Shown here one piece after another: positions 1 to 44,788 of a stretch of 44,788 nt of DNA (position 1 is its first letter; every line of letters begins with the position of its first letter). Made by a program: the position numbers and the translations under genes. The notes beneath the pieces were generated by a model that did not search any database, was not told where the DNA came from, and saw only the letters and a program-made list of their open reading frames with translations. The DNA is from Patescibacteria group bacterium (GTDB lineage Bacteria; Patescibacteriota; Doudnabacteria; UBA920), in assembly GCA_013387205.1 (NCBI GenBank), contig WARV01000013.1:1-44788 (forward strand). Reading direction: 5' to 3'.

Positions 1-119
1 GCCGCCGACCTCGCCGCCGACCTCGCCGCCGACTCCGCCGACCACTCCGCCGACTCCGCCGACCACGCCGCCGACTCCGCCGACCACGCCGCCGACTCCG
101 CCGACCACGCCGCCGACTC
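1..119. repeat. 21-bp tandem repeat (gccgccgactccgccgaccac) coding for AWSAESA-type 7-mers
   Basis: Direct reading; several consecutive near-identical 21-nt units, continuing beyond the window edge. Confidence 0.9.
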
Positions 120-521
120 ATTTTCTTTAGTTGGGTTTTCTAACCACTTTTTAGCTGCTTCTATAGCTTTTCTCGGCCTGTCATCGTTAGGGAATTTTTT
201 TTCAAAATTCTTTAAACATAACTCAGCAGCAAAAATAGACAAGGCCACAGAATTTTTTTTCTCCCACTTCCAGGCTTTTACAATCTTCATTTCTTCCCAA
301 ACCTGCTTGTCGTCTTGGATTTCATTCTTTCCTCTTACTTCCACTCTGGCTAAAATCTCCATATTAACATAACCCATTGCGTCAATAATGTTTTTAGAAG
401 CGTGAAAACCGCCATTACACAGGCTTACATTTCCTTTATGTTTGAACCACTTACCAACTTTCCATTTTGTATTTCCATGTGAGGATTTTAATCCTTCGCA
501 CATTGATTTCCATAGAATCAT
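1..521 (-). CDS. Imm5-like / phage hypothetical protein with C-terminal 7-aa repeats (partial, runs off the left edge)
   Basis: Minus-strand reading from ATG at 521: MILWKSMCEGLKSSHGNTKWKVGKWFKHKGNVSLCNGGFHASKNIIDAMGYVN...KAIEAAKKWLENPTKENESAAWSAESAAWSAESAAWSAE...; open to window edge, absent from the ORF track because no stop is inside the window. Confidence 0.75.
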   Translation of the reverse strand, partial: MILWKSMCEGLKSSHGNTKWKVGKWFKHKGNVSLCNGGFHASKNIIDAMGYVNMEILARVEVRGKNEIQDDKQVWEEMKIVKAWKWEKKNSVALSIFAAELCLKNFEKKFPNDDRPRKAIEAAKKWLENPTKENESAAWSAESAAWSAESAAWSAESAEWSAESAARSAARSA

Positions 522-531
522 ATATTTTTAT

Positions 532-654
532 TTAATTTTTATACTTCTCCTGCTTGTCGTTAGGGTGTTTAGCTAAATGCTTAGCCAATCTTTTAGCCCC
601 GTTTCGTTTGATAATTATATCTTTTGCGGGGTTAAGTTTTTTGTAGTGCTTCAT
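532..654 (-). CDS. small hypothetical protein (40 aa)
   Basis: MKHYKKLNPAKDIIIKRNGAKRLAKHLAKHPNDKQEKYKN; in line with neighbouring minus-strand phage genes. Confidence 0.5.
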   Translation of the reverse strand: MKHYKKLNPAKDIIIKRNGAKRLAKHLAKHPNDKQEKYKN

Positions 655-787
655 AATTTTTAATTAATCTTCAAAATACATTTTTAGCTCTGGTAGGCTG
701 GAATCCAATTCATCCTTCGACCTTTTGTTTTTACGCTGTTCCTGGAAGTCTTTTAAGCGTTTAAGCAGCCTTTCCATTCGCTCTTCG

Positions 788-1009
788 CTAATCTTTTCCA
801 TAGTCCCATCCTTTCCGAGTTCCTTTTCTATGCTTGCCTGAGTAATCCCCTCCCCACCCTAGCAGCACTCCGTGTTTGCGGTATTTTTCCATTTGATCCG
901 CAAACTTCTTGGCTTTATATTCGTTGTTAGTCCGCCTAAATTCGTTTTTGTAGCTTATTTCCCAATATTCCCCGTGTATGGGGATGGGGTATTTGTTTTT
1001 GAAGGGCAT
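788..1009 (-). CDS. hypothetical protein
   Basis: 73-aa ORF in the minus-strand gene array. Confidence 0.5.
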   Translation of the reverse strand: MPFKNKYPIPIHGEYWEISYKNEFRRTNNEYKAKKFADQMEKYRKHGVLLGWGGDYSGKHRKGTRKGWDYGKD

Positions 1010-1023
1010 GGTTTTTATTTATG

Positions 1024-1714
1024 TTAGAAGTTAAGGACTTGTTGTTTTAGTCTTTGTTCAGCAATCTTGCAGTATTCAGGGGAGATTTCTATGCCGATAA
1101 ATTTACGGTGTAAGTTTTGGGCGGCTCTTGTGGTTGTTCCACTTCCTAAATAACAATCCAATACGATTTCGTTTAATTTTGTTGAATTTTTAATTAACCA
1201 ACTAAACATATCAACACTTTTAACAGTTGGATGCCCATCAATCAAATCCTTATCGTCTTTGAAAAAATTTGGCTGGTCATTAACGAACCTTTCTGATTTT
1301 CCATTGCTATACATAAAACAATATTCCAATACATTTCTATAATGATAACCAAGACCAAAATTCTTTTTATGCCATACTATCACTTTCTTGAATTCAAAAT
1401 ACTTATCCAAATAAGGTTTTAATAAAAACAAATTCTTTTCATCAACAAAACAATAAAAATGTAACCCATCTTTTAGTATTCTTTTTAATTCAACCAAGAC
1501 TAGTTCAAAATTTATATACCATTTCTCATTATAAGTATCTGCTGATCCATCAAACCAACCTTTTTCAGTGAATCTATTTGTTCCATTATTTGTATTTATT
1601 GGATAGGGGGGGGTCAGTTAGGACCAAATCCACGCACTTATCCGGCATTTGCTTCATTACCTCCAAACAATCTCCGCAAATGATTTTGTTTATAAAGTCT
1701 TGTGGGTATTGCAT
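1024..1714 (-). pseudogene. DNA (N4/N6-adenine or cytosine) methyltransferase, frameshifted at a G8 homopolymer
   Basis: N-terminal part from ATG 1714: [36 protein letters not shown], then frame lost at G8 (1606-1613); removing one G restores ...[52 protein letters not shown]... joined to the 1024..1497 ORF with LDCYLGSGTTTRAAQNLHRKFIGIEISPEYCKIAEQRL (SAM-binding motif). Confidence 0.85.
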
Positions 1715-2109
1715 TAGTTGTTTTTTAATGAATATCTTAATCTCATTTTCTCCAGCAAATTATCAGGGTTTAGAGTTTCAAGCCCTGATTTTTTCCGGTT
1801 GTCGATAAATCTTTTTAAACCCTTTGCCATAAGTTCTAAGCCTTTGTTTGGAGTTTTATTAATAATCCCCTCGTATCCCAATCCTTTCAAACTACTGTAT
1901 GGTTGACTGTAATTATAGCTTTGTTTTTGGGGGTATTGTTCAATGTATTCTTCATTATCGAGTATTTTTTGTATAGCAGAAAACTTATAAAATCCCCCGT
2001 CAATCTCAATCCCTACCGCATCCGTGCTAGTTGAATCCAAGATTTGGTTATATTTTTCCTGTGTTATTTCTTTTTCCGTGTTGTCGAAAAAAATTATGTG
2101 GTAGTTCAT
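1714..2109 (-). CDS. hypothetical phage protein
   Basis: 131-aa ORF overlapping the next gene by 4 nt. Confidence 0.55.
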
Positions 2110-2747
2110 TTTGTTTCCCTTATGATTTTAGGTGAATTATTAAGTGGTTTAGTATTAGCCAGCCAGTTTTTAAAAGCTGATATATTCTGCGGTAATTTCC
2201 CTTTTTTTCGCTTCCACCAGTCGACCATTAAGTTAAATTCCAGGTCATAATCACGGTTAGGAAATGCTTTTTTAAGTGTTTCTAAAAGTTCATTTTGCCA
2301 AAAATGGTTTTTTAACGCCGTAGTATCTTCTATTCTATTCTCTTTTATTCTCTTCTCTTCTCTTCTCTTCTTACCCGATTCACTCCCGATCAACTCCCGA
2401 TTAACTCCGAAACGCTTTTTTGTTCGTTCGGTAAATTCATCTAATCTCTTTGTAATTAAGGGGGAAAACAGCCTTCCGTCGTGCTTTTGGAAGATGTTTT
2501 TTTCATCACAAAACTTTAAAAACTCTCTCAATTTATCTGGTGTGGTACAACACTCTTCCGCTAAGGTGTTTATGTCGTGCATTGAATCAACATGACCCCA
2601 ATCCGGCATATTTTCTTCTTCAATAAATTCCCCAATTACCTCCAAAAGTGCCAAATAAATTCCATAGCCTTCTGCACCAAACTTGGCTTTTATCAGCTTA
2701 GATTCAATTTTATTTCTGTCTGATGTTTCGTGTTTAAACCATTTCAT
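2106..2747 (-). CDS. DUF4373 / phage replisome organizer-like protein
   Basis: N-terminus MKWFKHETSDRNKIESKLIKAKFGAEGYGIYLALLEVIGE is typical of Lin1244/DUF4373 replication initiators. Confidence 0.75.
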   Translation of the reverse strand: MKWFKHETSDRNKIESKLIKAKFGAEGYGIYLALLEVIGEFIEEENMPDWGHVDSMHDINTLAEECCTTPDKLREFLKFCDEKNIFQKHDGRLFSPLITKRLDEFTERTKKRFGVNRELIGSESGKKRREEKRIKENRIEDTTALKNHFWQNELLETLKKAFPNRDYDLEFNLMVDWWKRKKGKLPQNISAFKNWLANTKPLNNSPKIIRETK

Positions 2748-2761
2748 GGGATTTTTGTCAA

Positions 2762-2968
2762 TTATTGATATTGCCCTAATTCTTTTGCTTTAGCTGCTAT
2801 TTGTAAAAATGCTCTTCCAACTTCTTCAATAGTGCTGGCCTTGCGCGGCTTTCTTTGACACCATGTCCCGTTTTCCTTATCAGTGTAAAATAATAACTTT
2901 GTGTCGTTTTCCTTGTGGGTAAATCTTACCCGTCCATTTGGCAAAATTTCAAAGTGAAGGTTTATCAT
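2762..2968 (-). CDS. hypothetical protein
   Basis: 68-aa ORF in the phage array. Confidence 0.5.
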   Translation of the reverse strand: MINLHFEILPNGRVRFTHKENDTKLLFYTDKENGTWCQRKPRKASTIEEVGRAFLQIAAKAKELGQYQ

Positions 2969-2972
2969 AAGT

Positions 2973-3308
2973 TTAAAATAAAGTGTTGATTACTTCTTTA
3001 ACTTCAACCTGTGGTTTACAATGTTCGTTCATAAACCTTTGGACTACAGGAGATGTAATATTTTTAAAGTTAGGTTTGACCATATTAACCGTTTGGTTAA
3101 ATTGGTTCTGGCTGTATCTATACCCATGAATAACACCTTTCTCGTCCCTGTCCGGCCTGATTTCCGGCGTTTCGTTTATCAATTCTCTCAATCTCCTGGT
3201 GGCGTTATCCGGTTTATAATTTCCCTCGGCACAAATCTGATAAACTTGGCTGTTAGAAATATAACCTTTAGAGTATATTGCGGATTTAAGTTTTTCTTTT
3301 AAGGACAT
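2973..3308 (-). CDS. winged-helix-like small protein
   Basis: SLKEKLKSAIYSKGYISNSQVYQICAEGNYKPDNATRRLRELINE resembles a helix-turn-helix/winged-helix fold. Confidence 0.45.
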   Translation of the reverse strand: MSLKEKLKSAIYSKGYISNSQVYQICAEGNYKPDNATRRLRELINETPEIRPDRDEKGVIHGYRYSQNQFNQTVNMVKPNFKNITSPVVQRFMNEHCKPQVEVKEVINTLF

Positions 3309-3309
3309 G

Positions 3310-3669
3310 TTATTTTTCTAGTGTTTTTATTAAAGCTAGAATTTCCGGTAAGTAGTGCCTAATCTTAATCATTGTCTGCTCGTAAAATTCTTCTTCATTT
3401 ACCCCGGCTTGATTGGCTATCGCCCATAACTGCCCTCTTAACTTTTGGCTTTGGTGTTTCTTGTCTATCGTTTTTACAGTGCCTTTCTCGCCTAAAATTT
3501 CACCTGCCAAACCCTTTAGCTTGTGCTTAAAGGTAAATGTGCCGTCCTGCTCGTCAGTCTTGGTAATTGCTACGCAGTCAGAGGTTAGTTTTATTTCGTA
3601 AGTTTTGCCAAGTTCCAAGGATTGCGGAATTTCGGCCTGGCCTAAAATTTGGATGGTATAGCTATTCAT
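3310..3669 (-). CDS. hypothetical phage protein
   Basis: 119-aa ORF overlapping the NinG-like gene by 8 nt. Confidence 0.55.
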   Translation of the reverse strand: MNSYTIQILGQAEIPQSLELGKTYEIKLTSDCVAITKTDEQDGTFTFKHKLKGLAGEILGEKGTVKTIDKKHQSQKLRGQLWAIANQAGVNEEEFYEQTMIKIRHYLPEILALIKTLEK

Positions 3670-4054
3670 ATTTTTGTATTAATTCTAATAATTCGCTTGG
3701 GGTAAATTGTTTAGGTATCCACTTTAAGACATCTAATCGATTTAGCACATCTTTCCCATGTTTATCCATCAGCCTAATGGCGTAAGTGTCTAAATTCCCC
3801 TTTTTAAATACGTTACAGGCGACACATTGAGGATTACAGTTTATTTCGTTAAATCTCAGGTTGTTGTATGACCTAGAAACGTAATGGCCGCATTGCAAAT
3901 CCTTTAAGTGAAACCATTTCCTACAAGTAAAGCACTGGTTGAATCCTTCCCTGCTGTCCCGGTTTCTAATCCACCAGCTAAACACCTTGTCCAGTTTCTT
4001 TTTCAAAGTGGCGACTCCACACTTTTTAGCTTTTCCCTTATTCTTTTTACTCAT
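3662..4054 (-). CDS. NinG/Rap-like HNH recombination endonuclease
   Basis: CFTCRKWFHLKDLQCGHYVSRSYNNLRFNEINCNPQCVACNVFKKGN: NinG-type CxxC...H...CxxC pattern. Confidence 0.8.
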   Translation of the reverse strand: MSKKNKGKAKKCGVATLKKKLDKVFSWWIRNRDSREGFNQCFTCRKWFHLKDLQCGHYVSRSYNNLRFNEINCNPQCVACNVFKKGNLDTYAIRLMDKHGKDVLNRLDVLKWIPKQFTPSELLELIQKYE

Positions 4055-4189
4055 TAAGTTTGGTATTATTTTTACGTCTTTTAGCTATATGCCCTTTAAT
4101 TGGGCTGTTTTGGGTTGTGTTTCAGGTGTTGCGGCTTAGTTGCCAATTCCTGACCGCTAGTTATTCAGCGGCCAGATATCGGAAACCGA

Positions 4190-4996
4190 TTATTTCTTTT
4201 CTTTCTTTGCTTCGTTAATTTCTTTAGCTGCCTTTACCAGTTTTTCCTTTACTGTTTCAACTAAGTAATGCTTAGCTAACTGCCATCCTTCCTCGGTGAT
4301 TTCACCATCACTGTCGTGCAAGCCAGCTTCCCTTAATTCGTATTCTTCGGGGTTAGTGGCTTTTAAGGCTAACTTTTTTACTGTGTCTACTGCTGACATA
4401 ATTACTCCTTTCTCTTTAAGTTCTTTAATAAATTGTTTTTTGCAATAATTATCAATAATTTTAAATGCTTTATTTGCCTCAAATTGAGGTGCACATAAGT
4501 CGTCAATTATCCCGACAAACTGTTTTTCTTTCTCGTCGGGGTGAGGTTGGAGGTTGTATTCCGACCATCCACCACCAACTCCTTGATAAACATACCCATC
4601 CCATTCTTTGCAGTAAGATGTTATGGTAAATACCTGCCCAACTCCTTTCCCGTCTTCCCTGCTTGTATTTCTGTAAACCTTCACCCTCTGCCCCACATAA
4701 AACTTCGGCTTTGGTTCTGCTGGCTTCGGTTCTTCTTTGGGAAGGAATTTTTGGAGAAAGTTATAACCAGTAATATGCTTATGATCTTTTCTTCCTTCAC
4801 ATTGATTGTATTTTCTAGGATGAACGACTATTCCATAGGGTGCAGGTAAAAACAATATTGTATCGTAACCCTTGCTATATTCTTGCTTGTAAGCCTTATC
4901 CTTTGGATAAAGTTCGTATAATCTTTCACATACTTCGTTATATTCTTTTTCTGAATTACATCTAATAATTAATTTTTCATTTTCGATATATTCCAT
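4190..4996 (-). CDS. hypothetical phage protein
   Basis: 268-aa ORF. Confidence 0.55.
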   Translation of the reverse strand: MEYIENEKLIIRCNSEKEYNEVCERLYELYPKDKAYKQEYSKGYDTILFLPAPYGIVVHPRKYNQCEGRKDHKHITGYNFLQKFLPKEEPKPAEPKPKFYVGQRVKVYRNTSREDGKGVGQVFTITSYCKEWDGYVYQGVGGGWSEYNLQPHPDEKEKQFVGIIDDLCAPQFEANKAFKIIDNYCKKQFIKELKEKGVIMSAVDTVKKLALKATNPEEYELREAGLHDSDGEITEEGWQLAKHYLVETVKEKLVKAAKEINEAKKEKK

Positions 4997-5111
4997 TTTT
5001 TTATTAGTTAATTACTATTTTATCGACCTTTTGTTTCTTATTAATTTTCCTGCTTCTGCCCTTAAGTCGAGCCATCTTCTTAAGAGCAGTGAGTAGAAAA
5101 ACTAGACTAGC

Positions 5112-5966
5112 TTAAAATGGAATTTCTTCCACGAGTTTTCTTTCCTCTTCCGTCATCTCTTGGGCTTCTACGTCAATTACCGGCAGTTCTTCCGGCATGG
5201 GCTCACCGTTAGCCGGGTTTAACTTGCCCTTGGACTTAATTAATACGTCAATCAGTTCACTAGCCGTCCCGCCTTTACCCCCGGTTAATTTGCCAAAACC
5301 CATGTCGTATAAATCCAGTTTGGTATATCCTTTTTCTTTCATTAACTTGGCAATTAGGTTAAGCTGTGCTTCGGAAGGTTTAATGTCTGTCTTGGAAGAA
5401 AAGGCTTGCTGTCTTGGCTGGCTTTGGGGCTGGCTGATTTCTTCTTTGGGCATATCCTCTAAGTCCTGGGTAAAGAAGTCACTTAATCCGCTTGCCCTTA
5501 GTGTGGCGTCGATAAACGCACTCTTTTGGGCCATCTTTAGCGTCCTGTTCGGGTCGCTGTTGTTTTTACTTAAAAGTGCCGCCCCTCTGCCTTCCCCGAC
5601 AAACTGCCCGTTTACCAAAGTGCATTTAAAAGCCACTAACCCTTTAATCTCACCTAACATTTCCAAGGCTTCATTGTCTTTCTCGAATTTAGCCGTCCAT
5701 TTAAAGATTGAAGCAATCTTTTCCGCCCCGCCTTTAGCTAAACTCTTCCTGCCCTGGATAACGTGGTAGTCTTTACCCTCCACGCATATCGCATTAACCT
5801 TTTTAATGAAGTTTTGGCGTAAGGTGATATACCCGTCAATATCCGCATCAGTTTTGACTAAATCATTCTTTTGTTCTACAATGCTAGTAGATTTTGGTTC
5901 TATAACTTCTGCCTCAACCGCAGGAGTTATTTTTTTAGTTGTGGTCATAATTATTCCTTTAGCCAT
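5112..5966 (-). CDS. phage protein, putative single-strand annealing/recombination protein
   Basis: GKDYHVIQGRKSLAKGGAEKIASIFKW...KMAQKSAFIDATLRASGLSDFFTQDLED resembles phage early proteins often annotated near annealing functions; family not certain. Confidence 0.4.
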   Translation of the reverse strand: MAKGIIMTTTKKITPAVEAEVIEPKSTSIVEQKNDLVKTDADIDGYITLRQNFIKKVNAICVEGKDYHVIQGRKSLAKGGAEKIASIFKWTAKFEKDNEALEMLGEIKGLVAFKCTLVNGQFVGEGRGAALLSKNNSDPNRTLKMAQKSAFIDATLRASGLSDFFTQDLEDMPKEEISQPQSQPRQQAFSSKTDIKPSEAQLNLIAKLMKEKGYTKLDLYDMGFGKLTGGKGGTASELIDVLIKSKGKLNPANGEPMPEELPVIDVEAQEMTEEERKLVEEIPF

Positions 5967-6223
5967 TTGGCTCTTAGCTGTTGCTTAAGAGGTGCTAGGT
6001 CAGCGGTTATGTGGTAGCCGTTTCCCCTTTCCTCAACTTCTGTTGGTATCTCCTCTATTAGCTTTTCAGTGACTACCCTTGCGTACATATCTGCATATTT
6101 GATTAGTTCATCCGTGTCCCATTCATAATCGGCGTAAAAATCCGGTAAGTCATCATCTAGTATTTCGGGGTGTTGTTCGGTTAATTTCTCTTGGATAAAA
6201 TCCTCAAAATTTCTATATTGCAT
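5951..6223 (-). CDS. hypothetical protein (start trimmed to MQYRNFEDFIQEK)
   Basis: Track ORF 5951..6319; the internal Met gives a short overlap with the next gene. Confidence 0.5.
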   Translation of the reverse strand: MQYRNFEDFIQEKLTEQHPEILDDDLPDFYADYEWDTDELIKYADMYARVVTEKLIEEIPTEVEERGNGYHITADLAPLKQQLRAKWLKE

Positions 6224-6416
6224 TATTCTCCTTCCTGAACTCTTGAAGCCATTCCTCTGTTGGCCAACCCCCGTCACAATAAGTTCCTGTTTCTGTTTTA
6301 GCACCGCACCATGGACCATATCTACCGTCTTTAATTGTCCTTGTGGAGTGAATTGGACATGGCTTGTTAATTAAGTATTCCGACCATTTATTTAATTGTT
6401 CTCTTGTAATAATCAT
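6213..6416 (-). CDS. hypothetical protein, Cys-containing
   Basis: 67-aa ORF, KPCPIHSTRTIKDGRYGPWCGAKTETGTYCDGGW. Confidence 0.5.
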   Translation of the reverse strand: MIITREQLNKWSEYLINKPCPIHSTRTIKDGRYGPWCGAKTETGTYCDGGWPTEEWLQEFRKENNAI

Positions 6417-6417
6417 G

Positions 6418-6591
6418 TTAGAAAGCCATTACATTTCCCCTAGCATCCCTTAAAGGAATTTTGTGATTAATGCAATAAACTAGGGTCTTAATTGATAAAT
6501 TATTCTTTTCCTTGTTTAACTTTTCCATGTGTTGCTTCATAACTTCACGATGGATTTGATTGTGGTTTAATTCTTTTAGAAGCTTGTTCAT
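6418..6591 (-). CDS. small hypothetical protein (57 aa)
   Basis: MNKLLKELNHNQIHREVMKQHMEKLNKEKNNLSIKTLVYCINHKIPLRDARGNVMAF; fits the tight gene packing. Confidence 0.45.
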   Translation of the reverse strand: MNKLLKELNHNQIHREVMKQHMEKLNKEKNNLSIKTLVYCINHKIPLRDARGNVMAF

Positions 6592-6592
6592 T

Positions 6593-6829
6593 TTATTCCA
6601 GGATATCGCTATTAGCTTTATCCCTGGCCTGTTTTAATTTTTCTAGTTCCTGCTGGCAAGTCCAGTTTTCAGCCTGGGCTTTTCCGGCTATCCCTATCCA
6701 GGTTGATTGGTCACGTTTTACGAATAACTGAAACTTATAGCTTTCGATAAACCACATGGCGATCTGAATAGTAACTACTAGAAATGCTACTAAAGTGAAA
6801 CCAATTAATGCACGATACTTAAATTTCAT
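6593..6829 (-). CDS. small membrane protein
   Basis: One N-terminal TM segment ALIGFTLVAFLVVTIQIAMWFI. Confidence 0.55.
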   Translation of the reverse strand: MKFKYRALIGFTLVAFLVVTIQIAMWFIESYKFQLFVKRDQSTWIGIAGKAQAENWTCQQELEKLKQARDKANSDILE

Positions 6830-6833
6830 ATAT

Positions 6834-6950
6834 TTATTTTTGTTTTCTTACTACAACATACTTTTTAAAAGGGCTGTTATAGTAGTTAATTTTTACTAAA
6901 TCCGCACTTAAGGGCTTAATTACCCTTTTGGACACTTTTTGTTTTTTCAT
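6834..6950 (-). CDS. small basic hypothetical protein (38 aa)
   Basis: MKKQKVSKRVIKPLSADLVKINYYNSPFKKYVVVRKQK. Confidence 0.35.
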   Translation of the reverse strand: MKKQKVSKRVIKPLSADLVKINYYNSPFKKYVVVRKQK

Positions 6951-7027
6951 TTTTGTTTTGGTTAATGTTTAGGGGAGGAAAGGACATCGCTGGCCTTCCC
7001 GTCCTCCCCTAATGCGATGTTGATTTA

Positions 7028-7219
7028 CTAATGAACGATACCAACGTGTGCCATTTGCCTTTTGTGCATTTCCTTTTCTTCTATTGTTTTAAATAACATT
7101 TTACATGAGCATCGTCTTGATTCTCGTTCTTCATTTATTTTTCGGTAAGCGGCGGCACGTTCTTCCTGGAGTTTTTTTGATAAACCCCATTTGAATTGTC
7201 TAGCCATTTTTTTCACCAC
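7028..7219 (-). CDS. small protein with C2H2-like Cys/His spacing
   Basis: CSCKMLFKTIEEKEMHKRQMAHVGIVH. Confidence 0.45.
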   Translation of the reverse strand: MVKKMARQFKWGLSKKLQEERAAAYRKINEERESRRCSCKMLFKTIEEKEMHKRQMAHVGIVH

Positions 7220-7447
7220 CTTTCGATTAGTTAATTGATTAAGTGAGGAGGAGATAATGACCTAAAGTGCTAATTGAGGTTTATCTCCCCCCTATGAGGA
7301 ATGGCTGTTTGCCCGTTGGGGAACGGGGTAAACAGGCGGCTGAAAATTTTGGAAGTTGGTATTTTTAAGCTAGTGTCGTGTACTTTGACCTAGCGAGCTT
7401 ATCCAACGGACAACAATCGTCCTTTTTCCAAAACTTCCATGCGTCTG

Positions 7448-7482
7448 CCAACCAAAAAACCAACCATTTCTGGTTGGTTTAA
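7448..7482 (-). terminator. intrinsic terminator of the isc operon
   Basis: Minus strand AAACCAACC-AGAAAT-GGTTGGTTTTTT: 9-bp stem followed by T-run. Confidence 0.75.
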
Positions 7483-7587
7483 CTTGTAACTGTTATTTGC
7501 TTTTAAATGCCCGTCAGACAAGCTGAATTGTCCGACGCGATAGGTATTTTATCCACAGATCCTTCCCTAGGCCTCAAGCCTCGCTTT

Positions 7588-7866
7588 TTAACCTTCCGGA
7601 TATAGCTGACTACCATCTTCACTATAAAGATATATTGCCGCCGTAGGACAGCTTTGGGCAGCTAGTAATAACTTATCATCATCAACGCTTTCAACGCTTA
7701 AAACTTTAATCTCAGATTTATCAGAAGTCTTGGCACCATCCTTAATCTTTAAGACGGCTTTGTTTTCTTCATCCAGTTCAAAAATTTCCGGATAGACAGC
7801 AATACAGCTGGCAGCACCAATGCATAAATCCCTGTCCACTTTTATATATTTATATAAGTTGCCCAT
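7588..7866 (-). CDS. ferredoxin (three-Cys, [3Fe-4S]-like)
   Basis: CIGAASCIAVYPEIFELDEENKAVLKIKD...SCPTAAIYL. Confidence 0.8.
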   Translation of the reverse strand: MGNLYKYIKVDRDLCIGAASCIAVYPEIFELDEENKAVLKIKDGAKTSDKSEIKVLSVESVDDDKLLLAAQSCPTAAIYLYSEDGSQLYPEG

Positions 7867-7980
7867 ATTTGTCCCCTGCCTTTATGATATTACTTTTTAC
7901 TAATCATTAATAATCACTTAAATAAAGTACCAAATTGTTTAATATTTTTTATCTAGCTTGATAATGCTAATTAAAAAGTA

Positions 7981-8217
7981 TTAATAATCTATATATCTGA
8001 TTGTTTTAATTTTAGGCAGTTTCTTTTTTATTAATCGTTCAATTCCAAGCCCAAAGGTTAATGGGGCCAAAGCGCATCCTTTACAGCGGCCTTTGATTTT
8101 CAAGACAACGGTATCACCCTTTACCTCCATAATCTCAGCTCCCCCTTTATGAGCACCAAAAACAGACTCAAATTCTTTTAAAATATCTTGGATTATTTTT
8201 TTATCCTGGCTGCCCAT
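7981..8217 (-). CDS. nfuA: NifU C-terminal (Nfu) domain protein
   Basis: GGAEIMEVKGDTVVLKIKGRCKGCALAPLTFGLGIERLIKKKLP with CxxC. Confidence 0.8.
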   Translation of the reverse strand: MGSQDKKIIQDILKEFESVFGAHKGGAEIMEVKGDTVVLKIKGRCKGCALAPLTFGLGIERLIKKKLPKIKTIRYIDY

Positions 8218-8223
8218 AATCTA

Positions 8224-8907
8224 TTAATCTCTGTTTGAATATTTTTCTTTATAAAACCTCAGAAGCTGTTCAATCTCCGGAATCGATTTACTATCCCCTG
8301 TCCCGACCTTTAATTTTTTCTTCAAGTCGTTTAAAGTGCTTGCACCGTCTAAAACCGCTTCTTCAATATCCCGTTCGGTAATGTTTAAAACTTTATCAAT
8401 AACTTTGGAGCCGTCAGCTATTATCCGCTGGTGCTGGCCGGTATTCCTAAAATAATTATTCAGTGCGGCCCTGAACGCTTTATCTGCCAGAACACTGCAG
8501 TGGATTTTCCTGTTCGGCAAACCTTCCAGCCGCGCGATTATATCCTGCGGTTTTATTTTTAAGGCGTCTTCAATTTTCATGCCGCCGTTTTCAGTAACCA
8601 TAACGCTGAACATCGACGTTGCGGCAATAGCGCTGCCGCAGCCGAAAGTTTTCCATTTCAGTTCCAAAATTTTATCTTTCTTTTTATCTACCCTGAGCCA
8701 CATTACCATGACATCGCCACATGCTGGACTGCCAACCACTCCTTCCCCGTCAAAATAATTTTTCTTAGGAGGATTGAGCAGCAGGTTCCTGGGATGAAAA
8801 AAATGATCTTTAACCACGTCCGAATAAACCCAGGACTCACCTGTGAATTGGTTTACCACGTCGGATTTTTTCAGTTTTTTTTTGGTCAAAACCTTTTTCT
8901 TTGCCAT
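8224..8907 (-). CDS. iscU: Fe-S cluster scaffold, NifU N-terminal/IscU domain plus degenerate BFD-like domain
   Basis: SPACGDVMVMWLRVD, KTFGCGSAIAATSM, IHCSVLADKAF = three scaffold cysteines; C-terminal ITERDIEEAVLDGASTLNDLKKKLKVGTGDSKSIPEIEQLL. Confidence 0.85.
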   Translation of the reverse strand: MAKKKVLTKKKLKKSDVVNQFTGESWVYSDVVKDHFFHPRNLLLNPPKKNYFDGEGVVGSPACGDVMVMWLRVDKKKDKILELKWKTFGCGSAIAATSMFSVMVTENGGMKIEDALKIKPQDIIARLEGLPNRKIHCSVLADKAFRAALNNYFRNTGQHQRIIADGSKVIDKVLNITERDIEEAVLDGASTLNDLKKKLKVGTGDSKSIPEIEQLLRFYKEKYSNRD

Positions 8908-8908
8908 G

Positions 8909-10252
8909 TTAATTCCTTACGAACTTATCAATTTTTTTACCTGCAAAAGCTTTTGGCATGGAAATGTTTTTGCCATTATCCATTTTCATGTCTAGCGGGC
9001 TGACGCGACGCAGTTCCTTTACAACCTCAGGTAAAACTTTTAGTACAAAATCCAATTGCTTTTTTGTGGTTGTTTTACCTAATGTAAACCTTATTGCGCC
9101 GTGCGCGTATTCGTAAGGCTTGCCTATGGCCAGAATCACGTGTGACGGATCCAGGCTCATTGAAGCGCAAGCGCTGCCAGTGGAAGCGGCAATACCATAA
9201 GAGTCCAAATACAAAAGCAGCGCTTCGCCTTCCACGTCTAAAAATGAAATGTTTATGTTATTGGGAAGCCTGGCTAAATACCGTTCTTTTTGGTTAAAAT
9301 CGCGGCCGCGATTTTTAGCAAACGGGCCGGGCCCGTTTAACACCGCCTTGGGGATTTTTTTTAGAATTTGTTTAATAAAGTAATCGCGAAGATCAGACTG
9401 CCGCTTGTTTTCTTTTTCCCTATTTTTCTGAGCAAGTTTTAAAGCCTCGGAAAGCCCTATTATTCCAGGCACATTTTCCGTGCCGCTTCGTAAATTTTTC
9501 TCCTGTCCGCCCCCAAAAATTATCGGCTTAAGCCTAACCCCGTTCCTGACAAATAAAAAGCCTGTTTGTTTAGGGCCGTAAATTTTACTGGCATTGACTG
9601 ACATTAAATCAACTCCCAAACGGTCAACGTTCAAATCCAAAGAGCCCGCAGCCTGGCAAGCATCCGTATGAAAGTATATTTTTGGCAAATTCTTCGCTTT
9701 CCGTCTTTCATTTTCCCCTCTTAGCCACTTGCCTATCTCCGCAATCGGCTCAATGGTTCCAATTTCATTATTAGCATATATGATGGAAATTAAAACCGTT
9801 TCCGGCCGTACGGCTTTTTTAATTTCCTCAAGCTTTACAAAACCAAATTCATCAACTCCGACCAAATCTGCCTGGATCCCTTCCTGGCGCAGCGCGTCAA
9901 TGGATTCCAAAACAGCATGATGCTCAATAGCAGAACTGATTATATGCGGCTTAGCGCCGCCTTCTGCAGCTGCCATACGCGCAGTACCAAACAGGCTCAA
10001 ATTAATGCTCTCGGTTCCGCCGGCCGTAAAAACTACCTCTTCAGGCCTGCAGCCGATAATGCCAGCAATAGTTTTTCTGGCGTTATCAACCGCAAAAGCA
10101 GCCTCTCTCCCCTGCTTATAAAGTGCGGATGGGTTGCCGAAAGAGCCAGACCAAAAAGGCTCCATGGCTTTTTTGACATTTATATCCAAAAAGGTTGTGG
10201 CCGCAAAGTCCAAATATATTAAATTTTTAGGCTTGGTGATTTTTGGTAGCAT
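8909..10252 (-). CDS. iscS: cysteine desulfurase (IscS/NifS)
   Basis: IYLDFAATTFLD, HTDACQAAGSLDLNVDRLGVDLMSVNASKIYGPKQTGFLFVR (PLP Lys), STGSACASMSLDPSHVILAIG; ATG at 10252 preferred over GTG at 10297, which lies inside leader hairpins. Confidence 0.9.
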   Translation of the reverse strand: MLPKITKPKNLIYLDFAATTFLDINVKKAMEPFWSGSFGNPSALYKQGREAAFAVDNARKTIAGIIGCRPEEVVFTAGGTESINLSLFGTARMAAAEGGAKPHIISSAIEHHAVLESIDALRQEGIQADLVGVDEFGFVKLEEIKKAVRPETVLISIIYANNEIGTIEPIAEIGKWLRGENERRKAKNLPKIYFHTDACQAAGSLDLNVDRLGVDLMSVNASKIYGPKQTGFLFVRNGVRLKPIIFGGGQEKNLRSGTENVPGIIGLSEALKLAQKNREKENKRQSDLRDYFIKQILKKIPKAVLNGPGPFAKNRGRDFNQKERYLARLPNNINISFLDVEGEALLLYLDSYGIAASTGSACASMSLDPSHVILAIGKPYEYAHGAIRFTLGKTTTKKQLDFVLKVLPEVVKELRRVSPLDMKMDNGKNISMPKAFAGKKIDKFVRN

Positions 10253-10253
10253 C

Positions 10254-10396
10254 CCCTGTAGAATTTCTTTGAGATTGTCCCGGTATAGCCGGGACACGAT
10301 AACGTTTAAATGTTAATTAACGATATTTATACCTTTGTAGAATCATCTTTGAGTGTTTGGGTATCACCCTTAAGTTCTCAAAGAAGCTCTACAGGG
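10254..10396 (-). promoter_or_regulatory. structured 5' leader of the isc operon with three mutually pairing arms
   Basis: Arms 10377-10396, 10336-10353, 10254-10273; hairpins at 10359-10369 (GGGT-ATC-ACCC) and 10277-10295 (GTCCCGG-TATAG-CCGGGAC). Confidence 0.65.
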
Positions 10397-10405
10397 CATA
10401 CAGAT

Positions 10406-10435
10406 ATTATACCAGGAACGGGACAATGAAACCAA
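10406..10435 (-). promoter_or_regulatory. putative sigma70-type promoter of the isc operon
   Basis: Minus strand TTGGTT-18-TATAAT (-10 at 10406-10411), placing the start ~10399, just before arm A. Confidence 0.6.
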
Positions 10436-10596
10436 CCTCGCTGCTGGCAGCTTAGGTATCAGGGCAGTTTCCTTATCAAAGTGACAGTTTGAGAAGCTAT
10501 GGCTTGGGCTTTGCCCAAGACAAGCTAGCTCCACTTTCTCACTTTATCTGGCCTCACCTTTCGCAGCAAGCTGCTTAGATTTAGGCCTTCCATAAT

Positions 10597-10856
10597 AAAA
10601 AACGCCTGATATTATCAGGACGTTAGGAAGAAGGAGAACTGGATCAACTGCCCCCGTGCGGAGAAACGCCCCTGCAGGAGGTTTGGCAGGGCTAACGTAA
10701 AACAGTTGCCGTTCATTAACATACATCCTCCTTCCTAACGGGTGCTGCCAGTAAAACTACAGTCTGGCAGCAAAGCCAAAGCAATAAAACCTTTACCCCA
10801 ACAAACAAGGCTAACCGCTTTGGCAAACTTTAAACTTAAAAACGAAAATCAAACTA
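10597..10856 (-). ncRNA. structured RNA of unknown class with its own promoter and terminator
   Basis: Promoter TTGTTT(10885-10890)-16-TATAAT(10863-10868); hairpin TGCTGCCAG...CTGGCAGCA (10743-10772); closing helix CGTTAGGAAG/CTTCCTAACG (10621-10630 / 10731-10740); terminator CCTGATA-A-TATCAGG + T6 (10597-10619). Confidence 0.55.
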
Positions 10857-10924
10857 GGTATAATTATACTACATTAAAAAAATAAAACAAGGCTCCATGA
10901 AAAGCCTTGTTGAAATTTTCTTTA

Positions 10925-11323
10925 TTACTTAGACGATTTTACAAACCCGGCCTTTACAGCCTCTTCTTCCGTATTAAAACACTGTTCTGGTTTTACTAAA
11001 GAGTAAAATGCCCCGCCAGGGATGTGGTACGTCCTTTTACCCTTTGATGAAACATTACCTTTTATTTGGCATTTTTCGTCAGCTTTGGCCGGTATTGTTT
11101 TACCCAACACTTCTTCTTTTGATTTTGTAGCCGGTGGATCAGCAGCTGGTTTTTCCTTAAGAATTGTGTTATAATTATTTTGTAATTTTGGCTTAATGTT
11201 CTGGTTTTCCCTGCTGAAGCTTCCCGTACCGTATCCGACAAAGAAAACAAGGACAAAACAAAGTCCCAGAACAATTTTTTCCTTATTTTCCTTATACCAG
11301 TTTTTTATTTTTTCGTAAGTCAT
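10925..11323 (-). CDS. membrane-anchored protein with C-terminal 'sunset'-like domain
   Basis: TM IVLGLCFVLVFFVGYGTGSF; CQIKGNVSSKGKRTYHIPGGAFYSLVKPEQCFNTEEEAVKAGFVKS. Confidence 0.65.
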   Translation of the reverse strand: MTYEKIKNWYKENKEKIVLGLCFVLVFFVGYGTGSFSRENQNIKPKLQNNYNTILKEKPAADPPATKSKEEVLGKTIPAKADEKCQIKGNVSSKGKRTYHIPGGAFYSLVKPEQCFNTEEEAVKAGFVKSSK

Positions 11324-11385
11324 GGCCCATCGTGTTTTTTTTATTATAATTTAATTTTTAAAATTTTACAACTAAATTAAAACAA

Positions 11386-12732
11386 ATGAGGTACGCTTTT
11401 GTTTTAGGGAGGGTGTATACATTATCTATTGCCGAGCTGGTAGCAGTTTTGGAAAAACCGGATATCCAGCTGGGTATTACTGGCGAACCAGTAAAAATTT
11501 TGGAGGCTTCTGAAGAAGTTTTGATAATCGAATCTGCCAAACCGCTGAACGTTAACGGGCTTCAGAAAAAGCTCGGCGGGGTCATAAAAATTCTAGAAGT
11601 TGTGGATACTTTAAAAAAACGCGAGCAGGATTCAATTAATTTTGCGCTCAAGCATTATTTCAAGCCAAGTGTCCTTAAGAAAAAATTTCTCAAAGAATAT
11701 AAAGGCAAAATGCAATTCGGGGTCAGCATTTATCTTTTGGATATGGAGCTTGTCAAAAACAACCATAACCACGGAAATGGAAATCCCGCAGGCCGTCCTG
11801 CTGTTACCAACAGCCCTTTTGGCGAGCCAAAAAGAATAGGGATGATGATTAAAAAAAGCTTAACCGACAGCGGCCAAAGCATCCGCCTGGTTCTTCCCGA
11901 ATTCAATTCCCTGGCGCTGGCATCGGTTGTGGTGACAAAAAACCTTCTGCTTCAAAAGGGGGCGGAAATTTGCATTATTGCCGGCAAAAACACTTTATAC
12001 ACCGCAAAAACCTTGGCAGTCCAGGATTTTGAAGATTACGGCAGGCGCGATTACCAAAGGCCGGTCAGGGACGACAAGCAAGGCATGATTCCCCCAAAAG
12101 TCGCACAAATTATGCTTAACCTTTCAGGATGCAAAACAAGCGAAATTATTTTAGATCCTTTTTGCGGTATAGGTACAATTATACAGGAAGGTTTACTGCT
12201 CGGGTTTAGGATGCTTGGAAGCGATATTAATAAAGCTGCTATCCGGGGGTCGGAAAATAACCTGGAATGGTTTAGGAACCGCTATAAAATCGCTCCTGGT
12301 AAATACCATTTCCAAGTTTCCGATGCTACTGACGTAGCCAAACTTTTGGAAGGACAAACGGTTAACGGCATAGTCTCAGAAGGAACCCTGGGTCCGCTAT
12401 ACACAAGCTTCCCCAAGCCGGAAGAAATTGAAAAGAATTTTAAAGATTTAAATAAATTATACGTCAGTTGCTTTAGGGAATTCAGTAAGTTCCTGCCAGC
12501 AAAAAGCCAAGTGGTCATGTGTATCCCTGCTTACAGAAAGAACCGGGATTCTTATGAAAAAATGCCGACCATTGACAATATAACCGAATTGGGTTATAAT
12601 CTAGTAGATATCCTTCCCTCTTCAATAGCTAAAAACTTAAAATTTCTTAAGCTAACAGAGAGGAAAACCGCTATTTACGACAGGAAAGACCAAATAGTGG
12701 CAAGGGAAATATGTATCTTTGAAAAGAATTAA
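11386..12732 (+). CDS. TRM11/TrmG10-like tRNA guanine-N2 methyltransferase family protein
   Basis: RDYQRPVRDDKQGMIPPKVAQIMLNLSG...ILDPFCGIGTIIQEGLLLGFRMLGSDINKAAIRGSENNL. Confidence 0.75.
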   Translation: MRYAFVLGRVYTLSIAELVAVLEKPDIQLGITGEPVKILEASEEVLIIESAKPLNVNGLQKKLGGVIKILEVVDTLKKREQDSINFALKHYFKPSVLKKKFLKEYKGKMQFGVSIYLLDMELVKNNHNHGNGNPAGRPAVTNSPFGEPKRIGMMIKKSLTDSGQSIRLVLPEFNSLALASVVVTKNLLLQKGAEICIIAGKNTLYTAKTLAVQDFEDYGRRDYQRPVRDDKQGMIPPKVAQIMLNLSGCKTSEIILDPFCGIGTIIQEGLLLGFRMLGSDINKAAIRGSENNLEWFRNRYKIAPGKYHFQVSDATDVAKLLEGQTVNGIVSEGTLGPLYTSFPKPEEIEKNFKDLNKLYVSCFREFSKFLPAKSQVVMCIPAYRKNRDSYEKMPTIDNITELGYNLVDILPSSIAKNLKFLKLTERKTAIYDRKDQIVAREICIFEKN

Positions 12733-12820
12733 CACAATCCGAATTCCCCAAATACTGCAGTCCAAATACCCCGAATATTCGTGGCATTAGGATGCTAATT
12801 CGGATCATTAGGATTACACA

Positions 12821-13099
12821 ATGGCCCATAAGAAAGCAGGCGGCAGTACTAGTTTAGGCCGCGACAGCGTATCAAAGCGCTTAGGCGTAAAAATTTTTGG
12901 CAACCAGGCCGTTAAAAAAGGCCAAATCATTGTCAGGCAAAAAGGCACCAAATACCATCCCGGCAAGAATGTCAGGATTGGCGGCGATTCCACCCTATAC
13001 GCCCTGTCTGACGGATTGGTTAAATTCCAGAGCAAGATGGTCAAAAAATTCCACGGCAGCCTCCGCCGCACCCGCGTTGTTTCAGTTACTGAAAAATAA
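12821..13099 (+). CDS. rpmA: 50S ribosomal protein L27
   Basis: [69 protein letters not shown]. Confidence 0.95.
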
Positions 13100-13115
13100 G
13101 CAATAATAAATTACC

Positions 13116-13142
13116 CCGCCTCTTTAAGAGGCGGGGTTTTTT
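13116..13142 (+). terminator. intrinsic terminator after rpmA
   Basis: CCCCGCCTCTT-T-AAGAGGCGGGG followed by TTTTTT. Confidence 0.9.
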
Positions 13143-13538
13143 ATAACCCTAAAAAGCTAAGAGATCCCTCGTCGGATGCATTCCTCGGGATGATTTTGAA
13201 ATAACAATTCTAAGTTATTTCAAAATCATTTTTGCGCCAAAATTGTTTTTGGATTGGAAGAATCAAAGTGAGTTGCTTCCAAAATTGGGATATTGAAAAA
13301 GATTACGGCGGCAAAAACAAAAATTATTACGAAAAATATTTTTAGAATAGCCATATTTGTTTTTCTTAATTTCCTGTACTTTTACAAGACGGAAAAAAAC
13401 AGCCATTCTTACAAATTTTCCTTTGCTCAAGCCTAAAAAATTATATTTTGGTCATTCCTTACCATAAGACTTTGCCGGGTGGTTTTAGTTCGTCTATTAG
13501 GTGAAAGTCAAATGTAAAATTAAGCTAGGGAAAATTTT

Positions 13539-13721
13539 ATGATTAATAAAAGGCATTTATTGCCAACAGCTTTTGACGACCAGGCCACCGGAGGCGATCC
13601 TAAAGCCGAAAAAACCGACAAGAAATTTTTAAGCATGGGAGAGGATGAAGAATTGGAGCCCTTAACCCACGATGGAATTATCCAAAAAACCTGGTGGAGA
13701 AATTGGTTAAAAATGAAGTAA
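13539..13721 (+). CDS. small hypothetical protein (60 aa)
   Basis: MINKRHLLPTAFDDQATGGDPKAEKTDKKFLSMGEDEELEPLTHDGIIQKTWWRNWLKMK. Confidence 0.45.
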   Translation: MINKRHLLPTAFDDQATGGDPKAEKTDKKFLSMGEDEELEPLTHDGIIQKTWWRNWLKMK

Positions 13722-13794
13722 TTAAAATGATTTTCCAGCCGATTTACCTAACTGTTAATTAAAGACGGCGGGATTATGGAGGAGGTGAGATTTT

Positions 13795-13893
13795 ATGGCA
13801 ACAATTCGCATAATGGCGCAAGGCGGAGGCCGCGGCAAGGAAGGCCAGAGAAAAGGCGGTGAACATACTCATGGCGGAGACAGGGGCAGTTAA
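13795..13893 (+). CDS. 32-aa Gly/Lys-rich small protein
   Basis: Strong Shine-Dalgarno GGAGGAGGTGAG then ATG: MATIRIMAQGGGRGKEGQRKGGEHTHGGDRGS; followed directly by a strong terminator. Confidence 0.55.
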   Translation: MATIRIMAQGGGRGKEGQRKGGEHTHGGDRGS

Positions 13894-13894
13894 C

Positions 13895-14005
13895 AAAAAC
13901 CCCGCCCCACTCTTTCCTTTAAAAGATAATCCGTTCTAATCCATCAACAAGCATTTAATGGAGAACAACGTATTATTAATTGAAAGAAAGGGCGGGGCGG
14001 GGTTT
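13895..14005. terminator. bidirectional terminator between the small ORF and pyrG (long loop)
   Basis: AAAACCCCGCCCCACTCTTTC ... GAAAGAAAGGGCGGGGCGGGGTTTT arms flanking ~65 nt, between convergent genes. Confidence 0.65.
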
Positions 14006-14021
14006 TGTATGAAGATATGTT

Positions 14022-15755
14022 TTAATAACTCAACTCGAGTATTTTTTGCTGCGATATTTTTTCAGGCGCAGTTTTTAATTTAACCACAGCCTGTATAAAT
14101 CCTACGAATAACGGGTGTGGGGATAACGGCCTGGATTGGAATTCAGGATGGAACTGGCTGCCGACAAAATACGGATGGTCAGGCAGTTCAACAATTTCCA
14201 CCAACTGTCCGTCCGGGGTCGTTCCCGCAATAACCAGTCCGGCATCCTGCAGCTGTTTTTTGAAACTGTTATTGAATTCATAACGATGACGGTGGCGTTC
14301 GCTGATTTTTGGAGCCCCGGTTTTCTTTATTAGCCCGGCCTCCAAATAAGCTTTCTCGGTCTTGGTGCCCCTGGCAATCACGCAATCCCAGGCACCAAGC
14401 CTCATGGTCGCCCCGTATTCGCGGTTTAGAAGCTTCTTTTCCTGGTCGGGCATAATATGGATTACCGGATGAGGAGTATCATCATCAACTTCCGTGGTGT
14501 TGGCGTTTTTCAATTTTGCGACATTTCGGGCAAATTCAATAGTCGCCATTTGCATGCCGTAACACAATCCTAAATAAGGAACTTTGTTTTCCCTTGCGTA
14601 TTGTATGGTTTGGACCATCCCTTCCGTCCCCCTGCTGCCAAACCCGCCAGGAACCACAATCCCGTCAAATCCCGAAAGAATTTCCTTGGCGCCTTTCTTT
14701 TCCACGTCGATACTGGAAACCCAATTCAAATTCACTTTTACTCCGTTTGCCCAAGATGCGTGCTTTATCGCTTCCACGACAGAAATATATACGTCTGATA
14801 ATTTATATGCCCCGGTTTCGTAGTATTTACCCACAACCGCGATATCGACTTCCTTTTTAAGCTTGCCGATTTTATCCAGCATTTTTTTCCACTTGTTCAA
14901 ATCGCGCTTTTTCGGTTTTATACTGAAATTTTCTAAAATTTTATCGGCCAATCCCTGCCTTTCAAATTCCGTAGGTACCCTATAAATCGTGTCCAAATTC
15001 GGCGCGGCGATAATATGGTCGGCATTCATGTTGCAAATCCACGCCAAGGTTTCCTTGCGGCGGTCGTCAATGGCTTTTTCCGAGCGGCAAATTAAGAAAT
15101 CCGGCTGGATGCCGCTGCCGTTTAAAAGCCTGATGGACGTCTGAACAGGCTTGGATTTCATCTCCCCGACATGAGGAGGCGTTGGCAAATATCCCACATG
15201 GATATGAATAACATCGCGCTTGTCGCGGTATTTCATAATGCGATTAGCTTCAACGAACAAAATGTTCTGATATTCCCCTACTGTCCCGCCGATTTCCGCA
15301 ATGACAAAATCCGCCTTTCTTTCCATGGCTGCTTTTTCCAGGCGGCGGATGATTTCTTCCGGCACATGAGGTACAATCTCGACATCTTCCCCTTCAAACT
15401 CAAAATTCCTTTCCTTTTCAATCAGAGTCTTGTAAATTTGGCCGTTGGTTAAATAGTTTGAAGAAGACAGATCCGTATTCATGAATCTTTCGTAATTTCC
15501 CACGTCCTGGTCGGTTTCCACGCCGTCTTTAGTTACAAACACTTCGCCATGTTCCTGCGGGCGGATAGTTCCTGCATCAACATTCAAATATGCGTCCATT
15601 TTCACCGGCGCGACTTTGTAACCGCGCGATTCCAGCATCATGGCAATTGACGCCGCGGTAATCCCCTTGCCGACCGACGATATAACGCCGCCGGAGATGA
15701 ATATGAACTTAGTATCGATCTTTTTCACTTTTCTCGCTTTTACGTGGTATGACAT
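14022..15755 (-). CDS. pyrG: CTP synthase
   Basis: KFIFISGGVISSVGKGITAASIAMMLESRGYKVAPVKMDAYLNVDAGTIRPQEHGEVFVTKDGVETDQDVGNYERF; GATase domain VPYLGLCYGMQMATIEFARN. Confidence 0.95.
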   Translation of the reverse strand: MSYHVKARKVKKIDTKFIFISGGVISSVGKGITAASIAMMLESRGYKVAPVKMDAYLNVDAGTIRPQEHGEVFVTKDGVETDQDVGNYERFMNTDLSSSNYLTNGQIYKTLIEKERNFEFEGEDVEIVPHVPEEIIRRLEKAAMERKADFVIAEIGGTVGEYQNILFVEANRIMKYRDKRDVIHIHVGYLPTPPHVGEMKSKPVQTSIRLLNGSGIQPDFLICRSEKAIDDRRKETLAWICNMNADHIIAAPNLDTIYRVPTEFERQGLADKILENFSIKPKKRDLNKWKKMLDKIGKLKKEVDIAVVGKYYETGAYKLSDVYISVVEAIKHASWANGVKVNLNWVSSIDVEKKGAKEILSGFDGIVVPGGFGSRGTEGMVQTIQYARENKVPYLGLCYGMQMATIEFARNVAKLKNANTTEVDDDTPHPVIHIMPDQEKKLLNREYGATMRLGAWDCVIARGTKTEKAYLEAGLIKKTGAPKISERHRHRYEFNNSFKKQLQDAGLVIAGTTPDGQLVEIVELPDHPYFVGSQFHPEFQSRPLSPHPLFVGFIQAVVKLKTAPEKISQQKILELSY

Positions 15756-15909
15756 AAAATAATTAAAAGATTAAATGATTTAATAATTGAAAGATTGTTT
15801 CTAGTTTCCTATCAGTCCTATTAGTCCTATCAGACCTATTAAAACCTAGTTATTATTTTAATTCAAAATTTAAAAATCAAAATGAAAAATGACAATTCAA
15901 AATACAAAA

Positions 15910-16650
15910 TTATTTTATAAATTTAAAAGATAATAACATCTGTTCAAAAATATTTTTTGACTCTTGGGCTTGAATCACTCCCGGCACTTTTAGCAGTTCT
16001 TTCGGCTTATTACTGGAAATTACGCCGGAAAGCAGTTGGACCATGTCTTTGGTGGCTACAAATGTCTTATTTTGGCTAACGGAAAAATAATATATGGTAT
16101 GCCCGCAGCCTTCCGCGCCTTCGTAAATTGCAAAACCTTTTAAATTGCCAATTTGATATTCATCTATAAATCCAGGGGATATCTTTAAACTATCGGATGT
16201 AAAATTCTCTTCGGACATGTAAGGCGAAAGATGTTTTACTGCCTGCGCGACATTGCCGCTGTAAACCTGAAAAGCTGCCCGAAAATCATTCAACTTATCG
16301 TATGTAATATCATCACCCTTCATATCGCACTCTCCGGTGTTCTTAAAAGGCACTTCGTGTTCCAATTTAACAACTCCGCTGCTTTCAGATAACGTGAGCT
16401 TTTCCGGGTATGAAAACGAAAAAGAATTATTGGAATAAACTTTCCATGCGCCAGCTAGCTGGGAAACCTTATGGGTTGGCATTGCTGCTTCCGTAGCCAG
16501 GTAAATCTGCTGTCTGTTATAGGATTGGATTGATTGGAGGATAATTAAGGCTACTCCAGAAGCAATAAACGTGATTATTAAAATAAACAGCATTGAACGG
16601 ATGCGGTGGAATTCCGCCATTATTTGCTTGAACTGGCTCGGGTTATCCAT
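15910..16650 (-). CDS. membrane-anchored hypothetical protein
   Basis: N-terminal TM MLFILIITFIASGVALIILQSI then extracellular-like domain. Confidence 0.6.
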   Translation of the reverse strand: MDNPSQFKQIMAEFHRIRSMLFILIITFIASGVALIILQSIQSYNRQQIYLATEAAMPTHKVSQLAGAWKVYSNNSFSFSYPEKLTLSESSGVVKLEHEVPFKNTGECDMKGDDITYDKLNDFRAAFQVYSGNVAQAVKHLSPYMSEENFTSDSLKISPGFIDEYQIGNLKGFAIYEGAEGCGHTIYYFSVSQNKTFVATKDMVQLLSGVISSNKPKELLKVPGVIQAQESKNIFEQMLLSFKFIK

Positions 16651-16652
16651 GG

Positions 16653-17099
16653 TTAATTTGCCTCCACTTTAATTTTTGCAGCAGCCGTTACTCCGCTGCC
16701 TAATTTAATTTTTATTTTATGTTCCCCTATTTCTTTTATGGTAGATAAAATTTCCACCTGGTTTTTTTCTATGGTCGTCTTGAGCTTGTCGGAAATCGCT
16801 TTGGCTATTTCTTTCTCATGGATACCTCCGAAAATCTGCCCTTTATCGCCAACATTTACTTTTAAAGTAAGCGTCCGTTTTTCTATCTCAGCTTTAAGCG
16901 ATTGTATCCTGGATATTTCTTTCTCTTTTTTTACCGCTGCTTCCTTGGCTTCCTTGCTGATTTTGGCCTGAAGCTGTGTTGTCACCAATTGAGCAAGACC
17001 TTTGGGGATTAAAAAATTTTGGGCAAAGCCTTCGCTTACCTCTTTAACCTCGCCTCTTTTGCCCTGTCCAGGCGCGTCTTTTAAAAAAATAACTTTCAT
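16653..17099 (-). CDS. rplI: 50S ribosomal protein L9
   Basis: [37 protein letters not shown]. Confidence 0.95.
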
Positions 17100-17224
17100 G
17101 TTCCGCTGATTTCTCGGGGATTACTACGCCCCAAAGGGGCCACTTTGTGGCGGATTTCTCGCAGATAACCGCATTCCGCGTGTTATCTGCGTTGCTATCC
17201 GCGTGTATTCCGCGTTATAAATAT

Positions 17225-17331
17225 AAAAAACTCCCCATTCAGAGAGAGTCCAAAAGCGCCTTTTTCTTTGGTTCCACTTACATCCGTTCAAGGGCTCTTT
17301 TTTAGTATACCCTATTTTTTAATATTTGCAA
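17225..17331 (-). promoter_or_regulatory. rplI promoter plus short leader with terminator-like hairpin
   Basis: TTGCAA(17326-17331)-16-TATACT(17304-17309); AAAAGAGCC/GGCGCTTTT pairing; ACTCTC-TCTGAATG-GGGAGT + T6 (17225-17250). Confidence 0.55.
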
Positions 17332-17409
17332 GACCAAATATAAACATAATCCGAATTACCCAAATCTTATCCAAATGACCCGAAATAGGACTCATTTGGG
17401 GTATTCGGA

Positions 17410-18324
17410 TTATATTCTTAAATATTTCCTAATCGCTAAAAGTGTGGAAAAAACCGCCAGGATAATGGAAATCGCAAAAACCATCAAAACCAGATATAGG
17501 AAATTAAAGATATTCTGGTTAAAGACAGTCACCGAAGGATTAACATACATGGCAATTTTCGGTAAGACACCGGAAAAAATCGGCAAAAACAAGACTGACG
17601 TAATTACTGTCGCGGAAATCGCGTATAGCAAACTTTCCACCACAAACGGCCCCCTAATATACCAATTTGTCGCCCCCACCAGCCTCATAATTTCAACTTC
17701 TTCTTTGCGGTTATAAATTGTTAGGGTGATTGTATTATAAATAACTAAGACCGCGATTATGGAAAACACTATAGCCAAGCCAAGTCCGAACGTGACAATG
17801 AATTTCAAAATTTTTCCAAGCCTCTCAATAACCAAACGGTTATCTTCAAAATTCACCTTGCTGATGAAATCTTTGTATTTTACGTCCTGCAATTTCGCCG
17901 AAATAGCCGGATAATCTTCCAAGTTATATGCTTTTATATTTATTGTCGCAGGCAGCGGGTTCTCGCTCAGCTCGTTCAAAGACTGGGTAATCGATTGGTC
18001 GTTCTGGTGCCGGTCCTTAAATTGCTGGAATGCCTGTTCCGACGACGTATACACAATCTGCCTGACTTTCGGGTCTGTCTCGATATCTTTTTTAATATTC
18101 ATTATCTGGTCTTCAACCAGCCCGTTTTTAAAATATACGCTAATATCAACTTTATCCTGAATGGTGTTGATGGAATAATTAGTCACTGCGAACATTAAAA
18201 ACAGAACTGACAAAATCACCAAAGTTATGGTCATAACCATGGTAGCGGCTGCAGACAGCCATAAATTGCGCCAGAAATTAATGGCACCGGTCTTTATTAT
18301 GCGAAAAATTGAGATAGAATCTAA
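17410..18324 (-). CDS. ftsX: cell division protein FtsX
   Basis: MLDSISIFRIIKTGAINFWRNLWLSAAATMVMTITLVILSVLFL; EVEIMRLVGATNWYIRGPFVVESLLYA; start trimmed from the track ORF. Confidence 0.9.
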   Translation of the reverse strand, partial: LDSISIFRIIKTGAINFWRNLWLSAAATMVMTITLVILSVLFLMFAVTNYSINTIQDKVDISVYFKNGLVEDQIMNIKKDIETDPKVRQIVYTSSEQAFQQFKDRHQNDQSITQSLNELSENPLPATINIKAYNLEDYPAISAKLQDVKYKDFISKVNFEDNRLVIERLGKILKFIVTFGLGLAIVFSIIAVLVIYNTITLTIYNRKEEVEIMRLVGATNWYIRGPFVVESLLYAISATVITSVLFLPIFSGVLPKIAMYVNPSVTVFNQNIFNFLYLVLMVFAISIILAVFSTLLAIRKYLRI

Positions 18325-18422
18325 CATAAAACAATTGACAAAAATGACATAAATGACAAAATTGAACAAAAATTACTGCAGTATTATTTCCGTCGTTTTT
18401 GTCATTTTTTTAATTTTTGTCA

Positions 18423-19100
18423 TTACAATTTGTATTTTCCCTTCTCCTGTTCTATTGTCACTTTGCCGTTTTCAATGGTAATAACGCGCTTTTTTATTTT
18501 ATTAACCAAATCCGCAGCGTGGGTCGCCAAAATTACTGTGGTACCAAGCTGGTTGATTTTCAAAAGCAAATCCAAAACTTCATTGGCGTTAACTTCGTCC
18601 AAATTTCCTGTCGGTTCATCGGCTAACAATAAAACAGGACGATGCGCCAATGCGCGGGCAATGGCTACGCGCTGTTTTTCCCCACCAGACATTTGGTGCG
18701 GAAAATTGTCTTTTTTATGCATAAGTCCGACCAAATCCAAAATTTTCGGCACGTCTTTGCCGATTTTATCCTTCCTGTGTCCGCAGACCTCCATGGCAAA
18801 AGCCACGTTTTCAAACGCAGTCCTTTTTGGCAAAAGCTTGATGTCCTGGAAAACAACGCCGATTTTCCTGCGAAGATAAGGCAAATCCGTCTTCTTCACG
18901 CGCGAAATATCTATGTCGTCAATTAAAATTTTTCCGCCATCAATTTTTTCTTCGCCGATAATCAGCTTAAGCAAGGTGGATTTTCCGGCTCCTGACATTC
19001 CGACCAAAGAAATAAACTCGCCGTGATGGATTTCTAAGTCCAGCCCGTCCAAAGCTTTGGTTTTATTATAGTGTTTTGTTACGTTTTCGAATTTAATCAC
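18423..19100 (-). CDS. ftsE: cell division ATP-binding protein FtsE
   Basis: VIKFENVTKHYNKTKALDGLDLEIHHGEFISLVGMSGAGKSTLLKLI; Walker B LLLADEPTGNLD; GTG start chosen over the longer track ORF. Confidence 0.92.
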   Translation of the reverse strand: MIKFENVTKHYNKTKALDGLDLEIHHGEFISLVGMSGAGKSTLLKLIIGEEKIDGGKILIDDIDISRVKKTDLPYLRRKIGVVFQDIKLLPKRTAFENVAFAMEVCGHRKDKIGKDVPKILDLVGLMHKKDNFPHQMSGGEKQRVAIARALAHRPVLLLADEPTGNLDEVNANEVLDLLLKINQLGTTVILATHAADLVNKIKKRVITIENGKVTIEQEKGKYKL

Positions 19101-19397
19101 AATATAATCATAATGACCCGAATAATATACGAATGCCCCAAATGCACCCATTTATTATTCGTGGCATTTGGATAAATTCGTAGATTCGGATTATATCTTT
19201 ATTTTATTATATCAAATTTTATTTCAAAAGAAAAATTTTAATAAAAAAATCTTCCAAATCCACAATTTGCTTTACCTGCCATACGTAGCCTTGGCAAAGT
19301 ATGATGAACTTAGAAGATACCGGCAAGTGGTGCGAACACTTGCCGTATGAAATGTGTATAATTACGGCCTTCGCACGGCCGATTGTCTGGTCAGGCG

Positions 19398-20339
19398 TTA
19401 GTTAAATCCATGGAGCTGTACTTTGGTTTTCAGTTCATGACGCCGATCCATCTCCTGAAGGATACCATGCAGCATCTCCATAAACCTTGGCACGCTGTAC
19501 TGGTTGAGCGGGCACCCAAGTTCGGCGAATAACATCTGATACTGCACTTTGGCCAAACGAAAGTCGCAGGGTTTACTAAGCGTATTCACCGCCTTGGTAC
19601 AGAGCAGATAGAGCAAACCTTCGGCGAAGAACAGGGAAGAATTGAAGAGCAGGGCGAGTTTCTTTTCAGATTCATAAACCCACTCCTTCTCCCAGCCGAA
19701 ACGCAACCAAGTGCGCTCATTGCACTTTTCAGCCAGCTTCTTATCGTCGAGCTTGCGCCCACCGAGCTTCTCGAACATCTCCTGATAGAACTTTGGGTGG
19801 TATTGGATGTACCCCAACGCCCAGCGCATGCCGCGAACGATGCTGTCAAAAAAGATGTCGAGGCCAGACTCCTTTAGAGGCAGGAAACCGAGAGAGCAGA
19901 ACCACCCCTCGATCACCTCTTTCTTTTCGACCGTTTTCTCCTCGTCAATGAGCGAGCGAATGAAGAAAATGGCGCGCGGAAGCCCTAGCCCCTTCTTCAC
20001 CAAAAGTTCAAGCGCCGTGAACAGGAAGTATAACACACCTATGGCGCGGCTCGGACCGCAAGTCTTCACTAACACAGAAGCGTTACCGCCGTCGATGGGA
20101 AAACCAAGCGCTTCAGCCTTGTCAAGCTGGCCCCAGTAAAAATCTTCCTTCTCTATTTCTTCGCCCTGGTCCCAACAGTTTGCACGTATTGCCGATGGGT
20201 CACCGCATCCTCTGCCGGGAACCGGCGGAACCAAAAACCTCTCAACATCACTCTTTTCCAACTTCTGCATTATCATCTTAATTATCCTCGATTTCATCGT
20301 TTCTGATGTGGTTGTACTGCGTTGATATTTGCCAGACAA
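19398..20339 (-). CDS. hypothetical protein, no recognised family
   Basis: 313-aa ORF with distinct, more GC-rich codon usage than neighbours; real start may be MKSRIIKMIMQ. Confidence 0.7.
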   Translation of the reverse strand: MSGKYQRSTTTSETMKSRIIKMIMQKLEKSDVERFLVPPVPGRGCGDPSAIRANCWDQGEEIEKEDFYWGQLDKAEALGFPIDGGNASVLVKTCGPSRAIGVLYFLFTALELLVKKGLGLPRAIFFIRSLIDEEKTVEKKEVIEGWFCSLGFLPLKESGLDIFFDSIVRGMRWALGYIQYHPKFYQEMFEKLGGRKLDDKKLAEKCNERTWLRFGWEKEWVYESEKKLALLFNSSLFFAEGLLYLLCTKAVNTLSKPCDFRLAKVQYQMLFAELGCPLNQYSVPRFMEMLHGILQEMDRRHELKTKVQLHGFN

Positions 20340-20518
20340 AAAACACTGTTGGCACCTATTACCCGCTGAAAAATTCGTGAAAAATACAAATCCTTAAGTG
20401 GGTATGGGTACCAATAAAAAATTGTGCCTCCTAAAAATTTTACCTATAATTATAGCACTTTTGTAGCTTATTGTCAATAGATATAATTATAATTGGCTTT
20501 ATTAAGCCATATTTAAAT

Positions 20519-20576
20519 AACTCAGCCACCCCAGTTAACTAAAAATACAAGTTAACGGGGTAAAGCCGAGTCATTT
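20519..20576. repeat. hairpin element, copy 1 (downstream of prfB)
   Basis: Reverse complement TGACTCGGCTTTACCCCGTTAACTTGTATTTTTAGTTAACTGGGGTGGCTGAGTTATT, aligned without gaps over 58 nt to 25490-25547. Confidence 0.8.
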
Positions 20577-20586
20577 GTAAGATAGC

Positions 20587-21702
20587 CTATATTACCTGTT
20601 GCTCCAAATACTTTTCCACAAATTCATCCAACTCGCCGTTTAATACGGAATCAGGGTCGGAAGTTTCAAAATTCGTACGGTGGTCTTTGACCATTTTATA
20701 CGGATGCAACACATAGGAACGGATTTGGTTCCCCCACTCCGCGGACTTAAACTCCCCGCGGATTTCCTGTTTTTCTTTTTGCAGCCGCTCTTCTTCCAAA
20801 GCTTTCAGTTTTGCCATTAAAATTTTCATGGCCAGTTCACGGTTCTGGTGCTGCGATCTTTCGTTTTGGATAGAAACTTTTATACCTGTTGGGATATGAG
20901 TAATGCGGATAGCACTATATGTAGTATTAACAGATTGTCCGCCGTGGCCCGAAGAGGTGTTGGCTTCTATCTTTAAATCTTTTGGATCCAATTTTAATTC
21001 CTCCTGCTCTTCCAATATCGGCAGCAGTTCCAAAAGAGCGAAAGATGTTTCCCTGGTATGCGCCGGATTAAACGGAGAAAGCCTGACCAGGCGATGAACG
21101 CCCGCCTCGCTTTTTAGCAAGCCATAAGCGTAAGGCCCGAAAACTTCCACCACAGCAGATTTTACCCCGCCCTGCTCGCCACGGTTTAATTCCAAAACTT
21201 CTGTGGAAAAACCTTTCTTTTCGCTGTACCTTAAAAACATCCGGAGTAATATTTCCGCCCAGTCCTGGGCATCCACGCCGCCAGCTCCGGAATGCACGGA
21301 AAAAATCGCGTTATGGTCATCGTATTTTTTAGAAAGGAGTGCCACAAACCTATTTTTTTTGTACTGGCTTTCTAAATCCTCAACCTGCTTTTTTAAAAAT
21401 TCCACCGTTTCTTCTGACTCGTCGGTGTTGTGGCTAATTAAATCCAAAGTTTCGGACACGTTCTTTTCCAGATTCGTCCAAAAATCGAAAAAATTCTTCA
21501 GCTGGCTATGTTCCTGCGTAATTTTTTGCGCAGTCTGGTTATCGCTCCAAAAATCCGGCACCGACATCTTGTCTTCCAATTCCAAAACCCTTTGCTCCTT
21601 TTGCGGCAAATTAAGATGAGATTTAAGATTCACGATTTCAGATTTTAAGTTTTCTATTCGTTTAATAAGTTCATTCACAAAAGAATTGAGCAAAAGTGAC
21701 AT
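20587..21702 (-). CDS. prfB: peptide chain release factor 2
   Basis: TSSGHGGQSVNTTYSAIRITHIPTGIKVSIQNERSQHQNRELAMKIL; uninterrupted frame. Confidence 0.93.
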   Translation of the reverse strand: MSLLLNSFVNELIKRIENLKSEIVNLKSHLNLPQKEQRVLELEDKMSVPDFWSDNQTAQKITQEHSQLKNFFDFWTNLEKNVSETLDLISHNTDESEETVEFLKKQVEDLESQYKKNRFVALLSKKYDDHNAIFSVHSGAGGVDAQDWAEILLRMFLRYSEKKGFSTEVLELNRGEQGGVKSAVVEVFGPYAYGLLKSEAGVHRLVRLSPFNPAHTRETSFALLELLPILEEQEELKLDPKDLKIEANTSSGHGGQSVNTTYSAIRITHIPTGIKVSIQNERSQHQNRELAMKILMAKLKALEEERLQKEKQEIRGEFKSAEWGNQIRSYVLHPYKMVKDHRTNFETSDPDSVLNGELDEFVEKYLEQQVI

Positions 21703-21753
21703 AATTCACATAAATGAGCAAAAATGACAAACCTTATTTTTATACGTAGTTGT

Positions 21754-21872
21754 CATTCCGAGTGCAGCCGAGGAATCTCCCTTTTTTTGGCTACTTAAGA
21801 GATCCTTCGCCCTTCAGATGCACTTGGGCTCAGAGCCTGCCCCGGACTTGATCCGGGGATGACGCAAGGGCG
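21754..21872. repeat. dispersed intergenic repeat (GTCATTCCGAGTGCAGCCGAGGAATCTC...GAGATCCTTCG...CCGGGGATGACGC)
   Basis: Related copies at 23858-23967 and a shorter one at 13159-13194. Confidence 0.75.
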
Positions 21873-21912
21873 TCATTTATGTCAATTTTGTCACTTTTTT
21901 AATTTTTGTCAT

Positions 21913-23820
21913 TTATTTAACTTCCTTATACTCCGCATCCACCGGACCCTGGTTGTTATCTGATCCGGAATTGGAAGACGGGTTGTCTGTCCCCGGGTTA
22001 GGGCTGCCTGCGCCCGCAGCCTGGCTTGCTGCATCCGGAGCCGAGTACATTGCCGCGCCGACTTTTTGGATAGCATCGGAAAGTTCCTGAATGGCTTTCT
22101 TTATAGCTTCGGCATCGTCCTTGTCCTTAATTTCCTTTAAGGTCTTAATTTTTTCTTCGGCCGCGGCTTTGTCTTCGGCTTTAGCCTTGTCGCCAGCATC
22201 CTTCAAAGTTCTTTCAGCCACGGAAATTAAAGTATCGGCCTGGTTTCTGGTATCAGCCACTTCCTTGCGCTTGCGGTCTTCCGCGGCATGTGCCTCAGCT
22301 TCCTTTTTCATGCGCTCAATTTCGTCCTTGTTCAAGTTGGATGATCCCTGGATAGTAATGTGCTGCTCTTTGCCGGTTGCCTTGTCTTTGGCTTTCACGG
22401 TCAAAATTCCATTAGCATCGATGTCAAAAGTAACTTCCACTTGCGGGATGCCGCGCGGCGCCGGAGGAATACCGTCCAAAATAAACCTGCCCAAATCCTT
22501 GTTGTCGCTCGCAAACTGGCGCTCGCCTTGTAAGACGTGTATCTCCACGCTGGTCTGGTTGTCGGCTGCGGTGGAAAACACCTGGGACTTGGAAGTCGGG
22601 ATAGTGGTATTGCGCTCAATGAGCGGAGTCATAACGCTGCCCAAAGTTTCCAAACCCAAAGTCAAAGGAGTAACGTCGAGCAATAAAATTTCCTTGCCCT
22701 GCACGTCGCCGGAAAGCACGCCGGCCTGGATGGCCGCGCCCTTGGCCACGGCTTCCATCGGGTCAATGCCGTGTTCCACCTGCTTGCCAATGTAATCTTC
22801 CACGAATTTCTGGACAGATGGCATCCTGGTCGGCCCGCCTACCAAAATAATTTTGTCTATATTGTTAGGTCCGAAAGCTGAATTCAACTTTTTGCCCACG
22901 TCAGCAATGGCATCAGATACCGGCTTGCGCATTCTTTCAATAATCGGCTTAATCAGTTCTTCCAATTTGGCGCGGGTAATTTTCATCTGCAAATGCTTGG
23001 GCCCGCTCTGGTCCGCGGTTATGAACGGCAAATTGATTTCAGTTTCCAAAGTAGTGGAAAGTTCTATTTTGGCTTTTTCCGCAGCTTCCCTCACGCGGTT
23101 CATGGCCATCTTGTCTGAAGTAACATCAATACCGGATTCCTGTTTGAACGAATCGGTAATGTATTTTATCAAAGCCGCGTCCATGTCCTTGCCGCCCAAA
23201 GCCGTGTCACCGGAAGTAGAAAGCACTTCAAAAGTCGCCTGCCCGTCTTCTTCCACAAATGACATAATGGTTACGTCCAAGGTGCCCCCGCCTAAATCGA
23301 ACACCAAAATCTTCTGTTCCTTGGCAGCGGATTTATCCAAACCATAAGCAAAAGCCGCGGCTGTCGGTTCGTTAATTACGCGCACGACTTCCAAGCCGGC
23401 AATTTCCCCGGCATTCTTGGTCGCGTGCCTTTGGGCATCATCGAAATAAGCCGGCACGGTAATGACTGCTTTGGTCACAGGCTCGCCCAAAAAGCTTTCC
23501 GCGTCTTTCTTGATTTTCTGCAAAATGAAAGCGCTAATCTGTTCCGGCGCGTAATCTTTGCCGTTGATGTTGTATTTAAAGTTGGTTCCCATTTTGCGCT
23601 TGGCTTCGAAAACCGTTCCTTCCGGATTGGTCACTGCCTGGCGCCTGGCCGGTTCGCCGACCAGTTTTTCGCCTTCTTTAGTAAAGGCCACGTAAGACGG
23701 AAAGGCTTTTCCGCCGACAGACATGCCTTCGGCCGCCGGAATCATCACTGGCTTACCGCCTTCCATCACGCTTGCCGCACTATTGGAAGTCCCTAAATCT
23801 ATACCGATTATCTTTGCCAT
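21913..23820 (-). CDS. dnaK: molecular chaperone DnaK
   Basis: [32 protein letters not shown]...; [28 protein letters not shown]. Confidence 0.96.
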
Positions 23821-23857
23821 AATATTTCTCCTTATTATCTTTATTGGCATCATTCCG

Positions 23858-23967
23858 CTTGTCCTCCGTAGCTTTAGCGGAGGAGGAAGTGCATCCGAGG
23901 AATCTCATTCTTTAGAGATCCTTCGTCGGCTGCACTCAGAGCTTGCCCCGGACTTGATCCGGGGATG
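23858..23967. repeat. dispersed intergenic repeat, second copy
   Basis: AGTGCATCCGAGGAATCTCATTCTTTAGAGATCCTTCGTCGGCTGCACTCAGAGCTTGCCCCGGACTTGATCCGGGGATGACG. Confidence 0.75.
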
Positions 23968-24001
23968 ACGCCGGTAATTAAAATTCTAAATAAATTAATG
24001 G

Positions 24002-24517
24002 TTATTTCTTTTTGCTAATCACGACCTGGCTTGGCCTTATTACCTTCCCATTCAGTTCAAAGCCAGTCTGCAGTTCGTCTATAATTATTCCGTCGTCGGA
24101 TTCAGATTCCAGCTCCCTGACGGCTTCGTGAAAATTGGGGTCGAACTTCTTGCCGACAGCTTCTATCTTTTTTACTCCCAGTTCCGCCAAAACTTTGTCG
24201 AGCTGCATGACTATTCCTTCTATCCCCTTTTGCCAGTTGCTGTATTTGTCAAAAAATTCTTGATTCTTACTTCTTGATTCTTGATTCTCTTCTATTGGCA
24301 GATGATGCAGCGCTTGTTCCAAAGAATCAATTGTCGGCAAAAGTTTGGCAACAGTAACCTCTTTAGCAAACTCTATCAAGTCCTTACTTTCGGCTTCCTT
24401 GCGCCGCCTGTAGTTTTCAAAATCCGCTAAAGCCCTCTTCCAATTACTAGTAACCGCATCGAGGTCTTTTTGTAATTCATCCAGGTTTTGTTCTTCTTGT
24501 TGATTTTCGTCGGGCAT
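24002..24517 (-). CDS. grpE: nucleotide exchange factor GrpE
   Basis: WKRALADFENYRRRKEAESKDLIEFAKEVTVAKLLPTIDSLEQAL...FDPNFHEAV. Confidence 0.92.
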   Translation of the reverse strand: MPDENQQEEQNLDELQKDLDAVTSNWKRALADFENYRRRKEAESKDLIEFAKEVTVAKLLPTIDSLEQALHHLPIEENQESRSKNQEFFDKYSNWQKGIEGIVMQLDKVLAELGVKKIEAVGKKFDPNFHEAVRELESESDDGIIIDELQTGFELNGKVIRPSQVVISKKK

Positions 24518-24527
24518 AAATTCTTTA

Positions 24528-24605
24528 TTCTCTACTAAATACTAAAATATACGAAAGGTACGAAATTACAGATTTAGTATTTTTAGTATTAATTAGTATT
24601 TAGTA
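24528..24605. repeat. TACTAAAT-word intergenic hairpin
   Basis: CTACTAAATACTAA ... TTAGTATTTAGTAG perfect 14-bp arms; same word family at 42472-42597. Confidence 0.75.
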
Positions 24606-24612
24606 GAAGCGA

Positions 24613-25371
24613 TTATCTGATTAAAAAAATTAACAAAACCATTCCTGCTCCTCCCAAAAGTTTGCTTATATACTCCATCAAGCTCAAGTTCTTCTCATAC
24701 TTCATGGACTTTGGGCCAATTAGGCCGATAACTCCTTTTTTGCCGGAAGGCAAAGTCAGGCCGGAGACAATCATGGAGTAATCCGACTTTTTGCTTAGCT
24801 TTAATTCCTTGCCAATGAATGCTGCCGGAGCCTCGCCAGAATACTGCTCAATCATGGTCTGAGCATATTGGTCTATGTCGTCAAAAAATTGGGCAATCTC
24901 TTGGGCGTCTTCCGCAGGCAATGCCGGGTTGGCCAAAATATTAGACAAGCCGATTGTGGAAACTTCTTCCGGAAATAAAGTGAATGAAGCCTGTTCGCTG
25001 TGTTCAGCCAAAAGCTTGGCTATTCTCCTGCCCATTTCCACGTGTGCGATTTGCAGTTTCAGCAATTCCCTCTTGAGCAATTCCTGTTCTTTTAAGGACA
25101 GCTTCACTTTATCCATAAGCTGGTTGACGAAATAGCGAAAGCCTTTATCCGTCGGTACGCGCCCCGATGAAGTGTGCGGCTGCATAATATAGCCTGCGTT
25201 TTCCAAAGCCGCCATCTCGTTCCTGATGGTTGCCGGGCTAACCCCTATCTGGTACTTTTCCGCCAAGTCCTGGCTGGCTACCGGCTGGCCATTGTCACAG
25301 TTTTCTTTGACGATAGCCGCAAGTATCCTTGCCTGCCTTTGGGTTAGTTCGTTATTTTGGATGTTATCCAT
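24613..25371 (-). CDS. hrcA: heat-inducible transcription repressor HrcA (short form, 252 aa)
   Basis: LTQRQARILAAIVKENCDNGQPVASQDLAEKYQIGVSPATIRNEMAALENAGYIMQPHTSSGRVPTDKGFRYFV. Confidence 0.9.
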   Translation of the reverse strand: MDNIQNNELTQRQARILAAIVKENCDNGQPVASQDLAEKYQIGVSPATIRNEMAALENAGYIMQPHTSSGRVPTDKGFRYFVNQLMDKVKLSLKEQELLKRELLKLQIAHVEMGRRIAKLLAEHSEQASFTLFPEEVSTIGLSNILANPALPAEDAQEIAQFFDDIDQYAQTMIEQYSGEAPAAFIGKELKLSKKSDYSMIVSGLTLPSGKKGVIGLIGPKSMKYEKNLSLMEYISKLLGGAGMVLLIFLIR

Positions 25372-25404
25372 AACGTTTTTGTTAGCAGTCTTATTCTTAG
25401 TTTG

Positions 25405-25440
25405 ATAATATCATTAGCACTCTAGGGTGTCAAGTGCTAA
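25405..25440 (-). promoter_or_regulatory. CIRCE operator overlapping the hrcA promoter
   Basis: TTAGCACTC-N9-AAGTGCTAA (25414-25440, one mismatch to consensus); minus-strand TTGACA(25428-25433)-17-TATTAT(25405-25410). Confidence 0.92.
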
Positions 25441-25489
25441 ATATTAAATTTTGATGGTCATAAAAATGCCTTATTTAAGGCAAAATGAA

Positions 25490-25547
25490 TGACTCAACTT
25501 TACCCCGTCAAATTGCATTCTTATTTGACTGGGGCGGTTGAGTTATT
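25490..25547. repeat. hairpin element, copy 2
   Basis: TGACTCAACTTTACCCCGTCAAATTGCATTCTTATTTGACTGGGGCGGTTGAGTTATT. Confidence 0.8.
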
Positions 25548-25558
25548 CACCAAACGCA

Positions 25559-25597
25559 ACAAGGGGACATCTTGCGCTGCGCAAGATGTCCCCTTGT
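25559..25597. repeat. 19-T-19 palindrome (ACAAGGGG...CCCCTTGT), copy 1
   Basis: ACAAGGGGACATCTTGCGC-T-GCGCAAGATGTCCCCTTGT. Confidence 0.9.
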
Positions 25598-25629
25598 TTA
25601 ATTACACCTAGATTCTATAATTCTAAATT

Positions 25630-28600
25630 CTAACTTCTGGCTTCTACCTGTTCCTGCCCAACCAACTGATTCTGCCTATGATAAATCAACCAAGCTGAAA
25701 TAGCAAAGAACGTGAGCATGGCAATTGGCCAGGCCAGCCAGTGTGCAGGACATGGTTCATACCACCACCACAAAAGTCCTGCGGCAAAAATCGCAACCGG
25801 CAAAATGTAAACCCACCTGGTCACAACATTCCTAACGGCAAAGTAAGCCATATACAAAAGCAGCGCGTAAACCAAATAACCAATCCACCACCAGCTAATC
25901 GGCGTGCAAGTCTTAGCCGTCACTTCCACATTGTTAGTTTCGTTCTTAGTTGATTCGCCCAAAACTTCTCCTACTGGCTGCTGCGCAGGCTCTGTCACCG
26001 ACAGCTTGTTGATTATCGGCTTAGGAGCCACTGCCGGACTTCCAGTATTATCTTCGCTTGGGAATTGCAAGCCCTGGTAATTACTATAATCCGTTGTCCC
26101 TAAAACTTGTCCAGTTGGTTCAGCCGGATGACTGCCGTCTCCCCCACCGCCTCCTCCTCCGCTACCGCCTGAAGATGGTGTTGTTACGTTAAAGCTAACA
26201 GAAGCAGTGTTATTGGAAGAAACCGGATCCGGAATTCCTGAAGCGACTATCGCCTCATTAAGAATATTTTGTCCCGCGGTATTACTATTTACAGTTGCGG
26301 TTATCTGCAATGTCGCGCTGCTGTCATTGCTCAAAGTTCCCACGTCCCACAATCCGGTTACGTTGTCGTAAGTACCTTGCGTGGAAGAAGCAGAAACAAA
26401 AGTTAGAGTTGAAGGCAGGGTATCGGTTGCGGTTACATTAGTAGCGGCGTCCGGCCCGGCATTAGCCACGGTCAAGGTATAAACAATTGTATCGCCAGGA
26501 TTTGGAGAACTCTTATCTACGGATTTCGTAAGACTTAAATCTGATTTCGGAACATACATTACCACATCAGTTGAAGCAGTGTTATTTTCCGAATTTGGAT
26601 CAGGTATTGAACCGCTTATTGCGGCTGTGTTTGTCAAAGTTCCTGTGGCTTGTTCATTTATAGTGCCTTCCAAAACCAAAGTTACCGACGCGCCGTTAGC
26701 CAAGGTTCCAATATCCCACTTTTTTGTTTCTGTATTAAAAGATCCCGCGGTGGTGCTGGCGGAAACAAAAGTAATCCCGGCTGGCCAAACGTCATTAACT
26801 ACCACACCTTTGGCTAAATCCGGCCCGTTATTAGTCGCAGTTATCGTATAAAATACCGTATTACCAACTTTTACGCTTCCCTCAATGTTGGAAGTTTTTG
26901 TCACGGCCAAATTCGCGCTTTGGGAAGAATAAGTATTAGTGATTGTACAAGAATAAGTGCCAGCCAAGACCATGGTAATATGACCGCTTGAATCGCAATT
27001 ACCAGAGTAACTGGCAGCATAACCAGGTAAATTATTTTCAGAAATGTCATAGCTACCAGCGCTAAAATTATTCTGCTCCCCGCTAGTTACTGTGGTCGTT
27101 GCGGAGTCAGAAGCAACTAATAAAGTGAAATCAGAAACTTTAGCAGTACCACCTTCGTCATTCACAACTTTTTTCGTAACTGTCAGTTTGGCCGGAATAT
27201 CATCATTGGTTATTGTGCAAGTAACACCTTCTTTAGTTAAAGCGCCTTCGCAACCGTTGTAAGTTGCAGTGTATCCGGGATTTTCGACTTCAGTAACAGA
27301 ATAACTCCCTACTTCGGCTGTAATATTTTCACCCGGCGCTTCTGTGCCGGTTATTTTTGTTTTAGATGCGTTAGTTGCGCTTATATTGATGGTAAAATCA
27401 CTTGCTTTTGCCGTACCACCGTTATCATTTACCACATGCTTAATAATAGTAATTGTCCCGCGTTCTGGCGGCGGCCTGTGGAAGGTATTGGTAATTATAC
27501 AAGTTTTAACATCACCCAATCCTAATATTACGTTTCCATTACTATCGCAGTCTTGGCTGTAAGCGCCGACGTAAACTGGATACAAGCTATTTGATTCAGT
27601 AACTTTTACTGTCCCAACATTAAACCCGTTCTTCTCGCCACTCACCACAGGAACATCGTTAACGAACAAAGGAAAATCACTCACCTTCAAAAGTGTTTCA
27701 TTATCTCCATTATCAACAACCTTAATAACTGTCAATTTTGGCTGAATATCATCGCTTGTCAAAGTACAAGTCTTGCTTTCTCCTGTACCAATACTGCCAG
27801 AGCAGCCGGAAGTTGTATATCCAGCAGGTCCGGTTTCGCTAACGCTGTAGCTTCCGGCGTTCATGGTCACGGTCGTACCCGACAGACTACCTGGAAAAGT
27901 TGATGTTGAAACCTGAGCACCGGTTACAGCCATTGTAAAATCCCCAGGCTGCGCGGTACCGTCATAATTATTATTTACCTGCTTTATAACCGTCAGATGC
28001 GCCGGCTGGTCATCATTAGAAATAACACAAGTTTTGGTTTCACCAGCGGCAATATTAATATCGGTACAATTATTGTAAGAGGCGCTATAACCCGCTACAG
28101 TGCTTTCGTTTACGGTATATTTACCAGGCTGAACCGTTATTCTATTTTCACCGGTTGAATTAAATAAAGTATAACCCCCGCCATTTATGGCGAAAGAAAA
28201 ATCATCGACATGCCTGGTGCCGCCATTGTCGTTAGTCAATACTTTTTGCACAACCAATGTTCCAGTGGTTGGAATTTCCCTGTTTGTTATGGTACAAATA
28301 TAACTCTGGCCATTAACAACAGATCCACTGCAGCCACTTGAATAGCTTGCTGTATATTTTTGATCTTCAACCTCAGTTACCTGATAGGTTCCTGTACCTA
28401 TTATGACACTGGTTCCATTTGGATTCCCTGGAAAACTTGATGGATTAGGATTATTGCCTGTGATTGTAATTAAAAAATCAGATGGTTGTTTGTTACCGTT
28501 AATATTTACAACTTGCTTAATGACAGTTAGGTTTCCAAAACCAATCGCAGAAGCACTCATGGATCGATCGGTATTTCCTAAGTTACCCAAGCTCCATCCA

Positions 28601-29394
28601 TCAAGTCTCATATGATACGGAGAGCCGTTAATCCCCCCAGCAGACAAAGGTTCATTTGAGCTATCAAAGCCCCAATCCAATCTGCTTGCTATATGCCCAC
28701 CCCACGCAATTACCACAGTTGTAGCATTAGCTGTAAAACTGATAGTAATTTTTGTAGCTGATTGGCTTGTGGAAAGACTGCCCTGTGCAGCATAAGCCAC
28801 ATTGGTAATACTACCATTCCAAATTGTCATCAGTCTTTCAGAACCGGGTAAGTTGTTAAAACTTTGGGTTGGCATGTTTGCTACAGGAGACCCTGCTGAG
28901 CCAGGAACAGGAATCGGAAAAGTACTTGGAACACCGGAAACTCCGGTAACTCCATCAATAGGGCTTACCGATTCATTAATACGATCGTAACTGGTTAAAT
29001 AATCAATTGCGTGCTTGCCACCGTTTTTCGCATCATATTCCAGATTTAGTGTTATTGGGCTGCCAACTGGCAAATCTTTTAAAACAGCCCTGTAAGGAAT
29101 GGATTGTCCCTCGATATAATGGGAGTTTGAAGACCCAGCATTCCCATTTCCCCACGCTGAACCTGAACAATTTACGGGAGAAGTTGCCGACCCATTTCTG
29201 CATTGATCTAAGTCAACAGAAGACGATACTGCGTAAATGCTTGTTGGACCCAAAAAAGAAGCCGCCAGTGCCATAATGGCGAAAACATGAAAAGCTTTTT
29301 TGAGGTTTAATTTTGAAAAGTTCAACTTCCATGGATTTTTCTTATAATCCGGCACTTGTTTGATGACGAAGTGCAATATATTATTTTTTCTCAT
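25630..29394 (-). CDS. giant surface protein with SpaA/prealbumin-like and DUF11 repeats and C-terminal TM anchor
   Basis: 1254 aa; repeated TVIKxVxNDxGGTAKxSDFxxxI...CTITN units; two DUF11-like blocks (SDLSLTKSVDKSSPNPGDTIVYTLTVANAGPDAATNVTATDTLP); C-terminal hydrophobic segments. Confidence 0.85.
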   Translation of the reverse strand: MRKNNILHFVIKQVPDYKKNPWKLNFSKLNLKKAFHVFAIMALAASFLGPTSIYAVSSSVDLDQCRNGSATSPVNCSGSAWGNGNAGSSNSHYIEGQSIPYRAVLKDLPVGSPITLNLEYDAKNGGKHAIDYLTSYDRINESVSPIDGVTGVSGVPSTFPIPVPGSAGSPVANMPTQSFNNLPGSERLMTIWNGSITNVAYAAQGSLSTSQSATKITISFTANATTVVIAWGGHIASRLDWGFDSSNEPLSAGGINGSPYHMRLDGWSLGNLGNTDRSMSASAIGFGNLTVIKQVVNINGNKQPSDFLITITGNNPNPSSFPGNPNGTSVIIGTGTYQVTEVEDQKYTASYSSGCSGSVVNGQSYICTITNREIPTTGTLVVQKVLTNDNGGTRHVDDFSFAINGGGYTLFNSTGENRITVQPGKYTVNESTVAGYSASYNNCTDINIAAGETKTCVISNDDQPAHLTVIKQVNNNYDGTAQPGDFTMAVTGAQVSTSTFPGSLSGTTVTMNAGSYSVSETGPAGYTTSGCSGSIGTGESKTCTLTSDDIQPKLTVIKVVDNGDNETLLKVSDFPLFVNDVPVVSGEKNGFNVGTVKVTESNSLYPVYVGAYSQDCDSNGNVILGLGDVKTCIITNTFHRPPPERGTITIIKHVVNDNGGTAKASDFTINISATNASKTKITGTEAPGENITAEVGSYSVTEVENPGYTATYNGCEGALTKEGVTCTITNDDIPAKLTVTKKVVNDEGGTAKVSDFTLLVASDSATTTVTSGEQNNFSAGSYDISENNLPGYAASYSGNCDSSGHITMVLAGTYSCTITNTYSSQSANLAVTKTSNIEGSVKVGNTVFYTITATNNGPDLAKGVVVNDVWPAGITFVSASTTAGSFNTETKKWDIGTLANGASVTLVLEGTINEQATGTLTNTAAISGSIPDPNSENNTASTDVVMYVPKSDLSLTKSVDKSSPNPGDTIVYTLTVANAGPDAATNVTATDTLPSTLTFVSASSTQGTYDNVTGLWDVGTLSNDSSATLQITATVNSNTAGQNILNEAIVASGIPDPVSSNNTASVSFNVTTPSSGGSGGGGGGGDGSHPAEPTGQVLGTTDYSNYQGLQFPSEDNTGSPAVAPKPIINKLSVTEPAQQPVGEVLGESTKNETNNVEVTAKTCTPISWWWIGYLVYALLLYMAYFAVRNVVTRWVYILPVAIFAAGLLWWWYEPCPAHWLAWPIAMLTFFAISAWLIYHRQNQLVGQEQVEARS

Positions 29395-29454
29395 AACTTA
29401 AAAAATTAGTTGGTATTTTTTGTTTTACTCAATTTTTGTTTTTTTCGGCAATAT

Positions 29455-29646
29455 AAAAAACCTACGAAAAAAATCCGACTTTTCGTAGGCTGGAATAAAA
29501 AATAACCGGTCGTGGAGAAATTGTACCAATCATGCTGAAAGGCTTTTCTCCCTGTCCGGTTTCGCCACTGGCCCTGGTGCTTATCGAACTTTAATCATTT
29601 TCTGCACTCAATTGCAGCCATAAGGCGACCAATAATGGGGCTGCAA
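29455..29646 (-). promoter_or_regulatory. riboswitch-like leader of the surface protein gene with terminator
   Basis: TTGCAGCC/GGCTGCAA (29612-29619/29639-29646), AACCGG/CCGGTT (29504-29509/29556-29561), GGAGAAA/TTTCTCC (29514-29520/29545-29551), then terminator CCTACGAAAA...TTTTCGTAGG + T6 (29455-29489) 61 nt before the ATG. Confidence 0.6.
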
Positions 29647-29956
29647 TTTTAGGCTTACAGGAATAATATTTTATTTTTTTCCTTAAAAATTTGCCTATTT
29701 TTTATAGGTATATGTATTTTAGCCTTATTTAATTAAAAGTCAAGCAAAAAATATCCTAAAAAATAAGGCTATTTTTGCAAATTCTTTAAGATTTGCGAAG
29801 TTTTTAACCGCTTGTGTTTATAAGGGTTTATCAGAACTATTTATAAATGTTATTAAGCCCTAAAATATACCCCGATGTCAAAGTATCTTTTTGTCTCGCT
29901 TTTGCTTCAACACCCATATTTTGTTTAGTAATTGAAGATTGTAAAAACTAATAAAA

Positions 29957-29989
29957 AGAACGGGCTTCGTGCGGAAAGCCCGTTCTAGG
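29957..29989 (-). terminator. strong GC-rich terminator of the 30013..30891 gene
   Basis: AGAACGGGCTT...AAAGCCCGTTCT. Confidence 0.75.
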
Positions 29990-30012
29990 GTTGTTACTTG
30001 TACTTCTTGCGG

Positions 30013-30891
30013 TTAATTGCCGCCATCGACGTAGCTGACACAGGCACCCTGGTTCTTGAAAGGAGTAAGATCCTTACGGAACAGGTTCTGCCAGCCGCCA
30101 CCCTTGCAGTCGTTTATAGTTGCCGGAATCGCATAGGCGGTCATCTTGATTGCGGGCACATACGACGCCCAGCCGGTAGCATCTTCGCGAAAGACGCCGA
30201 CTTCGCCAGTGCTGTTGTAAAACGGCGCGTAACTGGTATTCATGAATACGCCGTTGGGATTAATATCAGTGCCGACAGATGGCGCCGACAGGTTGTTAAG
30301 CCCGACATTCAACGATTCGTACGGGCCGGGTTGATGCAATGGGTTGTAGCCCCACGTCTGGGTGTTGTAAGCGATGCCGAAAATGAGGGTATCCGGCAAT
30401 AGCACGGACGTGCCGCCCGGACCAGCTGTCCGAAGGTCGAATTTTATCTCAAACGCCTTGCCGTTGTAGCATTTATTGTCTGCAGCCGAGAACCACGCGG
30501 TTCCACATGATGGATCCGCTTCCGGGCGCCACAGCATGAGTAACTCCTTCGTCACGGTAATGAGCGGCGTGTGCGCTTTTGCCGTTGCCGCGTCCGCGTA
30601 GATGTTCAGCGTAATGGGATGGGTAAATCCTTCCGAAAGCATTGAAGGGTAATCGCTCTTTTTAGCCCAACTGCTCATGAGGACTGTAACATCCCCCGCT
30701 GCCCTGGCAGTGCCGGCGAGCTTGATTTGATCTCCGAATTCGCTGTTAGCGCAGCACTGAAATCCTTCACTCGGCACATTGCCTGGCACTGGGTTCGGAA
30801 TGCTGTTGTAAACGACCGTTTGCGCTGACACCACAGTGGCGCAAAGCAAGAAAAGAACCGCCGTAATGGCGGTAAGACAAGTCTTATTCAT
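30013..30891 (-). CDS. secreted hypothetical protein
   Basis: Signal peptide MNKTCLTAITAVLFLLCATVVSAQ; C-terminus DCKGGGWQNLFRKDLTPFKNQGACVSYV. Confidence 0.75.
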   Translation of the reverse strand: MNKTCLTAITAVLFLLCATVVSAQTVVYNSIPNPVPGNVPSEGFQCCANSEFGDQIKLAGTARAAGDVTVLMSSWAKKSDYPSMLSEGFTHPITLNIYADAATAKAHTPLITVTKELLMLWRPEADPSCGTAWFSAADNKCYNGKAFEIKFDLRTAGPGGTSVLLPDTLIFGIAYNTQTWGYNPLHQPGPYESLNVGLNNLSAPSVGTDINPNGVFMNTSYAPFYNSTGEVGVFREDATGWASYVPAIKMTAYAIPATINDCKGGGWQNLFRKDLTPFKNQGACVSYVDGGN

Positions 30892-30952
30892 CTGTTTCTT
30901 CCTTTTGGTTGTATTTGCTGTTAAGGCTCAAAATCGCCCAAATAGCCTGATA

Positions 30953-30981
30953 AATATAGTGTATTTGACTGATTTTGTCAA
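30953..30981 (-). promoter_or_regulatory. consensus sigma70-type promoter for 30013..30891
   Basis: TTGACA-17-TATATT on the minus strand. Confidence 0.8.
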
Positions 30982-30988
30982 TAGTACA

Positions 30989-31019
30989 CGAATAGCTCAA
31001 CCATCGGTTGAGCCATTCG
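30989..31019. repeat. GCTCAACC-ATC-GGTTGAGC hairpin
   Basis: CGAATaGCTCAACC ATC GGTTGAGCcATTCG; related copy at 34635-34661. Confidence 0.8.
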
Positions 31020-31026
31020 TGATGTC

Positions 31027-31065
31027 ACAAGGGGAACCCTGTATCTGATACAGGGTTCCCCTTGT
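31027..31065. repeat. 19-T-19 palindrome (ACAAGGGG...CCCCTTGT), copy 2
   Basis: ACAAGGGGAACCCTGTATC-T-GATACAGGGTTCCCCTTGT. Confidence 0.9.
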
Positions 31066-31100
31066 TTGATAATCGCTTGATTCTTGCTGCTTACTACTTG

Positions 31101-31433
31101 CTACTGTTTTAACCTATAAAACACTCCCTGCCCGATTTCCCCAACCTGCTCCAAAGCTCCCTTCTGTTCCAGTTCATTCAAATACCTTTCGGCCGACGCA
31201 TTGGAAACACCCAGCACCTTCTCCACTATATTATTAGTCAGCTCAGGATAATCTTTGGCCATCTCCAAAATCTTTTTGAGATGTTCCTGCTTTTGGTCAA
31301 CCTGTGCCTGGTTGATAATTTTCGCCTCAGCGTTCACACTGTGCTGTTCGTTTTTTTGCCGGACTCTCTTTAGCGATTCGAATATTATCCAAGCCAGAGC
31401 AAATCCCGCAAGAAAAAATATTGCATACCACAT
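31101..31433 (-). CDS. membrane-anchored winged-helix protein
   Basis: N-terminal TM YAIFFLAGFALAWIIFESL; C-terminal NNIVEKVLGVSNASAERYLNELEQKGALEQVGEIGQGVFYRL. Confidence 0.65.
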   Translation of the reverse strand: MWYAIFFLAGFALAWIIFESLKRVRQKNEQHSVNAEAKIINQAQVDQKQEHLKKILEMAKDYPELTNNIVEKVLGVSNASAERYLNELEQKGALEQVGEIGQGVFYRLKQ

Positions 31434-31481
31434 AATGTTACGTGTTAATGGTCTCTACCACAAAGATACTACTATTTCATG

Positions 31482-31589
31482 AAAAAAGCAAAAAAGAGCC
31501 CGGATTGCAGTAGCTAAATGACAATCCGGGCTTAGGTTCACCAAACGAGGAGGAATGTTTGGGAACACCTAAAAATACGCTTTCCTCCT
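31482..31589 (-). promoter_or_regulatory. leader with apparent H-type pseudoknot and terminator upstream of 31101..31433
   Basis: AGGTGTTCCCAAAC/GTTTGGTGAACCT stem whose loop (31548-31555) is complementary to 31582-31589; terminator AGCCCGGATTG...CAATCCGGGCT + T-runs. Confidence 0.6.
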
Positions 31590-31640
31590 TAATATATTAA
31601 ATGATATAATTTTAATGCCTACTGGCAAAAAAGAGGGTTT

Positions 31641-32090
31641 ATGAGCACGCAACTTGCAAAAGGTGTTAGCCTGGAAAACGGCTTAGAATTGGTATCGCCC
31701 GATGGTAAACGATTCAAGATCGCCTATATCAAAGGACGGCTTGCAATCTTAACATCCACGCCGGACATTACTGTGGTCATTCCCGTTAAAAAATACTCGC
31801 TCGGTTTCCTCAACACCAGCACCCCAGTTAACGGCAACACGGCTTATATTTCCGTGGAAGTCGAAGGAAAAAACCAAGGACTGCACCATTCAGTAGAGGT
31901 CACTGTAGGCAACTCCTCCACCGGGACAAAAACTGACCCTATCTTCCAGCCGCCTAAGATGATAGTCAGGGCCAACGAAACAATGAACGGAACCGTTGAC
32001 ATCTCTTTCTATTCGCCCTGGCGCACCACTTCGTCTATGGGAAAGTTGAGGGGTGATTTTCCCCCTTCAGGTACGAGGCAGTTTGCATGA
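31641..32090 (+). CDS. hypothetical protein (149 aa)
   Basis: SD GAGGG; TATAAT at 31605-31610; followed by a perfect palindromic terminator. Confidence 0.7.
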   Translation: MSTQLAKGVSLENGLELVSPDGKRFKIAYIKGRLAILTSTPDITVVIPVKKYSLGFLNTSTPVNGNTAYISVEVEGKNQGLHHSVEVTVGNSSTGTKTDPIFQPPKMIVRANETMNGTVDISFYSPWRTTSSMGKLRGDFPPSGTRQFA

Positions 32091-32102
32091 GGAAAATCTT
32101 AG

Positions 32103-32140
32103 AGCCATTCGAGCACGCGTGCTCGAATGGCTTTTCTTTT
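32103..32140 (+). terminator. 30-bp spacer-free palindrome with T-rich tail
   Basis: AGCCATTCGAGCACG|CGTGCTCGAATGGCT + TTTCTTTTT. Confidence 0.85.
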
Positions 32141-32347
32141 TGCGCCGCTAAGACAATAGCTTATATTCGACGGAAATTGAAAACAAGACTTACTTAAGGC
32201 AAATTAATTTAAGCTGCGCTGATTGTTGTTTTAAAAACAACAATTATTTTTTTTTATTCCAAAATTAAAACAGCTTTTGTCCTGAGCCGGCCAATTTTAT
32301 TGTATTGCAAAAAAAAGTTTGTTACCATAAAATTCCAAACTAAAAAA

Positions 32348-32458
32348 ATGGGGAAAAAATTACTAACAATTAAAAAAATCGCTTTAAGCGCTAATCCCGA
32401 AGCATTCTTCGGCGGCGCTTTTTCATTTTCCTATTTTTGGGTTTGGGCAGAACAATAA
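32348..32458 (+). CDS. 36-aa small peptide
   Basis: MGKKLLTIKKIALSANPEAFFGGAFSFSYFWVWAEQ; ends 30 nt before the next gene. Confidence 0.35.
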   Translation: MGKKLLTIKKIALSANPEAFFGGAFSFSYFWVWAEQ

Positions 32459-32488
32459 ATATTAACCCAAAAGTAATTTTATTAAAAC

Positions 32489-34537
32489 ATGAAAAGTCGA
32501 ACTCTTCAAACTCTTCCAAAACCAAAAAACAAATTAATAAAAAACCTTAGCTTAGCGTTTTTATTGTCGGCAGTTTTAATTGCGCCTTTTGCCAAATTGG
32601 GACATAATACCGTCCCAACCGCGCAAGCTGCCACGCTCACCGGCTACTCCTTGAATAACTTAAGGAGCATAGACGTGATGAAATACACCAAAGACACCAT
32701 GGCCAACCAGCCGTCAGACACGGTCATTAATAATTTGGTAAATACCGTTGCCGGCATGAACGTAAATTATATCGCCGTCTCTATCCCTATGGATCCGGAC
32801 AGCGATTACCCGGCCGGCAGCAAGCCTAGCCCCAGAACTGCTTACCAGGTCACCCAAAAATGGGCTGATGCCATCCACCAAAAAGGATTGCACGTCATTT
32901 GGCGCGGCACCTGGTCGGGCATAGAAGGCATTTATGGCTTTCCAAAGCGCGTGGGCAGTAACCGCTTCCCTGTGGGAACCGCGGCCAGCGCGCCGACTGA
33001 CGGCAGCAATACCTGGCTCGGCAAAACTTACCAATATATAGTGAATAACCCGTCGTTCTTTACAGACGGCGACATTTGGGCGCCGCTGCCGGAAAGGACA
33101 GAAGGGATATTTTCTGACAGCACTTCGTTCATCCCGTCCGACGGAGCCGGCCTTCAAGCCAACTACACCAATTTCTCAACTGACCTGAAAAAAACTTCGG
33201 ACGCGGCTTTCGCTAAAATCGGCAAAAACATGCTGACCGGCATGACTGCCAATAATTATTCAGAAGTCATGAGCACCTGGCTGCCACAATCTTTGTTTGA
33301 CGCCACTGGCGTTACGGCCATCGACTACTACGGCATTAACCACACGCCGCAAGAAGTCGACAGCGACTTGAGGAAAATGTATGCCATGCACGGCAAGCCA
33401 ATCTTCTTGCAGGAATGGGGAGATTATTGGAACCAAAATATGAGCCAGGCAGACAGGACCAATTATCTGAACCAGATTTACGCAGTCTTGCAAAAACTTT
33501 CCAGTGATGGAGTTTTGGCCGGCTTTAACTATTGGGGAGGATGGGATAATAATGCGGAAGGCGTGCTGACTAGAAGCGGCGATAATTTTGCCTTAAACTA
33601 CAGGGGGCAGATTTTATCTAACTTCTATAAATCATTCAGTTCAAACCCAACGCCAACACCTACGCCGACCCCCACACCAACACCCACTCCAACTCCTACC
33701 CCTACTCCGACTCCAACCGCTCCTCCAAGCAGCACATCTTGCCCTGCTCCGGCAAATAACGCCTTTACCGGCTGTTATTACAACGGACAAAACTTTAACA
33801 CACTCGCTGCAACCAGGACAGATAATGCCATCAACTTTGACTGGAACAGCGGAAGTCCAATTAGCGGAGTGTCTGGAAACCTTTATTCGGTCAGGTGGGA
33901 AGGCAACTTTAACTTCAACGGAGGCGACTACACCTTTAATATGACCAGCGACGACGGCTCGAGGTTATATATAGACGGCCAATTGGCCATTGATATGTGG
34001 CGCGACCAGGCAGCCACGACCAAATCGGTCACTAAAACTTTGACTGCTGGCACCCATGATATCAAAATGGAATACTACCAGGCTTTTGGTGGCGATATAG
34101 CCAGGCTAAACTGGAGCCAAAGCTCATCTGCTCCAGCACCCACCACTCCTCCAACCACACCTCCTGTTACCACAAGCGGGTTTACAGGCAGCTACTATAA
34201 AGGCACTAACTTTAACCAGCTGTTAATGACCAGGAACGATACCACTATAAACTTTAATTGGGGCAGCGGTTCGCCCGCTCCAATAGTTCCGGTCGACCAG
34301 TTTTCCGCGCGCTGGGTTGGTGATTTCAATTTCAATCCCGGCACATACACTTTCTATTTGAATTCCGATGACGGATCGAGATTGTATATAGACGGGCAGC
34401 TGGTTTTGGACTGGTGGTCAGATCATGCTTCTGGCACCCGAACCGTCACCAAAACTTTGTCCGGCGGTGTTCACAACATCAAAATGGAATACTATGAAGC
34501 TTACGGCGGTGCCGTGGCTAAGTTGTATTGGCGGTAA
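32489..34537 (+). CDS. secreted GH clan A-like protein with PT linker and two PA14 domains
   Basis: Signal peptide; TIM-barrel-like core with PIFLQEWGDYW; (PT)n linker; two blocks FTGxYYxGxNFN...DDGSRLYIDGQL... Confidence 0.8.
   Translation: MKSRTLQTLPKPKNKLIKNLSLAFLLSAVLIAPFAKLGHNTVPTAQAATLTGYSLNNLRSIDVMKYTKDTMANQPSDTVINNLVNTVAGMNVNYIAVSIPMDPDSDYPAGSKPSPRTAYQVTQKWADAIHQKGLHVIWRGTWSGIEGIYGFPKRVGSNRFPVGTAASAPTDGSNTWLGKTYQYIVNNPSFFTDGDIWAPLPERTEGIFSDSTSFIPSDGAGLQANYTNFSTDLKKTSDAAFAKIGKNMLTGMTANNYSEVMSTWLPQSLFDATGVTAIDYYGINHTPQEVDSDLRKMYAMHGKPIFLQEWGDYWNQNMSQADRTNYLNQIYAVLQKLSSDGVLAGFNYWGGWDNNAEGVLTRSGDNFALNYRGQILSNFYKSFSSNPTPTPTPTPTPTPTPTPTPTPTPTAPPSSTSCPAPANNAFTGCYYNGQNFNTLAATRTDNAINFDWNSGSPISGVSGNLYSVRWEGNFNFNGGDYTFNMTSDDGSRLYIDGQLAIDMWRDQAATTKSVTKTLTAGTHDIKMEYYQAFGGDIARLNWSQSSSAPAPTTPPTTPPVTTSGFTGSYYKGTNFNQLLMTRNDTTINFNWGSGSPAPIVPVDQFSARWVGDFNFNPGTYTFYLNSDDGSRLYIDGQLVLDWWSDHASGTRTVTKTLSGGVHNIKMEYYEAYGGAVAKLYWR
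33648..33720 (+). repeat. low-complexity Pro-Thr linker coding repeat
   Basis: PTPTPTPTPTPTPTPT encoded by varied codons. Confidence 0.9.
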
Positions 34538-34586
34538 ACAAGAATCCAGAATATGGAAAGAAGCTAAAATTCAGGAGCAATCAAAC

Positions 34587-34621
34587 AAGGGGCATCCTTG
34601 CGTAGCGCAAGGATGCCCCTT
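34587..34621. repeat. 16-TAG-16 palindrome (AAGGGG...CCCCTT), copy 3
   Basis: AAGGGGCATCCTTGCG-TAG-CGCAAGGATGCCCCTT. Confidence 0.9.
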
Positions 34622-34634
34622 ATAACATCTGATA

Positions 34635-34661
34635 AATGGCTCAACCGTGGGTTGAGCCATT
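34635..34661. repeat. AATGGCTCAACC-GTG-GGTTGAGCCATT hairpin
   Basis: 12-3-12 perfect inverted repeat. Confidence 0.9.
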
Positions 34662-34697
34662 CATTTGCCCATATTTATTGACTTTTCTTAACCCCGT

Positions 34698-34739
34698 TAA
34701 TTCTTCCTAACTTGACGGCCGTCAAGTTAGGAAGAATTA
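34698..34739. repeat. 42-bp perfect spacer-free palindrome
   Basis: TAATTCTTCCTAACTTGACGG|CCGTCAAGTTAGGAAGAATTA. Confidence 0.95.
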
Positions 34740-34822
34740 GTAAAACAACCATATTCCCGCATATTCTCGGAGAACGGGCTAAAGTTTGGTTTCCGGAAAT
34801 TAACGTTTGACCGATTTTGGAT

Positions 34823-36112
34823 TTACTTTTGCCAAAACTTTGGCCAGGGTGAAACGAGGGTTGCATTTGCCGTATAGGAAGCGTCCTGGTTAAATTCAGT
34901 TTTATAGCGCATGCTGCCAAAACCATTTTTCTCAAAAACCAATGCCATCTCCCCTGCTGGCACTAATAAGTAATAATTTCCATTCGCGTCCGTGGTCGCG
35001 AAATAAGAACCTCCTTCTATTCTAACTGTAACACCGCTGATTTTACTCCCGAATTCATCTTTAACCTGTCCTTGGATAACAGCCGGCTTAAAATAATTTT
35101 TAATGGCATCAACTGCGGGTTTAAAACTGCCATCATCGCGCAAAAGGGCTGTTAAACCTCCCTGCAGCGTCCAGTAATTTACTGCCGGGATTAGATTTTT
35201 GTGGTTATAAAATACATCCATTAATCCTTTGATAAACTGCGCTTGCTGGTTTTCATCCATAGGGCCGTTAATATCCGAAATCGGTGCGCCAAATTCCCCA
35301 ATCGCTATTTTTGACTGGTATAAGTTATTTAAATATCCGATATCCAAAGACATCTGCTTTGGATCGCTGACATAATGGTCTATCACTACAACGCTACCAA
35401 TTTTATCAACCACGGATTTGGAAAGGATCTCCTTGGCAACGCTGCCGTTAACAGAAAAATAGCCGCAAGAAATATTTTTGCCGATAGTCTTAAAAGCATC
35501 CCGGCAGGAAGAAAAAGACTTGGGCAAAAAATCCAGCAGCGCGGCTTTATTCTGCGGCGAGGCAAAGGGATTGCCCAAAATCCCATTCTCCGGCTCAGGC
35601 GCCGGGGTAAAAATGTCGCCATCCTGAAAAATTTCCGGATGGCTTGTTATAAACGCATAAGTTTTTTGGACGTGCTGCTGCGCGCTGGCCATTTTTGGAT
35701 AATTGAACCAGCCTTCCCAACCGGAAAAATTACCCCTAAACCAAACCGCCAAATCATTTTCACGCGCCTTATTCACCCACAGTTTTAAAAACGGGACAAA
35801 CTCCTCATCATAAGGCGTACCCAAAGAAACGCAATTAGCACCCAAAGATTTTATTGCCGCCATCTGGTTATTAATAAGAGCTTCCAGTTCCGCTTGTCTG
35901 CCTTTCCAGCCACGGGCAGTATCGCGGGAAAATTTCACGGTGTCCACGCACTGGTATTGCCATAACGAAGCCTGCACGGTTTGGCTGTTTAGGCTAAAAG
36001 CAATAACCGGTTCGGCCTTAATTTTATTCATATAAAACCAGGCCATGGCGGCAATAACGACCGCCAAGGCAAACAAAATAACTATCATCAAAATTTTTTT
36101 ATGGTTTTTCAT
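34823..36112 (-). CDS. membrane-anchored GH-A-like protein with carboxypeptidase-regulatory-like domain
   Basis: KIAIGEFGAPISD; GQVKDEFGSKISGVTVRIEGGSYFATTDANGNYYLLVPAGEMALVFEKNGF; core resembles 32489..34537. Confidence 0.7.
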   Translation of the reverse strand: MKNHKKILMIVILFALAVVIAAMAWFYMNKIKAEPVIAFSLNSQTVQASLWQYQCVDTVKFSRDTARGWKGRQAELEALINNQMAAIKSLGANCVSLGTPYDEEFVPFLKLWVNKARENDLAVWFRGNFSGWEGWFNYPKMASAQQHVQKTYAFITSHPEIFQDGDIFTPAPEPENGILGNPFASPQNKAALLDFLPKSFSSCRDAFKTIGKNISCGYFSVNGSVAKEILSKSVVDKIGSVVVIDHYVSDPKQMSLDIGYLNNLYQSKIAIGEFGAPISDINGPMDENQQAQFIKGLMDVFYNHKNLIPAVNYWTLQGGLTALLRDDGSFKPAVDAIKNYFKPAVIQGQVKDEFGSKISGVTVRIEGGSYFATTDANGNYYLLVPAGEMALVFEKNGFGSMRYKTEFNQDASYTANATLVSPWPKFWQK

Positions 36113-37220
36113 TTTTCACCACGAAATTATTTTTTCTGCCATCAAAATAATTTTTGACTTTAACGGCAAAACTTTTCCTGGCCAAATATATTTTGTGGTA
36201 AGTTTCATTTTCATAAAGCTTGTCTTTAGCCCTTTTTGCCCTGCTTGCCAAAATCCACCACCATCTTACAAATATATTTTTTGCGTAAAACACATTGTAC
36301 TGCTTATAGGACAAAGGCGTGAACTCCCTCTTAAAACGGCTGACCCCCCTGGAAAAATCAAAAATAGAAAAGTCTTCCCGGTAAAGCGACGGGCAGCGGT
36401 AATAAAGCAGCATTTTTCCGGGAGCCAAAAAGTTGAATTTTTTCTTGTAAGATGTCTTGTAGAAATGGTAAACTCCGCCATAAGCGAAATTAATGCTGAA
36501 AATTGCCGGCTCGCCGTCAAAGAAAAGCACGTCGACAGTCAACTGGCCTCCAAAACGTCTTGCCAATTCCCGGTAAAATTCTTTTTCTTTCCCGCCTCCA
36601 AAAGTAGCCAGGCCATTTTCCCTTTTGGCGCTGTCTTCGTCTAAGACAAAAGCGATTTCCAAACCTTTTAAGTTGTCATCCTTGTAAGTTTTAAGTGACA
36701 GATGTTCTTTATATTTTCTCGCTTTTCTTAAAACTTGGGCTTCCCTTTTTTTCGAAAAATACGAATAGGGGTTTTTACCCAAAAACAGAAAGGGGCTGGC
36801 GGATGCCTCCAAAGCAAAAAAATCCGCACCGGTTACTTTAAAAAACCCGACAGTTTCAAAACCCGTTTCGGGCAAGTAAAAATCGCCTGTTTTTTTCAAA
36901 AAGCCCATTAGCGCGCAAAAAATTTCCGGATCATTTTCTAAAACCAGCAGCGGCAATTTGTTTAAGTGCCCGCCTCCCGGGCAAGTCAAAGTTTTTATGC
37001 CAAAAACCTTTTCCCTTAATACCGGCAAAACGGCCACAATCTGGTTACTGTCTAAAGCTACAACCAGGCTGAAGTTCTTTACAATACCCGCCTCAAGCAA
37101 AGATAAAAACCACTCCGGCGAATTGAAAATATGGGGACAGACGGACCTGCCCCATAGCTGCCGCCATTCTGAAACCAGCTGGCCGCTTATTTGATTATGC
37201 TCAATGATTTGTATAGACAT
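36099..37220 (-). CDS. CelD/BcsL-like GNAT acetyltransferase
   Basis: SEWRQLWGRSVCPHIFNSPEWFLSLLEAG...YHFYKTSYKKKFNFLAPGKMLLYYRCPSL. Confidence 0.75.
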   Translation of the reverse strand: MSIQIIEHNQISGQLVSEWRQLWGRSVCPHIFNSPEWFLSLLEAGIVKNFSLVVALDSNQIVAVLPVLREKVFGIKTLTCPGGGHLNKLPLLVLENDPEIFCALMGFLKKTGDFYLPETGFETVGFFKVTGADFFALEASASPFLFLGKNPYSYFSKKREAQVLRKARKYKEHLSLKTYKDDNLKGLEIAFVLDEDSAKRENGLATFGGGKEKEFYRELARRFGGQLTVDVLFFDGEPAIFSINFAYGGVYHFYKTSYKKKFNFLAPGKMLLYYRCPSLYREDFSIFDFSRGVSRFKREFTPLSYKQYNVFYAKNIFVRWWWILASRAKRAKDKLYENETYHKIYLARKSFAVKVKNYFDGRKNNFVVKNEKP

Positions 37221-37329
37221 AAAGACGTAATTTCAAATATCAAATTTCAAATTCCAAATAAAATTCCAATGTCCAATTTTCAATGGCCAATTACTGCATT
37301 TTTGACATTGGGTATTGGTTATCGGATAT

Positions 37330-38409
37330 TTATTTGATATTTGTTATTTGTAATTTGAAATTTACTAATTTTTTTTTCAACTCCAAATACGGCCTGTAAA
37401 AATATTTATTCCCGACCAGCTTTTCGCGCAAACTGGCCGTGAGCCGCCACCAAAATCTTACAAAAAAATTCTGGGCATAGAACAAATCAAACTGGCGGTA
37501 AGAAAGTTCCGCAAATTCCCGTTTTAAAGCGGTGTCGCCGCGGGCAAAATCAAAAATTTCAAAGCCGTCTTTTTTAAGCCTGGGGGCGGAATGGTAAAGC
37601 AATATTTTTCGCGGCGACAAATTGCCGAAACTTTTGTCGTAAGCCGTATTGCAGGAATAAAATATTTTTTTATGGATAAAGCCCATTTCAAAAGCAATGG
37701 GAAACCCGCCAAAAAGAAGCGTGCATACCAAAAAATTTTTCCCGAAATTTTTTGCTATCTTCCCGTAAAATTCCCTATCCGCGGCATTTACAAAAGTCGC
37801 CATGCCTTTTTCTCTTTTTGAGCTCCTTTGGTCAATTTCAAAAGCAACGTTTAAGCCTTCGCTTCCCTCAAAACACTTAAAAGACAGTTTGTCCTTGAAT
37901 TTTTCCATCTGCTTGAAAATCTTCTTTTGCCTTTTCCGGGGCAGCTTTGCCAGCGGATCGCCGCGCAGTGAAAAATACCGGTTAATTGAAGATTGCCGAA
38001 AAATTAAACCAGGATTCTTCTTTTTAATTTCCAACGCCAGCGCTTCGTCGAGCTCTGACAGATAAAAATTTTTTAAAGAAAAAAGAAGCGAAGCCAATAC
38101 CGTAAACAAATTGCGGCCGGCCTGGTTTTTAACCAATAATGCCGCTTTGCCTAAATGCTTTCCCCCGGGAAAGCATTGCACGGCTACGCCGTATCTAAAC
38201 TCCTCGCGCAAAGACAGGACGGCTGCCAGGCCGTCTTTATCCCGGATGAATATCGCTTTGCACGAGCCTGAAGGGTAATATTCTTGGCACGCCAAAAACC
38301 ACGAAGGCGAATTAAAAGAATGGGCACCATCCGCCCTTTCCCATAGCTGCTGCCACTCGGCCAAAAGCGCATCGTCTAATTTTTCATATTCCGAAGTGTG
38401 GATTGGCAT
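37330..38409 (-). CDS. CelD/BcsL-like GNAT acetyltransferase (tandem paralogue)
   Basis: AEWQQLWERADGAHSFNSPSWFLACQEYY...FYSCNTAYDKSFGNLSPRKILLYHSAPRL. Confidence 0.75.
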   Translation of the reverse strand: MPIHTSEYEKLDDALLAEWQQLWERADGAHSFNSPSWFLACQEYYPSGSCKAIFIRDKDGLAAVLSLREEFRYGVAVQCFPGGKHLGKAALLVKNQAGRNLFTVLASLLFSLKNFYLSELDEALALEIKKKNPGLIFRQSSINRYFSLRGDPLAKLPRKRQKKIFKQMEKFKDKLSFKCFEGSEGLNVAFEIDQRSSKREKGMATFVNAADREFYGKIAKNFGKNFLVCTLLFGGFPIAFEMGFIHKKIFYSCNTAYDKSFGNLSPRKILLYHSAPRLKKDGFEIFDFARGDTALKREFAELSYRQFDLFYAQNFFVRFWWRLTASLREKLVGNKYFYRPYLELKKKLVNFKLQITNIK

Positions 38410-38414
38410 ATTTT

Positions 38415-40052
38415 TTAGTTAATAATGCGTTTGAAAATCAGCACGTCAGGAGAGGTATAGACTTTTTGGAAATATTTAAACAGCCTGCCTTGGACTTCCG
38501 GATTCTCGTAAATATTATTCCAGACATCGTCATTCTTCTGCATAATTATCCAAGTGGCGTATTTTTCCGGCTCTTTAAGCGAATCATCCCAATAAGGCTT
38601 GTTTCCGACATAAATAATCCTCTTCATGGGAATATGCGTGCGGATAATGCTCATGGTACGCGCGTAGTCGTCTACCAGCACCAGGCCGCCGTCGTAATTT
38701 TTATCTATCCAGTATTGGGCGTCCGGGATTTTAGCAGTAGCCGAAGACAAGCCAACCCGGCCGTCTTCCAAAGTGATAACCGGCGAGTAGCCAACAAGGT
38801 ACGTGCATACTTGGGCAACCAGCAAGCCGGAGATTAAAATTTTGCCGGCAATACGGGTCTTGTAAAACAGGTAAGCGGCAGCCACGGCCGCGAAAGGCAC
38901 CATCATAATCCCGTAGCGCGCGTTAAACAGCCGCCATTCAAAAGTAATGGGCGTGATGTGCGGGATAAAAATCACTGACTGGCCGACATACAAAGTCAGG
39001 ACGTTGAAAATGAACGGCACCAGCAAAACCAAGAGCACGAAATAGCGGTGCCTCCCCTGCTTGTTGAATAATAGATATATCGCGCCCGCAATAGCCAGAG
39101 CAAAAACGATTACCCCGACATTGCTCATGCTGGTCACGAAATAATAAACGAATGACAGCCAAAAATTTTTATATCCTGGCAATTCTCCCCTAATAAGCCA
39201 GCTATGCTGCTGCGACTTGGCGGAAAACTGGCTGTGCGTAAAATATAAAGGATCACCCAAAATCAACATGCCCCAGGCCAGCCAAATAAAGATGCCGAAC
39301 ATGGCCAAAGTGGAAAACATAATTACCCGGCCTTCCAGCTTGGCCCAGCGCTCCTTGTTGAATTTGTTTTTAATTTCGGTGACGCTTTTGGGTATGGATT
39401 GCCAGGGCAGGTACAACAGGCTCAAAATCCCCGCTTCGGCCAAAACCAAAAACCAGCCGTCGTAGCGCGATAAGGCCGCACAGAAACCGAAAGCCGCTGA
39501 CAAAACCAATGGCAGAATATTCTTGTCATCCTGCAAAAAAACAATGAAGTAATAGCTGGATAATATGAAGAATACGATTAAAGTCAGTTCGGTCATGGGC
39601 GTGGTCTGCATATATAAAATATTGGGATTGATGGTAAAAACCAAAGAAGCGAAAAACGCAGCCGCGCGGTTTTTGGTAATTAACAAAGTCAGTTTGAATA
39701 AAAAAATGGCAGAAACCACAAAAGCCGCTCCCGAAATTATGGATCCTGCCAGGCCGGTGCGCCATAGAAAATCGACGTAGACGAACGGCATTAGCAATAA
39801 ATGAGGTAAAGGCAGCCAGATGCCGCCAAGCTGCGCAAAGCCCGGGGTTAAGCTGTCTATAACCCTTTTGGCAATATTTAAATGCGATTCCGCATCCCCG
39901 TAAGCCGTAATGTAGCCGTGGCGTAAGGAATAAAAAGTCGCAGCCGCAGCTAACACCGCAGCCAAAAACACCACGAATTTTTCGGTGGTAAGCTTGCCTG
40001 TAAACCTTTGCCATCTCATGATATTTTTTTGGCTGATGGTGATGGAAAACAT
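38415..40052 (-). CDS. polytopic membrane glycosyltransferase (PMT/ArnT-like)
   Basis: GYITAYGDAESHLNIAKRVIDSLTPGFAQLGGIWLPLPHLLLMPF; many TM segments. Confidence 0.7.
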   Translation of the reverse strand: MFSITISQKNIMRWQRFTGKLTTEKFVVFLAAVLAAAATFYSLRHGYITAYGDAESHLNIAKRVIDSLTPGFAQLGGIWLPLPHLLLMPFVYVDFLWRTGLAGSIISGAAFVVSAIFLFKLTLLITKNRAAAFFASLVFTINPNILYMQTTPMTELTLIVFFILSSYYFIVFLQDDKNILPLVLSAAFGFCAALSRYDGWFLVLAEAGILSLLYLPWQSIPKSVTEIKNKFNKERWAKLEGRVIMFSTLAMFGIFIWLAWGMLILGDPLYFTHSQFSAKSQQHSWLIRGELPGYKNFWLSFVYYFVTSMSNVGVIVFALAIAGAIYLLFNKQGRHRYFVLLVLLVPFIFNVLTLYVGQSVIFIPHITPITFEWRLFNARYGIMMVPFAAVAAAYLFYKTRIAGKILISGLLVAQVCTYLVGYSPVITLEDGRVGLSSATAKIPDAQYWIDKNYDGGLVLVDDYARTMSIIRTHIPMKRIIYVGNKPYWDDSLKEPEKYATWIIMQKNDDVWNNIYENPEVQGRLFKYFQKVYTSPDVLIFKRIIN

Positions 40053-40060
40053 AAAATTTA

Positions 40061-40170
40061 TCTAATTAACCTAATTATTCTAAACAAATCCTAATACCCA
40101 AATGCCTAATTTAGAAATTGGGAATTAGACATTATTTAGGTTAATTAGAGCAATTAGAATAATTAGATTA
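40061..40170. repeat. AATTAG-word intergenic repeat, left copy
   Basis: CTAATTATTCTAA ... TTAGAATAATTAG; reverse complement shares a 31-nt block (one mismatch) with 41782-41812. Confidence 0.8.
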
Positions 40171-41691
40171 TTTTTTTTCTAATCTTGGCATTAAAAATAA
40201 AATAACAACCATAATCAAAACCAAAGCGCCGTAAATTACCAGCATATATTCCATCAGGCTCAAATGATATTTAAAATACGTATTATACAGCAGGCTGCTG
40301 CTTTCTCCTTTTTTAACAAGCGCCCAATTAAACAGAAAATTATAACGCTTGTCCGGCAGGCTTACCGCTTCGATCTTCGGCGGTATGGCATTGGTAGTCA
40401 GCGCCCCGATTACCGCAATCAAAGAGGAATAAGCAACCAGTGCAAAAACAATCACCTTGCGCCAAACCTTTGAATTTTGCGATGCAAAAACGGCAACAAA
40501 AATGGACAAGACTGCCATGGAAGGAATTAAATACCTCGGACCATAAGCCCAACCGCCCCATGGGTCGCCCCAGCTGCTGTATAAAAACAAATTAACTGCG
40601 GCCAAAGACAGCAAAATCCCTTGCTCCAAGCCATACGATTTTCCTCGCCTGATGCCAAACAAGGCCAGTAAAAATATAGGTGCAAATACAAACAAGCCGC
40701 GGTCAGGGGAAACAGTCAGAGTGTAAAAGCTGAATGGCACGTTCACCTCCCTGAAAAAACTTTGCAAGCCTTTTTGTTCGGACAATTGCGTTAAAGCCGC
40801 ATTGGAATCCGGCCGCCCTGCCAAGTCTAATTCCTTAATCGTGCTGTAGTCGACCAGCTCGCCGCTCAACTTTTTCCAGGAGCCGAAATTTACCTGGTTA
40901 TGGTAAGCGTTCCAAGCGCCGACCGCGAATAAAGATATGACTGATATAAACATTGCCGGCCTGATTAAAATTTTCAAATCAAGCTTATCTTTAACGAATC
41001 TGACCGATACGGCCAGAAAATAAACCACGACCGGCAAAAGCAAAACCGCATTCGGGTAATCCACGGTAATTGCCAAACCGTAAGCCAAAAACACCCACAG
41101 CCCCCATAAAAACCCTGACCTGCCGCTGTTCTTATATTGATAAGCCGCCAGGAAAGACGACAACATAAAAAATACGGTGAACTGGTGCTGGTATAAAGTG
41201 ATGGCATAGCTCCAGGCAGTGCTGCCAAAACCAAAAACCAGCGAAGCAAAAGCGGCAGCCCACGAAGGGAGCTTAAAAATTTTCCTGGAAATGAAGAAAA
41301 TCAGCAGCATGTTGAAAATCGCCAATAAGGGCACAAGGCTAAAAGCCCCGGTTAAAGACATGTTGAATTTTCTTCCCAAAAGATAAAACGGCAAGGCCAG
41401 ATAAGAAACGCCGGGCGCGAAAAAGCTGAAAAATTTTCCATTGTAAACGCCGACGTCCGGATAAACCGCATCAGCCAAAACCTGGCCCAAATCGTAAGTG
41501 TGAAATTCCGCCAAAGCCAAAGTGTTGGCAAACCTGCCGCGCTCAGGAGAGAGCTCCAGGGCTTGGGATTTCTGGTCAAGCTTGTTTTTAAAATCCTCCG
41601 GCCTGGGATTACCCAAAACACCCTTGATGGTCAAAGAATAAAACAAGATACCGATAAAAATTAAAAAAATAACAGCTAATTTATCTTTCAT
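40168..41691 (-). CDS. polytopic membrane protein, probable glycosyltransferase
   Basis: 507 aa with many TM segments; GDPWGGWAYGPRYLIPSMAVLSIF. Confidence 0.65.
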   Translation of the reverse strand: MKDKLAVIFLIFIGILFYSLTIKGVLGNPRPEDFKNKLDQKSQALELSPERGRFANTLALAEFHTYDLGQVLADAVYPDVGVYNGKFFSFFAPGVSYLALPFYLLGRKFNMSLTGAFSLVPLLAIFNMLLIFFISRKIFKLPSWAAAFASLVFGFGSTAWSYAITLYQHQFTVFFMLSSFLAAYQYKNSGRSGFLWGLWVFLAYGLAITVDYPNAVLLLPVVVYFLAVSVRFVKDKLDLKILIRPAMFISVISLFAVGAWNAYHNQVNFGSWKKLSGELVDYSTIKELDLAGRPDSNAALTQLSEQKGLQSFFREVNVPFSFYTLTVSPDRGLFVFAPIFLLALFGIRRGKSYGLEQGILLSLAAVNLFLYSSWGDPWGGWAYGPRYLIPSMAVLSIFVAVFASQNSKVWRKVIVFALVAYSSLIAVIGALTTNAIPPKIEAVSLPDKRYNFLFNWALVKKGESSSLLYNTYFKYHLSLMEYMLVIYGALVLIMVVILFLMPRLEKK

Positions 41692-41744
41692 GTTTTGTTA
41701 ACAATTAATTCTATATCCACCCCGAATAAATCCGGGATCTAGGT

Positions 41745-41878
41745 GTATAAATTATTCTAATTACTCTAATTATTCTAATTGACCTAAATAATGTCTAAGT
41801 CCCAATTTCTAATTACCCAATTTCTGATATTTAGTCATTAGGATTTGGGATTTGTTTAGAATAATTAGGTCAATTTAT
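41745..41878. repeat. AATTAG-word intergenic repeat, right (inverted) copy
   Basis: ACCTAAATAATGTCTAAGTCCCAATTTCTAA and GGGATTTGTTTAGAATAATTAGGTCAATT, matching the reverse complement of 40061-40170. Confidence 0.8.
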
Positions 41879-41946
41879 TCGCACCTCTTTACACTCCCTG
41901 TTTTTTCTGGTATCCTTAGGTGTTCATTTCGAACGGAGGAAGATAA

Positions 41947-42333
41947 ATGCAAACACAATGCGGTCATATTATCAAAGCAGAAATTGAGACTTTGGAAGGC
42001 TCTAATCATGACAGGGCCGTAATAATCGGGACAGCGGTCCTGGCCGATATCAACCACGCCGCAGGCGAGATAATACTTCTTGCCGAAGATACGTCCTTAA
42101 GCGGATATGTTCGCGTAACCATACCAGGGACTTTTTGCCCCATTTGCGGCGCGGAGATGCTTCCGCCCAAGGAACAATCGAAACCGCCGTCAACGGCCAT
42201 TGCCACACCAACCAACGATGAATTAACATGCTGGTGCCCGATATGCAAAAAAGAAACCACGGTTTACCGAAAAGACGACAAACATCTAACCTGCAATCAA
42301 GGCCACACTTTTTCGACACCGGGCGACTGGTAA
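41947..42333 (+). CDS. hypothetical protein with zinc-ribbon-like C-terminus
   Basis: FCPICGAEMLPP...CWCPICKKETTVYRKDDKHLTCNQGHTF; TTTACA-17-TATCCT promoter and SD CGGAGGAAG upstream. Confidence 0.7.
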   Translation: MQTQCGHIIKAEIETLEGSNHDRAVIIGTAVLADINHAAGEIILLAEDTSLSGYVRVTIPGTFCPICGAEMLPPKEQSKPPSTAIATPTNDELTCWCPICKKETTVYRKDDKHLTCNQGHTFSTPGDW

Positions 42334-42471
42334 GCTGACCCAACGCCGATATCTGTCGCACATGCGATGGGTATCGGCGTTTTCTATTTACCTTCATTTC
42401 AACGGCTAAATCCTAATAAATCTACGTTTTAGCCGTTTAAATAAGGCTGTTTTGTAAAGGTTCTTGATTCT

Positions 42472-42597
42472 ACTAATCTTTCTACTAAATACTAATTGAT
42501 ACTAAATGTACTAAATCTTATCCGAGTATACTTAATTGATATCACCGCTGGTATATAGCTTTAGTATATTTCGTATTCTTTAGTATTTAGTAGAGAT
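42472..42597. repeat. TACTAAAT-word intergenic hairpin, second copy
   Basis: TCTACTAAATACTAA ... TTAGTATTTAGTAGA perfect 15-bp arms. Confidence 0.75.
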
Positions 42598-42598
42598 G

Positions 42599-43459
42599 TT
42601 AGATTTTATTAAAATAATACTCTTCCACCGCTTTTGGCATTTGTCCTTGGGGAAACAATAAGGGCGCCTGAGAGCGGTAGCTGAAAACCAATTCTTTCTT
42701 TTTTTCAAAATTATCCTGCCAGACAAAACTTTCACAGCCGGCAAACTGTTCCTTTTCGGAAAGTTTAGCCGCATAAGGAAAATCTTTCCAAAACAAAATT
42801 TTGAATGGCTGCTTTGGCTCCTCAATAATAATAGACGTTTTGTCAGCGATAACTTTTCCCAAATTCGGCGCAATCTGGGCAAAAACCGCCTTGGCAGACA
42901 AGGCGTAACGGGCGAGCTTTTCGCATGCTTGCCTGACCAGGATATGGTCAACGTGGCCGCCAAACCCCGCCGGGCAAAAAACCACCGCGTTCGGCTGCTG
43001 CAAAATAATCCTGCTCAAAACCTCTTCTACCTGTTTCTGCAAAGCCGCGTCCTCTTTATGGATCTGTCCGGATATCGCGTGAAAGCGGTAAGTCGGGTAC
43101 AGGTGGCCGAATTCGGGGATTATTTTCGAAAAAAAATTTGGCGATGTTTTTTTCCGCCACAACGCTTCGATAAAATCCAGATGAAAACATTTTGCCCCGG
43201 CCATTTGGCAAGCCATATAATCCTCCTCCCTCCTGGAACGATAAAAATCCTCAGCATTTTTAAATCCTGAAATTTTTACCAATCTTCCGGCAGATCTGGT
43301 CAAGAGGCCTGGAGCGGCCCTGGTGAAAACCGTCACGATATTTATTTCGGTCTTGCCGGACAAATACGAAATCAGCCCGCCAGCCGAAAGGACAGCGTCG
43401 TCCAGATGCGGGGATATGAAAAAACAAGGCAATTTTTCCGTGACAATGCGGCTAATCAT
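42599..43459 (-). CDS. PIG-L/LmbE family deacetylase
   Basis: CFFISPHLDDAVLSAGGLISYL; FCPAGFGGHVDHILVRQ. Confidence 0.88.
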   Translation of the reverse strand: MISRIVTEKLPCFFISPHLDDAVLSAGGLISYLSGKTEINIVTVFTRAAPGLLTRSAGRLVKISGFKNAEDFYRSRREEDYMACQMAGAKCFHLDFIEALWRKKTSPNFFSKIIPEFGHLYPTYRFHAISGQIHKEDAALQKQVEEVLSRIILQQPNAVVFCPAGFGGHVDHILVRQACEKLARYALSAKAVFAQIAPNLGKVIADKTSIIIEEPKQPFKILFWKDFPYAAKLSEKEQFAGCESFVWQDNFEKKKELVFSYRSQAPLLFPQGQMPKAVEEYYFNKI

Positions 43460-44697
43460 AAATTATTTTTTATGTTTTTGTCATTAGCCGTATCACTTTT
43501 GAGCGGCCGCTCAAAAGTGATACGCGCGTTTTGATGAAAACCGTAAGCGGCTATACCGGCTGGTTGATTTTGAAAATTTTCAGGAATCACAAGCGCTTTT
43601 TGGACTTGCGGGATTAATGGCAAAATGAACGACTTATATTTTTCAGCCGCGGCGTCCCAGCTGTATTTCTCCGCTTCCTTCCGGCCATAAAGCCCCAGCC
43701 TGTCCCTTAAATTTTTATCTTCAGCCAAAGCCTGCATGGCGCTGGCCAGCTGGTTTACGTCAAAAGGCTTAACCTTAACCGAGGCTTCTCTGGTTATCCA
43801 TTTAAAGCCTTCAATATCAAATGCCAAAAGCGGCAAAGCGTAAGCCAATGCTTCCAAAGCAGTGATGCCGAAAGTTTCAAAACGTGAAGGCGCGACTGCG
43901 AATATGGACTGCCTGAAAATTTTGTCTTTCTGCTGGCCTCTGACTCTCCCCGCAAAAATTACTTTCTCTTTAAGCCCCGACTTGGCGATTAATCCCAAAA
44001 GCTTTGCCTCTTCATTTTTTACGCCCGAGCCGGCAATCAGCAATTTATACGGAATTTTTTCATGGATTTTGCCGTAAGCTTTTAGCAGCAAATCCAGGCC
44101 TTTTTGGTCAACCTCAATCCTGCCAATATAAAGGATGTGTGTTTTTAAAATTTTCTGGCTAAAATTTCTAGGCAAGTCGACGCCGTTTGGAATAGCCTGT
44201 ACTAAAACACCCCTATATGCGGCCAGCAGTTTTTGTTTGCAGGATTCCTGCATCACGATAAAATTTTTGTAAATTTTCAAGGCATATCTTTCCAAAAATT
44301 GGAAAGGCAGTTTGTATTTTCTTTCCATATCTTTTCCCGGCAGCATATGAACCAGTCCGATGACCGGCTTTCTGGTAAAAACCGGCAGCAAGGACACGGT
44401 AAATGGCGGGACAAAACTTTCCACCCAGACATCGAATTTTTCACGAAGTGCGTAGAACGGAAGCAGCCATTGGAAAATTACCTGGCCCAGTTTTGGCCCG
44501 GCAATTTTTAACCCTACTCTCTTATAATAAACCCCGTCCACCGCTTCATTTTTACTGCCGGGGTATTTGCCGGTTAAAACCTTAACCTTAAAATCCCCTG
44601 CCAGGCGTTTGCAAATTTCGTGGATAGCCACTGCTCCCCCGCCGCCGTAATAAGGGTTCTTAATGTCGTCGTAGTTGGAAAAAATGATGGTGTGCAT
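43456..44697 (-). CDS. glycosyltransferase family 4
   Basis: ILYIGRIEVDQKGLDLLLKAYGKI...FAVAPSRFETFGITALEALAYALPLLAFD; 4-nt overlap with the PIG-L gene. Confidence 0.9.
   Translation of the reverse strand: MHTIIFSNYDDIKNPYYGGGGAVAIHEICKRLAGDFKVKVLTGKYPGSKNEAVDGVYYKRVGLKIAGPKLGQVIFQWLLPFYALREKFDVWVESFVPPFTVSLLPVFTRKPVIGLVHMLPGKDMERKYKLPFQFLERYALKIYKNFIVMQESCKQKLLAAYRGVLVQAIPNGVDLPRNFSQKILKTHILYIGRIEVDQKGLDLLLKAYGKIHEKIPYKLLIAGSGVKNEEAKLLGLIAKSGLKEKVIFAGRVRGQQKDKIFRQSIFAVAPSRFETFGITALEALAYALPLLAFDIEGFKWITREASVKVKPFDVNQLASAMQALAEDKNLRDRLGLYGRKEAEKYSWDAAAEKYKSFILPLIPQVQKALVIPENFQNQPAGIAAYGFHQNARITFERPLKSDTANDKNIKNNL
43489..43524. repeat. 36-bp perfect spacer-free palindrome inside the GT4 3' coding end
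   Basis: CGTATCACTTTTGAGCGG|CCGCTCAAAAGTGATACG. Confidence 0.95.
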
Positions 44698-44788
44698 AAA
44701 TTATTGTGATGCTAATCTATTACGTGATACCAATATACGAATACATGCGAATGATACTAACAATACTAATATTCTTAGAAGATTATTC

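Follow-up and report, generated by a model that had tools for sequence, protein, structure and literature searches.

Positions 10254-10396 (minus strand) of a 44,788-nt stretch of Patescibacteria group DNA (contig WARV01000013.1, hereafter the window) very probably hold one copy of a non-coding, MITE-like mobile element that occurs in Ca. Doudnabacteria and their relatives. This assignment is based on dispersed copies, linked flanking duplications and element-free homologous sites (see below): the block is short, non-coding and bounded by terminal inverted repeats, its copies are dispersed and flanked by a target duplication, and the corresponding sites are empty in relatives. An earlier sequence-only reading had taken the block for an RNA switch of the isc operon, in which one 5' arm pairs with either of two partners. 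The structure is real and the function was misassigned: what lies before iscS is a MITE-like insertion instead of an iron-sulfur RNA switch. The features of this copy are as follows.

10406..10411, minus strand: TATAAT, predicted to be the -10 box of iscS in its original leaderless state, spaced as in element-free iscS
10397..10400, minus strand: left target-site copy TATG, including the upstream ATG (10399-10397)
10370..10399, minus strand: predicted short upstream ORF (MPCRASLRT and stop), from the left ATG through arm A
10254..10396, minus strand: probable copy of the MITE-like element (143 bp; right arm of type GAAATTCT)
10377..10396, minus strand: arm A, left terminal inverted repeat, pairing with arm C; codons 2-7 of the upstream ORF
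10336..10353, minus strand: arm B, interior alternative partner of arm A (duplex p 0.005), its sequence not conserved between copies
10277..10295, minus strand: GTCCCGG-CTATA-CCGGGAC, forming the interior hairpin; its counterpart in other copies differs in sequence
10254..10273, minus strand: arm C, right terminal inverted repeat, pairing with arm A with covariation
10250..10253, minus strand: right target-site copy GATG, including the iscS start codon
8909..10252, minus strand: iscS/nifS-like cysteine desulfurase, the host gene (PF00266, E 5.5e-61)

The geometry proposed by the sequence-only reading was recovered on the minus strand in all its parts: TATAAT (10411-10406), arms A (10396-10377), B (10353-10336) and C (10273-10254), the interior hairpin (10295-10277) and the ATG (10252-10250). 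Over 20 positions A:C comprised 18 Watson-Crick pairs, one G-U and one C.A mismatch. With bulges allowed, the A:B duplex was also more stable than expected by chance (-18.9 kcal/mol, z -3.6, p 0.005), which an ungapped score did not reveal (p 0.48). The whole leader folded at -58.9 kcal/mol (z -8.6), a stability that none of 200 dinucleotide shuffles reached (-28.8 +/- 3.5). Homologues aligned from the codon at 10252, which places the iscS start at this ATG and not at the GTG at 10297 considered before. The spacing TATAAT-N6-ATG predicts a transcript start at ~10399, the A of the upstream ATG, as had been suggested; a two-hexamer promoter scan gave no full sigma-70 match. Inside the element, no TATAAT-like hexamer was found at the right spacing from the second ATG.

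A DNA search combined with arm-pattern searches revealed seven intact copies in the genome that contains the window (G000; 1.30 Mb, 24 contigs), where the reversed patterns, used as control, gave zero matches. These copies precede iscS, clpC, a class-II aminoacyl-tRNA synthetase gene (glyS-like) and genes for a DUF218 protein, a HAD hydrolase, an AI-2E transporter and a glycosyltransferase; before an Hsp20 gene lies an eighth copy, degraded to arm C alone. Altogether 33 copies were collected from seven genomes of the Ca. Doudnabacteria order (G000 plus G003, G010, G020, G014, G011 and G025), with alaS, ligA, gatC, dnaX, lemA and genes for a tyrosine recombinase, an EngB-like GTPase and a penicillin-binding protein among the hosts in relatives. 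The copies were 106-153 bp long and ended in long imperfect terminal inverted repeats, with arms of about 20 nt (left, CCCWGTAGAGCTTCTTTG; right, CAAAGAA(ATTCT or GTCTT)ACWGGG). Within G000, the interiors of different copies reached 81% identity, but from one genome to another most were close to the shuffled background, a pattern that local bursts would produce. Arm matches outside Doudnabacteria, including Micrarchaeota and Marsarchaeota, were exact and had no C arm, and were discarded as chance. Viral contigs gave one arm match without a C arm and none for the right arm plus TATG.

Some copies were related across genomes. Copies L061 (G003) and L147 (G011), from two species of the same genus, precede different genes and form a subfamily with a common interior (71% identical). 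An old copy at Hsp20 genes is common to two genera (G000, C18 about 33032, L022 and L158; G010, C70, L067) and consists of arm C and the interior ATTAAGAATTGATTTTGCGA, the left arm having decayed in G000; this insertion may predate the split of the genera and have been retained. Two species (L074 in G020, L075 in G014) carry the element at the same penicillin-binding-protein start codon. These copies differ in right-arm type and in duplication (TATG/TATG and CATG/CATG, respectively) and may stem from independent insertions.

The flanks of the copies indicate that the element arrived by insertion, since the 4-mers at both sides are linked: they were identical in 19 of the 33 copies against 11.5 when flanks were re-paired among copies (0/5000 trials as high). 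The 4-bp duplications were mostly TATG. The others, TTGA/TTGA (two copies, each at a TTGACA -35-like box), TTTG/TTTG, ATGA/ATGA and CATG/CATG, are the decisive cases for insertion. Mismatches within the duplications leaned one way, with CATG at the left and TATG at the right in five copies; the target duplication is 4 bp, possibly only 3 bp.

Homologous sites without the element were found in relatives. Homologues of iscS occurred in 21 of 22 family genomes, and only the copy in the window carried the element. Counted by gene, clpC lacked it in 19 relatives and iscS in about 20, and dnaX homologues also provided element-free sites. The element-free iscS of G002, G020 and G021 reads TATAAT-N6-ATG and that of G007 TAGAAT-N6-ATG; the left flank in the window, TATAAT-ATCTGT-ATG, has the same spacing. 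To judge from sequence, the leaderless iscS of these relatives is the probable empty site of the present insertion, the element-free sites coming from other genera and not from sister strains. The gene is leaderless across several genera of the family (G002, G007, G020 and G021), and leaderless starts look common in this family.

The right-hand ATG was the start of an open gene in 25 of the 33 copies. The expected share was about 30% (27 gene-start YATG versus 64 other intergenic YATG sites), giving a binomial P of about 1e-7; this expectation, derived from crude gene calls in the window (45 kb), is the least secure figure of the analysis. The constant orientation of the element follows from its directional target. 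Copies away from genes also exist and are flanked by TTGA or TTTG duplications. Among the collected copies none was found inside coding sequence, and bypass or intron-like removal was rejected on this ground.

Across element copies, A:C covaried. Among 24 distinct arm pairs, 11 of the 20 A:C base pairs were altered on both sides, and 31 compensatory cells were counted compared with 9.0 +/- 2.3 after shuffling, a significance that is overstated because the copies have a common lineage; the signal was lost when the register was slid. Compensations in single copies, which are independent of lineage, occurred at position 8 in L068, 13 and 15 in L073, 17 in L069/L070 and 18 in L146. A single mismatch, at position 9 or 11 and adjoining a G-U or A-U at position 10, persisted in nearly every copy. 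In the interior, partners of arm A paired better than shuffled interiors did (mean z -2.0 in G000 and -2.0 in G010), whereas those of arm C did not (-0.1 and -0.5, respectively); arm A, not C, had an interior partner in 11 of 13 G000/G010 copies, at places that differed between copies. Arm B is therefore a tendency and not a conserved arm, a weak real feature, and it was retained because energy scoring that allowed bulges reversed the ungapped null result for both genomes. Since arm A, and not C, has such an alternative partner in most copies of two genomes, an RNA-level role for the element is plausible.

Four other explanations were weighed against insertion of a MITE-like element. The proposed isc-specific switch, an RNA replacing IscR, has real geometry at iscS in its favor, and we consider it next to impossible: the same element precedes clpC, tRNA synthetase genes, ligA, dnaX and other genes, and all other family iscS homologues examined lack it. 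An iron-sulfur function is unsupported given these unrelated hosts and element-free homologues, the lack of an interior core common to the copies, the insertion duplications, and the Rfam covariance models, which gave nothing credible at gathering or relaxed thresholds. Neither conservation at iscS nor control of isc by an RNA in place of IscR was thus borne out; the fold may still influence, in a generic way, how each host gene is translated. A broader version, in which many genes recruited a trans-acting regulon leader (a riboswitch, an RNA thermometer or a protein-binding leader) whose A:B / A:C exchange gates the start codon, would account for the compensatory changes, the single central mismatch kept beside a G-U, the interior partner peculiar to arm A and the position at start codons. 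It is nevertheless unlikely, as there are copies away from genes with TTGA or TTTG duplications, the target genes are unrelated, their orthologues in relatives do without the element, the interior has no conserved core and Rfam has no match. As for the hallmarks of a riboswitch, covarying helices were present for A:C only, and neither an interior core nor retention among orthologues of one pathway was seen.

The other two explanations concern the arms themselves. In most start-codon copies CCC is preceded in frame by ATG or GTG, and this frame alone is always open through arm A, so that the upstream ORF, MP(C/S)RASL, might be a leader peptide that stalls ribosomes and thereby controls A:C. Such an attenuator is very improbable: the target duplication already accounts for the ATG, the C23 copy has a disrupted frame, the peptide varies freely beyond arm A, and amino-acid changes follow the pairing of the stem (e.g., R to I in L068, compensated in C). 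Template switching in replication is a known mutation mechanism that corrects long imperfect palindromes, and the compensatory changes could be mere quasi-palindrome correction without functional meaning. We regard this as somewhat more probable than a regulon leader and still doubtful, because correction should erase the central mismatch and the G-U, and about 23 of the 24 distinct arm pairs keep one. The MITE-like element itself is not a perfect fit to a plain DNA MITE, whose needs are exceeded by the conserved pairing, the central mismatch and the A-specific alternative partner. A speculative extension, to which we give only a small chance, is a transposable translation regulator: its machinery would actively seek out translation start sites, and it would carry an RNA with conserved refolding (A:B to A:C), each fresh insertion bringing its host gene under one and the same structural control.

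How a gene could survive insertion of the MITE-like element at its start codon may be pictured as follows. The insertion split a leaderless iscS between the -10 box and the ORF, the duplication re-creating the ATG. The transcript would begin at the left ATG and fold into A:C, perhaps by way of A:B, with the stem ending beside the second ATG. The left ATG would keep the old initiation signal, either a leaderless ATG or a Shine-Dalgarno sequence plus ATG, and would drive the short upstream ORF, whose first seven codons would correspond to ATG plus arm A. A ribosome on arm A would exclude A:C and so free the second ATG, otherwise located beside or within the stem. Alternatively, RNase III could cut the stem and leave a nearly leaderless iscS mRNA. 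By either route, expression of the host gene would continue and could be modulated. By reading, the context of the left ATG was leaderless in about 14 start-codon copies and Shine-Dalgarno-like in several others, and RNase III was present in all 10 genomes tested. In one copy before ligA (L060, G003) the upstream ORF runs in frame into the gene, a possible N-terminal extension of the ligase.

IS1380 / piggyBac-type ends have CCC termini and 4-5 bp duplications, and the present element resembles them in its CCC termini and 4-bp duplication; an IS1380-type transposase was absent from 49 genomes of the order. The element also resembles REP elements associated with RAYT (Y1) in being a dispersed hairpin with GTAG near the end. 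Unlike REP, it has a linked target duplication, and IS200-type / Y1 transposases did not track it, being absent from G003, the genome richest in copies. The fetched loci of these draft genomes contained no long element with the same ends, and the draft genomes yielded no transposase or autonomous partner.

The Correia / NEMIS elements of Neisseria are MITEs of about 100-155 bp with terminal inverted repeats near 25 bp and a target duplication, and their transcripts fold into long stems that are cut by RNase III (PMC2229807, PMC10969869). The present element is alike in size, terminal inverted repeats and target duplication. However, Correia has TA termini (PMC2229807), whereas the present element begins with CCC and ends with GGG, its duplication is usually TATG and its site is a start codon; the TA termini and TA target of Correia / ERIC were not found here, the ends being CCC/GGG and the targets TATG, TTGA and TTTG. 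ERIC, RUP and RPE are likewise small dispersed non-coding hairpins, some in transcribed leaders and some with short ORFs (PMC2229807), which differ from the present element in sequence and target. RPE insert in frame within genes, in contrast to the present element, which was not seen in coding sequence. A literature search pairing Patescibacteria with miniature inverted repeats found none, which is no proof of novelty, and a MITE review that was searched did not mention start-codon insertion with ATG duplication (0 occurrences of 'start codon').

If this reading is right, Candidate Phyla Radiation bacteria have a MITE-like family that inserts, unusually, exactly at the start codon and duplicates it. 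Essential genes (tRNA synthetase, dnaX, ligA) would stay open and yet gain a folded leader, and a leaderless gene would become leadered in a single step, providing natural before/after pairs for studying translation start in little-studied bacteria. It would also be a warning that transposon ends may pass for elegant leaders with alternative pairing.

Another structured region lies nearby in the window, on the minus strand at 10590-10790. It contains a long stem (CGTTAGGAAGGAGGA...TCTCCTTCTTCCTAACG) followed by a terminator-like hairpin and a T run (z -3.9); no Rfam model matched this region, which may encode a small RNA, 6S-like or of another kind.
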